Of a stretch of DNA of 64,000 bases, positions 1 through 64,000 are shown piece by piece. The translations under genes and the position numbers were made by a program. Position 1 is the stretch's first letter. Each line of letters opens with the position of its first letter. The DNA is from Roseomonas sp. (GTDB taxonomy: Bacteria; Pseudomonadota; Alphaproteobacteria; Acetobacterales; Acetobacteraceae), in assembly GCA_020249465.1 (NCBI GenBank), contig JADCFP010000048.1, forward strand, positions 119,139-183,138. The letters are read 5' to 3'. The notes under the pieces were generated by a model, which was not told where the DNA came from, searched no databases, and saw only the letters and a list, made by a program, of their open reading frames with translations.

Positions 1-15
1 GGGGTATGGGCGGGG

Positions 16-381
16 CTAACCGCCTTCGACTGGCCCGCGCGTGATGGCAGTAAGTTCGGCGTTGTAGCTGCGATAGACAGCCTCAATCCCCGTCACACCG
101 GCTGCGGTCAGCCGCGCGGCATGCTTGGCGTGATAGACTTCCGCAGCTTCGCGCGTACGGAACAGATAAATCCCGCCGGAACGCCCGGCTTCCTTATCCT
201 CGGTCCAGATTTTCCAGAGCAGATCAGGCTCGGCTGCAATGTCTTTTGCCAGCGCAAGCAAGGCGAGACGCTGATCCTCCCCACCCGGTTTCCGGGCGGG
301 GAAGTCGAAGATCAACAGCGTTGCTGTTTCAGGCAGAGGCGACAAGTTTCTGCGTCTGCTCACCAAGCCCGGCAATGCCAA
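16..381 (-). CDS. YdhR-like putative monooxygenase (dimeric alpha/beta barrel)
   Basis: Small protein resembling E. coli YdhR, a ferredoxin-like alpha/beta-barrel protein annotated as a putative monooxygenase of unknown substrate. The family core is clear: LLIFDFPAR near the start, then LLWKIWTEDKEAGRSGGIYL, which is the YdhR signature, and a KHAARL helix. The open frame has no ATG. The first codon at 379-381 is TTG, and GTG at 361-363 or a TTG close to the stop of the upstream FAH gene are alternatives, so the 5' end is uncertain and the true protein is probably about 100 residues. It overlaps the 3' end of the FAH gene, so translation is likely coupled. Family call is good; reaction unknown. 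Confidence 0.72.
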   Translation of the reverse strand: MALPGLVSRRRNLSPLPETATLLIFDFPARKPGGEDQRLALLALAKDIAAEPDLLWKIWTEDKEAGRSGGIYLFRTREAAEVYHAKHAARLTAAGVTGIEAVYRSYNAELTAITRGPVEGG

Positions 382-1177
382 GCTTCATGGTCTGGCCGGC
401 CTTCAGGAAGATCGGTGTAGGCTTCTTGCCAAGCCCAACGCCCGGCGGCGTGCCGGTGAAGATCACATCGCCCGGATTGAGCGTAATGCATTGGCTGACA
501 TAAGACACAATCTGCTTCACGCCGAAGATCATGGTCTTGGTGGAACCATTCTGTTCGCGCACGCCATCAACATCGCAATACATGGCCAGGTTCTGCGGAT
601 CTGGGATTTCATCCTTCGTCACCAGCCAGGGACCGAGCGGGCCGAAAGTATCAAACCCCTTGCCCTTATCCCAGGCGCCGCCGCGTTCCGCCTGCCATTC
701 ACGTTCAGACACGTCATTGCCAACGGCATAACCCGCGACATGATCCAATGCCTGATCTTCCGAGACATATTTGGCGCGTGTGCCGATGATGATGCAAAGC
801 TCCACCTCATAATCGGTTTTCACCGAACCGCGCGGGATCACCACGTCATCATTCGGCCCTTGCAGCGCATTGAGCGATTTCAGGAACACAATGGGCTCCT
901 TCGGGATCGGCGCGCCAGTTTCCGCCGCGTGATCGGCATAGTTCAGCCCGATGCAGATCAGGTTCTTCATGCCCGTGACTGGGGGGCCTAGGCGCGGATT
1001 GCCGGCAACCTTGGGCAGGCTATTCACATCCACCGCGGCAATCTTCGCGAGTGCAGCAGGCGACAGCACATCACCCGTGATATCCGGCACAATGCCTGAA
1101 AGATCACGAATGGCGCCGGCGGCATCCAGAATGCCCGGCTTTTCCTGGCCTGCGGGGCCGTAACGCAGCAGCTTCAT
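329..1177 (-). CDS. Fumarylacetoacetate hydrolase (FAH) family protein
   Basis: A 282-residue FAH-superfamily enzyme, which cleaves or isomerises beta-diketo acids using a divalent metal. Visible family marks are IGLNYADHAAE, the metal-binding DYEVEL with its ExE pair, GNDVSERE, GKGFDTFGPLGPW and the closing FTGTPPGVG loop. Length matches the short FAH type (fumarylpyruvate hydrolase, 2,4-diketo-3-deoxy-sugar-acid hydrolase, ureidoglycolate lyase-like). The ATG at 1175-1177 is preceded by GGAGG at a good distance. Two genes upstream on the same strand lies a DHRS6-like dehydrogenase. That pairing resembles the Xanthomonas L-fucose route, where a 2-keto-3-deoxy-fuconate dehydrogenase feeds a FAH-type hydrolase. 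This substrate is inference; the family is secure. Confidence 0.9.
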   Translation of the reverse strand: MKLLRYGPAGQEKPGILDAAGAIRDLSGIVPDITGDVLSPAALAKIAAVDVNSLPKVAGNPRLGPPVTGMKNLICIGLNYADHAAETGAPIPKEPIVFLKSLNALQGPNDDVVIPRGSVKTDYEVELCIIIGTRAKYVSEDQALDHVAGYAVGNDVSEREWQAERGGAWDKGKGFDTFGPLGPWLVTKDEIPDPQNLAMYCDVDGVREQNGSTKTMIFGVKQIVSYVSQCITLNPGDVIFTGTPPGVGLGKKPTPIFLKAGQTMKLGIAGLGEQTQKLVASA

Positions 1178-1191
1178 CTAATAAGCCTCCC

Positions 1192-1428
1192 TCAATTGGA
1201 ACGGCGGGCGCGTACATGCCCGAAAAATGCGAGGCCAATGCCACCAAAGGCCAGCGCCTGAATGCTGTTGAGCGGCAGCGTCACAGCGCCCGCGGCAAGC
1301 AGCAGCGCGATCAGCATGGCGATGGAGCCAAGCATCATATAGGCGGGCATCGCCATATCCTCATTCATGCCGGCAAGCACCACGGCACCCATGGCACCCA
1401 TCATCGGCACGGCAAATTCACTGGCCAT
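1192..1428 (-). CDS. Small two-helix inner-membrane protein, unknown function
   Basis: A 78-residue protein that I do not recognise. It has an acidic/Met-rich start (MASEFAVPMMGAMGAVVLAG), a hydrophobic segment at about residues 29-48 and a second at about 54-70, ending in a basic HVRARRSN tail that should stay in the cytoplasm. A near-perfect ribosome binding site, AGGAGG five bases before the ATG, supports a real gene despite its size. It sits between a dehydrogenase and a FAH-family hydrolase with short gaps, so it is probably co-transcribed with them. It could be a small transporter accessory subunit, but nothing in the sequence says so. Confidence 0.6.
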   Translation of the reverse strand: MASEFAVPMMGAMGAVVLAGMNEDMAMPAYMMLGSIAMLIALLLAAGAVTLPLNSIQALAFGGIGLAFFGHVRARRSN

Positions 1429-1461
1429 TTCATCCTCCTTCAGGAAAGCGGCATTGGCTTC

Positions 1462-2211
1462 CTACAATGTCCAGCCGCCGTCAATGACAATGGCCTGGCC
1501 GGTGACGAAAGCGGCCTCATCGGATGCCAGATAAAGCACCAAAGCGGCCATTTCCTCGGCCGTGGCCAGCCGGCCCATGGCCTGACGCGCGACAAAGGCA
1601 GCGCGGGCTGCCTCTACCGAACCGGCGGCGGCGGCATTGGCGGCGATTCGGTCGTGAAGCGATGGTGTATCCACCGTGCCGGGGCAGAGGCAATTGCAGC
1701 GAATGCCCTGGGCGACATATTCGGTCGCGATGGATTTCGTGAGGCCGACAACAGCCGCCTTGGTGGTACCATACAAAAAGCGATTGGGCGCACCCTTGAT
1801 GGATGAACAGGCAGAGGACATGTTCACAATGCTGCCGCCGCTGCGTTCCAGCATGCCGGGGATGAAGGCCTGCGCCACCTTCCACATCGCCCGCACATTC
1901 AGCGCAAAGCCGAAATCCCAATCCTGATCGGTGCAGGTCAGGATGGTGTTCTGGTGCACAAAGCCGGCGCAATTGAACAGGATATCCACTGGCCCCGCGG
2001 ATTTGGCAGCGGCGCCGATGGCGGCATCATCCAGCACATCCAACACCGCGGTGGAAATGCCGGCGGCGGTAAGGCTGGCGAGCAAAGCCGCATCCCGATC
2101 CGTTGCCACCACCCGTGCGCCTTCGGCGGCCATGGCGAGCGCGGTAGCGCGGCCAATGCCCTGGCCTGCTGCGGTGACGAAACAAAGCTTCCCCGCCAAT
2201 CTGCCCGCCAT
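1462..2211 (-). CDS. SDR dehydrogenase, DHRS6/2-keto-3-deoxy-fuconate dehydrogenase-like
   Basis: A 249-residue classical short-chain dehydrogenase: NAD(H)-binding TAAGQGIGR near residue 14, NCAG motif, catalytic Ser in NMSSACSS, and YGTTK holding the catalytic Tyr and Lys. Stretches such as DWDFGFALNVRAMW, GIRCNCLCPGTVDTPSLHDR and ASDEAAFVTG closely follow the DHRS6/BDH2 subfamily, which includes bacterial 2-keto-3-deoxy-L-fuconate and L-2-keto-3-deoxyrhamnonate dehydrogenases. The FAH-family gene just downstream is the enzyme that would act next in those pathways. A 3-hydroxybutyrate dehydrogenase role is the alternative, suggested by the PHA synthase next door. Family certain, substrate inferred. 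Confidence 0.9.
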   Translation of the reverse strand: MAGRLAGKLCFVTAAGQGIGRATALAMAAEGARVVATDRDAALLASLTAAGISTAVLDVLDDAAIGAAAKSAGPVDILFNCAGFVHQNTILTCTDQDWDFGFALNVRAMWKVAQAFIPGMLERSGGSIVNMSSACSSIKGAPNRFLYGTTKAAVVGLTKSIATEYVAQGIRCNCLCPGTVDTPSLHDRIAANAAAAGSVEAARAAFVARQAMGRLATAEEMAALVLYLASDEAAFVTGQAIVIDGGWTL

Positions 2212-2250
2212 GATGTGTTCCCTTCCCTTGGCGCGCGGCTATCGCGCGCT

Positions 2251-4032
2251 TCAATCCTGCGCCATGACTTTCACATAGCTGCCCGGCGCATCCTCAATGG
2301 CGTTTTTCGGCTGCCGCGCGGGTACTTGCGCGGGGTCCTGCCCGCTCACCCAGCGTTGCCAATCGGGCCACCAGGACCCCGCCAATTCCGTGGACCCCGC
2401 CAGCCAGGCTTCCGGGTCTGCCGGCAGTTCCGCATTTACCCAATGGCTGTACTTGCCCGCATCCGGCGGATTGACCACACCCGCAATATGGCCGGACGCC
2501 GCCAGCACAAAGCGGATATCACCCGCATAGGTTTGCGTCGCGCGATAGGTGGAAGCCCAAGGCGCGATGTGATCTTCCCGCGTTGAGAGAATATAGGTCG
2601 GCAGCTTGATCTTGCGCAGATCGAGCTTGACGCCGAGCAATTCAATCCCGCCCGGCTTGATCAGATCATTCTGCTGATACATGCGGCGCAGATAGAAGGA
2701 ATGCATGCGCGCGGGCATGCGCGTTGAATCATCATTCCAATAGAGCAAATCAAACGGGAAGGGGTCCTGCCCCAGCAGGTAGTTGTTCACCACGAAGGAC
2801 CAGATCAGATCATTGGCGCGCAGCATATTGAAGGTGGTCGCCATCTCACGGCCTTCAAGAAAGCCGCGCTTTTGCATCTTGGCTTCCAGTGCCTTCAATT
2901 GTTCTTCGTCAATGAAAACGCCCAATTCCCCCGCTTCGGCGAAATCCACCATGGTGGTGAAGAAGGTCGCGGATTTGATCCGCGTATCCTTCTTGACTGC
3001 CATATGCGCGAGTGTCGCCGATAGCAGCGTCCCCCCCAGGCAATAGCCAATCGCATTGACGGATTTCTCGCCGGTTGCCTTTTCAATCGCCTCCAAAGCG
3101 GCATAGGGGCCTTCCAGCATATAATCCTCGAACCCCTTCTCGGCGAGGCGTTCATTCGGATTGACCCAGGAAACCACAAACACCGTATGCCCCTGATCCA
3201 CTGCCCAGCGGATGAAGGAGTTTTTGGGGCGCAGATCGAGGATGTAATATTTATTGATCCAGGGCGGCAGGATCAGCAGCGGCCGCTTAAGGACCTTCGC
3301 CGTTGTTGGCGTATACTGGATCAGTTGCATCAAATCATTCTGATAGACAATCTTCCCCGGCGTGACGGCGATATTCTCACCAACCTTGAACTTGCTTTCA
3401 TCCGTCATGCGGATACGGAGATTGCCTTGCCCGCGTTCCAGATCGGTCAGCAGGTTTGACAGGCCCTTCAGCAGATTCTCGCCACCGGTTTCCGCCGTGC
3501 GGCGCAGCACTTCCGGATTGGTCAGGGCAAAATTCGTGGGGCTCATCGCATCCACGAATTGGCGCGTATAAAAATCCACCTTCTGGGCAGTTTTCTCATC
3601 CATGCCTTCCGCATCATGCACCAGGCCCTGCATGTAGCGGGCAGAAAGCAGGTAGCTCTGCCGGATGAAGTCAAAAACTTCATTGTCGCGCCAGGCTTCA
3701 TCCTTGAAGCGCTTATCCTTCTGGTCTTCGGCAATCACGGCGGGCGCGGGTTCACCCATCATGCGGCGCGCGGTATTGCTCCAAAGCGTCAAGTAATCCT
3801 GCCAAAAGCCAATCTGCGCCTGCATCAGCTTGGCCGGATTGGTCATGAGCCGCGTGGTCATATCCAGGAAGGCATTGCCGATATGCATCGGGTCGGCCTC
3901 TCCGGGTTGATCTGCCTGGCGCTTCAGGAAATCGGCCACAATGCGCTGGCTGCGTTCCGCCACATCGGACATGGTGCGGCTGACCAGCGCCGGGTCTGGC
4001 AGGCGGAAAGAGGTGTTGTCGCCTTCGGCCAT
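2251..4032 (-). CDS. phaC: Class I poly(3-hydroxyalkanoate) synthase PhaC
   Basis: Polymerises (R)-3-hydroxyacyl-CoA into PHA storage granules. At 593 residues it has the class I length. The N-terminal PhaC domain (around residues 95-270) leads into an alpha/beta-hydrolase fold. The lipase-like box GYCLGG carries the catalytic Cys at residue 331. The remaining triad is Asp487 in STREDHIAPW and His515 in ASGHIAGVV. AGGAAG lies seven bases before the ATG. No phaA, phaB, phasin or phaR is seen in the window, so the synthase stands apart from the rest of the pathway. It is divergent from the lipoprotein gene at 4114. Confidence 0.97.
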   Translation of the reverse strand: MAEGDNTSFRLPDPALVSRTMSDVAERSQRIVADFLKRQADQPGEADPMHIGNAFLDMTTRLMTNPAKLMQAQIGFWQDYLTLWSNTARRMMGEPAPAVIAEDQKDKRFKDEAWRDNEVFDFIRQSYLLSARYMQGLVHDAEGMDEKTAQKVDFYTRQFVDAMSPTNFALTNPEVLRRTAETGGENLLKGLSNLLTDLERGQGNLRIRMTDESKFKVGENIAVTPGKIVYQNDLMQLIQYTPTTAKVLKRPLLILPPWINKYYILDLRPKNSFIRWAVDQGHTVFVVSWVNPNERLAEKGFEDYMLEGPYAALEAIEKATGEKSVNAIGYCLGGTLLSATLAHMAVKKDTRIKSATFFTTMVDFAEAGELGVFIDEEQLKALEAKMQKRGFLEGREMATTFNMLRANDLIWSFVVNNYLLGQDPFPFDLLYWNDDSTRMPARMHSFYLRRMYQQNDLIKPGGIELLGVKLDLRKIKLPTYILSTREDHIAPWASTYRATQTYAGDIRFVLAASGHIAGVVNPPDAGKYSHWVNAELPADPEAWLAGSTELAGSWWPDWQRWVSGQDPAQVPARQPKNAIEDAPGSYVKVMAQD

Positions 4033-4113
4033 GGCACACTTCCTAGCAAGTTTCTTCCAGACGCTTCGCGCCGCGCCCGTTTCAGGCTAACCCCTTTTCG
4101 CAGGCAGGGGCGC

Positions 4114-4725
4114 ATGAGCGAGCATCGCGAGACAACTGGAACCAAATTGCAACCTAGGTGGCGAAGCAGGGCCAATCAAGCACGGTATTGCGTGCTGCTG
4201 GCCTTGCTGCTGCCCGGCTGCCAGACGGAACCCGGCCAGGCGGTGGCGAAATTCTGGGATCGCGCCTGGGGACCAGAGAATGAAGGCCGCCCCGCGCCCC
4301 CCAGTGCCAATGCGCCCTTCCCCAATCTGGGCACTGTGCCGCCCCGCCCGGAGATCCCGGATATGGCAGCGCGAGAGGCCCTGGCCAATCGACTGGTGCA
4401 GCAGCGGGAAGCCAGCCGAGAGCCGCTCGGCGCCCTGCCCGGTGCCGTGCCGCGCTTGGGGCCTCCGCCCCCCGCCTTGGCGCCGGCCTTGGCCGCCATC
4501 GCTATTCCTGCGCCGAGCATTGTCGCCCCTGCTATGCCCGCCGCCCCGGCTGGCCCCGCAGCAACACCCGACCAGCTTGCCCCCGCACCCGCGGCCTTGC
4601 CCGAACCCTCTGGCATTCCTGCGCCGCCGATGATCGCCCCAGCCGGCATCCCGGCCGCCCCGATGCTGACACCCTCCGCCCCGCCGCCGCCGCCCGTTTT
4701 GCGTGATGCGCCTCGCCGGCCGTGA
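4114..4725 (+). CDS. Proline/alanine-rich putative lipoprotein, unknown function
   Basis: A 203-residue protein that I do not recognise. After a basic N-terminus there is a hydrophobic run ending in LLLPGC, so Cys36 could be lipidated; the Pro before Gly is unusual for a lipobox. A short FWDRAWGPENEG segment follows, then about 130 residues of low-complexity Pro/Ala with repeated IPAPP and PAAP units, ending in a run of prolines. This suggests an extended envelope spacer. The frame is open well upstream, antisense to phaC, but the ATG at 4114 lies just before the signal-like sequence. It precedes the aminotransferase gene by 45 bases. Confidence 0.6.
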   Translation: MSEHRETTGTKLQPRWRSRANQARYCVLLALLLPGCQTEPGQAVAKFWDRAWGPENEGRPAPPSANAPFPNLGTVPPRPEIPDMAAREALANRLVQQREASREPLGALPGAVPRLGPPPPALAPALAAIAIPAPSIVAPAMPAAPAGPAATPDQLAPAPAALPEPSGIPAPPMIAPAGIPAAPMLTPSAPPPPPVLRDAPRRP

Positions 4726-4770
4726 CGCGCTGGTCTATAAGCGCAGCCCGAAAACATTGAGACTGAGACC

Positions 4771-5991
4771 ATGACCGAGGATTTCCACCGTATCCGGCGC
4801 CTGCCGCCCTATGTCTTTGCCGAGGTGAATGCCGCCAAGGCCAAGGCGCGCGCGTCGGCTGAGGATATTGTTGACCTTGGCATGGGCAATCCGGATACGC
4901 CGACACCGCCGCATATTGTCGCGAAGCTGATCGAAGCGGTGCAGGACCCGCGCACGCATCGCTATTCCATGTCGAAGGGCATTCCGGGGCTGAGGAAGGC
5001 GCTGGCCGCCTATTACGACCGGCGCTTTGGCGTGAAGCTGGATCCGGAAACGGAAGTGGTGGCGACCCTTGGTTCGAAGGAGGGTCTCGCGAATTTGGCA
5101 CAGGCCATCTCAAGCCCTGGCGATACCATCCTGGTACCAAATCCTTCCTACCCCATCCAACAATTCGGCTTCATCATCGCCGGCGCTTCGGTGCGCAGCA
5201 TTCCCTATACGCCCGATGACAGCATGCTGGCCGCGATTGACCGCGCCGTTCGCCATTCCGTGCCGAAGCCGAATGCGGTGATTGTCAATTTCCCCTCCAA
5301 CCCAACCGCGCTGACCGCGCCGATTGAATTCTACCGCGAATTGGTCGCACTCTGCCGTCGGCATGAATTGTTCATCCTATCCGATCTTGCTTATGCCGAG
5401 CTGTATTTCGGCGACACGCCACCGCCTTCCGTTTTGGAAGTGGAAGGGGCGAAGGACATCACGGTGGAATTCACCTCCATGTCGAAAACCTACAATATGC
5501 CAGGCTGGCGCATGGGTTTCGCGGCCGGCAATCCACGCCTGATCGCGGCTTTGGCGAGGGTGAAATCCTATCTGGATTACGGTGCCTTCACGCCGATTCA
5601 GGTGGCGGCGACGGCGGCCTTGAATGGCCCGCAGGATTGCATTGAGGAAATGCGCGTTTTGTACAAGGAACGCCGCGAAGTGCTGGTGAAGGGCCTGCAT
5701 GCCGCTGGCTGGGATGTGCCTGCGCCCGAAGCCTCCATGTTCCTTTGGGCGCCAATCCCTGAGCGTTTCCGGCATTTGGGCTCGGTCGGGTTTTCCAAGC
5801 TGCTGCTGGAAAAGGCGAAGGTCGCGGTGGCACCTGGCCTTGGCTTTGGTGAGCATGGTGATGAACATGTCCGCATTGCGCTGGTGGAAAATAACCACCG
5901 CATCCGCCAGGCGCTGCGTGGCATCAAAACCTTCCTCGGTGGCGACAATGCCGCGCCACAGGATGCTGCTTCTGATATGGTGAATGCATGA
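4771..5991 (+). CDS. Class I/II PLP aminotransferase (AlaC / LL-DAP aminotransferase-like)
   Basis: A 406-residue fold-type I aminotransferase. It has LGMGNPDTPTPPHI near the start, NPSYPI, NFPSNPTA (cofactor Asn), SDLAYAE (Asp and Tyr that bind PLP) and SMSKTYNMPGWRMGF with the Schiff-base lysine at residue 239. The SMSKTYNMPGWR block is typical of the AlaC (glutamate-pyruvate) group, often annotated as LL-diaminopimelate aminotransferase in alphaproteobacteria. Since dapD and dapE are present in this window, the succinylase route makes lysine, so an alanine or general amino-donor role is more likely than DapL. Its stop overlaps the hom start by 4 bases, so they form an operon. Confidence 0.88.
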   Translation: MTEDFHRIRRLPPYVFAEVNAAKAKARASAEDIVDLGMGNPDTPTPPHIVAKLIEAVQDPRTHRYSMSKGIPGLRKALAAYYDRRFGVKLDPETEVVATLGSKEGLANLAQAISSPGDTILVPNPSYPIQQFGFIIAGASVRSIPYTPDDSMLAAIDRAVRHSVPKPNAVIVNFPSNPTALTAPIEFYRELVALCRRHELFILSDLAYAELYFGDTPPPSVLEVEGAKDITVEFTSMSKTYNMPGWRMGFAAGNPRLIAALARVKSYLDYGAFTPIQVAATAALNGPQDCIEEMRVLYKERREVLVKGLHAAGWDVPAPEASMFLWAPIPERFRHLGSVGFSKLLLEKAKVAVAPGLGFGEHGDEHVRIALVENNHRIRQALRGIKTFLGGDNAAPQDAASDMVNA

Positions 5992-7280
5992 CCCGTCCCC
6001 TTGCAATTGCCGTTGCCGGCCTTGGAACGGTTGGCGCCGGCGTGGTGAAGTTGCTGCGCGCCAATGCCGATATCATTGCGGCGCGCGCAGGTAGGCCCAT
6101 TGCCATCACCGCCGTTTCCGCGCGCGAACGCAACCGGGATCGCGGCATCAGCCTTTCGGGGTTGCGCTGGTATGAAGACCCCGTCGCACTTGCTGCCGAT
6201 CCGCAAGTGGATGTGGTGGTGGAATGCATCGGCGGTTCGGAAGGCCCGGCGCGTGCCCTGGTGCAGGCAGCAATTGCTGCGGGCAAGCATGTGGTGACAG
6301 CGAATAAGGCTTTGCTTGCTGTGCATGGCGCTGCCTTGGCGCAAGCGTCCGAAGCACGCGGCGTGGCGCTGGCTTTCGAAGCGGCAGTGGCCGGCGGCAT
6401 TCCCGCCATCAAGGCGTTGCGCGAAGGCCTGGCGGCCAATCGCATCCAGCGCGTGGCCGGTATTCTGAACGGCACCTGCAATTACATCCTGACCGTGATG
6501 CGCGAACAAAAGCGCGAATTCGCCGAAGTGCTGGCCGAGGCGCAGAAGCTTGGCTATGCCGAAGCCGATCCATCCTTCGATATTGATGGCATTGATGCCG
6601 CGCATAAATTGGCGATCCTGGCCGCTTTGGCGTTTGGCAGGCCGGTGGATTTCGGCGCGGTGCATGTGGAAGGCATTCGCGAAGTCTCCGCACTTGATAT
6701 CGCGCTTGCCGAAGAACTTGGTTATCGCATCAAGCTGCTTGGCATTGCGCGGCGCGAAGAAGGGGGCATTTCAACCCGCGTGCATCCTTGCATGGTGCCG
6801 ATCTCTGCCCCCATTGCGCGGGTGGATGGCGTCTTCAATGCCGTGGTGGCCGAAGGTGATTTCGTTGGCCGCGTGATGATGGAAGGCCGCGGCGCTGGGG
6901 AAGGGCCAACCGCCTCAGCCGTGGTTGCTGATGTGATTGACATTGCACGCGGGCGCTTCACGCCCGTATGGGGCGCGGAAGCAGCCGCGCTGAAGCCCGA
7001 GCCTTCCTTCCCGATGGATCGCCATACGGGGGCTTATTACCTCCGCCTGATGGTGGTGGACCGCCCCGGCGTGATTGCCGATGTCACGGGCGTTTTGCGC
7101 GACCATGCGATCAGCCTGGAATCCATGCTGCAACGTGGCCGCGCGCCGGGTGAGGCCGTGCCCGTGGTGCTGACCACGCATGAAACGAGCGAGGCTTCCG
7201 TGCGTGCGGCACTGAAGCGCATCGCAGAATTGAATACCGTGATGGAAAAGCCAGCCCTGATCAGGATTGAGGCGCTATAG
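5988..7280 (+). CDS. hom: Homoserine dehydrogenase with C-terminal ACT domain
   Basis: Reduces aspartate semialdehyde to homoserine for threonine and methionine synthesis. The 430 residues contain an NAD(P)-binding start (VAGLGTVGAGVVKLL), VTANKALLAVHG, the substrate-domain signature GILNGTCNYIL with EADPSFDIDGIDAAHKL (catalytic Asp/Lys region), and a C-terminal ACT domain from about residue 350 (YYLRLMVVDRPGVIADVTGV) expected to bind threonine for feedback control. Translation is coupled to the upstream aminotransferase by an ATGA overlap. The stop codon is immediately next to and within the convergent panE frame, leaving no spacer. Confidence 0.96.
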   Translation: MTRPLAIAVAGLGTVGAGVVKLLRANADIIAARAGRPIAITAVSARERNRDRGISLSGLRWYEDPVALAADPQVDVVVECIGGSEGPARALVQAAIAAGKHVVTANKALLAVHGAALAQASEARGVALAFEAAVAGGIPAIKALREGLAANRIQRVAGILNGTCNYILTVMREQKREFAEVLAEAQKLGYAEADPSFDIDGIDAAHKLAILAALAFGRPVDFGAVHVEGIREVSALDIALAEELGYRIKLLGIARREEGGISTRVHPCMVPISAPIARVDGVFNAVVAEGDFVGRVMMEGRGAGEGPTASAVVADVIDIARGRFTPVWGAEAAALKPEPSFPMDRHTGAYYLRLMVVDRPGVIADVTGVLRDHAISLESMLQRGRAPGEAVPVVLTTHETSEASVRAALKRIAELNTVMEKPALIRIEAL

Positions 7281-8261
7281 GCACCCCGCCGCCCGTGCCC
7301 TGGCGCGCACCAGCGCCAGTACGGTGCGCGAAATCGGCGCGGCCTCACCAACCCAATCGGCCAGTTCCACCACGGCGCCGAGCAACGCCTCGATCTCCAT
7401 CGGCCGACCGCGTTCCAGATCCTGCAGCATGGAGGTCTTGTGCGCGCCAACCTCCGCCGCGCCGGCGATGCGCTTATCCACATCAATCGCGAAACGCACG
7501 CCAAGCGCTTCCGCCACGCGCTGGCCTTCCAGCATCATGGCGCGCGCCACACCGCGCTGGCCTTCATCGCTCGTCAGCACATCAAGTGTCGCGGTGGTGA
7601 GGGCCGAGATCGGGTTGAAGGCCATATTGCCCCACAGCTTTACCCAAAGCTCATCACGAATCTTCGGGCGTACCGGCGCCTTGAAGCCGGCGGCGATCAG
7701 CGCCTCCGACAGCGCCTGCGCGCGCGGGCTGCGGCTGCCATCAGGCTCACCCAGGCTGAAACGATCACCATAGCTGTGGTCAATCACGCCAGGCGCCGTC
7801 ACCTCGGCCGCCGGATAGACAATGCAGCCAATGGCGCGGGAGGGCGGCAGCAGCGCGGAAACCTGACCATCCGGGTCCACGCTTTGCACAATGCGCCCTT
7901 CATAAGCGCCGCCAAGGCCGTGGAAATACCACCAGGGAATGCCATTCACCGCACTGACAATCACCGTATCGGGGCCAAGCAGGGGCTGCATTTGTTTCGC
8001 CGCTGAGGGCAGGGAATGCGCCTTCAGCGTCACCAGCACATAATCCTGCGGGCCGGCTTCCTCAGCACTTTCCACGCAGCGTGGATGGACGATTTGCTCT
8101 GTGCCTTCGCTGATCAGCTTCACGCCGTGTTCACGCATGGCAGCCAGATGTGGGCCGCGCGCGATGAAGGTGACATCCACATCACCCTTGGCGGCCAGCT
8201 TGACGCCCATCAGCCCACCAATGGCGCCGGCACCGAAGATGCAGATTTTCATGCGCGTCAC
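7275..8261 (-). CDS. panE: 2-dehydropantoate 2-reductase (ketopantoate reductase)
   Basis: A 328-residue enzyme of the PanE/ApbA fold, expected to reduce ketopantoate to pantoate with NADPH for CoA synthesis. It has the dinucleotide motif FGAGAIGGLMG near residue 9, VTLKAH (conserved Lys region), VNGIPWW, and the C-terminal helical domain with the catalytic-Lys KLWGNMAFNPISALT motif. The ATG at 8261 overlaps the stop of the upstream ligase gene, indicating coupled translation; an internal ATG three codons later is an alternative. PanE paralogues often act on other 2-keto acids, so the physiological substrate is not certain. Confidence 0.88.
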   Translation of the reverse strand: MTRMKICIFGAGAIGGLMGVKLAAKGDVDVTFIARGPHLAAMREHGVKLISEGTEQIVHPRCVESAEEAGPQDYVLVTLKAHSLPSAAKQMQPLLGPDTVIVSAVNGIPWWYFHGLGGAYEGRIVQSVDPDGQVSALLPPSRAIGCIVYPAAEVTAPGVIDHSYGDRFSLGEPDGSRSPRAQALSEALIAAGFKAPVRPKIRDELWVKLWGNMAFNPISALTTATLDVLTSDEGQRGVARAMMLEGQRVAEALGVRFAIDVDKRIAGAAEVGAHKTSMLQDLERGRPMEIEALLGAVVELADWVGEAAPISRTVLALVRARARAAGCL

Positions 8262-9766
8262 CCCGAAAGCCCAAGCTTTTCCGCAAGCCCAATGCGCATC
8301 AGCTTACCGGTGGCACCCTTCGGGATTTCCGGCAGAAACACAACCTTTCGCGGCACCTTGAAATCCGTGAGCTGCTGCGCGGCGAAATCACGCAATTCGC
8401 GTTCCGTGCAGGCCGCCCCTTCGCGCAGCACCACGGCGGCGGCCACTTCTTCACCCAGCTTCGCATGCGGCATGGCGAAGGTCAGCGCCTGCGCGACCGC
8501 AGGGTGGGCGGAAAGCACGCCATCCACTTCCAAGGGACTCACTTTCTCCCCACCGCGATTGATCAATTCCTTCAGGCGGCCTGTCAGTGTCAGATAGCCT
8601 TCCGCATCAAAGGCGCCCTGATCGCCGGTGCGGAACCAGCCATTGGTGAAGGCTTTAGCGTTGGCATCGGGGTTGGCTTCATAGCCCGCGGTCACATTGG
8701 GGCCGCGGATCACGACCTCACCAATCTCGCCCTGGGGCAGGATGGTGCCGTCATCATCCATGATCGCGACTTCCGGCCCTGCGGCACGTCCGACAGAGCC
8801 AGGCTTGCGCGGTCCTGCCAGCGGGTTGGATGCCATCTGATGCGATGCCTCGGTCATGCCGTAGCTTTCCACCAGCGGGCAGCCAAACACCGCTTCCAAT
8901 TGCTCCATCACCGGCCCGGGCAAAGATGCCGAGGATGAACGGATGAAGCGGAGCTTCGCGCGTGCAATAATCTCCGCATTGCGGTCAGCACGCGTCAGGA
9001 TGGTTTGGTGCATGGTGGGCACCGCCGTGTACCAGCTTGGCCGTTCCTCATCCAACAGGCGGAAGAAACGCAAGGCATCAAAGCCCGGCGTGCAAATCAC
9101 CGCGCCCCCGGCGCCGAGCGAAGAAAGCACCGCCGCGATCAGCCCGTGAATGTGAAACAGCGGCATGATGTTCAAACAGGCATCGGCCGGCGAAAGCGCC
9201 AGTGTCGCGCCGATATGCCGGGCCGAGGCGCAGATATTCGCTTGTGAGAGGGGCACAATCTTGGGCCGCGCCGTGGTGCCCGATGTATGCAGCACCAGCG
9301 CGATATCGCCGGCCTCTGCCGCGCCGGGCTGCGCTGCCTTGGCGGGTGAGCCGCCTTCGAGCGTGAAGCTGCCCGCGTTTTCGCCCGGCACCAATTCCAG
9401 CACCGCCACGCCAAGCTTTGCCGCCACATCGCGCGCTTCGGTAGCAACACCCTTTTGCACCACCAGCGCCTTGGCCTTCAGATCGGTCAGATAGAAGTTG
9501 AATTCATCCGCGCGATAGGCAGGGTTGAGCGGCGCGGTGGTGGCGCCGGCGCCAATCGCGATAAAGGCCGCCGCCATTTCCGGGCCATTGGGCAGCACGA
9601 TCGCAACACGGTCATTGCGGCCAATGCCAATGCCATTCAGCCGCGCAATGGTGGCGGCGGCGAGGTCACGCAGCCCCGCATAGGAAAGCGCCGGGCGGCC
9701 AGGCGCGCGGATGGCCGGCGCGGCAGGCGCGCCGCTGGTCAGAAGGGCAGTCAGGGTTGCGTTCAC
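8258..9766 (-). CDS. AMP-forming acyl-CoA ligase, oxalate-CoA ligase (AAE3)-like
   Basis: A 502-residue ANL-superfamily ligase. The adenylate-forming motifs are all present: LHTSGTTARPKIVPLSQ, MPLFHIHGLIAAVLSSLGAG, ESYGMTEASHQM, GWFRTGDQGAFDAEGYLTL, GRLKELINRGGEKVSPLEVD, and the C-terminal catalytic Lys in GATGKLMR. The FHIHGL, SWYTAVPTMHQ and MTEASHQM segments resemble plant and fungal AAE3 oxalyl-CoA synthetases more than fatty-acyl ligases. The start is GTG at 9764-9766 with GAGGAG a short distance upstream. It forms an overlapping pair with panE. Oxalate as substrate is inference; no oxalyl-CoA decarboxylase is visible here. Confidence 0.85.
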   Translation of the reverse strand: MNATLTALLTSGAPAAPAIRAPGRPALSYAGLRDLAAATIARLNGIGIGRNDRVAIVLPNGPEMAAAFIAIGAGATTAPLNPAYRADEFNFYLTDLKAKALVVQKGVATEARDVAAKLGVAVLELVPGENAGSFTLEGGSPAKAAQPGAAEAGDIALVLHTSGTTARPKIVPLSQANICASARHIGATLALSPADACLNIMPLFHIHGLIAAVLSSLGAGGAVICTPGFDALRFFRLLDEERPSWYTAVPTMHQTILTRADRNAEIIARAKLRFIRSSSASLPGPVMEQLEAVFGCPLVESYGMTEASHQMASNPLAGPRKPGSVGRAAGPEVAIMDDDGTILPQGEIGEVVIRGPNVTAGYEANPDANAKAFTNGWFRTGDQGAFDAEGYLTLTGRLKELINRGGEKVSPLEVDGVLSAHPAVAQALTFAMPHAKLGEEVAAAVVLREGAACTERELRDFAAQQLTDFKVPRKVVFLPEIPKGATGKLMRIGLAEKLGLSG

Positions 9767-9820
9767 GCGTCTCTCCTCGGCGTTTCCCGAGGCGATATTA
9801 TGAACGAAAACGCGGCCCCG

Positions 9821-10372
9821 TCAGCCCCCAGCGAGTGAGGCCCTGTGGCGCCCCGCAAGCTGCACGTAATTCTTCGCTGTGCGGTCAAACCCGGCGCGCT
9901 GTTCCTCGGTGAGTACCCGCACAAGCTTGGCGGGATTGCCCATCCAAAGCTCCATGGCGCCGATGCGCTTGCCGGGTGGCAGCACGGAACCGGCGGCGAT
10001 TACGCCGCCTTCTTCAATCACCGCGCCATCCAGCACAGTGGCACCCATGCCAACAAAGGCGCGGTCCATCAGCGTGCAGGCATGTACAATGGCGGCGTGG
10101 CCCACGGTGACGTCATCACCGATGATGGTGGGCTCCTTCCCCGCATTCACATGCACAATGGTGCCGTCCTGGATATTCACGCGCTTGCCGATGGTGATGA
10201 AGTTGGAATCGCCGCGCAGCACGCAATGATACCAGATGTTGGATTGCTCCCCGATCGTGACATTGCCGATCACGGCGGCGGTGGGCGCGATGAAGACGCT
10301 TTCGTGTAGTTTCGGCCAAATGCCTTCAAACACATAAAGCGGGCCGCGATTGGTCGCTTGTTGCATATCCAT
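9821..10372 (-). CDS. Gamma-class carbonic anhydrase family protein (left-handed beta-helix)
   Basis: A 183-residue hexapeptide-repeat protein of the gamma-carbonic anhydrase / YrdA / PaaY group. The zinc ligands are visible as His74 (TIVHVN), His92 and His97 (VGHAAIVHAC), spaced as in archaeal Cam. The repeats run from about residue 30 to 140 and are followed by a C-terminal helix. It could hydrate CO2 or act as an uncharacterised thioesterase like PaaY. It lies 11 bases downstream of argC and is probably in the same transcript as argC. Confidence 0.88.
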   Translation of the reverse strand: MDMQQATNRGPLYVFEGIWPKLHESVFIAPTAAVIGNVTIGEQSNIWYHCVLRGDSNFITIGKRVNIQDGTIVHVNAGKEPTIIGDDVTVGHAAIVHACTLMDRAFVGMGATVLDGAVIEEGGVIAAGSVLPPGKRIGAMELWMGNPAKLVRVLTEEQRAGFDRTAKNYVQLAGRHRASLAGG

Positions 10373-10383
10373 GATCCCGCCCC

Positions 10384-11334
10384 TTACGCCGCCTTCGGCA
10401 GATCGGCCGAAACCGGCACGCCCAGCATCAGGCCAAGGTTTTGCACCGCCGCACCGGAAGCGCCCTTGCCAAGGTTATCGTAGCGCGCCACCAGCACGGC
10501 CTGACCGCGTTTTTCATTGCCATAGATGCGGATTTCAAGGCCATTGGTGCCATTCAGCGCCTGTGGTTCCAGCTTGCCGCCAGCTTCCGCAGTGACCACA
10601 CGCACCACATCACTGCCGGCATAGCGCTTGATCAGCAGCGCCTCCAGATCGGCAGGCTTCACATTGCCCTTCAGCAGATCAAGATGCAGCGGAATGGAAT
10701 CGATCATGCCCTGCGCATAATCCGCGACTGACGGCACGAAGATCGGCCGGCGTGTGAGACCTGTATATTTCTGCATCTCGGCAACATGCTTGTGTTCCAG
10801 GGCAAGGCCGTAAAGTTCAAAATCTGGCGCCTTGCGCGCTTCATAATCCGCAATCATGGATTTGCCGCCGCCGGAATAGCCGGACACCGCATTCACCGTG
10901 ATGGGGAAATCAGCCGCCATGATGCCGGCATCAATCAGCGGGCGCAGCATTAGAATGGCGCCCGTTGGGTAGCAGCCGGGGTTCGACACGCACTTTGCCG
11001 CCGCAATCGCGCCCGGCTGATCAGGTGTCAGCTCCGCCAGGCCATAAACCCAATCGGGGTCCACCCGATGCGCGGTTGAAGCATCCAGCAATTTCGGCGC
11101 CTGCGCACCCAGCGAAGCCGCAAGCGCGGCGCTTTCCTTCGCCGCATCATCCGGCAGGCACAGGATCACGAGGTCAACACTGTCCATCATCTCACGGCGC
11201 GCATTGGCATCCTTGCGGTGCTCAGCGGCGATGGAGCGCAATTCAACATGCGGATTGGCGGCAATACGGTCGCGGATTTGCAGGCCCGTGGTGCCGGCTT
11301 CGCCATCAATGAAAATCTTCGCAGTCTTGGCCAT
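10384..11334 (-). CDS. argC: N-acetyl-gamma-glutamyl-phosphate reductase, short (type 2) form
   Basis: Third step of arginine synthesis: NADPH-dependent reduction of N-acetylglutamyl phosphate to the semialdehyde. The 316-residue length and the start [18 protein letters not shown] mark the short ArgC type. The active-site Cys is residue 121 in [20 protein letters not shown] is the other conserved block. GGGAGATATACC precedes the ATG. It lies 130 bases downstream of rpsI, with hairpins in the gap, a common arrangement in alphaproteobacteria. The next arginine enzyme, argB, is elsewhere in this window at 27.5 kb. Confidence 0.96.
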
Positions 11335-11434
11335 GGTATATCTCCCGTGGAGGCCGCATTGCGGCGCGAATAGGTCTGAAATGCAAGAGGGGCGGACCCT
11401 TGCGGACCCGCCCCCTGATGAAAATCCCAGTATG

Positions 11435-11457
11435 GGACCGGCGCGCGACGCCGGTCC
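11435..11457 (-). terminator. GC hairpin downstream of rpsI
   Basis: Read on the minus strand, GGACCGGCG and CGCCGGTCC form a perfect 9-bp stem with a 5-base loop beginning seven bases after the rpsI stop; a short ATTTT follows about a dozen bases later. A second 7-bp GGGGCGG/CCGCCCC stem lies at 11389-11414. They probably reduce read-through from the ribosomal genes into argC. Confidence 0.5.
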
Positions 11458-11464
11458 GCTGGCG

Positions 11465-11956
11465 TCAGCGCTTGGAGAACTGGAAGGAACGTCGTGCCTT
11501 CGGGCGCCCGTACTTCTTGCGTTCCACCACGCGCGGGTCGCGCGTCAGGAAGCCCGCCTTTTTCAGGATGGAACGCAGATCCGGTTCGTAATTGCAGAGC
11601 GCGCGGCTGATGCCATGGCGCACCGCACCGGCCTGGCCGGACAAGCCGCCGCCAACGACCGAGCAGATGACATCGAATTGCTGATAGCGATCCGCCACCA
11701 GGAAGGGCTGGGTGATCAGCATGCGCAGCACCGGGCGCGCGAAATACTTCGCTGCCGGATTGTCATTGATGGTGATCTGGCCCTTGCCCGGCTTGATCCA
11801 GACGCGGGCAACCGCGTCCTTCCGCCGGCCAGTGGCATAGGAACGGCCCTGCGCATCGCGCTTCGGTTCCCGCTTGATCGCCGCTTCCGCCGCTGCGGCG
11901 GGGGTGCCGGCCACAATTTCCTTGAGGTCCGCGAGGGTCTTGGTTTCGCCGCTCAT
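11465..11956 (-). CDS. rpsI: 30S ribosomal protein S9
   Basis: A 163-residue S9. The conserved body starts at [19 protein letters not shown], continues with [17 protein letters not shown] and ends in the family-invariant [11 protein letters not shown] tail, which reaches into the ribosomal P site. About 30 extra N-terminal residues rich in Ala/Glu/Lys precede the core, as is common in alphaproteobacteria. It follows rplM by 4 bases, so the two are one operon. Confidence 0.98.
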
Positions 11957-11960
11957 AGCC

Positions 11961-12446
11961 TCAGCCCGCCTTCTTCACTGCGAGGGAATTCTTACGGTTC
12001 AGCGCCGCCACATCCAGGGTCGCGGGCTGCTGGCCGGCATGCGGGTGCTCGGCCCCGGCATAGACATGCAAGTTGCGCATCTGCGCGCGGCCGAGGGGGC
12101 CACGGGTGATCATGCGCTCAACCGCCTTTTCAATGACGCGCTCCGGAAAGCGGCCTTCCATGCGTTCACGGATGGTGCGGCCCTTGATGCCGCCCGGATA
12201 GCCGGTGTGCCAGTAGAACACGCTCTGTTCCGCCTTGGCGCCGGTGACACGCACCTTCTTCGCATTGATGATGACAACATGGTCACCGCAATCCACATGG
12301 GGGGTGAATTGCGGCTTGTGCTTGCCGCGAAGGCGATTGGCGACCAGGGAGGCGAGGCGGCCGAGCACGAGCCCATCCGCATCAATCAACACCCAGTTCT
12401 TCTTCACCTCCGCCGGCTTCAGCGAGCGGGTTTGCGTGGAAATCAT
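11961..12446 (-). CDS. rplM: 50S ribosomal protein L13
   Basis: A 161-residue L13, one of the early-assembling large-subunit proteins. Diagnostic segments are [47 protein letters not shown] and [20 protein letters not shown]. It is somewhat longer than the E. coli protein because of a C-terminal extension. It is the first gene of the rplM-rpsI operon, transcribed from the promoter at 12482-12510. Confidence 0.98.
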
Positions 12447-12481
12447 GGTGGTTCCGAATAAACCTATGGAAAGGAAGCGGG

Positions 12482-12510
12482 CTTATCCGGGTAGGGGCGC
12501 CAAAAGTCAA
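12482..12510 (-). promoter_or_regulatory. Probable sigma-70 type promoter of rplM-rpsI
   Basis: On the minus strand TTGACT (12505-12510) is followed after exactly 17 bases by GATAAG (12482-12487), about 36 bases before the rplM ATG. The -35 is a strong match to the alphaproteobacterial housekeeping consensus and the -10 a fair one. The region is shared with the divergent dehydratase gene. Confidence 0.6.
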
Positions 12511-12632
12511 GCGCAAAGCGCGATTTTTCCTTGTGGTAACCGGATACCGCAATATCGCTTGGCCCTACCCTTGCGCGCCCCAGGGTGCTTAATCTGGCCC
12601 TCACCGGCAACCCTTTCGGAAGAACCGCCCGC

Positions 12633-14330
12633 ATGAGCGACAAACCCCATGGCCTTGGCCGCAATACCTCCAATTACGGGGATCGCGATTTCGCGCTTTA
12701 TCTCCGGCGGTCCTTCGCCAAATCCATGGGCTATTCGCAGCGCATGCTGGACAAGCCCGTGGTCGGCATCGCCGATACCGCGAGCGACTATAACAACTGC
12801 CACCGCACCGTGCCGGAACTGATTGAAGCCGTGCGCCGTGGCGTGCTTTCCGAAGGCGCGCTGCCGCTGGGCTTCCCAACGGTCAGCCTATGTGAGCCAT
12901 CGCTCAGCCCCTGTTCCATGCATTATCGCAACCTGATGGCGCTGGATACGGAAGCGATGCTTTCCGCCCAGCCCATGGATGCGGCGGTGCTGGTGGGTGG
13001 CTGCGACAAGACCGTGCCGGCGCAACTCATGGCGGCGATTTCGGCCGATATTCCGGCGGTGATGCTCGTCACCGGGCCGATGCTGGCGCAGGCTTTTGAA
13101 GGTGAGCGGCTTTCCGCCTGCACCGATTGCCGGCGCTATTGGGCGCGTTATCGCGCGGGCGAAGTGACTGCGGAGCGGATCGGCGAATTGGAAGGCAAGC
13201 TCGCCACCACCGCCGGCACCTGCGGTGTGATGGGCACGGCTTCCACCATGGCCTGCATCGCGGCGACCCTTGGCTTCATGCCTTTGGCCGGCGCCAGCGC
13301 CCCCGCCGTGCATGCGGACCGTTTGCGCATTGCCGAAGAAGCCGGCGCGCAGGCCGTGCGGCTGATCAAGAACCCAATCCGCCCAAGCCAGATGATGACG
13401 CAGGCCAATCTGGACAATGCGACGCGCGTGCTGCTGGCACTTGGCGGTTCCACCAATGCGGTGGTGCATCTGGCTGCCATTGCCGGGCGCGCGGGGCTTT
13501 CGCTTGATTTGAAGCGCCTTGATGCACTGTCCGAGGAAACGCCGGTGCTGGTGGACCTCAAGCCGACCGGCGAAGGCTATATGGAAGATTTCCACGCCGC
13601 CGGCGGCATGCGCGCGCTGCTGTGGGAATTGCGCGATTTGCTGGATTTGACAACGATTGATCTGGATGGCGTGAGCCTGGCTGCCCGTATCGGCGATGGC
13701 AGCCATTTCGTGGATCGGCGCATCATTCGCGCTTTTGCCGAACCAGTCTCCCCGGTTGGTGGCTTGGTTGCTTTGTTCGGTTCTCTGGCACCGGAGGGTG
13801 CGATTTTGAAGCGCAGCGCCGCCACACCCGCGCTATTCGAGACCGAAGCCCGCTGCATGGTGTTCGATGGGCTCGAGGATTTGGCGAACCGCATTGACGA
13901 CCCCGCCTTGGATGTGACCCCGCAGGATATTTTGGTGCTGAAGCATGTGGGGCCGCGTTCGCCTTCCGGCATGCCGGAAGCGGGCTATTTGCCGATCCCG
14001 AAAAAGCTCGCCCGCGCGGGTGTGAAGGACATGGTGCGCATGAGCGATTGCCGCATGTCCGGCACCGCCTTCGGCACGATTGTGCTGCATATTGCGCCGG
14101 AAGCGGCGGTGGGTGGGCCTTTGGCCTTGGTTCAAACCGGTGATCGCATCCGGCTTTCGGTGAAGGATCGCAAGCTTGATCTGCTGGTGGCGGAAGATGA
14201 AATGGCCCGACGCCGCGCCGCCTGGCAGCCCGCCCCGGCGCCCAAGCGCGGCTGGGACAAGCTGGTTTATGACCAGGTGACGCAGGCGCCTCTCGGCGCT
14301 GATCTCGCCTTCCTGCGCGCGGCACCTTGA
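12633..14330 (+). CDS. IlvD/Edd-family dehydratase, sugar-acid (L-arabinonate) type
   Basis: An iron-sulfur dehydratase of 565 residues that removes water from a polyhydroxy acid to give a 2-keto-3-deoxy acid. Three candidate cluster cysteines are Cys56 (NNCHRTV), Cys124 (GGCDKTVPAQ) and Cys197 (AGTCGVMGTAS). Their spacing equals that of Cys59, 127 and 200 reported for Rhizobium L-arabinonate dehydratase, each offset by three. GGSTNAVVHLAAIAGRAG and RMSDCRMSGTAFGT are further family marks. This favours a sugar-acid dehydratase over true IlvD, which has a different N-terminal pattern. The start at 12633 (MSDKPHGLGR) is chosen over an upstream codon because it matches the family N-terminus. Confidence 0.85.
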   Translation: MSDKPHGLGRNTSNYGDRDFALYLRRSFAKSMGYSQRMLDKPVVGIADTASDYNNCHRTVPELIEAVRRGVLSEGALPLGFPTVSLCEPSLSPCSMHYRNLMALDTEAMLSAQPMDAAVLVGGCDKTVPAQLMAAISADIPAVMLVTGPMLAQAFEGERLSACTDCRRYWARYRAGEVTAERIGELEGKLATTAGTCGVMGTASTMACIAATLGFMPLAGASAPAVHADRLRIAEEAGAQAVRLIKNPIRPSQMMTQANLDNATRVLLALGGSTNAVVHLAAIAGRAGLSLDLKRLDALSEETPVLVDLKPTGEGYMEDFHAAGGMRALLWELRDLLDLTTIDLDGVSLAARIGDGSHFVDRRIIRAFAEPVSPVGGLVALFGSLAPEGAILKRSAATPALFETEARCMVFDGLEDLANRIDDPALDVTPQDILVLKHVGPRSPSGMPEAGYLPIPKKLARAGVKDMVRMSDCRMSGTAFGTIVLHIAPEAAVGGPLALVQTGDRIRLSVKDRKLDLLVAEDEMARRRAAWQPAPAPKRGWDKLVYDQVTQAPLGADLAFLRAAP

Positions 14331-14384
14331 TTGCGCGCGGCATTTCAGCATCACGTAAGACGACAAGCATTCAGGGAGACCCCC

Positions 14385-15560
14385 ATGCCCATCATCAACC
14401 GCATTGCCGAATTCCACCCGGAAATGACTGCGTGGCGGCGGGATTTTCATGAACACCCCGAATTGGGGCTGGAGGAGGTGCGCACTTCCGGCATCATCGC
14501 CGAAAAGCTGCGCGCATTTGGCTGTGATGAGGTGATCACCGGCATTGCCAAGACTGGCGTTGTCGGTGTGATCCGTGGCCGCCTGGATAATGGCCGCGCG
14601 ATTGGGCTGCGCGCTGATATTGATGCGCTGCCGATCCTGGAAGAAACCGGCCTGCCTTATGCGTCCAAGATTCCGGGCAAGATGCATGCCTGCGGTCATG
14701 ATGGGCATACCACCATGCTGCTGGGGGCGGCGAAATACCTGGCTGAGACCCGCAATTTCGATGGTACGGTCTATGTGATTTTCCAGCCGGCAGAAGAAAA
14801 TCTGGCCGGCGGCGAATTGATGGTGAAGGAAGGGCTATTCACGCGCTTTCCGATGGAACGCGTTTTCGGCATGCACAACTGGCCGGGTGCGCCGGAAGGT
14901 ACCTTCTTATGGCGCGAAGGCCCGGTGATGGCGGCAGTCGCCAATCTTGAAGTGAATATCACTGGAAAAGGCGCGCATGGCGCCATGCCGCATAATGGCA
15001 CGGACCCGATTGTGGTCGCTGCCGCCATTGTGCAGGCGCTGCAATCCATCGTCGCGCGCAATGTGGAGCCGGTGGAAGCGGGCGTGATCACGATTGGGCA
15101 CATCACCGGCGGGCATACCTTCAACGTGATCCCCGAGACCGTGCGCATGCTCGGCACTGCGCGCTGGTTCGCGCCAGAAATTGGTGATCTGCTCGAACGC
15201 CGCTTCAAGGAAACCGTGACAGGCATTGCCGCGGCCATGGGGGCGACTGCCACCGCCGAATTCGCCCGCGCCTATCCCGCGACGATCAATGAGGTTGAAA
15301 GCGTGCATCTGGCCGCCAAGGCCGCGCGCGCGGTGCAGGGGGAAGCGCGTGTATTACCCATGGCGAAACCCACCATGGGCGGTGAGGATTTCGCCTTCAT
15401 GCTGAATGCCAAGCCAGGCGCCTATCTGATGCTGGGCGGTGGGCGCGGCCCGAATGAGGCGCAGGTGCATCACCCGCTATACGACTTCAACGACAATATC
15501 CTGCCTGTCGGTGCATCCTATTGGGCGACACTCGCTGAACAATTGCTGCCGCGCGGGTAG
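14385..15560 (+). CDS. M20D amidohydrolase (hippurate hydrolase / N-acyl-amino-acid amidohydrolase)
   Basis: A 391-residue metallo-amidohydrolase that releases an acid from an N-acyl amino acid. Conserved blocks are RRDFHEHPELGLEE, MHACGHDGHTTMLLG (metal-binding Cys/His), IFQPAEE (catalytic Glu), GMHNWPG and MGGEDFAFM; the dimerisation domain lies at about residues 185-295. AGGGAGACCCCC before the ATG at 14385 sets the start. The same GGAG-ACCCCC leader is used by other genes in this genome. An acyl-CoA ligase follows 26 bases downstream, so the released acid may be activated there. The exact substrate cannot be told from sequence. Confidence 0.9.
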   Translation: MPIINRIAEFHPEMTAWRRDFHEHPELGLEEVRTSGIIAEKLRAFGCDEVITGIAKTGVVGVIRGRLDNGRAIGLRADIDALPILEETGLPYASKIPGKMHACGHDGHTTMLLGAAKYLAETRNFDGTVYVIFQPAEENLAGGELMVKEGLFTRFPMERVFGMHNWPGAPEGTFLWREGPVMAAVANLEVNITGKGAHGAMPHNGTDPIVVAAAIVQALQSIVARNVEPVEAGVITIGHITGGHTFNVIPETVRMLGTARWFAPEIGDLLERRFKETVTGIAAAMGATATAEFARAYPATINEVESVHLAAKAARAVQGEARVLPMAKPTMGGEDFAFMLNAKPGAYLMLGGGRGPNEAQVHHPLYDFNDNILPVGASYWATLAEQLLPRG

Positions 15561-15586
15561 GAACCACAGCGAGGGAGGGAACGCTA

Positions 15587-17101
15587 ATGCCTCTGCTTGC
15601 GAAATGGGCCAGTGAAACGCCGGAAAAACTCGGGGCCATCTTTCCGGATACCGGCGAGAGTCTGAGCTTCCGCGCGCTGGATGCCGCTGCCAATCAGGTG
15701 GCGCATGGGTTGATCGCGCTTGGGCTGACGCCGGGGCAGGGCATCGCCTTGTTGCTGGAAAACACGCCTGAATTCCTGATGCTGAGCTATGGTGCGAAGC
15801 GCGCCGGGCTGATGGTGACACCGCTTTCCATCCATTTGCGCGCGCCGGAAGTTCAGCACGTGTTGCGGGATTCAGGTGCCGCTTTACTGGTGGCTGGTGC
15901 CGCGTTGCATGACCTTGCATCGGCGCTTGATCTGCAAGCCCTGCCGCATCGCTTCAGCGCGGGCGGAGCGCTTGCGGGTTTTCAGCCGCTGCAATCGCTC
16001 ATGGCCGGGCAGCCCGCGACATGGCCCGCCGATGAAAGACCAATCGGGCGGGAGTTTCTGTATTCATCCGGCACCACGGGTTTGCCAAAGGGTATTCGCC
16101 GACCGCTGATTGCCTTTGCGGATCGCCACAAGCCGGAATTCGACATGAGCTGGAAGGCGTTTTACGGCTTTGCCGAGGATACCATCTATCTTTCGCCGGC
16201 GCCGCTTTATCACGCAGCCCCCAATCGCTACGTTCAGCGCACGATTGATGGTGGAGGCACGGCCGTGATCACGCGGAAATTTGATGCCGAGGCCTGTTTG
16301 GCGCTGATTGAAAAATATCGCATCACCCATAGCCAATGGGTGCCCACCATGTTTGTGCGGCTGCTTGCCTTGCCTGATGCAGTGCGAAAAAACTACGATC
16401 TTTCCAGCCATCGTTCTGCCATGCATGCGGCGGCGCCATGCCCCATCCCAGTGAAGCGCGCCATGCTGGAATGGTGGGGCCCGATCATTCGCGAATACTA
16501 TGCCGGCAGCGAAGGCATAGGCGTTTGTTTCATTGATAGCGAAACCTGGCTGCGTAAGCCCGGCAGCGTTGGTCGCCCCGCCTATGGCGCCGTGCATATT
16601 CTGGATGAGGATGGGCGTGACCTGCCGCCTGGCGAGATCGGGCGCATCTGGTTCGAAGGTGGCGCACGTTTCGCCTATCATAATGATCCTGAAAAAACCG
16701 CTGCCGCTTATAATGATCGCGGCTGGGCGACGCTGCATGATCTGGGCTGGTTGGATGAGGATGGCTTCCTGTTCCTGTCTGATCGCCGGGCTGATCTGAT
16801 CCTCTCGGGCGGCGTCAATATCTATCCCGCGGAGATCGAGGCAGTGCTGACGCAACACCCTGCCGTTGCGGAAGCCGCTGTGATTGGCATGCGCGATGCC
16901 GAACTTGGGGAACGCCCGCGCGCGCTGGTGGTGGCGCGCAAGGCGCCTGGTGATGCTGCACTGGCGGAAGCCCTTATTGCCCATTGTCGTGGCCAGCTTG
17001 GTGGCCTCAAGATTCCCGTCGCGGTGGATTTTGTGGTGGAATTGCCGCGCAGTGAAGCCGGCAAGCTGCTGCGGCGTGTGCTGAAGGAACGCTTTTTCTG
17101 A
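15587..17101 (+). CDS. AMP-forming acyl-CoA synthetase
   Basis: A 504-residue ANL-superfamily ligase. Motifs: YSSGTTGLPKGIRRPL (phosphate loop), APLYHAAPNRY, EYYAGSEGIG, GWATLHDLGWLDEDGFLFL, DRRADLILSGGVNIYPAEIE and catalytic Lys in EAGKLLRRVLKERF at the extreme C-terminus. The EYYAGSEG variant of the A5 motif resembles CaiC/crotonobetaine-type or long-chain acyl-CoA ligases. The start has GAGGGAGG upstream. Its stop lies 15 bases from the stop of a convergent AMACR-type racemase, which would act on 2-methylacyl-CoA products. Substrate not determined. Confidence 0.9.
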   Translation: MPLLAKWASETPEKLGAIFPDTGESLSFRALDAAANQVAHGLIALGLTPGQGIALLLENTPEFLMLSYGAKRAGLMVTPLSIHLRAPEVQHVLRDSGAALLVAGAALHDLASALDLQALPHRFSAGGALAGFQPLQSLMAGQPATWPADERPIGREFLYSSGTTGLPKGIRRPLIAFADRHKPEFDMSWKAFYGFAEDTIYLSPAPLYHAAPNRYVQRTIDGGGTAVITRKFDAEACLALIEKYRITHSQWVPTMFVRLLALPDAVRKNYDLSSHRSAMHAAAPCPIPVKRAMLEWWGPIIREYYAGSEGIGVCFIDSETWLRKPGSVGRPAYGAVHILDEDGRDLPPGEIGRIWFEGGARFAYHNDPEKTAAAYNDRGWATLHDLGWLDEDGFLFLSDRRADLILSGGVNIYPAEIEAVLTQHPAVAEAAVIGMRDAELGERPRALVVARKAPGDAALAEALIAHCRGQLGGLKIPVAVDFVVELPRSEAGKLLRRVLKERFF

Positions 17102-17116
17102 AGGTGTTGAACAAGC

Positions 17117-18244
17117 TTAGTTTGTTGATGTGACTCCCAATAAAGCTGTGATTTCTGCTGCGGAAAATCCAAACTCGGTCAGAATTTCAGCGCCATGTTC
17201 GCCGCGCAACGGCGCTGCGGCACCAATGGCCGATGGCGTGCGCGAAAGCCGTGGCGCCGGCGCTGGCTGCACCGCGCCATGCGCTTCCACAAAGGTCTCG
17301 CGCGCGGCGATATGCGGATGCGCGCGCACCTCCGCCATGGACAGGATGGGCGAAACGCAGCCATCGCTATCGGCAAAGATCGCGGCCCAGGCATCGCGCG
17401 TGCGGGTCAGAAACGCCGCTGTGAGCTTGGCCTTATGCGCAGGCCAAAAAGCAGGGTCCATGCGGTTTGCGAAATCCGCAGCATCAAGGCCCATGCGTTG
17501 GAGCATTTCGGCAAAGAAGGCGGGTTCAATCGGCCCGACCGCAACATAACCCCCGCAGGCGCAGGTATAGCTGCCGTAAAAACTGGCGGCGCCATCAAGG
17601 AAATTCGTGCCCCGTTCCGCGGCCCAGCGTCCGCGCGCTAGCATGCCGTAAAGCGGTGCCATCAGCAGCGCCGCGCCATCCACCATGGCCGCATCCACCA
17701 CCTGACCGCGACCAGAACCCCCACGTTCAAGAAGTGCGGCAAGAATGCCAAGTGCCAGCAGCATGCCGCCGCCGCCATAATCACCCACCAGATTGAGCGG
17801 TGGCGATGGCGGACGATCCGCTTCCCCCATGGCATGCAGCGCACCGGTGAGCGCGATATAATTGATGTCATGGCCGGCAAGTTTCGCAAGCGGGCCGTCC
17901 TGCCCCCAGCCGGTCATGCGGCCATAGATCAGGCGCGGATTGGTTTCCAGCAAAACCTCAGGCCCTAGGCCAAGCCTTTCCATCACGCCGGGACGAAAGC
18001 CTTCAATCAGCACATCCGCTTGCTGCGCGAGGCGCTTCATCGCAGCAAGGGACGCAGGCTTCTTCAGATCAAGCGCGAGTGATCTTCGCCCACGCAGCAC
18101 CACATCATCGCGCGTGCCAGGCGGGCCATCGGGGCGGTCAATACGAATGACGCGCGCACCCATATCGGCGAGCAGCATGGCGCAGAAGGGGCCAGGCCCA
18201 ATGCCCGCCAATTCCAACACAGTGATGCCCTTAAGCGCGGCCAT
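17117..18244 (-). CDS. Alpha-methylacyl-CoA racemase (CaiB/BaiF family)
   Basis: A 375-residue CoA-transferase-fold protein that most resembles AMACR/MCR, which epimerises (R)- and (S)-2-methylacyl-CoA. All four residues of the mycobacterial MCR active site can be placed: Arg90 (VMERLGLGP), His125 (GHDINY), Asp155 ([10 protein letters not shown]) and Glu240 (VGPIEPAFF). [10 protein letters not shown] and [14 protein letters not shown] are also typical. True CoA-transferases of this family have a catalytic Asp in a different context, so racemase is preferred. A binding-protein-like gene and SDRs lie upstream on the same strand. Confidence 0.88.
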
Positions 18245-18265
18245 CTCAGCCCCCCGAGGTTAGCA

Positions 18266-19177
18266 TCAACAGAGCGCGCTTTCCGTCACATCTTCCGCGA
18301 CCAAGCCCGCAAAACCAGGTGTGCGTTTGATGGCACCGGCTGAGAGCATGCCGCGTTCCAATTGCGCCAAGGCTTCCGGCGGGAAGCGCGGCGTTTCAGT
18401 CCAGAGCTTCACTGATTTATAGCGGACAATGGCGCGCGCCATCAGCGCGTGATCGCCGCCCTCGAAGAATCCCGCGATGCAGGCGGTGATTTCCTGCGGC
18501 GACGCGGTGCTGAACCAAGTGAGCGTCCGCGCCAGCCCGCGCACCATGGCTTCCATCGCGGCGCGCTTGGCGGCAATCACATCAGTGCGCGCGTAAAACG
18601 CCGTATAGGAAGTGGGGCCGCGGCTTGCTTGCGCATACCAGACATGGCCGGTGCCGGCTTCTTCCATCTGGCTCACCAGAGGTTCGAAAAGCTGCGCAAC
18701 ATCCAAAGTGCCTGCCGCAACCGCGGCGGCATTGGCGGGCATGGGCTGATCCGTGATGCGCTTTATGGCGTTCGGATCAATCCCCGCCGCGCGGATATCA
18801 TCCTGAAGCGTCCACCATGGCGTTGGCACTTCGCTCACGGTGCCAAGCGTCATGCCGGCAAGGTCACGCAGCTTGAAGCCAGGATTGGGCGCGCGCCCGA
18901 CCAGAAAGAATGGGTCACCCATCACCACCGCGCCAAACAACCGCAAAGGGCAGGCGGGATCGGCATCATGCGCGAGCAAAAGCCGCATTGGCCCACCCCA
19001 GGCGAGGTCTGCCGTGCGATCCAGTACCGAATCCTTCGCAAGCGATGGCACCGCGCCTGGCAGCAGCGTGACCTCCACGCCTTCTGCCGCGTAATCACCG
19101 CGCGCCAACGCCGCATAGAAGGGCGCGTAAAACAGCGCGCGGAAGGGTTCCTGAACCTTCAGATGATGGGTTGCCAT
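18266..19177 (-). CDS. SsuA/THI5-like binding protein lacking a signal peptide
   Basis: A 303-residue protein of the NMT1/THI5 periplasmic-binding fold used by ABC importers for pyrimidines, sulfonates and taurine. The fold marks are FYAPFYAALARGDYAAEGVEV, LPGAVPSLAKDSVLDRTADLAWGGPM and GTLDVAQLFEPLVSQME. The protein starts directly with the first beta strand, with no signal peptide, and only six bases separate it from the upstream SDR stop, so none was missed. No permease or ATPase genes are nearby. GAAGGC precedes the ATG. It may be cytosolic and bind a ligand, or be a THI5-type enzyme. The CCCFC and His features of HMP-P synthase are not seen. Confidence 0.75.
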   Translation of the reverse strand: MATHHLKVQEPFRALFYAPFYAALARGDYAAEGVEVTLLPGAVPSLAKDSVLDRTADLAWGGPMRLLLAHDADPACPLRLFGAVVMGDPFFLVGRAPNPGFKLRDLAGMTLGTVSEVPTPWWTLQDDIRAAGIDPNAIKRITDQPMPANAAAVAAGTLDVAQLFEPLVSQMEEAGTGHVWYAQASRGPTSYTAFYARTDVIAAKRAAMEAMVRGLARTLTWFSTASPQEITACIAGFFEGGDHALMARAIVRYKSVKLWTETPRFPPEALAQLERGMLSAGAIKRTPGFAGLVAEDVTESALC

Positions 19178-19183
19178 AAGCCT

Positions 19184-19942
19184 TCAGCCACGCCCTTCGA
19201 AGGGCATTTTGGTCGCCTTGATGGTCATGGTGAAGATATTCGCCTCCAAAGGCAGATTGGCCATATGCAGAATGGCATTGCCGACATGCGCGGCATCCAT
19301 GGTGGGTTCCACCGCAGTGCTGCCATCGGCCTGTTTCACGCCGCGCGTCATGCGCTGCGTCATCGGCGTTGCGGCATTGCCGATATCAATCTGCCCAGCG
19401 CAAATATCATATTTGCGGCCATCGAGCATGAGGGATTTCGTCAGCCCCGTAATGGAATGCTTGGTGGCGGTATAGGGCGCGCTATCCGGGCGCGGCGTAT
19501 GCGCGCTGATCGAACCATTATTGATGATGCGCCCGCCTTGCGGCTTCTGATCCTTCATGATGCGAAACGCAGCCTGGGCACAGAGAAAACAGCCGGTCAG
19601 GTTCACACCGACAACGCGGGTCCAATCCGCATAAGTCAAATCCTCGAAAGGCATGCCAGGCACATTGGTGCCGGCATTATTGAACAGCATATCAAGCCGC
19701 CCGTAGCGTTGCTTGACGGTGGCAAAAAGCGCATCCACCGCGGCGGGGTCTGACACATCGGAAGGTACGCACAGCGCGCGTGATCCTGCCGCGCCTGCAA
19801 GCGTCACGGTTTCCTGCAAGGCATCGGCGCGGCGGCCCGCCAGCACCACCTGCCAACCACCGCCCAGCAGCGCCAATGCCGCCGCACGGCCCACACCGCT
19901 GCCAGCCCCGGTGACAACGGCGATCTTGCCTTCTGTGCTCAT
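19184..19942 (-). CDS. SDR family oxidoreductase
   Basis: A 252-residue short-chain dehydrogenase counted from the ATG at 19942 ([12 protein letters not shown]), which has GGGAGAG upstream; another ATG six codons earlier is possible but poorly placed. The cofactor motif is [14 protein letters not shown], with NNAG, the Ser in [11 protein letters not shown], and Tyr/Lys in YTATKHSI. The last 40 residues ([20 protein letters not shown]) resemble 3-ketoacyl-reductase-like SDRs that lack the usual C-terminal GGxx ending. The gene overlaps no neighbour and lies 6 bases before the binding-protein gene, so they are probably co-transcribed. Confidence 0.87.
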
Positions 19943-20011
19943 GTCCGATCTCTCTCCCATCAGGTTCAGTGAAGCTTGCAGCGCCGCGCGCCGGCTGGCA
20001 ATGCGCCCCTG

Positions 20012-20761
20012 TCAGTAGGTGGCGCGCCCGCCGGAAATATCGAAAACCGCGCCGGTGGAAAAGGAACAGGCTTCGGACGCCAGCCAGCAGACCAATTCAG
20101 CGATTTCCTCCACCTGCACAAAGCGATCCATCGGAATTTTGGAGCGCATCCAGGCGATTTGCTGCGCGGTCATTTGCTTGAAGATATCGGTCTCGGCCGC
20201 TGCCGGTGTGACGCAATTGGCAAGCACCCCACTGCCCGCCAATTCCTTGCCGAGCGATTTGGTGAGCCCAATCAGGCCCGCCTTGGACGCGCTGTAATGC
20301 GATGCATTCGGATTGCCTTCCTTGCCCGCGATGGAAGCGATGTTCACCACGCGCCCATAGCCCGCCGCGCGCATATGCGGCACCAGGGCGCGGGCGACGA
20401 TGAAAGGGGCGATCAGATTGACCTCAATCACGCGCCGCCATTCCGCGACGGGCAATTCCCAAACCGGCGCATTGCCGCCGGTGATGCCGGCATTATTGAC
20501 CAGAATATCCACGCGCCCATGGGCAGCGAGCGTCGCTTGCGTCGCGGCTTCCACGGCTGCCGCATCGGTCAGGTCCAGGATATGGGTGCTGACCTTGGCC
20601 TGCCCCAGGCGCGCGGCAGCTGCCTTGGCAGCGGCTTCATCCATATCCCAAATGGCGATGGCAGCCCCCCGTGAAGCGGCCAATGCCGCCACCGCCAGGC
20701 CAATGCCGCGCGCTGCCCCGGTAATCACCGCAACCCGCCCGGTCAGATCAGTTTTTGCCAT
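20012..20761 (-). CDS. SDR family oxidoreductase, 3-oxoacyl-ACP reductase-like
   Basis: A 249-residue classical SDR: ITGAARGIGLAVA (cofactor), WDMDEAA with an acidic residue after beta-2 favouring NAD, NNAGITGG, NIASIAGKEGN, and HYSASKAGL with catalytic Tyr and Lys. It ends in FDISGGRATY, the FabG-like closure. The ATG at 20761 has GGAGGG a suitable distance upstream. The frame is open for another 82 codons but those lie in the divergent promoter region of dctP. It is first on the minus strand of a run with another SDR, the binding-like protein and the racemase. Substrate unknown. Confidence 0.9.
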   Translation of the reverse strand: MAKTDLTGRVAVITGAARGIGLAVAALAASRGAAIAIWDMDEAAAKAAAARLGQAKVSTHILDLTDAAAVEAATQATLAAHGRVDILVNNAGITGGNAPVWELPVAEWRRVIEVNLIAPFIVARALVPHMRAAGYGRVVNIASIAGKEGNPNASHYSASKAGLIGLTKSLGKELAGSGVLANCVTPAAAETDIFKQMTAQQIAWMRSKIPMDRFVQVEEIAELVCWLASEACSFSTGAVFDISGGRATY

Positions 20762-20897
20762 GGTATTCCCTCCGTTTCGGCAAGTCTCGCCAGGAAAGCC
20801 AGGCTTGCAAAGGGGGCAGGCTTCCCGCGCGCCGAAATGCCTGCCTATAGTCATATCAGCCGGAGCATGACCCCGGTCGAAAAAAGGGAGAAACGTC

Positions 20898-21899
20898 ATG
20901 AATCGTAGGCAATTGCTTGGGGCAACCCTGGCGGCTGCGGGCCTGGCCGCGCCGGCCGTAGCCCGTGCGCAGCAGGCCATTACCCTGAATGGTGCGGTGC
21001 AGTTCAATGATGATCACGTCTTCACCCGCGCTTTGGTGCGCTTTGAAGAACTCGTGAAACGCTACTACACTGCGGGCCCAGTGAATTTCGTGCTGCACAA
21101 GAACAGCAGCCTTGGGCTGGAAAAGCAGTATTTCGAATACATGTCGGCCGGGCGCGGTGCGGTGGATTACGGCATCGTCTCACCGGCGCATATGTCCACC
21201 TTCAGCCGCGCCGCCCCCTTTGTGGATGCGCCCTTCCTGTTCCGCGACCTGAAGCATTGGAACCAGGTGCTGGATCAAAACCTTTTCGCGCCCGTGGCAG
21301 ATGAGGTGGAACGCCGCGCCCGCGTGATGCTGATCGGCTATGCCGGCGGTGGCGTGCGCAATATCTTCGCCAATCGTCGCATCACCAATATGGCGGAGCT
21401 GCGCGGCCTTAAGGTGCGCGTGCAGGGCGCGCCGATCTGGTCACGCACTTTCCAGGCGGCCGGCATGGCGCCTACCGTGATTGCCTATAATGAAGTCTAC
21501 AACGGCATCCAAAACAATGTCATTGAAGCCGGTGAGAATGAAGCCGCGGGCGTGGAGGCGATGCGCTTCTTTGAAGTGGCGCCGAACCTGATCATGACCG
21601 AACACGCCATCACCATTCGCCCGATCTGTTTTTCGAGCCAAACGCTTTCCCGCCTGCCGCCCGCCTTGCAGGAGGCGATCAAGCGCGCAGGCCGTGAAGC
21701 TGGCGCCTTCGGGCGTGAGGCAGAGAGCAGTGAAGATGGGCAGAAGCTGACTGCGCTGGAGGGTGCAGGGCGGCTCCGGCGCATTCCGTTTGCTGATCGT
21801 GCCGCGTTGAAGCGCGCGGTTGATCCGGTAATGGAAGCCTATGCCAAGGAAGTCGGCGCGGAGAGCATTTTTGCGCGCATCAATGCGCTGACATCGTAA
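20898..21899 (+). CDS. dctP: TRAP transporter substrate-binding protein, DctP family
   Basis: A 333-residue periplasmic receptor of a tripartite ATP-independent transporter. MNRRQLLGATLAAAGLAAPA then AVARAQ is a signal peptide, possibly Tat because of the twin Arg. The mature part has GRGAVDYGIVSPAH and the ligand-contact segment LRGLKVRVQGAPIW, whose Arg in other DctP proteins pairs with the substrate carboxylate. NEVYNGIQNNVIEAGENE is the usual late signature. AGGGAG lies seven bases before the ATG. The two permease genes follow, so the system is complete and should import an organic acid. Confidence 0.94.
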   Translation: MNRRQLLGATLAAAGLAAPAVARAQQAITLNGAVQFNDDHVFTRALVRFEELVKRYYTAGPVNFVLHKNSSLGLEKQYFEYMSAGRGAVDYGIVSPAHMSTFSRAAPFVDAPFLFRDLKHWNQVLDQNLFAPVADEVERRARVMLIGYAGGGVRNIFANRRITNMAELRGLKVRVQGAPIWSRTFQAAGMAPTVIAYNEVYNGIQNNVIEAGENEAAGVEAMRFFEVAPNLIMTEHAITIRPICFSSQTLSRLPPALQEAIKRAGREAGAFGREAESSEDGQKLTALEGAGRLRRIPFADRAALKRAVDPVMEAYAKEVGAESIFARINALTS

Positions 21900-21905
21900 T
21901 CAGTT

Positions 21906-21940
21906 TCGCCTTCCAGTGGCGTGATGCTGCTGGAAGGCGA
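21906..21940 (+). terminator. Intra-operon hairpin between dctP and dctQ
   Basis: CGCCTTCCAG (21907-21916) and CTGGAAGGCG (21930-21939) form a perfect 10-bp stem around a 13-base loop, followed by only a short TTT. It starts eight bases after the dctP stop. Such hairpins often protect the receptor message or attenuate read-through so that receptor is made in excess over permeases. Confidence 0.5.
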
Positions 21941-21990
21941 TTTCCAAAGACAAGAAGTTTCAAAAGCCGGGCAGGGATAAGGGGCGCATC

Positions 21991-22500
21991 ATGCGCGAGA
22001 TGGGGTTTCGCCACGCCGTGCAGCGAATGGCTGATGTCTATGGCCGGTTTCTGTCGCTATTGCTGGCGCTTTGCGTCTTCATCCTTATCTTCCCTGTCGC
22101 CCTGCAGATTTTCGCGCGCTTCACGGATTTCCTGCCACATTACATCTGGACCGAGGAAATGGCGCGGTTCCTGCTGGTTTGGACCATCATGATCGGTGCC
22201 ATGGTGGGCTTGAAGGAAGGCATTCATTTCAACGTAGACCTTTGGCCTGATTTGAAAGGCCGCGCCCGCGCCGCGCTTGATCTGGTGACGGGTGTTTTCG
22301 TGCTGGCCTTCTCAGCCGCCTTCTTTTGGTATGGTATTGAATTCGTGGATTTCGCCTGGTTTCGCATCAGCGAATTGGCGGAATTGCCGCTTTGGCTGAT
22401 CCATCTTGCCTGGCCCATTCTTGGGTTTTCCTGGCTGCTCTTTGGTGGCCTTAAATTCTACGATGATCTGAAGACACTGTTCGGGGGCGAAGCGCCATGA
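21991..22500 (+). CDS. dctQ: TRAP transporter small permease, DctQ family
   Basis: A 169-residue inner-membrane protein with four predicted helices: about 20-42, 58-78 (after HYIWTEEMARFLLVW, the classic DctQ motif), 97-120 and 135-155. The Glu-Glu in WTEEMAR and the following GAMVGLKEGIHFNVD are typical of the family. It partners the large permease DctM. Its last codons overlap the dctM start in an ATGA, so the two are translationally coupled. Confidence 0.94.
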   Translation: MREMGFRHAVQRMADVYGRFLSLLLALCVFILIFPVALQIFARFTDFLPHYIWTEEMARFLLVWTIMIGAMVGLKEGIHFNVDLWPDLKGRARAALDLVTGVFVLAFSAAFFWYGIEFVDFAWFRISELAELPLWLIHLAWPILGFSWLLFGGLKFYDDLKTLFGGEAP

Positions 22501-23819
22501 TCGGGGGCAATGTTCTGGCGCCAGGGGAAGCGGCCTGGATTCTGTTTGGCGGCTTCTTCGCGCTGCTCGCGCTACGCGTGCCGGTGGCGGTGGCACTTGG
22601 CATGGCCTGCCTGCCGGTGATGCTGATTGAACCGCGCCTTGGCGCCATGACGCTGATGCAGGAAACCTTCAACGCCTATAATTCTTTCATCCTGCTGGCG
22701 GTTCCCTTCTTTTTGCTGACCGCCAATCTGATGAATGTGGGTGGTATTACCGATAGGCTGGTGCGGCTATCGCGCGCCCTGGTCGGGCATTTTCCGGGCG
22801 GGCTCGCGCAGATCAATGTTGTGCTGTCCATCTTCTTCGCGGGTATCAGCGGCAGCAGCACGGCGGATGCCGCATCGCAGTCCAAGATCTTCATCGAAGC
22901 GCAGCGGCGGGAAGGCTATGACGATAGCTTCTCGGTCGCCATCACGGCGGTTTCTGCCGTGCTTGCGGTGATCATTCCACCTTCCATTCTGATGATTGTC
23001 TGGGGTGGCGTGCTGACGGTTTCGATCGGCGCGCTGTTTTTGGCGGGTGTCATTCCCGGCCTGCTGATTGGCCTGGTGCAAATGGCAACTGTGCATGCCT
23101 ATGCGAAAAGGCGCGGCTATCCCACCTATCCGCGCGCAAGCCTCAAGGAAGTTGGTTTCGCCACCTGGATTTCGCTGCCCGCGCTGATGACACCCTTCAT
23201 CATCATTGGCGGCAAGATTTTCGGCTGGTTCACCGCGACGGAAAGCGCCTGCATCGCCGTGCTGTATGCCGGCCTGCTTTCCCTGATTGTCTATCGGGAG
23301 ATGGATTTGAAGGGGCTTTACGGCGCGCTTGGTGAAACCGGCAGGCTGGCGGCAGTGGCGCTGTTTTGTGTGGGCACCGCTTCGGCCTTTGGCTGGTTGC
23401 TCGCCTATTACAAGATTCCCGAAGCCATCCTGGCCGGCGTTTCCGCCTGGGGCATGGGCAAGATCATGACCGGCTTCTTCATTGCCGGCGTCTTCCTGGT
23501 GGTGGGCTGCTTTCTGGATGCGATTCCGGCCATCATCATTGTCGGCGCCATTCTGCAGCCGCTTGCGATGGAAGTCGGCATTCATCCCGTGCATTTTGCG
23601 ATGATCGGGATTGTGAGCCTGGCTTTCGGCCTGGTGACGCCGCCTTATGGGTTATGTCTGATGATCGCCTGCCATGTCGCGGGCTTGAAAATAGGCGCGG
23701 TGCTCAAGGACACCATCATCATGCTGCTGCCGATGCTGGCGGTGCTGGGTTTGGTCATCATGTGGCCGGATGTTTCGCTGATCCTGCCCAAGCTGATCTC
23801 ACCGCAATTTCTGGATTAG
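22497..23819 (+). CDS. dctM: TRAP transporter large permease, DctM family
   Basis: A 440-residue membrane protein with about 12-13 hydrophobic segments, the ion-coupled translocation subunit of the TRAP system. Family signatures include PFFLLTANLMN, FFAGISGSSTADAASQSKIFI, VIIPPSILMIVWG and IGIVSLAFGLVTPPYGLCL. The overlap with dctQ and the shared orientation with dctP show a dctPQM operon. Na+ coupling is usual for the family. The carried substrate is not evident; neighbouring SDRs and racemase suggest a carboxylate. Confidence 0.95.
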   Translation: MIGGNVLAPGEAAWILFGGFFALLALRVPVAVALGMACLPVMLIEPRLGAMTLMQETFNAYNSFILLAVPFFLLTANLMNVGGITDRLVRLSRALVGHFPGGLAQINVVLSIFFAGISGSSTADAASQSKIFIEAQRREGYDDSFSVAITAVSAVLAVIIPPSILMIVWGGVLTVSIGALFLAGVIPGLLIGLVQMATVHAYAKRRGYPTYPRASLKEVGFATWISLPALMTPFIIIGGKIFGWFTATESACIAVLYAGLLSLIVYREMDLKGLYGALGETGRLAAVALFCVGTASAFGWLLAYYKIPEAILAGVSAWGMGKIMTGFFIAGVFLVVGCFLDAIPAIIIVGAILQPLAMEVGIHPVHFAMIGIVSLAFGLVTPPYGLCLMIACHVAGLKIGAVLKDTIIMLLPMLAVLGLVIMWPDVSLILPKLISPQFLD

Positions 23820-23826
23820 TCAGCCA

Positions 23827-24363
23827 TCACCCTGTAATGCGCGCAGCAAAGCCGCCGAGGAATACGGCAATGCCAAGATCAAGCGCCACAAACCCTGCTG
23901 CGGCAAGTGCTGTCAGCCGCAGCGCATGGCGCGCGACAAACCATTCCATCCAAAGCGCGTAAAACAGCGCCAATAACCCACCGAGATCGAGCAAACCGCC
24001 CTTGCCCAGGAGCAATCCCGGCAGGCTCAGCACTGCGAGTGCAAGATACTGCACCACAGCAGACCAATTCCAGGCAGCAATGAAACGCGGCCAGGAATCT
24101 GCGACGCCAAGCGCCTTGGCAAGATAAAGCGACGCCAAAGCAAACCCTGCCCAGGAAGCGGCGAACAGCAGGAAATCCACCAGCAGTGGCAACGCCACAT
24201 CTTCGGGCGCGCTGGTCTGATCCTTGAAGAACAGAAAAATCGGCAGGCAGATCGCCGCCGCACGAAAGGAATAGGCCGCCACAGGCAGCGTGTTTTCAAA
24301 GGCTGCCAGCCCCGCCGCACGCCCGCGCGCCAGCATGAAGGCACCCGCGAGCGCCCGCGCCAC
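23827..24363 (-). CDS. Hypothetical polytopic membrane protein
   Basis: A 178-residue protein that I do not recognise beyond its shape. It has an initial helix-prone MARALAGAFMLARGRAAGL stretch, then about five hydrophobic segments (around 40-52, 58-80, 95-118, 122-140, 150-172). The layout resembles YIP1-like or small uncharacterised alphaproteobacterial membrane proteins. The start is GTG at 24361-24363 with AAGG upstream. It follows dapE by 20 bases on the same strand and may be co-transcribed with dapD-dapE. No catalytic motif is visible. Confidence 0.65.
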   Translation of the reverse strand: MARALAGAFMLARGRAAGLAAFENTLPVAAYSFRAAAICLPIFLFFKDQTSAPEDVALPLLVDFLLFAASWAGFALASLYLAKALGVADSWPRFIAAWNWSAVVQYLALAVLSLPGLLLGKGGLLDLGGLLALFYALWMEWFVARHALRLTALAAAGFVALDLGIAVFLGGFAARITG

Positions 24364-24383
24364 GCCACCTTGTGGCGCGCTGC

Positions 24384-25508
24384 TCAGCCGACCAACTCCT
24401 CAAGCACCATGCGATAAAGCCTCGCAAGATCACGCAACTCATCAATCGGCGCGCATTCATCCACCTTATGCATGGTCGCACCAACCGCGCCCAATTCGGC
24501 CACGGGGCAATAGCGCGTGATAAAGCGCGCATCGGAAGTGCCGCCGCCCGTATCAAGCTTGGCTTGCGCGCCCGTTGCGCGTTCAATGGCGCGTTGCAGC
24601 CCGGCAACAAACGGCCCCGGTTCGGTCAGGAAGCTTTCGCCGGAAACCGTGACTTTCAGATCATGGTTCGGCGCTTCTTCTTCCAGCACGGCACGGATGC
24701 GCTGGGTCAATCCAGCGCTGCGATGCAGATCATTGAAGCGGATATTCAAAAACGCTTTGGCCGCCGCCGGAATGACGTTGGACGCGCTATTGCCGACATC
24801 AAACCCGGTCACTTGCAAAGTGCTTGGCTGGAACCAATCGCTGCCATTGTCCAAAGCCTCGGCGGTCAGCCTATTCAGCGCGCGCATCAGCCGATGAATC
24901 GGATTATCGGCCCGTTCCGGATAGGCAGAATGGCCCTGCACCCCATGCACGGTGATATGCGCCGTCATGGAACCGCGTCGACCGATTTTCAGCGTATCGC
25001 CCAGCTTCACCTTCGAAGTGGGTTCCCCCACCAGCGCCATATCGGGGATCTGATCATGATCCGCCATCCATTCCAGCACCTTGGCGGTGCCATTGATGGA
25101 AGGCCCTTCCTCATCGCCCGTAATGAGCAGGCTGATGCTGCCCTGCTGATCCGGCCGCACCGCAAGGAAATCCGTCAAGCCCGCAATGAAGGCCGCGATG
25201 CTGCCCTTCATGTCGCAGGCGCCGCGGCCATAGATCATGCCATTGGCGATTTCCGCGCCAAACGGATCATGCTTCCAGCCGGCGCGGTCGCCCACTGGCA
25301 CGACATCCGTATGGCCCGCATAACAGAAATGCGGCCCATGCCGACCGCGCCGGGCGAAAAGATTATCAACCTCGGCGAATTTCAGACGCGTGCAGGTGAA
25401 GCCAAGCGGGATCAGCGCCGCTTCCAGCACACCAAGCGCGCCACCTTCTTCCGGTGTGACGGAAGGGCAGCGGATCAGCGCTTGCAGCAGGGGAAGCGGA
25501 TCAGTCAC
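24384..25508 (-). CDS. dapE: Succinyl-diaminopimelate desuccinylase
   Basis: Zinc enzyme that removes succinate from N-succinyl-LL-diaminopimelate on the way to lysine and peptidoglycan. Counted from GTG at 25508 ([23 protein letters not shown]) it has 374 residues, the normal DapE length. A longer frame runs 14 codons into dapD but adds an unlikely Arg-rich leader. Metal ligands lie in [27 protein letters not shown] and [13 protein letters not shown]. The GTG overlaps the last codons of dapD, so the two are translationally coupled, dapD first. Confidence 0.95.
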
Positions 25509-26337
25509 GCAGCAATTCGTTGATCGCGGTCTTGGCGCGCGTCTGCGCATCCACGCGCTTCACGATCACCGCGCAATAGAGCGATGGCCCCGGCGAGCCA
25601 TCCGGCAGTGGCTTGCCCGGCAAGGAACCCGGCACCACGACGGAATAGGAAGGCACGCGGCCCATGAAAATCTCGCCCGTGGTGCGGTCCACAATCTTGG
25701 TGGTGGCGCTGATGAAAACACCCATGGAAAGCACGGAGCCACGCTCAACAATCACACCTTCCACCACTTCGGACCGCGCACCGATGAAGCAGTCATCTTC
25801 GATCACGACAGGGTTCGCTTGCAGCGGTTCCAGCACGCCGCCAATGCCAACGCCGCCCGAAAGATGCACATTCTTGCCGATTTGCGCGCAGGAACCAACG
25901 GTGGCCCAGGTATCCACCATGGTGTTTTCCTCAACCCGCGCGCCAAGGTTCACGAAGGATGGCATCAGCACGACATTGCGCGCGATATAGGCGGAACGGC
26001 GCACCACCGCGCCCGGCACCACGCGAAAACCGGCTTCACGGAAGCGATTCTCGCCCCAGCCCTCGAATTTCAACGGTACCTTGTCATAGGCGCCGGTCGA
26101 AATCTCCATCGGCGCGGAATCGGCGAGGCGGAAGGACATCAGCACCGCCTGCTTCAACCATTGATTGACCTTCCAGCCACCATTCCCATCGGGCTCGGCA
26201 ACACGCGCCTGGCCGGAATCGAGCATTTCAAGCGCTTCTTCAACCGATGCGCGGTCAGCGCCCGTGGTGGCCGGCGAAAGCTGGTCGCGGCGGGCCCAGA
26301 GCGCTTCGATGCGGGCTTGAAGGGCAATCATGTTCAT
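25501..26337 (-). CDS. dapD: 2,3,4,5-tetrahydropyridine-2,6-dicarboxylate N-succinyltransferase
   Basis: Adds succinate from succinyl-CoA to tetrahydrodipicolinate in the succinylase branch of lysine synthesis. A 278-residue protein with an alpha-helical N-terminal domain and a left-handed beta-helix of hexapeptide repeats (about residues 105-225). [11 protein letters not shown] and [20 protein letters not shown] are typical DapD stretches. GGAGGAACCCGCCCC precedes the ATG. A TTGACA lies about 55 bases upstream on the minus strand and may be a -35 box, though I see no good -10. It is followed directly by dapE. Confidence 0.97.
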
Positions 26338-26510
26338 GGGGCGGGTTCCTCCGGCAAAGCGGCCTTTCCTTGCGGCGGGGCGGGGGCGCTGTCAACGCTT
26401 CATAGTAACCAAAGATTAGGCAGTCATGATGAATATGCTGTCATGCCTTCCATTCGCGAAACCCGAAGGGCTGCCCGCCCCTCACCTTCCGAAGCCATCC
26501 GGGTCGCAGC

Positions 26511-27467
26511 ATGAGCGGCACGGTCGAAAACCTGCTGCGCCTTGCGCGGGAGAGTGATGCCGGCACACGGGCGATGCTGGCGCGCAACGCTACCACACCG
26601 CATGAGGTGCTGGCCTTTCTCTCCAAGGATGAGGAACCGCGTGTCCGGGCGAGCGTGATTGCAAATTCTCGGGCGCCTTTTTCGGTTTTGCAGACCCTGA
26701 CGGAAGATGAGAACGCTGCTGTCCGCGAAGCGCTGGCGCGACGTGTTGCGGATATATTGCCCTCACTCACCACATCCAGCCATGATCGCCTGGCGCAGGT
26801 GGTGGTGCCGATTTTGCTGCGACTGACCGAGGATGTTGTCGGGCAAATTCGCTTCATCATCGCAGATGCCGCCAAGCATCTTTCGACAGTGCCGCATGAC
26901 GCCGTACTGCGCCTGGCCATGGATACGGAAATCCGTGTCGCGGAGCCTGTCATCCGCCTTTCGCCCGTATTGACCGAGGAAGATTTATTGGCGCTGGTGG
27001 CAACCCCGCCCACAACAGCAACCTTGCAAGCAGTCGCCCGCCGCAATGGCATTGGGGAGGCTGTGACAGATGCGCTGATCGCCCAGGGTGATCGGCTCGC
27101 GATCGGGCTGATGCTGGAAAATGCCAGTGCCAAGATTCGCGCAGCCAGCATGGAAGATGTGCTGAACCGGGCGCGCTTCAATCCCGAATGGTTCCCAAGC
27201 CTGATGGCGCGGCCCGCACTCACCCCCGATACCGCCATTAGGCTGGCTGCCGTGGTCGCCGATTCGCTGCTGCGCCCGCTGATGCAGCGTCAGGATGTGG
27301 ACCCTGCGCTGCTGTTTCGCATTCGCCAATGTGTGGCAGATCGCCTGGGCTTGCCGCAGCCCAATCTGCCCAGTGGCATGAGTAGTCGGCAGATAGACCC
27401 TGTCAGCAAGGGCTTTCCGGCGAAATCCATGGTCTGGCGCACGGATAATAGCGGGCCGCGTTTCTAG
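26511..27467 (+). CDS. DUF2336 helical-repeat protein
   Basis: A 318-residue cytosolic protein matching the DUF2336 family of alphaproteobacteria, whose function is not established. It is built of alpha-helical HEAT-like units, for example RAMLARNATTPHEVLAFLSK, EPRVRASVIANSRAP and NAAVREALARRVADILPSL in the first 90 residues and again in the 150-250 region, ending in a disordered Ser/Pro tail. The ATG is chosen because it begins a conserved-looking helix, though no good ribosome binding site is visible. It is divergent from dapD and convergent with argB. A scaffold or signalling role is only a guess. Confidence 0.75.
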   Translation: MSGTVENLLRLARESDAGTRAMLARNATTPHEVLAFLSKDEEPRVRASVIANSRAPFSVLQTLTEDENAAVREALARRVADILPSLTTSSHDRLAQVVVPILLRLTEDVVGQIRFIIADAAKHLSTVPHDAVLRLAMDTEIRVAEPVIRLSPVLTEEDLLALVATPPTTATLQAVARRNGIGEAVTDALIAQGDRLAIGLMLENASAKIRAASMEDVLNRARFNPEWFPSLMARPALTPDTAIRLAAVVADSLLRPLMQRQDVDPALLFRIRQCVADRLGLPQPNLPSGMSSRQIDPVSKGFPAKSMVWRTDNSGPRF

Positions 27468-27487
27468 GCTTTACGCGGCGCAGCGCA

Positions 27488-28372
27488 TCACGGCCGGATC
27501 AGCGTGCCCGCACCACCATCGGTGAATAATTCGCGCAACACCGCATGCGGCACGCGGCCATCCAGGATCACCGCACCCTTCACGCCCTTTTCGACCGCAT
27601 AGATGCAGGTTTCCACCTTCGGGATCATACCGCCGGAAATCCAGCCATCGGCAATGCCCTTCTTTACCTCGGCCACCGTCATTTCCGGGATGAAATTGCC
27701 ATCCGGCCCCAGCACGCCGCGCACATCGGTGAGCATCAGAAGCCGCTCAGCGGAAAGCGCGCCGGCAATCGCGCCGGCCACCGTATCGGCATTGATGTTA
27801 TAGGTCTGGCCATCCGAGCCCGCCCCAACGGGGGCCACAACGGGCACGATATCCGCGCCAATCATCAATTCCAGCACGCGCGGATTGATCGATTCTGGCT
27901 CCCCCACAAAGCCAAGATCAAGCACTTTTTCGATATTGCTATCCGGGTCGCGATAGGTGCGCGTGAGCTTGCGTGCCCGCACCAACCCACCATCCTTGCC
28001 GGAAATCCCAACCGCCATGACACCCGCGCGGGTGATCGCTTCCGCCACTTGTTTATTCACTGGCCCGGCGAGGACCATTTCCACCACATCCAGCATGGCG
28101 GCATCGGTTACGCGCAGCCCCTGCACGAAGGTGGATTTCACATCCAGCCGCTTCAGCATGGCATTGATCTGCGGCCCGCCGCCATGCACCACCACGGGGT
28201 TCACGCCCACCTGTTCCAGCAGCGCGATATCGCGGCCAAAGCGCAGCGCGGTTTCCTCTTCCCCCATGGCGTGGCCGCCATATTTCACCACGACGATCTG
28301 ATCATCATAGCGCTTCAGGAAGGGCAGGGCCCCTGCCAGGATTTCCATCTGGTCCTGGGCGGTATCAGTCAT
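27488..28372 (-). CDS. argB: Acetylglutamate kinase
   Basis: Phosphorylates N-acetylglutamate, the second step of arginine synthesis, and is usually inhibited by arginine. The 294 residues from the ATG at 28372 ([20 protein letters not shown]) contain the amino-acid-kinase blocks [24 protein letters not shown] and [15 protein letters not shown]. The N-terminal helix before the kinase core is the type found in arginine-sensitive hexameric enzymes. A frame extension of five codons begins with TTG and is not used here. argC lies 16 kb away, so the arginine genes are scattered. Confidence 0.96.
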
Positions 28373-28424
28373 GAAAGGCGTTCCCAAATGATGTGCTTCG
28401 TGTAGGGGGCGGCGGCGGGAAGGG

Positions 28425-28892
28425 TCAAGATGCTGGCGGGTGGCTCGCCTTCTTCTCCCAGCCGCGGGCGGTTTGCTGCCAATAGGTCAGGCTATGCCCG
28501 GCTTCCTTGGCGGCCACCCAGCGCGCCCGCGCTGCCGCCACTGCCGCCTCATCGCCGCCATCGAAAAGATCCAGCACGCGATCATAATCGGCAAGCCGCG
28601 CACTGGCCGCGCCATCCACCAGCACCAGAAAGCGTGCGCCATTGGCGGGTGGGATATCCTGAGCCGCAATCAACAGGGGCTGCGCTGCGTCATGCTCCCC
28701 GCCCGCCAGGCCGTGCGGCAGCCAAGGCGGATCAGCTGGCAGCCATAGCGCCGCATCCAGGGCGCGCGCGCGTTCCGTATCGGCACAAAGGATCAGGCCG
28801 CGCCCACCCGCATCCAGCACGCGGCCCAAAAGCTTGGGCAGCGCTTCCTGCAATTTGCTGCGCGTCAGGTGATAAAAGCCAATCTCGGTCAT
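28425..28892 (-). CDS. holC: DNA polymerase III chi subunit
   Basis: A 155-residue HolC, the clamp-loader-associated subunit that binds single-strand binding protein. Family marks are [19 protein letters not shown] at the start, RALDAALW, the FLPHG-type segment (WLPHGLAGG) and the nucleotide-fold-like [21 protein letters not shown] near the end is the chi C-terminal helix. The start ATG overlaps the stop of the upstream M17 aminopeptidase (ATGA). The pepA-holC link is well known in proteobacteria, here with a second aminopeptidase between. Confidence 0.93.
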
Positions 28893-30361
28893 GCGTCGCG
28901 TTCAAAACGCATGGCAACCAGGCGATCGAGCAGGCGCACACCAAAGCCGCTTGGCCCTTTCGGCCCGAGTGGTGCCGCCTCTTCGCGCGCTTCAACCCCC
29001 GCAATGTCCAGATGCGCCCAGGCGCCGCTGCCCGCGAATTCTCGCAGGAAGGCCGCCGCGTGGCAGGCATCGGACAGGAAGCGCCCTCCCCAGGCGCCGC
29101 TCCCCGCCGGCGCACAATGGCGCAGGTCCGCGATATCGCTTTTCAGGACTTCCCTGTGCTGATCATCAATCGGCATGGGCCAGAGCGGTTCGGTAACGTC
29201 CTCTCCGGCCGCCATCAGCGCGGCGGTAAGCGCCTCATCATTGCTGAAAACCCCGGCGCGGTGATGGCCAAGCGCGGTGATGATGCTGCCTGTCAGTGTC
29301 GCCAGATCAATCATGGCACGAGGGCGGAAACGCTCGACGGTATAGGAAAGCGCATCAGCAAGGACCAGCCTGCCTTCCGCATCCGTATCCAATACCTCAA
29401 TCGTCTTGCCGCTATGGGTGCCAAGAACATCACCGGGCCGATAGGAAGCCGCGCTAATGGCATTTTCCGCAAGCGCCAGCACGGCGACTGCTGGTGTAGG
29501 GGATTGTCGCAGCGCCAATGCTAGCATCGCACCTGCTGCTGCGGCAGCGCCTGCCATATCGCCCCGCATCTCTTCCATGCCCGCAGCGGGCTTGATGGAA
29601 ATGCCGCCGGTATCAAAGCAAATCCCCTTGCCGACAAAGGCAATCGGCGCCGCCTTCAGCTTGCCCGGCCAGCGCAGCACGACAAGGCGCGGGCCGTGTT
29701 CCGCCCCGCCGCCCACGGCGCATAACGCGCCCATGCCAAGAGCGGTGAGGCGCTTGCCTTCCAATACCTCAACCTTCAGGCCAAAATCGCGCAAGCCACG
29801 CAGCCTTGCCGCGAAGCTTGCGGGGTTCAGGCGATTGCCCGGTTCCGCCACCAGATCGCGCGCGTAAAGCACACCGCGCAATGTTGCTTCCGCGCGCTGC
29901 CAGGCGGGTTCCACCTTGGCGGGGTTGGCAACGGCAAGCGTTACCTCGGCGGGTGGTGCATCCTTATCCTTGCTGGCATCGCGCAGCGCATTGAAGCGCC
30001 AGGCATTCAGCAGCGCGCCCGCCGCGAAACCCGCTGCTTGCTCTGGCGTCGCGTTTTCCGCCTGCAATACCGCCTGCGCGCGGCCTGCTGCTGCGGCCAT
30101 GCCGACACCGCCGCCCGCTTCCCAATCGCCGATGGCGCGCCCGGCGCCAATGCCAGCCAGGATGGTGAAGCCATGGGCGCCCGGCACGGCAAGCGCCTCG
30201 CCGGCCTTGCCATTGAAGCGCGCTGCCTTGGCCGCCGCCGCAAGCGCAGGATCATCCGGCGCCGCGCCCTCACTCACCGGCAGGATCAACGCGCTATCAG
30301 CACCGCGCGCCTTGTGGCGCTTTTGCGCCGGCGCGGCGCGTTGCAGGGTAAGCTTTGTCAT
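28889..30361 (-). CDS. M17 leucyl aminopeptidase family protein (second copy)
   Basis: A 490-residue M17 metallopeptidase that should trim N-terminal residues from peptides in the cytosol. The C-terminal catalytic domain is intact: FVGKGICFDTGGISIKPAAG (metal-binding Lys and Asp), EEMRGDMAGA and EVLDTDAEGRLVLADALSY (Asp, Glu and the catalytic Arg). The N-terminal domain is divergent from the neighbouring PepA and rich in Ala. It lies 21 bases downstream of pepA, and the two have exactly the same length, suggesting an old tandem duplication. It is coupled to holC by an ATGA overlap. Confidence 0.92.
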   Translation of the reverse strand: MTKLTLQRAAPAQKRHKARGADSALILPVSEGAAPDDPALAAAAKAARFNGKAGEALAVPGAHGFTILAGIGAGRAIGDWEAGGGVGMAAAAGRAQAVLQAENATPEQAAGFAAGALLNAWRFNALRDASKDKDAPPAEVTLAVANPAKVEPAWQRAEATLRGVLYARDLVAEPGNRLNPASFAARLRGLRDFGLKVEVLEGKRLTALGMGALCAVGGGAEHGPRLVVLRWPGKLKAAPIAFVGKGICFDTGGISIKPAAGMEEMRGDMAGAAAAAGAMLALALRQSPTPAVAVLALAENAISAASYRPGDVLGTHSGKTIEVLDTDAEGRLVLADALSYTVERFRPRAMIDLATLTGSIITALGHHRAGVFSNDEALTAALMAAGEDVTEPLWPMPIDDQHREVLKSDIADLRHCAPAGSGAWGGRFLSDACHAAAFLREFAGSGAWAHLDIAGVEAREEAAPLGPKGPSGFGVRLLDRLVAMRFERDA

Positions 30362-30382
30362 CAGCGTAAAAGCGCTGCGGCT

Positions 30383-31855
30383 TCAGCCTTCGTAATGATC
30401 CGCCACCATGCGATCCAGCATGCGCACGCCATAAGCGGTCGCCCCCTTCGGCACGGTTGGCGTATCCTTGGAAGACCAAGCCGTGCCGGCGATATCCAAA
30501 TGCGCCCAGGGCTTGCCATTGACGAAGCGCTGGATGAATTGCGCCGCCGTGATGGACCCGCCCGGCCGGCCGCCGACATTCTTCATATCGGCAATGTCGG
30601 ATTTGATCTGCTTGTCATAGGCATCACCCAGCGGCATGCGCCAGGCTTTTTCACCAACCGCGCTACCCGCTTCCTTCACATGGGTCGCGAGCGTGTCATC
30701 ATTGCTGAAAAGCCCCGCGCGTTCATGGCCGAGCGCGATGATGATGGCACCCGTCAATGTCGCCAGATCCACCATGAAGCGCGGATCGTATTTTTCCTGG
30801 CAATACCACATGACATCGGCCAGCACCAAACGTCCTTCCGCATCGGTATTGATTACCTCAACCGTTTGGCCGGAATAGGATTTCACCACATCACCTGGGC
30901 GCTGCGCGGTGGCGGATGGCATGTTTTCCACCAGGCCCACCATGCCGATCACATCCGCCTTGGCCTTGCGCCCCGCGAGTGCGGCAATCAGCCCAATCAC
31001 CGTGCCCGCGCCGGCCATATCCCATTTCATGTCTTCCATCCCGCCCGCCGGCTTGATGGAAATGCCGCCCGTATCAAAGGTCACGCCCTTGCCGATGAAG
31101 GCGAGCGGCTTTTGCTTCTTGCCCTTGGGCGCGCCCATCCATTTCATGGTCACCATGCGCGGTTCCTGCGCACTGCCCTGCGCCACACCCAATAATGCAC
31201 CAAAGCCAAGGCGCTTCATCTCTCGCGGGCCCATGATCTCAACCTCGACGCCCAGTTTTTCGAGCGCCTTGCAGCGTTCCGCCATTTCCGCCGGTGTCAG
31301 CACATTGGGTGGTTCGGATACCAGATCGCGCGTCAGGAAAACGCCATCCGCGATGGCCTGCATGGGCGCGAAGGCAGCCTTGGCCTTGGTGGGTTCCGCG
31401 GCCGCCACGGCAATGCGTTCCAGCTTCGGCTTGTCTTCTTCCTTTTCCGTGGTGCGGTAGCGATCGAAACGATAGCTCCGCAGCCGCGCGCCCATGGCAG
31501 CGCTTGCGGCGAGTGCAGATGTCAGCCCATCCGCCGCAATCACTGCGTCCCGTTCCTGCTGCACGGCAACCAGCGCCGTGCCGCCGGCATTTTCCGCCCC
31601 CTGCGCATCCAGCGCATCGGCCTTGCCAAGCCCAATGGCGACAATTTTGCTGAGGCCCGCGCCCGGCGCCCATAGCGTGCAGGATTGGCCCTTGGCGCCC
31701 TTGAACTTCGCCGCTTCCAAGCCGCGCGAAACGGCCCCGCCAGTTGCTTCCTCGGCCGCCTTGGCCAGGCCCGAAAGCGCGGCCCCCTCGGCCAGCAATA
31801 GAACCAGGGCGCCGCTGCGCGGCAGGCTGGGCTTCACGAAGGTGATATCGGGCAT
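30383..31855 (-). CDS. pepA: Leucyl aminopeptidase PepA
   Basis: A 490-residue M17 cytosolic aminopeptidase. Metal and catalytic residues sit in FIGKGVTFDTGGISIKPAGG, EDMKWDMAGAG and EVINTDAEGRLVLADVMWY; the N-terminal domain is the usual alpha/beta fold with RDLVSEPPNVLTPAEMAERC before the catalytic part. The NTDAEGRL form is exactly that of canonical PepA, whereas the downstream copy has DTDAEGRL. The ATG at 31855 has AAGGAG upstream. The frame stays open far upstream over the divergent cysQ gene, but that extension is antisense. In E. coli PepA also binds DNA; this is not claimed here. Confidence 0.95.
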   Translation of the reverse strand: MPDITFVKPSLPRSGALVLLLAEGAALSGLAKAAEEATGGAVSRGLEAAKFKGAKGQSCTLWAPGAGLSKIVAIGLGKADALDAQGAENAGGTALVAVQQERDAVIAADGLTSALAASAAMGARLRSYRFDRYRTTEKEEDKPKLERIAVAAAEPTKAKAAFAPMQAIADGVFLTRDLVSEPPNVLTPAEMAERCKALEKLGVEVEIMGPREMKRLGFGALLGVAQGSAQEPRMVTMKWMGAPKGKKQKPLAFIGKGVTFDTGGISIKPAGGMEDMKWDMAGAGTVIGLIAALAGRKAKADVIGMVGLVENMPSATAQRPGDVVKSYSGQTVEVINTDAEGRLVLADVMWYCQEKYDPRFMVDLATLTGAIIIALGHERAGLFSNDDTLATHVKEAGSAVGEKAWRMPLGDAYDKQIKSDIADMKNVGGRPGGSITAAQFIQRFVNGKPWAHLDIAGTAWSSKDTPTVPKGATAYGVRMLDRMVADHYEG

Positions 31856-31957
31856 GGCGGCTCCTTGGGGGCGAAACAATCTCGACACCACCTTAACAGA
31901 GGCATCGCCACCAAAACAGGGCTTGCGGCGGGGCGCCCATGCGGCCAAAGCAGGGGC

Positions 31958-32725
31958 ATGAAAGATGATGCGCTGCTGGCGCTTGCCAGTGATCTCGTCG
32001 CCAAGGCGGCTGCGGCCATTATGGCGATCAAGGCCGCAGGTTTCGCCGTGGAGCGGAAATCCGACCATTCCCCGGTGACCGAGGCTGATCGCATCGCCGA
32101 AGCGCTCATTGTGGAAGGGCTGCGTGCCGCGACTCCGGAGATTCCCGTGATTGCGGAGGAAGAAGTCGCCGCTGGCACTGCGCCCGCCCATGCCGAACGC
32201 TTCTGGCTGGTGGACCCCTTGGATGGCACGCGGGAATTCGCCGCCGGGCGCGATAATTTCGCGGTGAATATTGGCCTGGTGGAAGCCGGGCGCGCGGTTT
32301 TGGGCGCGGTGGCGCTGCCGGCATCCGGCGAAATTTTTTGGGGCCGCGTTGGCCTTGGCGCCTGGAAGCGGGATGCCGCCGGCACGCGTGCCATTCGCGC
32401 CCGCACGCCGCCTGCTGAAGGCGTCACCGTCATGGGCAGCCACCATTATGCCGATGACCCGCGCATGGGCCGCTTTCTGGAAGGGCGGCATGTTGCGCGT
32501 GTGGTGAATATCGGCTCGGCGGAGAAATTCTGTCGCCTCGCTGAGGGCACCGCCGATCTCTATCCGCGCTTTGGCCGCACCATGGAATGGGATACCGCCG
32601 CCCCGCAGGCGGTGGTGGAAGCGGCTGGCGGGCGCGTGCTGGTGTTGGAAACCCGCGCGCCCTTGCTCTACGCCAAACCAGGCTTTGAAAATCCGGGCTT
32701 TGTCTGTGAGGGCCTGCCGGGATGA
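31958..32725 (+). CDS. cysQ: 3'(2'),5'-bisphosphate nucleotidase CysQ
   Basis: Removes the 3' phosphate of PAP or PAPS in sulfur assimilation, Mg2+-dependent and Li+-sensitive as a family. The 255 residues include VIAEEEVAAG (metal-binding Glu), LVDPLDGTREFAAG (the inositol-monophosphatase signature) and MEWDTAAPQAVVEAAGG (third metal Asp). The GTREF variant is typical of CysQ rather than inositol monophosphatase. The ATG at 31958 follows AGGGGC, and the upstream open frame is rejected. The stop overlaps tsaC in an ATGA, so the two are co-translated. Confidence 0.93.
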   Translation: MKDDALLALASDLVAKAAAAIMAIKAAGFAVERKSDHSPVTEADRIAEALIVEGLRAATPEIPVIAEEEVAAGTAPAHAERFWLVDPLDGTREFAAGRDNFAVNIGLVEAGRAVLGAVALPASGEIFWGRVGLGAWKRDAAGTRAIRARTPPAEGVTVMGSHHYADDPRMGRFLEGRHVARVVNIGSAEKFCRLAEGTADLYPRFGRTMEWDTAAPQAVVEAAGGRVLVLETRAPLLYAKPGFENPGFVCEGLPG

Positions 32726-33696
32726 CACGCCGGCTGGGCGCGGATCAGGTGGCGGAAGCGGCGCGCTTGCTGCGTGCGGGTGAACTCGTCGCCTTCCCGA
32801 CCGAGACGGTCTATGGGCTTGGCGCCGATGCGCGCAATGGCTGCGCGGTGGCTGCCGTTTTTGAAGCCAAGGGGCGACCGCATTTCAACCCGCTGATCTG
32901 CCATTTCCCTGATACTGAAAGCGCATTTGCCGAGGTTATCGCCGATGACCGCGCGCGCGCCTTGGCCGCAGCGTTTTGGCCCGGGCCGCTGACATTGGTG
33001 CTGCCGCGCCGAACAGAATGCCGGATTGATCTGCTGGCGGGGGCTGGGCTGGATACGCTGGCGGTCAGGGTGCCGGCGCATCCGCTGGCGTTGGAATTGC
33101 TGCGCGCGGCGGCGATCCCGGTGGCGGGGCCTTCGGCCAATCGCTCCGGCGCCGTCAGCCCGACCACAGCCGATCACGTGCTGGAAGGGCTATCGGGCCG
33201 CATCGCCGCCGTGTTGGATGGCGGGGCTTGCGATGTTGGCGTGGAAAGTACCGTGCTTGATGTGGCGATGGGCGGCGCCGCCTTGCTTCGCCCCGGTGGC
33301 GTGCCGGTGGAAGCGATTGAGGCGGTGATCGGCCCGGTGTCCCGTCCCTTGCCGCTCAGCGCTGCCGAGAAAACCCGCACGCTCCGCAGCCCTGGCATGA
33401 TGTTGTCCCATTACGCCCCCAACCTGCCGGTCAGGCTTGGCGCGGTGGATGTGGCAGCGGATGAGGCGCTTTTGGCCTTTGGCCCGCCCTTGCCCGGGGC
33501 AGGGCTGGTTTGGCAGCTTTCTGAAACCCGCGATCTGCGCGAAGCCGCCGCGCGGCTTTTCGCGGGGCTCCGCCATCTGGATGCCGAGGGAGGTCAGCGG
33601 GGCCTCGCGCGCATTGCCGCCATGCCCATTCCGGAAAGCGGCCTCGGTGCCGCCATCAATGACCGGCTGGCGCGGGCGGCAGCACCGCGCTCTTGA
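32722..33696 (+). CDS. tsaC: Threonylcarbamoyl-AMP synthase, Sua5 type
   Basis: Makes threonylcarbamoyl-AMP from Thr, bicarbonate and ATP for the universal t6A37 tRNA modification. The 324 residues have the YrdC/TsaC domain first (PTETVYGLGADARNG, KGRPHFNPLI, GPSANRSGAVSPTTADHV, VESTVLD) and a C-terminal Sua5 domain after the linker motif SPGMMLSHYAPN, so it is the long Sua5 form rather than the short E. coli TsaC. The start overlaps the cysQ stop. Confidence 0.95.
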   Translation: MTRRLGADQVAEAARLLRAGELVAFPTETVYGLGADARNGCAVAAVFEAKGRPHFNPLICHFPDTESAFAEVIADDRARALAAAFWPGPLTLVLPRRTECRIDLLAGAGLDTLAVRVPAHPLALELLRAAAIPVAGPSANRSGAVSPTTADHVLEGLSGRIAAVLDGGACDVGVESTVLDVAMGGAALLRPGGVPVEAIEAVIGPVSRPLPLSAAEKTRTLRSPGMMLSHYAPNLPVRLGAVDVAADEALLAFGPPLPGAGLVWQLSETRDLREAAARLFAGLRHLDAEGGQRGLARIAAMPIPESGLGAAINDRLARAAAPRS

Positions 33697-33762
33697 GCCT
33701 TTATGCAACATTTTTCGCCTAAACCACTTATCCACCACAAAAAACATTTGACTGTGATTTTG

Positions 33763-33777
33763 GAACTTAACTAGAAC
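33763..33777 (+). promoter_or_regulatory. SOS box (LexA operator) upstream of lexA
   Basis: The sequence GAACttaactaGAAC is an exact GAAC-N7-GAAC, the direct-repeat LexA site of alphaproteobacteria. It begins 78 bases before the lexA ATG. A TTGACT at 33748-33753 could be the -35, and TAGAAC at 33772-33777 an imperfect -10 that overlaps the box, so LexA binding would block RNA polymerase. It implies autoregulation. Confidence 0.85.
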
Positions 33778-33840
33778 ATCCACTCAGTTGCCGGTTTGTT
33801 CGCCCCGATTCGCGGGAGTTCCCGGCCCGGGGAGGTTCGG

Positions 33841-34563
33841 ATGCTAACGCGTAAGCAGCATGAATTGCTGATGTTTATTGACAAGCACCTGCGGGAGACT
33901 GGTTTTTCCCCTTCCTTTGAGGAAATGAAGGAAGCGCTCAATCTGCGGTCCAAATCGGGCATTCATCGTCTGATCACTGCCCTGGAAGATCGCGGGTTTT
34001 TGCGCCGCCGCGCACACCGCGCCCGCGCGCTTGAGGTGATGCGCCTGCCCGAAGCCATGACCCCCAAGGCGAAGGAGGCGGCGCCGAAGCCCGAGGCGCC
34101 GAATTTTGCCCCCAATGTCATTCGCGGCAATTTCGCCAATAACCTGCCCGGCAGCGCCGCGCGTGTGGCCGCTGAGGCCGCCGCGGTCCATCTGCCGCTT
34201 TATGGCCGCATCGCCGCCGGCCTGCCCATTGAAGCGCTGCGCGATAATGGCGCGAGTGTCGAAGTACCTTTGGCCTTACTGGGCAATGGCGAACATTATG
34301 CGTTGGAAGTTGCTGGTGATTCCATGGAGGAAGCCGGCATCATGGATGGCGATACCGTTATCATCCGCCGCACCGATACGGCCGAGAACGGCACCATCGT
34401 CGTCGCCCTGGTGGATGAGAATGAGGTGACGCTGAAGCGGCTGCGCCGGCGCGGCAATTCCATTGCGCTGGAACCGGCCAATGCGCGGCACGAAACCCGC
34501 ATCTTCGGCCCGGATCGCGTGCGCGTGCAGGGTAAGCTGGTGGGCTTGCTGCGGCGGTATTGA
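33841..34563 (+). CDS. lexA: LexA repressor
   Basis: SOS-response repressor of 240 residues. The N-terminal winged helix ([40 protein letters not shown]) is followed by a long linker (about 70-118), usual in alphaproteobacteria. The self-cleavage bond is Ala126-Gly127 in RIAAGLP, the catalytic Ser is 161 in [10 protein letters not shown] and the catalytic Lys is 199 in EVTLKRL. The ATG at 33841 has GGGGAGG upstream. The frame opens 15 codons earlier but the extra residues do not fit the family. An SOS box lies upstream and a hairpin separates it from the convergent reductase. Confidence 0.97.
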
Positions 34564-34587
34564 AAAGGCGCGGGGGATGCCCGCGCC
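34563..34587 (-). terminator. Terminator between lexA and the MDR reductase
   Basis: GGCGCGGG (34567-34574), a five-base loop and CCCGCGCC (34580-34587) make a perfect 8-bp stem between the two convergent stops. Read on the minus strand the stem is followed by TTTT, so it fits a Rho-independent terminator for the reductase gene and can also stop lexA transcripts. Confidence 0.7.
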
Positions 34588-34596
34588 CACACGTCT

Positions 34597-35616
34597 TCAG
34601 TCCACCTTCACGACCAGCTTGCCGAAATTCTCGCCCTTCAGCAGGCCGATGAAAGCCTTGGGCGCATTCGCCAGGCCCTGCACCACATCTTCCCGCCAGC
34701 GCAGCTTGCCTTCCTTGATCCAGCCCAGCATCTCCGCGCGGAATTGCGGATAGCGCGCCCAGCCCGTGTCACTCACGATAAAGCCCTGGATGCGCAGGCG
34801 CTTGCGCACCACGGGCCCAAGATTGGGGCCGGGCGGCGCACCGGCGGCATCCGCGCCAGGGGATTCATTATATTGCGCGATCATGCCGCACATCACCATG
34901 CGGCCGAAATCCTTGAAGCGCGGGAAGACAGCGGCCTGCACCGCGCCGCCCACATTCTCCCAATAGACATCAATGCCCTCGGGCACCGCCGCGTCCAATT
35001 GCGCGTTGAGATCGCCGCGATGATCAAGGCAGGCGTCAAAGCCAAGCTCCTTCACCACGAAATCGCATTTCTTCGCACCCCCCGCGATGCCAACAACCTT
35101 GCAGCCGCGTATCTTTGCAATCTGCCCGGCCACCTGGCCAACAGCGCCAGACGCCGCGCTGATCACGACCGTTTCTCCGGCCTTGGGCTGGCCGATATCG
35201 GCAAGCCCGGTCCAGGCGGTCAGGCCGGGCATGCCCAGCACGCCAAGGCTTGAGGAAAGCGGCGGATCAGCTTCCGGCACTTTGAACAGGCGCTCCGGCC
35301 CCACCACCGAAAAGCGCTGCCAGCCAAAGCCGCCGAGTACTGTTTCTCCCGGCTTGAAATCCGGATGGCGGGACGCGACCACCACGCCGGCGGTCTGGCC
35401 TTCCATCACCGCGCCCAAAGCCACCGGCTTGGCGTAGCTTTTCACATCCGCCATGCGCCCGCGCATATAAGGATCAAGTGACAAGTACTGCGCGCGCACC
35501 AGCACTTGCCCTTCGCCGGGCTCAGGCACGGCGGTTTCGACAATGTCGAAATCCTCGGGCACCGGGGCGCCGACGGGGCGGCGCTTCAACAGGATTTGCA
35601 GATTGCTCTCGGCCAT
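34597..35616 (-). CDS. NADP-dependent medium-chain reductase (CurA / leukotriene B4 reductase-like)
   Basis: A 339-residue MDR-superfamily reductase of the zinc-free quinone-reductase/PTGR group, which reduces alpha,beta-unsaturated ketones and aldehydes. Visible marks are YLSLDPYMRGRM near the start, the NADPH-binding SAASGAVGQVAGQIAK with GIAGGAKKCDF, and DVYWENVGG. The gene starts at ATG 35616 with AAGGAGACCCCC upstream; a longer open frame overlapping the divergent crotonase gene is rejected. Role could be detoxification of reactive carbonyls. Confidence 0.92.
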   Translation of the reverse strand: MAESNLQILLKRRPVGAPVPEDFDIVETAVPEPGEGQVLVRAQYLSLDPYMRGRMADVKSYAKPVALGAVMEGQTAGVVVASRHPDFKPGETVLGGFGWQRFSVVGPERLFKVPEADPPLSSSLGVLGMPGLTAWTGLADIGQPKAGETVVISAASGAVGQVAGQIAKIRGCKVVGIAGGAKKCDFVVKELGFDACLDHRGDLNAQLDAAVPEGIDVYWENVGGAVQAAVFPRFKDFGRMVMCGMIAQYNESPGADAAGAPPGPNLGPVVRKRLRIQGFIVSDTGWARYPQFRAEMLGWIKEGKLRWREDVVQGLANAPKAFIGLLKGENFGKLVVKVD

Positions 35617-35728
35617 GGGGGTCTCCTTCAATGCCTGTTCTTGCACGGCCAGCGGGGAAGCGAAAATAGGGCGCTGACAAAGGCGGCCTTCTGACGCAGT
35701 CTCCGCCGCCTGAATTTGGAGAATAAAC

Positions 35729-36526
35729 ATGCCCCTGCCCGAAACCGAGACCCTGCAACTCGAAAGCCCGGAACCGCATATCCAGATCGTGCGCCTCAAT
35801 CGGCCAGAAGTCTCCAACGCCTTCAACACGCAAATGGGGCGCGATTTGCACACGGTTTGGTCCGCGCTGATCGCGGAGCCCGGCGATATCCGCTGCGTCA
35901 TCCTGACGGCAACCGGCGGGCGCGCCTTTTGCGCGGGCGGTGACCTCAAGGAACGCAAGGGCATGACGGATGCCGCCTGGCGCCATCAGCATGAAATCTT
36001 CGAGCGTGCCTTCTGGACCATGCTGGATTGCCAAATCCCGATCATCGCCGCGGTGAATGGCCATGCCTATGCCGGCGGGCTGGAATTGGTGCTGGCGTCA
36101 GATTTTGCCTATGGCGTGACGGGCACGCGCTTTGCGCTGACGGAAGTGACAATCGGCATCATGCCAGGTGCCGGCGGCACGCAAACCCTGCCGCGTATTG
36201 TCGGCGAAAGGCGTGCCAAGGAAATCATCCTGACCGGCAAGCCCTTCACCGCCGAACAGGCGTTGGAATGGGGCATCCTGAACCGCGTCTGCGCGCCGGA
36301 GGAGGTGTTGCCCGCCGCACTTGAGACCGCGCGCGTGATCGCCGGCAATGCGCCGCTTTCCATCCGGCAAGCCAAGCGTTCCATGCATTTCGGCTTGCAG
36401 ATGGATTTAAGAAGTGCGCTGCGATTTGAAGTGGAATGCTACAATCAATTGGTCGGCACGGAAGACCGGCAGGAAGGCATTCTGTCCTTCAATGAAAAGC
36501 GCAAGCCGGTGTTCAAGGGAAAGTAG
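35729..36526 (+). CDS. Enoyl-CoA hydratase/isomerase (crotonase family)
   Basis: A 265-residue crotonase-fold protein. The oxyanion-hole segments are FCAGGDLKERKG and GHAYAGGLELVLASD, and both catalytic glutamates of true hydratases are present: one in GGLEL and one in LTEVTIGIMPGAGGTQTLPR. This supports hydratase activity on a 2-enoyl-CoA, for example in fatty acid or branched-chain breakdown. TTGGAGAATAAAC lies before the ATG. It is divergent from the MDR reductase and ends in a bidirectional terminator shared with trxA. Confidence 0.92.
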   Translation: MPLPETETLQLESPEPHIQIVRLNRPEVSNAFNTQMGRDLHTVWSALIAEPGDIRCVILTATGGRAFCAGGDLKERKGMTDAAWRHQHEIFERAFWTMLDCQIPIIAAVNGHAYAGGLELVLASDFAYGVTGTRFALTEVTIGIMPGAGGTQTLPRIVGERRAKEIILTGKPFTAEQALEWGILNRVCAPEEVLPAALETARVIAGNAPLSIRQAKRSMHFGLQMDLRSALRFEVECYNQLVGTEDRQEGILSFNEKRKPVFKGK

Positions 36527-36533
36527 AACGCAA

Positions 36534-36565
36534 AAGGCCCGCGCCAGTCTCCCGGCGTGGGCCTT
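36534..36565. terminator. Bidirectional hairpin terminator between crotonase and trxA
   Basis: AAGGCCCGCGCC (36534-36545) pairs with GGCGTGGGCCTT (36554-36565) with one G-T pair and an 8-base loop. It sits between convergent stops. An A run on the left gives T residues on the minus strand and CTTT follows on the plus side, so it can serve both genes. Confidence 0.75.
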
Positions 36566-36576
36566 GCCGTCTTTAA

Positions 36577-36909
36577 TCACTCACCAAGCGTAGATGAAAT
36601 CCAGGTCTTGAGCGCTCCCTTCGGCAGTGCGCCCACCTTGGTATCCAAGGGCTTGCCATCCTTGAACAGGATCATCGTCGGGATACCGCGCACCGCATAT
36701 TCATTCGGTGTCATCGGGTTCTCATCAATATTCACCTTGGCAATGGTGAGCTTGCCGGCATATTCCGCCGCAATCTCATCCAGGATTGGCCCCACCATAC
36801 GGCAGGGGCCGCACCATTCGGCCCAGAAATCCACCAGCACCGGGCCACTGGAATCGAGCACATCGGTCTTGAAGCTCTCATCCGATACGGCCTTGGTCAG
36901 ATCACCCAT
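36577..36909 (-). CDS. trxA: Thioredoxin 1
   Basis: A 110-residue thioredoxin that reduces protein disulfides using electrons from thioredoxin reductase. The active site is [10 protein letters not shown] with Cys33 and Cys36; the cis-Pro loop is RGIPTMILF and the glycine-rich GALPKGAL follows. An upstream in-frame ATG would add four residues, but GGAGACCCCC sits immediately before the ATG at 36909, the same leader seen for other genes here, so the shorter form is preferred. Confidence 0.97.
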
Positions 36910-36987
36910 GGGGGTCTCCATCGAATCGCGGGCAGCGGAATGCGCTACCCTTCTTACAACCGAAAATCGTGTCTCACCGCCCCGGGG

Positions 36988-39900
36988 TCAAGAAGGGGGG
37001 TGTTGGGCGGGCTTGGCGGCCTGCCCCCAACCGAGCATGGCCTTCAACCTTTCCCGCAGGCTCTGGAAGGTCACATAGAGCATCGGGATCATGAAAATCC
37101 CGATGGTGGAGGCCGCGAGCATTCCCCAGAAAACCGGCGTGCCGACTGCGCGACGGCTGATCTGCGAAGCACCTTCCGCCACCACCAGCGGGTAGAGTCC
37201 CAAGATGAAGGCGAAGGATGTCATCATCACCGCGCGGAACCTGAGTTTCGCCCCCAGCACCGCCGCTTCCTGGATGGATTTGCCATGCAATTCGCGCTGT
37301 TCCTTGGCGAATTCAATGATCAAAATGCCGTTCTTCGCGGCAAGCGCGATCAGCACCACAATCCCGACCTGGGCATACAAATCAAGCGAAAGCCCGGCAG
37401 CACCAATGGACGCAATCGCTCCCAACACGCCAACCGCCACCGAAAGCAAAACCGGCACTGGAATGGTCCAGCTTTCATAAAGTGCGACCAGGAACAGAAA
37501 GGCGAATAGCACCGCAAGGCCCAGGATCATCGCCGTCTGCCCGGATGCCGCCTTTTCCTGATAGGCCGTGCCCGTCCATTCAAAGGAATAGCCCTGCGGC
37601 AAGGTGGTGGCGCTTATTCTTTCCATCGCCGCCAGCGCATCGCCGCTGCTCCGCCCGGCAGCCGGTTCGCCATTCACCGTCAGGCTGCGCACGTTATTGT
37701 AGCGCACAATGCTTTGCGGGCCGAAATCCACCCGAATATCGGCCAGCGCGCGGATCGGCACCATTTCGCCATTCGCATTGCGCACATGCACGCGGAAGAT
37801 GTCTTCCACCGAGGCACGATCCGCTTCCTCAGCCTGCAAGCTTACACGCCAGCTTCGGCCAAACAGGTTGAAGTCATTGATGTAATAGCTGCTCATGGTC
37901 GCTTGCAGCGCGGCAAAGACATCGCTGATGGAAATGCCAAGCACCTGTGCCCGATCCCGATCCAGATCAAGAAAGATCGAAGGTGCCGCCGCCGAGAAGG
38001 TGGAGAAAACACGATTGAGCGTGGGATCCTGATTGGCCGCAATCACCAGTGCGCGCATGGCTGCCGCCATTTCGGCGACCGGCCGGCCTTCCAGATTCTG
38101 CAATTGGTATTGGAAGCCGCCGCCGGTCCCAAGACCAATGATGGGCGGCACATTGAAGGGCACCACCAGGGCCGGCACTTGCGCCGTGCCACGCGCCACT
38201 GCGGCCAATAGCGCATCCACCTTGGCCGCGGGTGCGGTGCGTTCGGCAAAGGGCTTCAGCGTCACGATGAAAAACGCGCTATTGGATTGCGCCAGGCCAT
38301 TCAGCATCGAAAAGCCCGAAACGGCCTGCACTGCCTGCACACCCGGCAGGGGCTGGATGATCGCCTCCACCTGCTGGCTCAATTCGCGCGTGCGGTTCAA
38401 TGATGCGCCATCCGGCAATTGCATTTCAACGAAGAAGGCGCCCTGGTCTTCCTGCGGCAGGAAGCCTGTCGGCGTGCGGCTGCCAATACCATAAATCCCG
38501 AAGGCAAAGACACCTAGCAGCACAAGACTGAGCGCTGAAAGCCGGACAAGTCGGGCGACAATGGCGCCATAGCCATCGCGCACGGCATCAATGAAGGCCG
38601 AAACCCGACCCATGATGCCCTTCCGCGGCCCGTGATGCGCCTTCAGCAATATGGCGCAAAGTGCCGGTGAAAGCGTCAGCGCATTGATGGCGGAAAACAG
38701 CATGCTGACACTGACGGTGACCGCGAATTGGCGGAACAGCTCACCCGAAATGCCGGGAATGAAAGCGAGTGGCACAAAGACCGAGAGCAGCACCATGGTG
38801 ATCGCCACAATCGGCGCGGTGATGCCTTCCATGGCAAGTTTGGTGGCTTCAGGGACCGAAAGCTCTGGGTGGTGCTCCATGGTGGCTTCGACATTTTCCA
38901 CCACCACAATCGCATCATCCACCACAATGCCAATCGCGAGCACCATCGCCAGCAAGGATATGGTATTGGCCGAATAGCCCATGGCGCTCAGCACCGCGAA
39001 GGTGCTGATCAGGCTGACCGGCACCGCGATCAACGGAATGATGGTGGCGCGGATCGAGCCCAGGAACAGGAAGACCACAATCACCACCAGTACAAAGGCT
39101 TCCAGCAGAGTCTTGATTACCTCATGGATCGTGAGCTTGACGAAAAGCGTTGAGTCATAAGTCACTTCATAGCCAAGCCCGGCCGGAAAGCGCGTGGCAA
39201 GCTGGCGCATGGTGGCGCCAACACCTTCTGCCACGCCAACCGCGTTGGCGCCGGGCGAAAGGAATACCTGCACCAGCAGCGCAGCACCTCCATTAAGCCG
39301 CGTATCCACATCCTGGTTCCAGGCGCCGAGTTCCAACCGCGCGACATCACGCACACGCAAAACGCTGCCATCCTGATTGGCGCGGATGATGATGGCGCCG
39401 AATTCATCGGTGCTGACCAGCCGTCCTGTGGTGGTGATATTGAGCTGATAGGATGAATCCTGGCTCATGGGCTGGGCGCCCACACGCCCAAGCGGCGCCA
39501 CCTGGTTTTGCTTCTGGATGGCGCTGATAACATCTGCCGGTGTCAGGCCAAGCGCGGTCAGCCGGTCCGTCTGAAACCAGATGCGCATGGAATAATCGCG
39601 CGTGCCAAACATCTGCGCATCGCCCACACCAGGCACGCGGCGGAGCGCATCCAGAATGTTGATCGTCACGTAATTGCTGATGAACAGCGGATCGAGCGAC
39701 CCATCGGTGGAGCGGATGGTGATCACCTGCAGCATGGCTGAGGATTTCTTGCGTACCGAAATGCCAAGGCGCTGCACTTCCTGCGGCAATTGCGCCAGCG
39801 CCAATTGGGCGCGGTTATTCACATTGGTGGTATTCTGGTCCGGGTCCGATCCCACGCGGAAGGAAACGTTGAGCGTATAGGAACCATCATTGCCGCTGGT

Positions 39901-40143
39901 GGATTGCATGTAGATCATGCCATCCACGCCATTGATCTGGCTTTCGAGTGGTTGAGCGACAGTGGCTTCCACCACCTCGGCCGAGGCGCCGGAAAAACTG
40001 GCGGTCACCGACACCTGCGGCGGCACGATATCGGGAAATTGCTCCACCGGGATGCGCAGCAACGAAATCAGGCCGGCAATCGTTGTCAGGATCGCGATGA
40101 CAATGGCGAAGCGCGGGCGGTCAACGAATAGTTTTGAGATCAT
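36988..40143 (-). CDS. RND multidrug efflux permease, HAE1 (AcrB/MexB) family
   Basis: A 1051-residue inner-membrane proton-driven pump with 12 helices and two large periplasmic loops, which exports hydrophobic drugs through a tripartite complex. It starts [18 protein letters not shown] like AcrB. The proton-relay aspartates lie in [13 protein letters not shown] (AcrB Asp407/408) and the relay lysine in [17 protein letters not shown] (AcrB Lys940). [22 protein letters not shown] is the typical second-loop start. The adaptor gene lies 6 bases upstream. No outer-membrane channel gene is present nearby, so a TolC-like partner must be encoded elsewhere. Confidence 0.97.
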
Positions 40144-40149
40144 GGCGCG

Positions 40150-41334
40150 TCAGCCCCGCCTTGGCGCTGAGCCAGGCATCGTGCCACTCGGCGTGGTTGG
40201 TGCTGGCTGCGGCGTCACCGCCGCGCCGGGGCGGGCGCGTTGCGCGCCTTCCGTGATCACCAATTGGCCAACCTCAAGCCCCTCGGTCACCACCAATTGG
40301 CCGCCCAGCCCGCGCGTGGTCTTCACGCGCTTGACCTCCACCTTGTTCTCGGCGCCAACCACCAGAACAAAGCTGCCGGCCTGGTCAATCTGCAAGGCGG
40401 ATTGTGGAATGACGATGGCTTGTTCCGGATCGCCCGTTTCCACCACCACCGTCACCGCCTGCCCATCCACCAGATATTTTTGCGGATTGGGGATCATTGC
40501 CTGCACCAGCACGGAATCCGTCGCGCGATTGGTGGTGACATCAATGAAGTCAAAGCGGCCTGTGCTATCCAGCATGGACCCATCGGGCAGGCGCACGCTT
40601 ACCTTGATGCGATCAGAGGCTCCGGCACCGCCTTCACGGCGGAATTGCAGCAATTGCCGCTGCGTGACCGGAAAGCTGATGCGGATCGGGTCGTCACGCA
40701 CAATCGTGACCAGTGTGCCCGTGCTTGGGCTCACGACATTACCAGGGCTGAGTGGCGAACGCCCCGCGCGGCCATCAAAGGGGGCGCGGATTTCGGTATA
40801 GTCGTAATTGATTTGCGCCTGCTGCAATTGCGCCTCAGCCGCGGCGACCTTGGCCTTGGATTCCGCCTCCGCCGTGATGCGGTCATCCAGTGTTGCTTGC
40901 GGAATGGCATTGGTCTTCACCAATTCGCGCCCGCGCGTCACCTGGGTGGTTGCATTCGCAAGATCGGCGCGCGCGCTATCCACTTGCGCGCGGCGGAGAG
41001 CGACTTCGGCTGCGAAGGGCGGCTGTTCCAGGGTGAACAGCAATTGCCCGGCCTTCACCGCATCGCCTTCATTGAAATGCCGCGTCTGCAAAAAGCCGGT
41101 GACGCGCGCCACGACATCAACGCGGTCAATCGCTTCCACGCGGCCGATGAAATCCGCGCCGCGGCTGATGGCCTGGCGTTCCACGCGGCTGACGAAAACC
41201 GCGGCGGGCGGTGCGGCGGCTTGCTGGCGGGCGGGGGCGGTTTCTTCCTTGCAGCCGGATAGGATGGGCAGGCCCAGGGCCAGTACCACCGGTAGCGCCA
41301 GGCGCGCAGCGCCCTTTTGGTCACGCAAAGCCAT
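40150..41334 (-). CDS. RND efflux periplasmic adaptor (AcrA/MexA family) lipoprotein
   Basis: Membrane-fusion subunit of the adjacent RND pump. After a short basic start there is a hydrophobic stretch ending in PILSGC, a good lipobox, so the protein is anchored by a lipidated Cys in the inner membrane. It then shows the lipoyl half VEAIDRVDVVARVTGFL, a coiled-coil hairpin (about 95-160), the second lipoyl half RAPFDGRAGRSPLSPGNVV and a beta-barrel with SALQIDQAGSFVLVV. GAGGGAG is too close to the first ATG (41343) but well spaced for the one at 41334, which is chosen. Confidence 0.95.
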   Translation of the reverse strand: MALRDQKGAARLALPVVLALGLPILSGCKEETAPARQQAAAPPAAVFVSRVERQAISRGADFIGRVEAIDRVDVVARVTGFLQTRHFNEGDAVKAGQLLFTLEQPPFAAEVALRRAQVDSARADLANATTQVTRGRELVKTNAIPQATLDDRITAEAESKAKVAAAEAQLQQAQINYDYTEIRAPFDGRAGRSPLSPGNVVSPSTGTLVTIVRDDPIRISFPVTQRQLLQFRREGGAGASDRIKVSVRLPDGSMLDSTGRFDFIDVTTNRATDSVLVQAMIPNPQKYLVDGQAVTVVVETGDPEQAIVIPQSALQIDQAGSFVLVVGAENKVEVKRVKTTRGLGGQLVVTEGLEVGQLVITEGAQRARPGAAVTPQPAPTTPSGTMPGSAPRRG

Positions 41335-41485
41335 GGTGGTCATTCTCCCTCAACCATTCAGCGTCAAAACTTACGCGAAGCCTAACACGGCTTCGGTTGG
41401 CCTGGGTAGCTTCGCGCCCGGCGCCGTTTCCCGGCATGGCAATCCGCGCTACAGCAGGCTTGATGACGCGCGAAGCCCATCCCCG

Positions 41486-42163
41486 ATGCTCAAGCTGCTG
41501 ATCCGCCATCCTGCCGCCCAGGCGCTGCTGGCGTGGCTCATTGGGCTATATTTGCGGCTGATTTGGGCGACCACGCGCTGGCAGCTTGAAGGCGCCGAAT
41601 ACGCCAAGGTGAGCCGTGGGGAGCCGTTGATCCTCGCCTTCTGGCATGAATGCCTGCCACTCGCGGCGCAGGGCTGGCGGCTGATGGGCGAGCAGCTTCC
41701 GGCCATTTCGGGGCTTCAAGCGCAGGCGCTGATTTCGCGGCATCGCGATGGAAGGCTGATCGCGCGTGCTGTCGCGCCTTTTGATGTAGAGGTGGTGCAT
41801 GCCTCATCTTCGAAGGGTGGGGCGGCGGGGCTCCGCCAGCTTTTGCGCGTGCTGGAAGGCGGCGGGGTCGCGGTGATCACGCCGGATGGCCCGCGCGGCC
41901 CGGCACGAGAAGCGGCACCTGGTATTGCTCAGCTTGCGGCCTTGGCGGGTCTTCCGGTGCTGGCCTGCGGGGCGGCATCGTCACGCATGCGCCGCGCGCG
42001 TTCCTGGGACCGGATGCGCTTTCCGCTACCCTTTGCCCGCGCCGTGGTGGTGATCGAAGCGCCCATCACCGTGCCGCGTGATGACCCGGCCAGCGCCTTG
42101 CCGGCCATCACGGCGGCGCTCAACCGCGCGACGGAACGCGCCGATCAGGCGTTGGCGCGATGA
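41486..42163 (+). CDS. Lysophospholipid acyltransferase-like protein, DUF374
   Basis: A 225-residue membrane-associated protein of the DUF374 family, related to LpxL-type and glycerolipid acyltransferases and commonly found before waaA in alphaproteobacteria. Marks are LILAFWHECLPLAAQGW (the family's His motif), HASSSKGGAAGLRQLLRVLE and VAVITPDGPRGPAREAAPG. An N-terminal hydrophobic segment (about 8-28) should anchor it. The ATG at 41486 is chosen where the conserved part begins; the ribosome binding site is weak. Its stop overlaps the waaA start (ATGA). A lipid A or Kdo-linked acyl transfer is the likely job. Confidence 0.82.
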   Translation: MLKLLIRHPAAQALLAWLIGLYLRLIWATTRWQLEGAEYAKVSRGEPLILAFWHECLPLAAQGWRLMGEQLPAISGLQAQALISRHRDGRLIARAVAPFDVEVVHASSSKGGAAGLRQLLRVLEGGGVAVITPDGPRGPAREAAPGIAQLAALAGLPVLACGAASSRMRRARSWDRMRFPLPFARAVVVIEAPITVPRDDPASALPAITAALNRATERADQALAR

Positions 42164-43470
42164 CGCCGCCTGGCCTTTCAGCGCGCATATTGGGCCGCGC
42201 ATGGGCGCTGATCGCGAGCCTTTTGGCGCCATTTCTGCCGTTTTACCTCCGCCGCCGTGTCGCCAAGGGGAAGGAAATCGCCGAGCGTCTGCCCGAACGC
42301 CAGGGCCATGGCGCCGTACGCCCTCAGGGGCGCCTCGTCTGGTGCCACGCTGCCAGCAATGGGGAGACACTCTCCCTGCTGCCGCTGCTGGAGGCTTTGG
42401 CGAAGCAGGATCCAGCGCTTTCCTTCCTGGTCACCACCGGTACGGTCACGTCGGCGCGCTTGCTCGAACAAAGGCTTTCACCGGAACTCGCCCCCCGCAC
42501 GCAGCATCGCTTCCTGCCCTTGGATGTGCCGCACTGGGTGGCGCGTTTTCTGGATGGTTGGCGGCCTGATCTGGCCGTGATCGTGGAATCCGAGCTCTGG
42601 CCCAATATGCTGGCAGCGGCCGAGGCAGAGCGCGTGCCCATGGCGTTGATCAATGCGCGCATGTCGGCGCGCTCCGCCCAAAGCTGGGGCTGGGCGCCGG
42701 GTTTTGCGCGGGGCTTGCTTGGGCGTTTCGGGTTGATCCTGGCGCAGACCCAGGCCGATGCCGCCCGCTTTTCGGCGCTGGCGGGGCGGGAGGTGCCCTG
42801 TTGGGGGAACCTCAAATACGCCGCGCCGCCCTTGCCGGCTGATCCCGCCGAATTGGCGCGGCTCAGCGCTGCCTGGGCGGGGCGGCCGGTTTGGCTCGCG
42901 GCCAGTACTCATCCGGGGGAGGATGAAATCATCCTGGCCGCGCATCGGCTGCTGGCGCCGGCGCATTCCGGCTTGCTCACGGTAATTGTGCCGCGCCATC
43001 CGCCGCGCGGGCCGGATATCGCCGCCTTGGCAGGGGATTTGCCGGTGGCGCGGCGCGGCGCAGGGCAGGAAGCCGGGGCAGGGGTGGCGGTTTATGTCGC
43101 GGATACGCTTGGTGAATTGGGCTTGTTCTATCGCTTGGCTCGTGTGGCACTGATTGGCGGGTCGTTGGTGCCGCATGGTGGGCAGAACCCGCTGGAAGCC
43201 GCGCGGCTAGGCTGCCCCATCCTGATCGGGCCGCATCACTTCAATTTCAGCGAAATCATCGCGCGGCTGAGCGCTGCCCATGGCTTGATTGAAACACCCG
43301 ATGGGCCGGGGGCGGCGGAAGCCCTCGCCGCCCATGTCGCGCGCCTATTGGCCGATCCCGCCGCCGGGCAGGCCATGGCGGGGGCGGCGGCGGCGCTCGC
43401 CCAGGGGCAGGCTGACCTGCCGGGGCGCATCGCGACAAGCCTGTTGCCCTTGATCCGCTCGGCGCGGTAG
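42160..43470 (+). CDS. waaA: 3-deoxy-D-manno-octulosonic acid (Kdo) transferase
   Basis: Transfers Kdo from CMP-Kdo to lipid A precursor at the cytoplasmic face of the inner membrane. The 436 residues include an N-terminal membrane anchor (about 10-30), the catalytic-Glu region KEIAERLPERQG, WCHAASNGETLSLLPL, VESELWPNML and the C-terminal donor domain with GGSLVPHGGQNPLEAARLGCP and GPHHFNFSEI. Length fits the family. It is translationally coupled to the DUF374 gene, and lpxK follows 163 bases later with no recognisable gene between. Confidence 0.95.
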   Translation: MTPPGLSARILGRAWALIASLLAPFLPFYLRRRVAKGKEIAERLPERQGHGAVRPQGRLVWCHAASNGETLSLLPLLEALAKQDPALSFLVTTGTVTSARLLEQRLSPELAPRTQHRFLPLDVPHWVARFLDGWRPDLAVIVESELWPNMLAAAEAERVPMALINARMSARSAQSWGWAPGFARGLLGRFGLILAQTQADAARFSALAGREVPCWGNLKYAAPPLPADPAELARLSAAWAGRPVWLAASTHPGEDEIILAAHRLLAPAHSGLLTVIVPRHPPRGPDIAALAGDLPVARRGAGQEAGAGVAVYVADTLGELGLFYRLARVALIGGSLVPHGGQNPLEAARLGCPILIGPHHFNFSEIIARLSAAHGLIETPDGPGAAEALAAHVARLLADPAAGQAMAGAAAALAQGQADLPGRIATSLLPLIRSAR

Positions 43471-43633
43471 CATCCTCCGCCCGGGAAGGACCGAACCCAA
43501 GAAGATTTGCTCAGGCCCCTACCGCAAAGACGGCGAAGCCGCGCGGAACAGGAAGCCCCAGGAGAAGTGACCCCAGCCGCGCGCGCCGCTTGAGCGATGC
43601 CGGCATTGCGGAAGGTTTGAACGGTTTCAACTG

Positions 43634-44611
43634 ATGCGAGCGCCTGAATTTTGGACCGGTAAGCCTGGAGTGGCGGCAGCCCTGCTTTCGCCCATTGCGG
43701 CGCTCTATGCCGCAACGACAGCACGGCGCATGACGCGCCATGGGCAGAAGCTTGCCTTGCCCGTGATCTGCTGCGGCAATGCGACGGCAGGCGGCGCGGG
43801 CAAAACCACGGTGGCGCTTGATCTGGGCGAAAGGCTTCGCGCGCGCGGCCTGGCGCCGCATTTCCTACTGCGAGGCTATGGCGGCAAGCTGAAAGGCCCG
43901 GCCCGCGTTGACCCCGCCGCCCATGACAGCCGCGCCGTGGGGGATGAGGCTTTGCTGCTGGCCGCCATTGCGCCGACCTGGGTTTCGGCGGATCGCGCGG
44001 CGGGTGGCGCGGCGGCGGAAGGGGCGGGCGCGCAGGCGATCATCATGGATGATGGGTTGCAGAACCCGACACTCGAAAAATCGCTCTCGCTGCTGATCAT
44101 TGATGGGTCATACGGGTTCGGTAATGGCCGGGTAATCCCATCCGGGCCGCTGCGCGAACCGGTCGCCGCTGCCGCCGCGCGCTGCCAGGCCGCCGTGCTG
44201 ATCGGGGAGGATGAGACCGGCGCGCTGGCGCATCTGCCGCCCGGATTGCCGGTGCTGCGCGCCCGGCTGGTGCCGGGGCCGGAAGCGGCGGCGCTGGCCG
44301 CCAAGCCCGTTGTCGCGTTTTGCGGTATCGCCAATCCGCGCAAATTCTTCACAACCTTGCAGGAAGCCGGCGCCGTACTGGCCGCGCGCCACCCCTTCGC
44401 GGATCACTACCCCTTCGATGACCAGGAAATCCGCGACATCCTGGCCGAGGCCGAGAAGCTCCGCGCCATCCCGGTGACAACGCGCAAGGATATTGTGCGC
44501 ATTCCCCCGGCGCTGCGGACGGGCATTCAGGTAGTGAGCATTGCCCTTGCCTGGGATGACCCGGCGGAGATCGAGGCGCTGCTGGACAAGGCTTTGGCCC
44601 CTCAGGCTTGA
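43634..44611 (+). CDS. lpxK: Tetraacyldisaccharide 4'-kinase
   Basis: Phosphorylates the 4' position of the lipid A disaccharide. The 325 residues start with the membrane-binding helix (MRAPEFWTGKPGVAAALLSP) and contain the P-loop GNATAGGAGKTTVALDLGERL, GYGGKLKGP, the DEALLLA segment and IIMDDGLQNP, the family's Walker-B-like motif. FCGIANPRKFFTTL closes the nucleotide domain. A clear ribosome binding site is not seen close to the ATG. The stop codon is followed after three bases by the tetR operator. Confidence 0.95.
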   Translation: MRAPEFWTGKPGVAAALLSPIAALYAATTARRMTRHGQKLALPVICCGNATAGGAGKTTVALDLGERLRARGLAPHFLLRGYGGKLKGPARVDPAAHDSRAVGDEALLLAAIAPTWVSADRAAGGAAAEGAGAQAIIMDDGLQNPTLEKSLSLLIIDGSYGFGNGRVIPSGPLREPVAAAAARCQAAVLIGEDETGALAHLPPGLPVLRARLVPGPEAAALAAKPVVAFCGIANPRKFFTTLQEAGAVLAARHPFADHYPFDDQEIRDILAEAEKLRAIPVTTRKDIVRIPPALRTGIQVVSIALAWDDPAEIEALLDKALAPQA

Positions 44612-44614
44612 AAA

Positions 44615-44628
44615 ACCGTCCGGACGGT
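44615..44628. promoter_or_regulatory. Perfect palindrome, probable TetR-family operator
   Basis: ACCGTCCGGACGGT is a perfect 14-bp inverted repeat. It begins three bases after the lpxK stop and ends 13 bases before the tetR-type ATG. Its size and place fit an autoregulatory operator for the exporter operon that follows. No second copy was noticed in the window. Confidence 0.65.
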
Positions 44629-44641
44629 ATAGTTGAGGGGT

Positions 44642-45211
44642 ATGGATGGAACTACACCCACTGCCGATGCCCCGACGCGCATCCTCGATGCGGCTGAAAA
44701 CCTGATCATCGCGCGCGGCGTTGCCGCGATGACGCTCGAAGCCGTCGCGCGGGAGGCAGGCGTTTCCAAGGGCGGTTTGCTGTATCACTTCGCCTCAAAG
44801 GAAGCGCTGTTGGAAGCGCTGCTCGGCCGGCTTTCCGCCTCCATTGCGCAGGAATTCGCCGCCTGCGTCGCCGCCCAACCGGAAGGCCCGGGTCGCGTGG
44901 CGCGTTCCATGCTGGAATGGGGCTTTGGCGAGGGTGAGATGGCCTGCAATGAACGCCATCAGCGCGCCGGCGCGGTGTTTCTGGCGGCCTTTCATCATGA
45001 CCCCGCGCTTTTGGCGCCGATGCGCGCCGTGATTGCGGAAATGCGCGCGGCTGTCGCCGCTGATGGCCTGCCGCCCGGCCATGGCGCTGCCATCATGGCC
45101 GCCGGCGATGGACTGTTCATGGCGCGGCTCTTCAGCCTCTACACACCAAGTTCTGAGGAATTGGCACATATGCGCGGGGCACTTTCGGTGCTTTTGGGGG
45201 TGCGGCCATGA
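44642..45211 (+). CDS. TetR/AcrR family transcriptional regulator
   Basis: A 189-residue repressor-type protein. The N-terminal helix-turn-helix is textbook TetR: ILDAAENLIIARG then MTLEAVAREAGVSKGGLLYH and FASKEALLEALL. The ligand domain (about 65-185) is Ala-rich and shows no known pocket signature. The ATG at 44642 is preferred to an in-frame TTG three codons earlier; GAGGGG is close upstream. The gene lies directly behind the 44615 palindrome and overlaps the exporter gene devB by an ATGA, so it very likely controls that operon. Confidence 0.92.
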   Translation: MDGTTPTADAPTRILDAAENLIIARGVAAMTLEAVAREAGVSKGGLLYHFASKEALLEALLGRLSASIAQEFAACVAAQPEGPGRVARSMLEWGFGEGEMACNERHQRAGAVFLAAFHHDPALLAPMRAVIAEMRAAVAADGLPPGHGAAIMAAGDGLFMARLFSLYTPSSEELAHMRGALSVLLGVRP

Positions 45212-46242
45212 CACGGCGCAGCAAGATCATCGCAGGGCTTTTGTTGCTGGCGATTGGTGGCGCCGGTTTTTGGCAATTGCGCGCGAGCCCGCCGCCGCCC
45301 GCGCCGGCACCTGTCGCTGCCTCTGGCCCGATTGGTGTTGGTGCCTTGGGGCGCGTTGAACCTGCCTCGCGCATTCGCCGCCTCAATCAACCAGGTGGCA
45401 TGGCAGTGACGCGGCTTGATCGGCTGCTGGTGGCCGAAGGGGCCGAGGTGACGCAGGGGCAATTACTCGCGGAATTTGCCGATGCCGCCATGAAGGATGC
45501 CGCCGCCGCCCAAGGCCAAGCCGCCGTCGCAGAAGCTGAAGCCAATTTGGCGCGGCTGCGCGCCGCCGGGCGCCCCTCAGAGATCGAAGCACAGCGCGCG
45601 CGCATTGAAGCCATCACGGCGCAGGAAGAAATCGCGCTGCGTGATGCTGAGCGGGCAGAACGCCTGGTGCCAACTGGCGCGGGTGCCGTTGCAGCTGCGG
45701 ATCGCAGCCGCGCCATGGCTGTAAGATTGGCCGCCGAAAAGCGCGAAGCCATGGCGGCCCTGGATACGCTGCTATCTTCCCGACCTGAGGATATTGCGCT
45801 TGCTGAAGCGCGCCTGGCCGGTGTGCGGGCAGCGGCCGCGAAGGCCGAAGCGGATGCCGAATTGGCCCGTGTGCGCGCGCCGATTGCGGGCACCATTCTG
45901 CGGATATTCGTCCGTCCCGGTGATCAGGTTGGCGCGGATGGCGTGCTCGAAATCGCTGATCTGTCCAAGCTTGAAGTGGTGGCCGATGTTTATGAGACCG
46001 ATCTGCCGCGCGTGCGCTTGGGCGCCCCGGCGGAGGTCGTGGTGCCCGGTGAGGCGCGGCGCTTTGCGGCCCAGGTCAGCGCCATCGGCTGGACCGTCCG
46101 GCGCCAGACCCAGGCCAGCAATGACCCCGTGGCGGCGGTAGATGCGCGCACCGTCGAAGTGCGCCTGAGCTTGGATGAGGCCGGCGTGGCTGCCTTGCGT
46201 CGGCGGTCCAATATGCAGGTGCAGGTGGCAATCCGGCCGTGA
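45208..46242 (+). CDS. devB: DevB-like HlyD-family membrane fusion protein
   Basis: A 344-residue periplasmic adaptor for an ABC exporter. It has one N-terminal transmembrane helix (about 5-22), a Pro/Ala stretch, a first lipoyl half, a long Ala/Glu-rich coiled coil (about 95-215) and the second lipoyl half VRAPIAGTILRIFVRPGDQV, then a beta-barrel domain (VVADVYETDLPRVRLG). The order adaptor-permease-ATPase and the DevC partner place it in the DevB group described from cyanobacterial heterocyst glycolipid export. It overlaps both neighbours by 4 bases. Confidence 0.87.
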   Translation: MTRRSKIIAGLLLLAIGGAGFWQLRASPPPPAPAPVAASGPIGVGALGRVEPASRIRRLNQPGGMAVTRLDRLLVAEGAEVTQGQLLAEFADAAMKDAAAAQGQAAVAEAEANLARLRAAGRPSEIEAQRARIEAITAQEEIALRDAERAERLVPTGAGAVAAADRSRAMAVRLAAEKREAMAALDTLLSSRPEDIALAEARLAGVRAAAAKAEADAELARVRAPIAGTILRIFVRPGDQVGADGVLEIADLSKLEVVADVYETDLPRVRLGAPAEVVVPGEARRFAAQVSAIGWTVRRQTQASNDPVAAVDARTVEVRLSLDEAGVAALRRRSNMQVQVAIRP

Positions 46243-47486
46243 ATGCGCTGACCGAAAATCTGCGCGCGCCGCCGGTGGCGTCCGCGCCAGCGCCGCTCGG
46301 CAAGGGGCGGCTTTCACCCCTTGATTGGTTCTTCCTGCCCGCGCGCTTGGCGGCGCGGCAGCTTTTCTTTGAACGCGCGCGGCTGTTTTCCGCCATTGCG
46401 GGCGTGATGTTCGCTGCCGTTCTGGTCTTCATGCAGCTTGGCTTTCGCGCCGCCTTGTTTGACAGCGCGACCCGACTTTATGCCGCGATGGAAGCGGAAT
46501 TGTTCCTGATGAATCCACTCACCATGGCAAGCTTCCGGCCAGAGACCATGCCGCGCATCCGCGCCCATCAGGCGCTTGCGCTCCCGGAAGTGGCGCAGGC
46601 TGTGCCCGTATATCTGACGCAAGCCGCCTGGCGCAGCCCGGAAACTGGCGCCAAGCGCGCCATTCAATTGATCGGCTTTGATGTTGAAGCGGGTGCGATG
46701 CGCTTTCCGGGCCTGGACAAGATATCGGACGCGCTGCGGCAGGTAGATGCGGTTGGTTTCGATGTGCGTTCGCGCCCGGAATTTGGTGATATCGCCAAGA
46801 AACTCGCCGAAGGTGGTCCGTTTGAGGTGCAGATCGGCAATCGCATGATGCGCCTTGTGGGCCTTGTGGAAATTGGCCCTTCCTTCGGCGCCGATGGCAA
46901 TCTGGTGATGAGCGAGGTGAATTTCCGCCGCGTGGTGCGCGGGCGTGATCCCGCCAATGTTGACCTGATCGCCATTCGCCTGTTGCCGGGTGCCGATATT
47001 CAGGCTGCCAAGGAAAGGCTCAAGGCGCTATTGCCCGGTGATGTGCTGGTGCTGACGCAGCCGGAATTGGTGGCACATGAACGCCATTATTGGGAAACCG
47101 CGACCGCGATTGGCTTCATCTTTGGTTTTGGCAGCATCATGGGCCTGATTGTCGGCATGGTGATTGTCTATCAGATCCTGTTCAGCGACATCGCCAACCA
47201 TCTGCGCGAATACGCAACGCTGAAGGCGATTGGTTATTCCAATTTCTATCTCGCGCGGGTGGTCATGGCATCCGCGCTCATCCTGGCAGTGCTTGGGTTT
47301 GTGCCGGGCCTTCTTCTCTCCATCTGGATGTATGATTTTGTCGGCGCCGCCACCTTTCTGCCGCTTGGCATGACATGGGATCGGACTGTCACCGTATTCC
47401 TGATGATCTTTGGCATGTGCGCGGTCGCGGGATTGCTCGCCATGCGCAAACTGCGTGATGCCAATCCGGCCGATATGTTTTCCTGA
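46239..47486 (+). CDS. devC: DevC-like ABC exporter permease
   Basis: A 415-residue membrane protein of the MacB/FtsX-like type. One helix lies near residues 48-68 (FSAIAGVMFAAVLVFMQLGF), followed by a large periplasmic domain (about 70-285) and three C-terminal helices. LFDSATRLYAAMEAELFLM and LREYATLKAIGYSNFYL are characteristic of the DevC family. The first 25 residues are an unusual Pro/Ala-rich cytoplasmic leader. The start is GTG overlapping the devB stop (GTGA). It should form an efflux complex with DevB and DevA; the cargo is unknown but lipid-like compounds are plausible. Confidence 0.88.
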   Translation: MNALTENLRAPPVASAPAPLGKGRLSPLDWFFLPARLAARQLFFERARLFSAIAGVMFAAVLVFMQLGFRAALFDSATRLYAAMEAELFLMNPLTMASFRPETMPRIRAHQALALPEVAQAVPVYLTQAAWRSPETGAKRAIQLIGFDVEAGAMRFPGLDKISDALRQVDAVGFDVRSRPEFGDIAKKLAEGGPFEVQIGNRMMRLVGLVEIGPSFGADGNLVMSEVNFRRVVRGRDPANVDLIAIRLLPGADIQAAKERLKALLPGDVLVLTQPELVAHERHYWETATAIGFIFGFGSIMGLIVGMVIVYQILFSDIANHLREYATLKAIGYSNFYLARVVMASALILAVLGFVPGLLLSIWMYDFVGAATFLPLGMTWDRTVTVFLMIFGMCAVAGLLAMRKLRDANPADMFS

Positions 47487-48169
47487 TGCAAGCCGAACCC
47501 ATCCGGATTGAGGCGCTGAACTACGCCTATGGCGAAGGTGAATTGCGCCGCCCGGTGCTCCGCGATGTTGCCTTGCAGGTGGGTGTGGGGGAGGTGCTGT
47601 TGCTCACTGGCCCATCAGGTTCGGGCAAGACCACGCTGCTGACGTTGATTGGCGCGCTGCGGGCCATGCAGGAAGGGTCCTGCACCGTATTGGGCGAGGA
47701 GTTATTCGGTGCGTCCGAAAGGGCGCGGGTGTCGCTCCGCCAACGTATTGGCTTCATTTTCCAGAACCATAATCTGCTGGGCGCACTGACCGCGCGGCAG
47801 AATGTCGCCATGGCTTTGGAAGTGGCGCCGCGACTTTCGGAAACTCAGCGCCTGCACCGTGCTGGCGAAATGCTGGCGGCGGTGGGACTTGCCGAACACG
47901 CGGATCGCCTGCCCGGCAAGCTTTCCGGCGGCCAGCGCCAGCGTGTCGCCATTGCCCGCGCCTTGGCCGGTGAGCCCGGCCTTGTCTTGGCGGATGAACC
48001 AACCGCGGCCTTGGACAAGGTTTCGGGCGCTGAGGTTGCGCATCTGCTGCGCGATTTGGCGAAATCCAATGGTGTGCCCATTCTGATGGTGACACATGAC
48101 CCGCGCATTCTGGATATTGCGGATCGTGTCGTGACCATGGAGGACGGGCGCATTGTGGAGAAAACGTAA
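47486..48169 (+). CDS. devA: DevA-like ABC exporter ATPase
   Basis: A 227-residue ATP-binding protein of the MacB/LolD-like class. Walker A is GPSGSGKTTLL, the Q-loop FIFQNHNLLGALTARQNV, the signature LSGGQRQRVAIARAL, Walker B LVLADEPTAALD and the H-loop MVTHDPRIL. The FQNHNLL stretch is typical for DevA. The start overlaps the devC stop (TGATG). The operon ends here, and a separate promoter drives the next gene. Confidence 0.92.
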   Translation: MQAEPIRIEALNYAYGEGELRRPVLRDVALQVGVGEVLLLTGPSGSGKTTLLTLIGALRAMQEGSCTVLGEELFGASERARVSLRQRIGFIFQNHNLLGALTARQNVAMALEVAPRLSETQRLHRAGEMLAAVGLAEHADRLPGKLSGGQRQRVAIARALAGEPGLVLADEPTAALDKVSGAEVAHLLRDLAKSNGVPILMVTHDPRILDIADRVVTMEDGRIVEKT

Positions 48170-48195
48170 TCTTATCCCGCGGCACACGGTTTTGA

Positions 48196-48224
48196 TTGAC
48201 ACAGCCCGAATGGGACGGTGAATT
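48196..48224 (+). promoter_or_regulatory. Candidate promoter of the aapJ-like gene
   Basis: TTGACA (48196-48201) is a perfect -35 match, and TGAATT follows after exactly 17 bases (48219-48224) as a weak -10. The pair lies about 30 bases before the aapJ ATG in an otherwise short intergenic stretch. Confidence 0.45.
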
Positions 48225-48254
48225 GGCGCCTCTTCAACAGGAAAGAGGCCCCCC

Positions 48255-49292
48255 ATGCGTAAATTCGGCTTCAAAGCCGCGCTTGCTGCGCTTTTTGCGA
48301 CCTTCGCCGCGCCGAGCTTTGCCCAGCCTTCCGCCAGCCCAACGCTCGATGCCATCAGGGCACGTGGCACGCTGGTTTGCGGCATTCATAACGGCGTGGC
48401 GGGCTTTGCGCTGCCTGACAGCCGGGGCGTCTGGCAGGGCTTGGATGTGGATCTCTGCCGCGGTCTGGCGGTTGCGATTTTCAATGATGCGTCGAAGGTG
48501 CGCTTCGTGCCGCTGTCATCTTCAACGCGTTTCACCGCGCTTGGCGCGGGCGAAGTGGATGTGCTGTTCCGAACCTCGACGCAGACCATGCTGCGCGACA
48601 CCACACTCGGCCTGCGTCATGCGGTGACCTATTTTTATGATGGCCATGGCTTCATGGTGAAGGCGGATGCCGGCATCAATAAGGTCGCCGAAATGCGCGG
48701 TGCGACCATCTGCCTGATCCAAGGCACCACGAATGAACAGGTGACGGCGGATTACTTCCGCAGCATCAATACGCCCTTCCAGGCAGTGGTGTTTGAACGC
48801 ACGGACCAGGCCGTGGCTGCCCTGCAAGCGGGGCGTTGCGACAGTTTCGGCACGGATGCGTCGCAGCTCGCCGGCGTGCGGTCTTCCATGCCGCGCCCGG
48901 CCGATTGGACCATCCTACCGGAGCGGTTCTCCAAGGAACCTTACGGCGCCTATCTTCGCCGTGGCGATGACCAATGGTACGATATTGTGCGCTGGTACAC
49001 CTATTCCATCATCGAAGCCGAGGAACAAGGCATTACCCAGGCCAATGCTGAACAGCAGCGCCGCAGCAGCACCAACCCGAATACGCGCCGCCTGCTGGGC
49101 GTGACACCGGAACTTGGCCAGTCACTGAAGCTTGATCCGGCCTGGGCCTATAATGTTGTCCGCGCCATCGGCAATTATGGGGAGCTTTATGAACGCACCA
49201 TGGGCGACAAGAGCCAGGTGCAATTGCCGCGCGGCCCGAACCATCTTTGGACCACGCCGGGCGGCTTGATGTACGCGCTGCCGATGCGCTGA
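48255..49292 (+). CDS. aapJ: General L-amino acid ABC transporter binding protein, AapJ-like
   Basis: A 345-residue periplasmic receptor. The signal peptide is MRKFGFKAALAALFATFAAP with cleavage after SFA. The mature protein has LDAIRARGTLVCGIHNGVAGF, WQGLDVDLCRGLAVAIFNDA, VRFVPLSSSTRFTALGAGEVD and YFYDGHGFMV, which follow the AapJ/BztA subfamily that binds a broad range of L-amino acids. The usual aapQMP permease and ATPase genes are not present downstream, where a strong terminator lies instead, so it is an orphan receptor that must share permeases encoded elsewhere. Confidence 0.93.
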   Translation: MRKFGFKAALAALFATFAAPSFAQPSASPTLDAIRARGTLVCGIHNGVAGFALPDSRGVWQGLDVDLCRGLAVAIFNDASKVRFVPLSSSTRFTALGAGEVDVLFRTSTQTMLRDTTLGLRHAVTYFYDGHGFMVKADAGINKVAEMRGATICLIQGTTNEQVTADYFRSINTPFQAVVFERTDQAVAALQAGRCDSFGTDASQLAGVRSSMPRPADWTILPERFSKEPYGAYLRRGDDQWYDIVRWYTYSIIEAEEQGITQANAEQQRRSSTNPNTRRLLGVTPELGQSLKLDPAWAYNVVRAIGNYGELYERTMGDKSQVQLPRGPNHLWTTPGGLMYALPMR

Positions 49293-49313
49293 TCAGTTTT
49301 TCTGCAATGAATG

Positions 49314-49348
49314 GCGTGACCCTTTATGAAGGGTCACGCTTTTTTTTC
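49314..49348 (+). terminator. Strong Rho-independent terminator after aapJ
   Basis: GCGTGACCCTT (49314-49324), loop TATG, AAGGGTCACGC (49329-49339) is a perfect 11-bp stem followed at once by a run of eight or more T. It ends the aapJ transcript. It also lies next to the convergent pyruvate kinase stop. Confidence 0.95.
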
Positions 49349-49357
49349 TGGCTGGCG

Positions 49358-51013
49358 TTACTTCACGATCGCGACACGCAACGCATTGGTCGTCCCCGGC
49401 GTGCCAAAGGGCACCCCCGCCGTCACCACCACCTCATCCCCGCTTTTGGCGAAGCCTTCATGCTGCGCGGCGCGTGTGGCGCGTGCCACCATTTCGGTCA
49501 TGGAATGGATTTCGTGCACTTCCAGCGAATGCACACCCCAAATCAGCGCCATGCGCCGCGCGACGCTTTTGCTGGTGGTCAGCCCCAGGATCGGGCAATG
49601 TGGCCTTTCGCGTGCGACCCGAAGTGTGGTGGAACCGGTGGAGCTGAAGGTCGCAATCACCTCGGCTTCGATCGTCTCAGCCACCTGGCGCGCAGCGGTG
49701 GCGATGGCGCCGGCGCTGGAATGCTCGGGCGGTGGGCGCGCGGCATCGGTCAGGCGGCGCCAATCAGGGTCTTGTTCCACCCGCGCCACGATGCGGTCCA
49801 TCATATTCACCGCCTCATAAGGGTATTGCCCGGCAGCGGTCTCGGCTGACAGCATCACCGCATCCGCGCCATCGAATACTGCGGTGCCGACATCTGACAC
49901 CTCGGCGCGGGTTGGGCTCGGCGCAGTGATCATGCTTTCCAGCATTTGCGTTGCCACCACAACAGGTTTGCCGAGTGCACGCGCCGTGCGCACAATGCGC
50001 TTTTGCGCGAGCGGCACTTCTTCCGGGGGCAATTCCACGCCCAAATCGCCGCGTGCGACCATCACGCAATCAGTGAGCGCCATTATGGCATCAAGGTTTT
50101 CGAGTGCCTGCGGCTTTTCCAGCTTCACCATGATCCAGGCGCGCCCGGCGGCGATTTCCTTGGCCTCCGCCACATCTTCCGGGCGTTGCACGAAGGAAAG
50201 GCCGATATACTCAACGCCCTGGTCGAGCACGAAGGCGAGGTCCGCGCGATCCTTTTCCGTCAGCGCCGGAATGGGCAGCGCCACATCGGGCACATTCACG
50301 CCCTTGCGGTCCGAAAGCGGGCCGCCGACCACGACCTGGGTTTCCAGATGATCGGGGCGCTTATGCGTCACGCGCAGGCGAAGCTTGCCATCATCGAGCA
50401 ATAGCGTGGTGCCGATTTGTGCCGCGGCGATGATTTCCGGATGCGGCAAATTGACGCGTCTGGCGTCACCCGGCGTCGGGTTCAGATCAAGCTTGAAACT
50501 CTGCCCCGATTGCAGCTGCACCCGCCCGGCCTGAAAGCGCCCGACGCGCAGCTTCGGCCCCTGCACATCGGCCAATATCCCGATGGGGCGTCCCACCTTG
50601 GCCTCGACGGCGCGGATGGTGGCGATGCGCGCGGCGTGATCCTCATGGCTGCCATGCGAAAAATTAAGGCGAAAGATATCGGCGCCAGCGCGGTGGAGGC
50701 GTTCGATCATCTCCGCGCTGCTGCTGGCGGGGCCCAGCGTTGCGATGATTTTGGTACGGCGCCGGCGGCGCAGAACGGGGCGGGCCACCATGCGGGGCGC
50801 TCCTGTGCTTGGTTCAGAATGGGGTGGGGCGGGCGCCAGATCGGGTCTCAGGCTTGCGGGCGGCAGGTTCAGCGCCTTGGCGATTTCCGACACACGATCT
50901 TCCGGAATGCGCTTCCACTGGGAAACGGCGGCGGTGGAAATGCCCAGAGCGGCGGCGATCTGCTTGACGGTGCCGCGCCGGGCGAGAAGGGCTTCGAGGG
51001 CTGGGTCACGCAT
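49358..51013 (-). CDS. pyk: Pyruvate kinase with N-terminal YdaS-type helix-turn-helix domain
   Basis: Converts phosphoenolpyruvate and ADP to pyruvate and ATP. Residues 75-551 are a full pyruvate kinase: RRTKIIATLGPASSS, FRLNFSHGSHEDH (substrate Arg/Asn), ADVQGPKLRVG, VKLEKPQALENL (catalytic Lys and metal Glu), MVARGDLGVELPPEEVP and VATQMLESMI. Residues about 5-58 are a Cro/YdaS-like helix-turn-helix (GTVKQIAAALGISTAAVSQW, KRIPEDRV, LRPDL), joined by a Pro-rich linker. The frame is continuous. AGGAG with eight-base spacing precedes an internal ATG (Met75, 50791), so a form without the helix-turn-helix may also be made. The start at 51013 has a weak site. It follows glycerate kinase. Confidence 0.93.
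   Translation of the reverse strand: MRDPALEALLARRGTVKQIAAALGISTAAVSQWKRIPEDRVSEIAKALNLPPASLRPDLAPAPPHSEPSTGAPRMVARPVLRRRRRTKIIATLGPASSSAEMIERLHRAGADIFRLNFSHGSHEDHAARIATIRAVEAKVGRPIGILADVQGPKLRVGRFQAGRVQLQSGQSFKLDLNPTPGDARRVNLPHPEIIAAAQIGTTLLLDDGKLRLRVTHKRPDHLETQVVVGGPLSDRKGVNVPDVALPIPALTEKDRADLAFVLDQGVEYIGLSFVQRPEDVAEAKEIAAGRAWIMVKLEKPQALENLDAIMALTDCVMVARGDLGVELPPEEVPLAQKRIVRTARALGKPVVVATQMLESMITAPSPTRAEVSDVGTAVFDGADAVMLSAETAAGQYPYEAVNMMDRIVARVEQDPDWRRLTDAARPPPEHSSAGAIATAARQVAETIEAEVIATFSSTGSTTLRVARERPHCPILGLTTSKSVARRMALIWGVHSLEVHEIHSMTEMVARATRAAQHEGFAKSGDEVVVTAGVPFGTPGTTNALRVAIVK
50791..50803 (-). promoter_or_regulatory. Internal ribosome binding site and alternative start of pyruvate kinase
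   Basis: On the minus strand AGGAG is followed by CGCCCCGC and then ATG at 50789-50791 (Met75), just before the conserved pyruvate kinase start. This site is better than the one in front of the first ATG at 51013, where only AAGATGCCGCC is seen. It would yield a 477-residue enzyme of ordinary length. Confidence 0.5.
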
Positions 51014-51033
51014 GGCGGCATCTTAGCAAAATT

Positions 51034-51083
51034 AAGTTAAGGCGCCACCTAAAATCGGCGCGACTTAACTTTTAAAAGTTAAG
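51034..51083. promoter_or_regulatory. AT-rich palindrome plus third half-site upstream of the HTH-pyruvate kinase
   Basis: CTTAACTTTTAAAAGTTAAG at 51064-51083 is a perfect 20-bp inverted repeat. Its arm AAGTTAAG recurs at 51034-51041, so three copies of the octamer lie within 50 bases. The palindrome overlaps the last codons and stop of the glycerate kinase gene and is 51 bases before the pyk ATG. It is sharply AT-rich in a GC-rich genome, which suits an operator for the helix-turn-helix domain. A terminator is less likely since the stem is AT-only and has no T tract after it. Confidence 0.55.
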
Positions 51084-52359
51084 CTACCAAAAGCGCGCGA
51101 AAATCATTCACATTGGTGAGCGTTGGCCCTGTCACCACCAGATCACCCAGGGTCTGGAACAGGCGATAGCTGTCATGCCCCGCCAACAAGGCGCGGGGAT
51201 CAAGCCCAGAGGCGCGGGCGCGGGCCAGCGTGTCTGGGGTGGCGATGGCGCCGGCATTATCCTCCGACCCATCAATACCATCCGTGTCGCCCATCAAAGC
51301 CCAAATACCGGGGGCGCCGGCCAAAGCCAGCGTGCAGCCGAGCAGACATTCGCCATTCCGCCCGCCCTGGCCTGGCTTGAGGCTGCGGATGGTCACCGTG
51401 GTCTCGCCGCCCGAGAGCAGGATGGCCGGGCCGGGCAGGGGGTGGCCATGGGTCGCGGCGGAACGCGCCATGCCGGCAAGGGCTGTGCCCAATTCCCGCG
51501 CCTCGCCTTCCAAGGCATCGCCCAGAATCAGGGGCGTAAGGCCAAGGCCGCGCGCAGTGGTGGCCGCGGCTTGCAAGGCCATGGCAGGGGTGGCGATGAA
51601 GCGATAATCGGGCGTGCCAAGGCGCGGGTCGCCGGGTTTCGGGCTCTCCTCCACGCCTGCCGCCAGATGCGCCATCACCGCTGATGGTAGCTGCATGCCG
51701 TAATGCGCGATCAAGGCGCGGGCATCGGCAAAGCTGGAGGGGTCCGGCACGGTGGGGCCGGAGGCGATCACACTCGGGTCATCCCCCGGCACATCGGAAA
51801 TCGCGAGCGTCACCACGCGCGCGGGATGCGCCGCTGCCGCCAGCCGCCCGCCGGAAAAGGCGGAAAGATGCCGGCGGATGCAGTTCATTTCATGGATGGT
51901 GGCGCCGGAAGCGAGCAGCGCCTTGTTCACCGCAATCAGCTCGTCCAGCGTAAGGCCTGGTGCTGGCAGCGTTGTCAGCGAAGACCCCCCGCCCGAGACC
52001 AGAAACAGTACCAGATCATCCGCCCCAGCACCGCGCGCCACTTCCAACAATGCCGCCGCGGCCTTGGCCCCGGCGGCATCCGGCACGGGGTGGGAGGCTT
52101 CCAGCACCTTGATCCGCCGTGTCGGGTAGCCATGGGCATAGCGGGTGACGACCAGGCCCTCGATCGGGGCATCGGGCCAGGCGGCCTCTACCGAAGCGGC
52201 CATGACAGCAGCGGATTTCCCGGCGCCCAGCACAATCACCCGCCCGCGCGGGCGTTCCGGCAAATGCCGCGCCAGCACCTGGCGCGGATCGGCGCTCGCT
52301 ATGGCCGCGTCGAAGATTTGGCGGAGCGCTGCGCGGGCGGATGTATCGGTGATTGCCAT
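51079..52359 (-). CDS. gckA: Glycerate 2-kinase (GckA/TtuD, MOFRL family)
   Basis: A 426-residue type-2 glycerate kinase that makes 2-phosphoglycerate from D-glycerate, feeding enolase and then pyruvate kinase. The N-terminal DUF4147 domain shows VIVLGAGKSAAVMA and LVSGGGSSLTTLPAPGLTLDE; NCIRRHLSAFSGGRLAAAA holds the catalytic Lys-equivalent region; the C-terminal MOFRL domain has GGRNGECLLG and GDTDGIDGSEDNAGAI. GAGG lies nine bases from the ATG. The gene is followed by pyk with 65 bases between. The same gene family is often misnamed hydroxypyruvate reductase (TtuD). Confidence 0.94.
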   Translation of the reverse strand: MAITDTSARAALRQIFDAAIASADPRQVLARHLPERPRGRVIVLGAGKSAAVMAASVEAAWPDAPIEGLVVTRYAHGYPTRRIKVLEASHPVPDAAGAKAAAALLEVARGAGADDLVLFLVSGGGSSLTTLPAPGLTLDELIAVNKALLASGATIHEMNCIRRHLSAFSGGRLAAAAHPARVVTLAISDVPGDDPSVIASGPTVPDPSSFADARALIAHYGMQLPSAVMAHLAAGVEESPKPGDPRLGTPDYRFIATPAMALQAAATTARGLGLTPLILGDALEGEARELGTALAGMARSAATHGHPLPGPAILLSGGETTVTIRSLKPGQGGRNGECLLGCTLALAGAPGIWALMGDTDGIDGSEDNAGAIATPDTLARARASGLDPRALLAGHDSYRLFQTLGDLVVTGPTLTNVNDFRALLVA

Positions 52360-52441
52360 GGCAAATATCCTCTTGAGGATGGAGTATGGCGAAGTCGCGC
52401 CGAATGGGCCATCTATGGGGAGAAAGGTTCAGGAGGTCCCC

Positions 52442-52750
52442 ATGCCCGAAATCGACAAGGCAACCCAGACAGAGCTTGAAGCCGCTGCCTTCCGCCGGCT
52501 GGTGGAACATCTGCGCGGTCGCAATGATGTTCAGAATATTGATATGATGAATCTGGCGGGTTTCTGCCGGAATTGCCTGAGCAAATGGTATCGCGCCGCC
52601 GCCGAAGAAAAAGGCCTACCGCTGACCGACCCGGAAGCGCGGGAGATCATCTACGGCATGCCATACAAGGAATGGCAGGCGCAGCACCAAAAGGAAGCGT
52701 CGCCTGAGCAAAAGGCGAAATTCGCGGCTTCCGGGCAGGGGCAACATTGA
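52442..52750 (+). CDS. DUF1244 family protein
   Basis: A 102-residue DUF1244 protein, a small helical family of alpha- and gammaproteobacteria without a proven function. The conserved core is AAAFRRLVEHLRGRNDVQNI, then DMMNLAGFCRNCLSKWYRAA with two closely spaced Cys that could bind metal, and AREIIYGMPYKEWQ near the end. AGGAGGT stands six bases before the ATG, one of the best ribosome binding sites in the window. Divergent from glycerate kinase and followed by gapR. Confidence 0.9.
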   Translation: MPEIDKATQTELEAAAFRRLVEHLRGRNDVQNIDMMNLAGFCRNCLSKWYRAAAEEKGLPLTDPEAREIIYGMPYKEWQAQHQKEASPEQKAKFAASGQGQH

Positions 52751-52803
52751 TGGCCAGCAACCCTAAAGCTAAAGCGTCTGGCTTGCATACCGAGGAACGC
52801 AGA

Positions 52804-53073
52804 ATGGCTCAGGCCCCCAGCACGAAAGAAAATACGGAAGTCGGCGGGATCGCCGGCGAAAGGCTGCGGTCCATTGTGGAGCGGATTGAACGCCTGGAAG
52901 AAGAAAAAAAGGCACTGTCCAGCGACATCAAGGACATTTTCGCGGAAGCGAAATCCGCTGGCTTTGATGTGAAAGTGCTGCGCGCCGTGATCCGGCTGCG
53001 GAAGCAAGAACCCGCAGAAGTGGAAGAACAGGAAACGCTACTCGATCTCTATCGCCGCGCACTGGGCATGTAG
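52804..53073 (+). CDS. gapR: GapR family nucleoid-associated protein (DUF2312)
   Basis: An 89-residue protein of the DUF2312 family, whose Caulobacter member GapR encircles overtwisted AT-rich DNA ahead of replication and transcription. The core is GGIAGERLRSIVERIERLEE, EKKALSSDIKDIFAEAKSAG, FDVKVLRAVIRLRKQEPAEV and EEQETLLDLYRRALGM, a long helix pair as in GapR. From the ATG at 52804, with GAGG eight bases before it, the length equals Caulobacter GapR. Another in-frame ATG at 52750 overlaps the DUF1244 stop (TGATG) and would add 18 residues, so coupling is possible. Confidence 0.92.
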   Translation: MAQAPSTKENTEVGGIAGERLRSIVERIERLEEEKKALSSDIKDIFAEAKSAGFDVKVLRAVIRLRKQEPAEVEEQETLLDLYRRALGM

Positions 53074-53094
53074 GGCGAAACCAAAGCTGCGCGG

Positions 53095-55359
53095 CTATTC
53101 CACCGCCGCGCGGCGCTGGCCCGTTACGTTCCGGCTGCGCACATAATGCCCGGTATCGTTGCTCGGGTTATTGATATAGAATTCATCACGCGGGAAGACA
53201 TCCGTAAGCGGCGCTTCCTCCCGCTTTTGCCCCGGCTGCCATTGCAACGGTGTTCCCGCGAATAGGCTCGCCCAATCGCTGAAATCCTTATTGCCCGCAT
53301 GCAAATGCGCCAGATGAGCGGGACGCGCGAATTGCTCCGCAAGCCTTGCCGGATCGAAGGGGATTGGTTCGTTGGATCCGATCATCACACCCGCCGGCAT
53401 CAACAGCAGCGCATGGGGAAAGACCGCGGCGAAGGTTTCCACTGCGCGCTGCGTTGGTGTCCACTGGATATATAGCCCGCCGGGCGCCAAACGCCGCCGC
53501 GCCTGGTCAATGAACTCCGCGCTGTACAGCAGGCCGGAATGGGAACCTTGCGGCAGAATCGCATCCGCCTCAATAATGTCGTATCGCCGTTCCTCCTTGG
53601 CCAGCGTCCGGCGCCCATCGCCATATTCCATCTGCCAGCGCGGATCCTTGAACATGCGCGCAATGGGACCATCCGGGTAATGCTGGCCGATTTCCTCCAA
53701 AGCTATCAGCACGGGTGCCACCAATTCAATGGCGCGAACCTGGCTTTCCGGGCGGATGCCTGCGGCCCAGGGCGTGCCGCCACTGCCAATCCCAATCACC
53801 AGCACATTTTTCGGATCTGGATGGATCAGCGGCCCGACCGCACCCAGGAATTGATGGATGGATAGGAAGGGAATGCGCCCCTGGCTGAAGCCCTGGATGA
53901 AGAAGGGGCCTTCCGCCACGCCATCCGCGCCCTTGCTGTCGCGGAAAAACGCCACGCCTGAGCGATCTTCCGCCCAGGCCACCATATGGCCCGGCCCTTC
54001 CGCATGCATGCGCGACCAAAGCCCGGCATTGCCCGGCATAAGCAAAAGCGCGAGTGCGGAGGCAATGGCAAGGCCGCCTTCGACAGGCCGCCGCCACCCC
54101 CCATGCCAAAGCCAGCCCAGCAGCAGCAAAAGCGAAAGTGCCGCCAGCAGTTTCAGCGTGCCCGCCGTGCCGAGGAAATGCAGGGTGATCAGGCCAGTGA
54201 AAATGGACCCCGCCGCATTGCCGGCGATATTGGCCAATTGCACCCAACCAACCCGCGTGCCGACACTCGCCAAATCCTGCTGCACGGCGCGCTGCACAAA
54301 CGCAAAGGTCATGCCGATCAGGAAGGATGGCGGCCCCACCACGACCACGGCCAGGAAGATCATCATTGCCAGGGCCCCGCCATGCAGGCGCGAATGATCC
54401 ACGGCCATCAGATCAGCAATCGGCCAATGCGGCATGGCGAGCCAAAGCGCGGCCAGCAACACCACGGCCAAAACAAAGCCGGCCCCCTGGGTGATGAAAA
54501 AGGCCGGGCGCGGGTCCTTCAGGTGCCGCACCATGCGGGCCGCGAAGGCCATGCCAAGCCCATCCGCCAGCAGGAAAATCCCAAGCACCGTCGGGAAAAG
54601 ATAGGCGTGGTATTGCCCAACCTGGCCCATGATGCGGACCCAGAGGATTTCCAGCGCCACAATGACATAGCCCGACAGGAAGACGAGAAAGCACCAGAGC
54701 GGCAGGCTGCCAAAGGGCGCATCGCCATCCTTGGCGGCTGGGCTGGGGGCGGGCAAGGGCAGGCCACGCAGCTGCGGCAATAGGGAAAGCGCCAGGAGTG
54801 CTGCGAAAATCTCCAAGCCCGCCGCCAGCCAAAGCGCGCCGACAAAGCCGAGATTGCCAACCAGAAACCAACCACCAAGCAGCGCACCAAGCCCGGCACC
54901 AAAAGTGTTCAAGCCGTAAAGCAGGCCAATCCGTTCCGCGACCGTATCCAAGGCGGTGGAGACCGCACGCGCCAAAAGCGGCAGGGAAGCGCCCATCAGC
55001 GTGGTCGGCAGCACAAGCCCGGCGAAGCAAAGCACGAAGATCATCGCCGGGTCATCCACTACCCCGGCCAGATCGGTCGCCAGCCAATCATACAAAAACG
55101 CCTTGGACAGCAGGGCAAAAACACCAACGCCTATTTCCGCCAGCGCGAAGCCGATCAGCGCGCGCGCCGGGGTGATGCGGTCAGCGATCTTCGCACCAAT
55201 GATCGAACCAATGCCAAGCCCGGCCAGGAAGGCGCCCACCACCAGCGCGGCAGAAATCGTGTCGGAACCGGCAAAAATGCCCAGCATCCGCTGCCAGACA
55301 ATCTGACACAGCAGCGCGGCAAAGCCAGACGCGAAAAAGGCAACGGCCAAACGAGGCAT
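53095..55359 (-). CDS. Fused MFS-type transporter / spermidine synthase-like protein
   Basis: A 754-residue membrane protein. The first ~450 residues have 11-13 hydrophobic segments in a major-facilitator-like array (FFASGFAALLCQIVWQRMLG, GAFLAGLGIGSIIGAKIADR, LLYGLNTFGAGLGALLGGWF). The last ~280 form a SpeE-like methyltransferase-fold domain: NVLVIGIGSGGTPWAAGI, RAIELVAPVLIAL, ARMFKDPRWQMEYGDGRRTL and YDIIEADAILPQGSHSG. The conserved Asp pair of genuine polyamine synthases is not obvious, and no speD or speE partner lies nearby. Membrane-bound aminopropyltransferase-like activity is possible but unproven. Confidence 0.85.
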   Translation of the reverse strand: MPRLAVAFFASGFAALLCQIVWQRMLGIFAGSDTISAALVVGAFLAGLGIGSIIGAKIADRITPARALIGFALAEIGVGVFALLSKAFLYDWLATDLAGVVDDPAMIFVLCFAGLVLPTTLMGASLPLLARAVSTALDTVAERIGLLYGLNTFGAGLGALLGGWFLVGNLGFVGALWLAAGLEIFAALLALSLLPQLRGLPLPAPSPAAKDGDAPFGSLPLWCFLVFLSGYVIVALEILWVRIMGQVGQYHAYLFPTVLGIFLLADGLGMAFAARMVRHLKDPRPAFFITQGAGFVLAVVLLAALWLAMPHWPIADLMAVDHSRLHGGALAMMIFLAVVVVGPPSFLIGMTFAFVQRAVQQDLASVGTRVGWVQLANIAGNAAGSIFTGLITLHFLGTAGTLKLLAALSLLLLLGWLWHGGWRRPVEGGLAIASALALLLMPGNAGLWSRMHAEGPGHMVAWAEDRSGVAFFRDSKGADGVAEGPFFIQGFSQGRIPFLSIHQFLGAVGPLIHPDPKNVLVIGIGSGGTPWAAGIRPESQVRAIELVAPVLIALEEIGQHYPDGPIARMFKDPRWQMEYGDGRRTLAKEERRYDIIEADAILPQGSHSGLLYSAEFIDQARRRLAPGGLYIQWTPTQRAVETFAAVFPHALLLMPAGVMIGSNEPIPFDPARLAEQFARPAHLAHLHAGNKDFSDWASLFAGTPLQWQPGQKREEAPLTDVFPRDEFYINNPSNDTGHYVRSRNVTGQRRAAVE

Positions 55360-55414
55360 GACCGGAAAGCTCCCCCAGAAGCGGTTTTTTCACCGCATCG
55401 TTAATTCTGGCGGC

Positions 55415-55432
55415 AAATTACGGCGAAATTAC
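55415..55432. repeat. Direct AAATTAC repeat one helical turn apart
   Basis: AAATTAC occurs at 55415-55421 and again at 55426-55432, each flanked by CG-rich bases, with an 11-base period. It lies between the divergent MFS/spermidine-synthase and TPP-enzyme genes. It could be an activator or repressor site, but no cognate regulator is adjacent. Confidence 0.35.
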
Positions 55433-55511
55433 CGCATGACAAGTGCCCATCTTGCCCGAAGCCGTCCCTCGGCGCAGGCTGCCCCCCATAACGCCAAGTG
55501 GAGAGTCGGCA

Positions 55512-57050
55512 ATGAATGGTGCGGAAAGCCTGGTCCATACACTCATAGGTAGCGGGGTTGATGTGTGTTTCTCCAACCCCGGTACGAGTGAGATGCATTT
55601 CGTGGCAGCCTTGGACCGTATTCCCGGGATGCGCTGCGTGCTGGGCTTGCAGGAAAATGTCGTAACCGGCATGGCGGATGGCTATTGGCGCATGGCGGAA
55701 AAGCCCGCCTGCACCTTGCTGCATTGCGGCCCGGGCCTCGCTAATGGCCTGGCCAATCTGCATAATGCGCGCCGCGCCCGGTCCGGCATTGTGAACATTA
55801 CCGGTGACCACGCCACCTATCACCGCCCCTATGACGCGCCGCTGACCGCCGATACCGAAGGCTTCGCCCGCGGCGTTTCCGCCTGGGTGAGGACTTCAAC
55901 CGATTCAACCAAGGTGGGGGCGGATGCCGCCGTGGCCGTGCAGGCCGCGCGGACCTCACCAGGGCAGATCGCAACGCTGATCCTGCCTGCCGATACCGCC
56001 TGGAATGATGGCGGCGTGGTGGCGCCAGCCCTGCCCGTTCCCGCCGTGCCCGAAGCGGACCCGCATGCCATCCGCAATGCCGCGCGCATCCTGCGCGAGA
56101 AGAAGAATGTGCTGATCCTGCTGGGCGGCCCGAGCCTCCGTGAAGGCGCGCAGTTGCACGCCTATCGGATCGCGGAAGCGACCGGCGCGCGGCTGATGGC
56201 GGAAGGCTCCAACGGTCGCACCCAGCGCGGGCGTGGGCGCATCGCCCTTGAACGCGTGCCCTATTACGTGGACCAGGCGGTGGATGCGCTGAAATGGGTG
56301 GAGCATTTGATCCTGGTGAATGCCAAGGCGCCGGTCGGCTTCTTTGGCTATCCGGGCAAGCCTTCCTTGCATTACCCGGCCAATGCCGAAGTGCATGTGC
56401 TGACGCGCTACGAACAAAATGCCGAAGTGGCCTTGGCCGCGCTGGCGGCGGAATTGAACGCGCCCGCCATTGCCATTCCGGATCGCGGCCCGCGCCCGGA
56501 AGTGGTGCGCGGTGCGCCAACGCCGGAAGGGCTGGCGCGCGTGTTGGGTGCACTGATGCCTGAAGATGCGATCATTGCCGATGAAAGTGTCTCCTACGGT
56601 CGTGGCTTCTTCCCCGAAACGCATAACGCGCCGCCGCATGATTGGCTGCAGATTACTGGCGGTGCCATTGGCTGCGGCATGCCCTTGGCAACCGGTGCCG
56701 CAGTGGGCGGCGGCGGTCGGCGCGTGATCAATATGCAGGCCGATGGTTCGGCCATGTATACGGTGCAATCGCTTTGGACTCAGGCGCGCGAAAAGCTGCC
56801 GGTGACCACCGTGATCATTTCCAATCGCAAATACGCGATCCTGCTTGGCGAATATCGCAATGTCGGCGCCAATCCGGGCCGCACGGCGATGGATATGATG
56901 GATCTCGGCAATCCTGATATCGGCTGGGTGAAAATGGCCGAGAGCATGGGTGTGGAAGCCGCGCAGGCGACCACACTTGATCAGGTCGCTGACATGATGA
57001 GCCAAAGCTTTGCCCGTCCGGGCCCTTTCCTCATTGAATTGGTGGTGTGA
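55512..57050 (+). CDS. Acetolactate synthase-like TPP-dependent enzyme
   Basis: A 512-residue thiamine-diphosphate enzyme of the acetolactate synthase / benzoylformate decarboxylase superfamily. FSNPGTSEMHFVAALD and the catalytic-Glu segment VLGLQENVVTGMADGYWR mark the pyrimidine domain, a central Rossmann domain spans about 195-330, and the cofactor motif reads QADGSAMYTVQSLW ... ISNRKYAI, with Ala where GDG is usual. No acetolactate small subunit is present. The ATG at 55512 follows GGAGAG; a longer frame upstream is not used. An SDR gene follows 2 bases after the stop. A role in a decarboxylation or carboligation step of a catabolic pathway is inferred. Confidence 0.85.
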   Translation: MNGAESLVHTLIGSGVDVCFSNPGTSEMHFVAALDRIPGMRCVLGLQENVVTGMADGYWRMAEKPACTLLHCGPGLANGLANLHNARRARSGIVNITGDHATYHRPYDAPLTADTEGFARGVSAWVRTSTDSTKVGADAAVAVQAARTSPGQIATLILPADTAWNDGGVVAPALPVPAVPEADPHAIRNAARILREKKNVLILLGGPSLREGAQLHAYRIAEATGARLMAEGSNGRTQRGRGRIALERVPYYVDQAVDALKWVEHLILVNAKAPVGFFGYPGKPSLHYPANAEVHVLTRYEQNAEVALAALAAELNAPAIAIPDRGPRPEVVRGAPTPEGLARVLGALMPEDAIIADESVSYGRGFFPETHNAPPHDWLQITGGAIGCGMPLATGAAVGGGGRRVINMQADGSAMYTVQSLWTQAREKLPVTTVIISNRKYAILLGEYRNVGANPGRTAMDMMDLGNPDIGWVKMAESMGVEAAQATTLDQVADMMSQSFARPGPFLIELVV

Positions 57051-57052
57051 AC

Positions 57053-57826
57053 ATGGATATGCAGCTTGCCGGCAAGCGTGTGCTTGTCACGGGTGGATCA
57101 AAGGGCATTGGGCTCGCTTGCGCGGAAGCCTTCGCGCGGGAGGGCTGCGACATTGTGCTTTCGGCGCGCGATGCGGCGGCACTCGCGACCGCTGCCGATA
57201 AGGTGCGCGCACTCGCACAGGTGCGGGTTGAAACGCTCGCCGCTGATCTTTCGAAGGTGGAAGAACGCGAAAGGCTGCATGCCGCCTTTCCGGATATTGA
57301 TGTGCTGGTGAATAATGCCGGCGCCATTCCATCGGGGCGCTTGCAGGATATTTCGATCCAGCGCTGGCAGGAAGCCTGGAGCCTGAAGGTGTTTGGCTAC
57401 ATTCATCTCTGCCAGCTCTATCTGCCGGCGATGGAAGCGCGGAAGGCCGGCGCGGTGGTGAATATCATCGGCATGGCCGGGCGTTCGCCCAAGGCTGGCT
57501 ATATTTGCGGCGGCGCGGGCAATGCATCGCTGATCGCCTTCACCCAGGCTTTGGGTGCCGCGACGCAGGCCAATGGCGTGAAGGTGGTGGGGATCAATCC
57601 CGCAGTGACCAAGACCGATCGCATGATCACCCAAGCGCGCGTCAATGCGAAGCTGAAATTCGGCGATGAGGAACGCTGGGCGGAAACCATCACCGGCCTG
57701 CCTTTCAATCGCCCGATTGAATCAGCCGAAATCGCCGATCTGGCGGTGTTTTTGGCCAGCCCGCGCGGTGTTTATGTGAATGGCACGGTGGTGGATGTGG
57801 ATGGTGGGGGGATGTGGCGCGCCTGA
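57053..57826 (+). CDS. SDR family oxidoreductase
   Basis: A 257-residue SDR starting MDMQLAGKRVLVTGGSKGIG. NNAGAIPSG and a Ser-poor active site are visible: the usual Ser/Tyr motif region reads IIGMAGRSPKAGYICGGAGN, so the catalytic Tyr is present in AGYICGGAGN but the Lys of YxxxK is absent. ARDAAALATAAD after beta-2 suggests NADP. It ends GTVVDVDGGGMW. The loss of the YxxxK lysine is a real oddity for a reductase and may mean an altered or lost oxidoreductase activity. The gene is coupled to the upstream TPP enzyme. Confidence 0.8.
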   Translation: MDMQLAGKRVLVTGGSKGIGLACAEAFAREGCDIVLSARDAAALATAADKVRALAQVRVETLAADLSKVEERERLHAAFPDIDVLVNNAGAIPSGRLQDISIQRWQEAWSLKVFGYIHLCQLYLPAMEARKAGAVVNIIGMAGRSPKAGYICGGAGNASLIAFTQALGAATQANGVKVVGINPAVTKTDRMITQARVNAKLKFGDEERWAETITGLPFNRPIESAEIADLAVFLASPRGVYVNGTVVDVDGGGMWRA

Positions 57827-57830
57827 CGCG

Positions 57831-58778
57831 TCACTTCTTCCAGGGCGTGCGCCGCCACATCTGACCGTAGGTGGCGTATTGCTCATCCACGAAGCGGCGC
57901 ATGGTGGCGCGGTTCATGTGCCGCACAATCAGGAAATCCCGTTCCGCTATGGCACGGAAATCCGGGTCTTCCGCCGTGCGGCGCACTGCTTCTTCCCAAC
58001 GCGCCAGAATGGGTTCGGGCGTCGCGGCGGGCAGGGCGAAGCCGCGCGCTGAACCCGCTGCCAGCGGGAAGCCCGCTTCCGCCACCGTCGGCAAATCTCC
58101 GGCCTTGTCCCAGCGCTGCTTTTCCATCAGCGCCAGCACCCGAAGGCTGCCTTGCAGATGCGCGCGCACGGTCAGGCTGACAGTGGAAATGGACCCCACC
58201 ACATGCCCACCCTGGACCAATTGCATCGCCTGACCCGCCCCCGTGGTCGGTAGCCAGGTAAACCGCGCACCAGAAGCGTTTTCCAACTGCATCAGCGCCA
58301 GATGCGGCGCGCTGCCAATGCCGGCACCGGCCATGGTGATTTCCTCGGGCTTGGCGCGCGCGGCTTCAATCAGATCGGTCAGGCTGCGATAGGGCGAATT
58401 GGGGGCGACGAAGATGGTGTAGGGCTCATCAGTCAAAAGCCCGACATAGGCGAAGCTTTCCACACTGTAGCGCGGCGTATTGTCATAAAGCGCCGTCACC
58501 AGCGCAGGCAGCGATACCAGCGCCGCGATGCGGCCATCCGGCGCGGCGGCCGAGACCTCATTCAACATGATCATGCCGCCGGCACCTGGGCGATTGACGA
58601 CGATGATCTGCTGGCCGCCCAGATATTTCTCGAGAAAAGGCGCGGCCATGCGCGCGGCGAGGTCAATATTCCCGCCCGGCGTGAAGCCCACCATGATCTG
58701 GATCGGCCTTTCCTGGGCCTCCGCTCGGATGGCGGGTGCCGCCAACCCCGCCGCCAGCACTGCGCGCCTGCCGATCAT
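57831..58778 (-). CDS. Bug-family tripartite tricarboxylate transporter receptor
   Basis: A 315-residue periplasmic solute receptor of the Bug/TctC family. The signal peptide contains a twin Arg (MIGRRAVLAAGLAAPAIRAE). The mature part starts ERPIQIMVGFTPGGNIDLAAR, the first Bug ligand loop, followed by VVNRPGAGGMIMLNEVSAA, the second conserved loop. No tctA or tctB permease genes are present in the window. Bug proteins often occur as orphans in large numbers and bind carboxylates. Its stop is five bases from that of the convergent SDR. Confidence 0.93.
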   Translation of the reverse strand: MIGRRAVLAAGLAAPAIRAEAQERPIQIMVGFTPGGNIDLAARMAAPFLEKYLGGQQIIVVNRPGAGGMIMLNEVSAAAPDGRIAALVSLPALVTALYDNTPRYSVESFAYVGLLTDEPYTIFVAPNSPYRSLTDLIEAARAKPEEITMAGAGIGSAPHLALMQLENASGARFTWLPTTGAGQAMQLVQGGHVVGSISTVSLTVRAHLQGSLRVLALMEKQRWDKAGDLPTVAEAGFPLAAGSARGFALPAATPEPILARWEEAVRRTAEDPDFRAIAERDFLIVRHMNRATMRRFVDEQYATYGQMWRRTPWKK

Positions 58779-58898
58779 GCCAAAGCCCCCCTTGGTGCAA
58801 CTGGATTACAGCGCGGCCCACGGGCACTGGGCAAGGAAAAAACTTGCGCATTGCTGGGCTTGATCTAACCTTCGCCCATTCCCGCTGTGGAGGCCCCC

Positions 58899-59963
58899 AT
58901 GCTGCGCTTCAGCAATTTCCTTTTCCCTGAAAGCCGCGAACCTGCCGGCGATCATCGCGTGATCGCGGAAAGCATCGCGGAAGCGAAGCTCTGTGATGAG
59001 CTTGGGGTGGAAGTGCTCTGGCTCGCCGAACATCACTTCGATGGCAATTGCGCCTATGTGGACCCGGTGACTTTCGCCGCTGCCGTGCTTTCGGCCACCA
59101 AGCGCATAAAAGTTGGTTTTGCGGTGGCGCAGGTTTCGCTGCATCACCCGATGCGGCTCGCGGAGCAGATGTCGCTGTTGGATAATCTATCGGGCGGGCG
59201 CGTGATTGTCGGGCTGGGGCGCGGCACGGCGTACAACGTCTATGAATACCAGGGCTATGGCATTCCGGCAGAGGAAGCGCTGGAACGCTATGAGGAAGCC
59301 GAGGGCATTATGCTCAAGGCCTGGACCAGCCCGGATGGCTTTCAGCACAAGGGCAAGTTCTGGGATTTGAATGTACCGCGGTTGCGCCCCGTGCCCTTCA
59401 CCAAGCCGCACCCTTATGTGATCCGCGCTGCATCATCCGAAGATGGCGCGCTGCATCTGGCGCGGCGTGGCCTGCCCTTCCTGATGAATGTGCAATCGCT
59501 GGAGGTGACGCAAAAGCGCCTCGCGGCCTATCGCGCGACGCTGACCGAGGCGGGTTTCGATGCCGCGCATATCGCGCATTGCTTTGCCGAAAGTTGGGTC
59601 TGGCGCAATGTGGTGGTGGCGGAGACGGATGAGGAAGCGCGGCGCATCGCGATCCCTGCCTTTGAGGCGATGCAGGCACAGCGCAGGGCAATGCGGGAGA
59701 AGATCTACGCCGAACAGGGCGTGATCATGAAAAAGGAAACCGCACCGCCCGCGCGCACCAATCCGGAACATGCGCTGATCTGCGGCACGCCCACCACAGT
59801 TGCCGCGCGCATGGCGGAGATTGAGGCGACCGGCGTTGGCGGTGTGATCTGTTCCTTCCGCCTTGGGCCGATGAGTGCCGAGGTGACCAACAACTCCATC
59901 CGCCTTTTCATGGAACAAGTGGCCCCGCGCTTCGCCGGCCCCATGCGGCAAGCAGCGGAATAG
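58899..59963 (+). CDS. LLM-class flavin-dependent oxidoreductase (luciferase-like)
   Basis: A 354-residue FMN/F420-type luciferase-like monooxygenase with a TIM-barrel fold. Marks are LWLAEHHFDGNCAYVDPVTF, LHHPMRLAEQMSLLDNLSGG, VGLGRGTAYNVYEYQGYG and the C-terminal ALICGTPTTVAARMAE. The ATG at 58899 has GGAGG just upstream; an in-frame earlier codon is not used. Such enzymes hydroxylate or desulfonate small molecules with reduced flavin from a partner reductase, not seen here. It lies 50 bases before an SDR and a beta-hydroxyacid dehydrogenase on the same strand. Confidence 0.92.
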   Translation: MLRFSNFLFPESREPAGDHRVIAESIAEAKLCDELGVEVLWLAEHHFDGNCAYVDPVTFAAAVLSATKRIKVGFAVAQVSLHHPMRLAEQMSLLDNLSGGRVIVGLGRGTAYNVYEYQGYGIPAEEALERYEEAEGIMLKAWTSPDGFQHKGKFWDLNVPRLRPVPFTKPHPYVIRAASSEDGALHLARRGLPFLMNVQSLEVTQKRLAAYRATLTEAGFDAAHIAHCFAESWVWRNVVVAETDEEARRIAIPAFEAMQAQRRAMREKIYAEQGVIMKKETAPPARTNPEHALICGTPTTVAARMAEIEATGVGGVICSFRLGPMSAEVTNNSIRLFMEQVAPRFAGPMRQAAE

Positions 59964-59974
59964 GCGCGCGACAT

Positions 59975-59990
59975 CCGGGCATTGGCCCGG
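59975..59990 (+). other. Short GC hairpin between the flavin oxidoreductase and SDR genes
   Basis: CCGGGC (59975-59980), ATTG, GCCCGG (59985-59990) forms a perfect 6-bp stem 12 bases after the flavin oxidoreductase stop. There is no T run, so it is more likely an mRNA-processing or stability structure than a terminator. Confidence 0.35.
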
Positions 59991-60012
59991 CCAGAACCCA
60001 ACGGGGGGCAAG

Positions 60013-60789
60013 ATGCGTTTCACAAGGAAGGTTGCGCTGATTACGGCCGCCGCCAGCGGCATTGGCCGCGCCAGCGCCGATATCATGGCCAGCGAAGGCG
60101 CGCTGGTGGTGATGGTGGATAAGGATGAGGCGAAACTCTCTGCCGCCGTCACCGCCATCAATGGCAGCATCGCGGCGCATGGCGGCGCGGCGGAAGCGAT
60201 GCCCGCCGACGCCTTGGATGAGGCGCAGGTGAATGCGCTGGTCGCTGATATCGCGCGCCGCCATGGCCGGATTGATATTCTGGTGAATGCGGTGGGCGGC
60301 AGCACCATCATCGCCGATCCCGCCGCCACTACGGAAAAATTGACGCTCGCGGAATGGCAGGCGCTGCTGCATTTCAATCTGACAGGGACCTTCCTGTTCA
60401 CCCATGCGGTGCTGCCGGTGATGCAGCGGCAGAAATCGGGCAAGATCGTCAACCTTGCTTCCATCGCTGGGCGTGGTTTGAGTGAGGCAAGCTCCTCAGC
60501 CTATGCCACCGCCAAGGGTGGGATTGCAGCCTTCACCAAGAAGCTTGCGATGGAACAGGGGCCGAATGGCATCAATGTGAATGCGATTGCGCCGGCGACG
60601 ACTCTCACCGAACGCATCGGTCCGCGTTGGCATCAGAAGCCGCCGGAAGAACGCGAAGCGGATATCAACCGCACCCCGCTGCGGCGCATGGGGCTCGCGC
60701 GTGATCAGGCAAAAGTGCTTTGCTTTCTCGCTTCATCGGATGCGGATTTCGTCACTGGCCTCACGATTGATGTAACGGGGGGGATTTGA
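60013..60789 (+). CDS. SDR family oxidoreductase
   Basis: A 258-residue SDR. Cofactor motif TAAASGIGRASADIM, acidic MVDKDEAKLSA after beta-2 (NAD preference), NAVGGSTI in place of NNAG, catalytic Ser in NLASIAGRGLSE and SSAYATAKGGI with Tyr and Lys. The C-terminal half has the ATTLTERIGPRWHQKPPEER insertion and ends LTIDVTGGI. GGGGGGC precedes the ATG. The stop TGA is two bases from the start of the following dehydrogenase gene, so they are co-translated. A pairing with that dehydrogenase suggests sequential oxidation of a hydroxyacid. Confidence 0.92.
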   Translation: MRFTRKVALITAAASGIGRASADIMASEGALVVMVDKDEAKLSAAVTAINGSIAAHGGAAEAMPADALDEAQVNALVADIARRHGRIDILVNAVGGSTIIADPAATTEKLTLAEWQALLHFNLTGTFLFTHAVLPVMQRQKSGKIVNLASIAGRGLSEASSSAYATAKGGIAAFTKKLAMEQGPNGINVNAIAPATTLTERIGPRWHQKPPEEREADINRTPLRRMGLARDQAKVLCFLASSDADFVTGLTIDVTGGI

Positions 60790-60791
60790 TC

Positions 60792-61682
60792 ATGGCGGAG
60801 AAGATCGGTTTTGTCGGCCTTGGTGCCATGGGTGGGCCCATGGCGCGCAATCTGCTGAAGGCCGGCTTTGGCCTGGTGGTGCATGATATTGATCCGCGCA
60901 AGGTGCAGGCACTGTCAGAAGCGGGCGCCGAGGTTGCGCATGCGCCGGAAGCTATTGCGCGGCAATGCAACCATTCCGTCTGCATGGTGGAGACCACCGC
61001 CCAAGCGGAAGCCGTGATCCGCGGTTTCGCCGCCGGCGCCGCAGCTGGGCATATCGTGATCTGCATGAGCACGGTAGATGTCACCGTGCTGCGCGCGCTT
61101 GGTGCGGAATTGGCTGCCAAGGGCATCATGCTGCTGGATGCACCGGTTTCCGGTGGCACCAAGGGTGCGGCAGCGGGCACGCTTTCGGTGATTTGCGGTG
61201 GCCCGGCTGAGGCTTTTGCAGCCTGTGAAGCCATGTTCCGCGCCATGGGGGAGAATGTTTTTCACATGGGTGATCTTGGCGCCGGCCTCGCCATGAAGCT
61301 CATCAACAATATGCTGTTGCAGATTCAGGTGGTGGCGATTGCCGAAGGCATGGTGCTCGGCGCCAAGGCCGGCCTTGATGCTGAGCGGGTGATTGAAGTG
61401 CTGCGCGTCAGCACCGGCCGATCAGAAGCGTTGGAACGTTCCGGGCCACGCATGGTAGCGCGGGATTTCTCGCCGTCTGGTACCACCGATATTTCCTATA
61501 AGGATCAGGAATTGCAGACCGCGCTCGCCAAGGCGCTTGGCGTTCCCATGATGCTCGCGAATGTATCGCAGCAATTCTATCAAATGGCGCGCACGGCAGG
61601 CTATGGCAAGGAAGATGGGTCCGCCGTGGTAAAGGTGATCGAAGGCTTGGCCGGCGTGACGCTTGGCGCAAAGCGGGGCTGA
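60792..61682 (+). CDS. NAD(P)-dependent beta-hydroxyacid dehydrogenase (HIBADH family)
   Basis: A 296-residue member of the 3-hydroxyisobutyrate / tartronate-semialdehyde / 6-phosphogluconate dehydrogenase superfamily. KIGFVGLGAMGGPMARNLLK is the cofactor motif, MSTVDVTVLR and DAPVSGGTKGAAAGTLSVI form the substrate loop, and GAGLAMKLINNML carries the catalytic Lys. The protein is full length. Substrate could be 3-hydroxyisobutyrate or glycerate-like acids; the glycerate kinase elsewhere in the window is no evidence for the latter since the loci are separate. The gene is convergent with dxs. Confidence 0.92.
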   Translation: MAEKIGFVGLGAMGGPMARNLLKAGFGLVVHDIDPRKVQALSEAGAEVAHAPEAIARQCNHSVCMVETTAQAEAVIRGFAAGAAAGHIVICMSTVDVTVLRALGAELAAKGIMLLDAPVSGGTKGAAAGTLSVICGGPAEAFAACEAMFRAMGENVFHMGDLGAGLAMKLINNMLLQIQVVAIAEGMVLGAKAGLDAERVIEVLRVSTGRSEALERSGPRMVARDFSPSGTTDISYKDQELQTALAKALGVPMMLANVSQQFYQMARTAGYGKEDGSAVVKVIEGLAGVTLGAKRG

Positions 61683-61692
61683 TCCCCGCGCA

Positions 61693-63612
61693 TCACGCCC
61701 GCGCGGGCACGTGCATCTCTGCCTTGCCCAAAGCGGAAAGCGCTGTCGCCACAATCTGCGGCGCATTCAGCCCGGCTTGGTCATATTGCTTGCGCGGTGC
61801 ATCATGATCAATGAAGACATCCGGCAGGCACATGGGGCGCAATTTCAGCCCGCGATCCAGCAGCCCATGCGTCGCCAAATGATGCATGACAATGCCGCTG
61901 AAGCCTAGCATGGAGCCCTCTTCAATCGTGATCAGCACTTCATGCTCACGCGCGAGGCGCTCCACCAAGGCAGTATCCAAGGGCTTAGCGAAGCGCGCAT
62001 CGGCAACCGTGCAGGAAAGCCCATGGCTTGCCAATTCATCAGCTGCCTTCAGGCATTCCTGCAAGCGCGCGCCATAGGACAGGATCGCAATCGCAGTGCC
62101 TTCGCGCAGCACGCGCCCCTTGCCGAGTTCGAGCACCGAACCGCGCTTGGGTAATTCAAGACCAAAACCCTCACCACGCGGATAGCGGAAGGCCGAAGGC
62201 CGATCATCAATCGCGGCAGCGGTCGCGACCATATGCATCAGCTCCACCTCATCGGCGGCGGCCATCAGCACCATATTGGGCAGGCAGCCAAGATAGGCGA
62301 TATCGAAAGACCCCGCATGGGTCGCGCCATCTGCGCCAACCAAGCCCGCGCGGTCCATCGCGAAGCGCACCGGCAGGGATTGCAGCGCCACATCATGCAT
62401 AATCTGGTCATAGGCGCGCTGCAAAAAGGTGGAATAGATCGCGCAAAAGGGCTTGAGGCCCTCGGTCGCAAGCCCCGCCGCGAAAGTCACCGCATGTTGT
62501 TCCGCGATGCCGACATCAAAACTGCGGCGCGGGAATTTCTTGGCGAAGGCATCAAGCCCCGTGCCGGATGGCATGGCGGCATTGATGGCGACGATGCGAT
62601 CATCGGCTTCCGCTTCCGCAATCAGCCCATTGGCGAAGACCTTGGTGAAGGAAGGCGGGCCGGGCGGCGCCTTGGCCTGTTCGCCGGTGACGACATTGAA
62701 TTTCACCACGCCGTGATATTTGTCGGGCGAGGATTCCGCCGGCGCATAACCCTTGCCCTTTTGCGTCACCACATGCAGCAGGATCGGGCCTTGCTGATCC
62801 CGATCCCGCAGATTGCGCAGAATGGGCAGCAGATGATCAAGATCATGCCCGTCCACCGGGCCGACGTAATAAAAGCCCAATTCCTCAAACAGCGTGCCGC
62901 CGGTCAGCAGCCCGCGCGCATATTCATCAGCACGGCGTGCGGCGCGCTCCAAGGGGGCCGGGAAGCGCCTGGCCAACCGCGCCATCATATCGCGTAAGGA
63001 AAGGAAGGGGCGCGATGAAATCAGCTTGGACAGATAAGCACTCATCGCGCCAACGGGCGGCGCGATGGACATGTCATTGTCGTTCAGGATGACAATCAGA
63101 TTGGCCTTGGATGCGCCGGCATTGTTCATGGCCTCATACGCCATGCCGGCACTCATGGACCCATCGCCAATCACGGCAATGACATTGCGTTCCTTGCCCT
63201 GCAATTGGCTGCCAATCGCCATGCCAAGCCCGGCGGAAATGCTGGTCGAGGAATGCGCCGCGCCAAAGGGGTCGTATTCGCTCTCACTCCGCTTGGTGAA
63301 GCCGGAAAGCCCGCCGCCTTGGCGCAGCGTGCGGATACGGTCGCGCCGCCCAGTCAGGATCTTATGCGGATAGGCCTGATGCCCAACATCCCAGATCAGC
63401 CGGTCATGCGGCGTGTCGAAAATCGCATGTACTGCGACGGTCAATTCCACCACGCCAAGTGATGCGCCAAGATGCCCGCCGGTCACGGACACCGCGTCAA
63501 TCGTCTCGGCGCGCAATTCTTCGGCCAGGCGTTTCAACTGATCGCCGGAAAAATTTCGCAAATCGCTTGGAATGGTTACGCGATCCAGCAGCGGTGTGAC
63601 AGGACGGTTCAT
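61693..63612 (-). CDS. dxs: 1-deoxy-D-xylulose-5-phosphate synthase
   Basis: First enzyme of the MEP isoprenoid pathway, joining pyruvate and glyceraldehyde 3-phosphate using TPP. The 639 residues have [37 protein letters not shown], the TPP motif [18 protein letters not shown] ... NDNDMSI, and the C-terminal transketolase parts [17 protein letters not shown] (catalytic Glu), [15 protein letters not shown] and [16 protein letters not shown]. The ATG at 63612 directly follows the ispA stop (TGAATG), so translation is coupled. This is the usual alphaproteobacterial ispA-dxs order. Confidence 0.98.
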
Positions 63613-64000
63613 TCAGCTTCTCCGCGCGATGGTATAATCCGCAAGCGCGCGCAAATGCGCCGCCGCATCCCCGAAAGCATCCAGATGATCCTGCGCTTGC
63701 GCGGCAAGCCGTTCCGCTTGCAGCCTCGCGCGTTCCAGCCCCAAAAGCCCGACCAGAGTGGCCTTGCCCGCATCGGCATCCTTGCCGGTGCGCTTGCCGG
63801 TTTCCTCGGCCGATGCGGTCGCATCAAGCACATCATCGGCAATCTGAAAGGCAGCGCCCAGATCGCGGCCATAGGCGCAAAGCGCATGGCGCAACTGGAT
63901 CGGCGCCTTGCCAAGGATGGCGCCTGCTTCGGCGGAAAATTCAATCAGCTTGCCGGTCTTCAGCAATTGCAGCCGGCCGATTTCCGCCTCTTCCAAAGGC
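63613..64000 (-). CDS. ispA: Farnesyl diphosphate synthase, C-terminal part (cut by window end)
   Basis: Partial: the gene continues beyond base 64000. The 127-129 visible residues are the C-terminal part of a short-chain polyprenyl diphosphate synthase: KTGKLIEFSAEAGAILG, LRHALCAYGRDLGAAFQIAD, then DDVLDATASAEETGKRTGKD with the second Asp-rich Mg-binding motif (QIADDVLD) and the lysines that bind pyrophosphate, and DAGKATLVGLLGLERAR. It makes farnesyl diphosphate from IPP and DMAPP supplied by the MEP pathway; dxs follows immediately. Confidence 0.93.
   Translation of the reverse strand, partial: PLEEAEIGRLQLLKTGKLIEFSAEAGAILGKAPIQLRHALCAYGRDLGAAFQIADDVLDATASAEETGKRTGKDADAGKATLVGLLGLERARLQAERLAAQAQDHLDAFGDAAAHLRALADYTIARRS

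What the first reader, a model, noticed from the sequence alone, without database searches (positions are those of the whole stretch)
49358..51013. Helix-turn-helix domain fused to a complete pyruvate kinase
One uninterrupted frame encodes a YdaS/Cro-type DNA-binding domain (residues about 5-58, with QIAAALGISTAAVSQW and LRPDL), a Pro-rich linker and then a full pyruvate kinase with its catalytic residues. Ordinary pyruvate kinases begin about where residue 84 lies. I know of no characterised pyruvate kinase with a DNA-binding domain. A metabolic enzyme that binds DNA could sense PEP, ADP or sugar phosphates and regulate its own operon, in the way PutA and BirA do.
Basis: partly seen in the sequence, partly recalled or inferred. 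Interest (0 to 1): 0.82.

Follow-up and report, generated by a model that had tools for sequence, protein, structure and literature searches.

The report
Self-repressing DNA-binding pyruvate kinase
In these bacteria a phage-type DNA-binding domain is joined to the glycolytic enzyme pyruvate kinase, and DNA palindromes sit just before the gene but not before the gene in relatives that lack the domain, so the enzyme likely binds there and switches off its own gene.

Summary
On the MINUS strand, 49358-51013 encodes 551 aa: a Cro-type helix-turn-helix (Pfam P22_Cro, above cut-off), a linker predicted disordered and a complete pyruvate kinase. It is no artefact: at least 32 of 200 sampled genomes of the family, in 13 of 91 genera, carry it.

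New here: (1) Palindromes CTTA-N7-TAAG, usually two, lie just before the fused gene: exact sites in 58 of 61 fused loci and nowhere else in them, none in 18 unfused loci. In 16 of 35 genus genomes the double site occurs, once each, always before this gene. (2) The ancestral pyk start (Met75) keeps a buried ribosome-binding site in 30 of 45 fused genes, often written with rare codons, so a shorter enzyme without the DNA-binding domain is probably also made. (3) The same HTH family is fused separately to pyruvate phosphate dikinase, the enzyme of the reverse step, where TAAG/CTTA half-sites crowd the 150 bp upstream in 11 of 11 loci.

Best explanation: an enzyme that represses its own promoter. 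Autoregulation is strongly supported by sequence; DNA binding, repression, ligand sensing and both protein forms are untested. A new variant of the known enzyme-repressor kind.

The parts
49358..51013 (-). HTH-pyruvate kinase fusion gene, 551 aa plus stop
50840..51013 (-). Cro-like helix-turn-helix domain, residues 1-58 (predicted helices 4-10, 15-23, 27-31, 38-48, 52-55)
50768..50839 (-). linker, residues 59-82; residues 62-81 have pLDDT under 50 (predicted disordered)
   Evidence: dN/dS 0.67
49361..50767 (-). complete pyruvate kinase, residues 83-551
   Evidence: aligns over 85-549 with solved pyruvate kinase 7oo1
50789..50791 (-). Met75 codon: probable internal start of a 477-aa PK without HTH
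50800..50805 (-). internal Shine-Dalgarno-like CAGGAG, 8 nt before the Met75 codon
51022..51036 (-). proximal operator CTTAATTTTGCTAAG (CTTA-N7-TAAG), ends 8 nt before the ATG
51064..51083 (-). distal operator: perfect 20-bp palindrome CTTAACTTTTAAAAGTTAAG, overlapping the stop codon of the glycerate kinase gene
51020..51025 (-). TAAGAT, -10-like element overlapping the proximal operator, 6 nt before the ATG (inferred leaderless promoter)
   Evidence: profile; not found by the consensus scan
51079..52359 (-). upstream neighbour, glycerate 2-kinase-like gene (DUF4147 + MOFRL)

Best explanation
This gene encodes a complete pyruvate kinase with a Cro-type DNA-binding domain at its front, and the protein likely binds the palindromes just upstream and represses its own promoter. 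Shown by sequence: the fusion, its conservation, the palindromes, their absence in unfused relatives, and the buried ribosome-binding site. Inferred: the HTH binds CTTA-N7-TAAG; the proximal site covers the -10 region of a promoter whose mRNA begins at or near the first AUG, so occupancy blocks transcription; the usual PK homotetramer (recalled) would offer four HTHs for four half-sites, two palindromes about 40 bp apart. A second, shorter PK (477 aa) would be translated from the buried ancestral ribosome-binding site at Met75, so tetramers could mix subunits with and without HTH. Whether PEP, ADP or a sugar phosphate changes DNA binding is open.
For: (1) Operators: exact CTTA-N7-TAAG within 80 bp of the ATG in 58 of 61 fused loci (85 sites), none elsewhere in those 540,087 bp, none in 18 unfused loci of 162,158 bp. 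TAAG/CTTA density 58 per kb in the 80 bp upstream against 0.58 per kb elsewhere in the 61 loci. (2) Co-occurrence: in the 93-locus set, 57 of 60 fused have at least one exact site and 0 of 33 unfused do. (3) Specificity: the double site occurs in 16 of 35 genus genomes, once each, 8-9 bp before the fused pyk in 16 of 16 (positions); reversed control 0. The window's genome has 5 exact single sites; the other 4 lie inside long ORFs. (4) Cro-type HTH: sequence matches to 3bd1 and P22 Cro, fold neighbours; I25 and AAVSQW (28-33) invariant in 57 and in 30 aligned sequences. (5) Parallel: 11 of 11 HTH-PPDK loci carry 5-8 GTAAG/CTTAC in 150 bp upstream, 66 in 1,650 bp against 30 in 36,238 bp elsewhere. 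(6) Internal start: of 45 non-redundant genes, 29 have [E/Q/K]-Gly before the Met75 position; codon NAA in 26 of 29 (6.6 expected), GGA in 19 of 29 (0.6 expected); in L081, L087, L090, L099 the codon there is TTG after AGGAG. Start codon plus SD-like motif in 30 of 45, 29 of them exactly 11 codons before the RTK motif, against 214 of 1,395 control windows. In unfused orthologs the gene's own start lies at the same codon: start plus SD-like motif in 30 of 33, 24 at exactly 11 codons, 16 with AAGGA.
Confidence: 0.75

Rival explanations
1. The HTH is a structural or oligomerisation appendage that no longer binds DNA, as may hold for some enzymes with such domains; the palindromes are bound by another Cro-type regulator.
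For: Similar HTH folds occur on metabolic enzymes (HppE, HEPD, MPnS). Open frames of 68-98 aa with such an HTH exist in the family.
Against: Sites are present with the HTH and absent without it; one double site per genome where found, at this gene; within the HTH the recognition-helix region is the most constrained; a separate fusion to PPDK carries the same half-sites.
Confidence: 0.1
2. Only the HTH-less form from Met75 is made in quantity; the upstream part is effectively a small autorepressor leader ORF that happens to read into pyk.
For: Buried ribosome-binding site at the ancestral start codon, with rare codons.
Against: The HTH stays in frame with PK in 61 fused loci although linker length varies; 15 of 45 genes lack a start plus SD-like motif there, some with no start codon at the site (L042, L050, L051, L079), so there the full-length form should be the enzyme. 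This rival shares the autorepression step with the best explanation.
Confidence: 0.12
3. The HTH-PK acts as an activator, or as a regulator of other genes, rather than as an autorepressor.
For: The distal site ends about 50 nt before the ATG, a position compatible with activation.
Against: The proximal site overlaps the -10-like element; in the window genome no other exact site lies outside a long ORF. Degenerate sites were not searched genome-wide.
Confidence: 0.12

Closest known systems
BzdR (Azoarcus sp. CIB), HTH-XRE domain fused to a shikimate-kinase-like domain (PMC3602430; passages seen)
   Same: Xre/Cro-type HTH joined through a linker to a kinase fold; regulates a promoter.
   Different: BzdR's kinase domain showed no shikimate kinase activity and senses benzoyl-CoA; here the PK keeps conserved catalytic residues, no second full pyruvate kinase was found in the genus genomes that matched, and there is a buried second start.
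PutA and BirA, enzymes that repress their own genes (recalled, not read here)
   Same: Active enzyme plus DNA-binding domain, autoregulation.
   Different: Different folds and pathways; neither concerns a central glycolytic enzyme.
P22 Cro / Xfaso 1 Cro / YdaS family
   Same: Sequence and fold of the HTH; TAAG-type half-sites (P22 half-site is recalled).
   Different: Here fused to an enzyme; half-sites are arranged CTTA-N7-TAAG, the reverse polarity to what I recall for P22.
HTH-CcdA antitoxins in the same genus (L136, L138)
   Same: Same small HTH at the N-terminus, 47% and 37% identical.
   Different: Antitoxin, not enzyme; no CTTA-N7-TAAG in the 130 bp before either gene.

Membership tests
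Pyruvate kinase | complete barrel and C-terminal alpha/beta domains | tested here: met
   PK and PK_C; PRK06247 702 bits, cut-off 623
Pyruvate kinase | conserved substrate and metal residues (R115, N117, S119, K154, R156, K297, E299, D323, T355; roles recalled) | tested here: met
   invariant in 57 fused proteins; aligned with solved PK 7oo1
Pyruvate kinase | enzyme activity and tetramer | not testable with these tools
   needs purified protein
Cro-like HTH (P22_Cro, PF14549) | profile match over curated cut-off | tested here: met
   33.8 bits, cut-off 30.2
Cro-like HTH (P22_Cro, PF14549) | fold | tested here: met
YdaS (PF15943) | profile match over curated cut-off | tested here: not met
   24.8 bits, cut-off 30, whole protein; 29.1 for residues 1-83 alone
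Autoregulating enzyme-repressor (trigger enzyme) | operators at its own promoter | tested here: met
   by sequence conservation only
Autoregulating enzyme-repressor (trigger enzyme) | binds DNA and represses | not testable with these tools
   needs gel shift and reporter
Autoregulating enzyme-repressor (trigger enzyme) | metabolite controls binding | not testable with these tools
   no data
Two-product gene with internal start | conserved internal ribosome-binding site and start codon | tested here: met
   30 of 45 genes, codon bias, same codon as the unfused start; present in the window; against it

The most novel reading that the evidence does not exclude
A phage Cro-type domain with its TAAG/CTTA operators acts as a portable self-control module that Alphaproteobacteria have grafted at least twice onto the PEP-pyruvate node: onto pyruvate kinase here, and onto pyruvate phosphate dikinase elsewhere. 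In the pyruvate kinase the gene makes two subunits, with and without the DNA-binding domain, so the tetramer reads its own abundance and ligand state directly at its own promoter with no separate regulator.
Probability: 0.5. Interest if true: 0.88.

Novelty: new variant of a known kind. Interest (0 to 1): 0.8.

Why it matters
Pyruvate kinase is a textbook control point, described (recalled) as regulated by allostery and by separate transcription factors. Here the enzyme appears to be its own transcription factor, with dedicated operators and a second start that would yield a form without the DNA-binding part. The parallel fusion to PPDK, the enzyme of the reverse step, suggests that selection favours wiring the PEP-pyruvate node directly to DNA. 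It makes an old question, how an enzyme becomes a regulator, testable with one gene, one promoter and natural losses as controls.

Tried and rejected
Chance or misassembly: rejected by conservation in many genomes. A remnant HTH upstream of unfused pyk: tblastn with five HTH queries against 38 records (36 unfused, some the same species twice) found the HTH only in the two fused ones; three weak hits (L097, L102, L119) are not HTHs in front of pyk. A wider regulon at the exact consensus in the window's genome: the other four exact sites are inside ORFs; degenerate sites were not scanned. My first guess that Met75 is not conserved was wrong: 54 of 59 genes have some Met between residue 41 and the PK core, which led to the internal-start analysis. 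SD free-energy test, a result against the internal start: it beat other Met codons (p 0.005) but not synonymous shuffles (p 0.66), probably because it rewards GGAGG more than AAGGA; I then used the codon test and motif test, chosen after seeing the pattern. Gaps to the glycerate kinase gene: found for 41 of 60 fused loci (55-213 nt) and 27 of 33 unfused (20 of 27 under 50 nt); the unfused start was assigned by a rule and one search shows it was too early in some, so those gaps are approximate. Sigma-70 and terminator scan: nothing found. Operators upstream of HTH-CcdA genes: none seen. TorD-like fusions: my script's pattern found none of 15 HTHs tried, so their upstream DNA was not tested. First look for HTH-PPDK in 385 genomes of the class and 299 of the order gave other HTH proteins; I read few of them. 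Full-length AlphaFold model: HTH and most of PK confident, linker and some PK loops weak, mean pLDDT 77.9; not used for fold search. Literature: searches listed no title or abstract start about an HTH-pyruvate kinase or HTH-PPDK fusion (one search showed 10 of its 17 papers); the library holds only open-licence PMC papers. Passages only were seen of PMC4997575, PMC11014345, PMC10448788, PMC3602430.

Full report

HOW WIDESPREAD. A search with residues 1-84 alone found 69 proteins, all HTH-PK. Among 200 genomes drawn evenly from the family, 32 listed matches start at residue 1, in 13 of 91 genera; the other listed matches start at residue 23 or later, the low-scoring end of the list was cut, and 5 genomes had no match. 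Of 80 loci from named genomes 61 are fused (Roseomonas in the wide sense, Neoroseomonas, Falsiroseomonas, Plastoroseomonas, Siccirubricoccus, Belnapia, Dankookia, Humitalea, Roseococcus and others), 18 are not, 1 is cut off. A tree of the PK part needs 5 changes of state over 60 fused and 33 unfused rows, compatible with one gain and several losses; only 2 changes are forced by strongly supported branches.

THE OPERATORS. Reading the 100 bp before the ATG showed palindromes CTTA-N7-TAAG. Within one mismatch, 57 of 61 fused loci have a proximal site ending 8-11 nt before the ATG and 51 of 61 a distal one 37-42 bp farther up; among 18 unfused loci the only one-mismatch site in -500 to +30 is at -133 in L102. 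Exact sites: 85 within 80 bp of the ATG in 58 of 61 loci, 0 elsewhere in the same 540,087 bp, 0 in the 18 unfused loci. In the 93-row set 57 of 60 fused and 0 of 33 unfused loci have an exact site. The DNA around the sites is little conserved between non-redundant loci. In whole genomes, the double site (spacer 20-30) occurs in 16 of 35 genus genomes, once each, 8-9 bp before the fused pyk in 16 of 16; the window's own subclade is missed because its distal site is a longer 20-bp palindrome that mismatches the pattern. The window's genome has five exact single sites (36 for the reversed control); four lie inside long ORFs, the fifth before pyk.

HOW IT LIKELY WORKS. In 38 of 42 non-redundant promoters (those with a good proximal site) the right arm of that site forms TAAGnT (last T in 30 of 38), 6-7 nt before the ATG, with a weakly conserved TTGGC/TCGGC-like element 17-18 bp upstream. 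I read this as a promoter for an mRNA that starts at or near the first AUG, with the proximal operator over its -10 region, so bound protein would block RNA polymerase. A consensus scan did not find this promoter, so that step is inference. PK is normally a tetramer (recalled); four HTHs and four half-sites fit, but no complex was modelled.

A SECOND PROTEIN FROM THE SAME GENE. In unfused relatives the pyk start with an SD-like motif lies exactly 11 codons before the conserved RTK motif in 24 of 33 and within 10-13 codons in 30 of 33; 16 have AAGGA, some right at the stop of the glycerate kinase gene. In fused genes this old start survives inside the linker. Of 45 non-redundant genes, 30 have a start codon with an SD-like motif, 29 of them exactly 11 codons before RTK, against 214 of 1,395 control windows (15%; 68 of 1,395 with ATG). 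In 29 genes the preceding residues are Glu (22), Gln (6) or Lys (1) followed by Gly; the codons are NAA in 26 (6.6 expected) and GGA in 19 (0.6 expected), giving AAGGA in 19 and AAGG in 26 although the amino acid varies; in L081, L087, L090 and L099 the residue is Leu but the codon is TTG, itself a start codon, after AGGAG. This looks like selection on DNA rather than on protein. An SD-energy test did not separate these sites from synonymous shuffles. The window has CAGGAG 8 nt before the Met75 codon. 15 of 45 genes lack the site by the motif test, so the short form is common but not universal.

A PARALLEL CASE. An HTH-NAD(P)HX epimerase/dehydratase fusion in another family (L137), its HTH used as query, led to 23 HTH-PPDK proteins. 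In one order, 11 of 248 genomes match as HTH-PPDK. All 11 have 5-8 GTAAG/CTTAC half-sites in the 150 bp before the ATG: 66 in 1,650 bp against 30 in 36,238 bp elsewhere. So the same HTH family with the same half-site core sits on two enzymes of the PEP-pyruvate step, in different lineages.

WHERE IT COMES FROM. Relatives of the HTH include open frames of 68-98 aa in the family, HTH-CcdA antitoxins in the same genus (47% and 37% identity) and phage proteins (Komagataeibacter phage phiKM1, 44%). A small autoregulated Cro-type cassette inserted between glycerate kinase and pyk and fused in frame, leaving the old pyk start intact, is the simplest history (inference).

LIMITS. No experiment supports DNA binding, repression, ligand sensing or either protein form. 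The co-loss test is thin on independent events. Half-site polarity is reversed relative to what I recall of P22 operators. Literature searches listed nothing on this fusion, but cover open-licence papers only and were read as listings.

Noticed in passing
L187-L197 (whole genomes, one order of the class): Cro-type HTH fused to pyruvate phosphate dikinase in 11 of 248 genomes (open frames mostly about 970-1,040 aa, one of 549), with dense GTAAG/CTTAC half-sites upstream in all 11.
   Followed up: partly
L137:120-1847 minus: YdaS/Cro HTH fused in frame to a bifunctional NAD(P)HX epimerase/dehydratase, 575 aa, with two GTAAG-cataa-CTT repeats just before the ATG.
   Followed up: partly
L136 (minus strand) and L138:621-1025: HTH of the same family fused to CcdA antitoxins in two genomes of the window's genus.
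   Followed up: partly
L139:427-1218 minus; L140:657-1517 plus: Same HTH at the front of proteins of about 260-290 aa that look like TorD-family chaperones (similar plasmid hits are annotated TorD); L157-L160 have open frames of similar length but were not read; function and upstream sites not tested.
   Followed up: no
G001:C1:710439-710900: A second, partial pyruvate kinase C-terminus (155 residues, 80% identical) about 3 kb from the full pyk in one genus genome.
   Followed up: no
window 51064-51083 and 51079: The distal operator overlaps the stop codon of the upstream glycerate kinase gene, so operator and gene end share bases.
   Followed up: no
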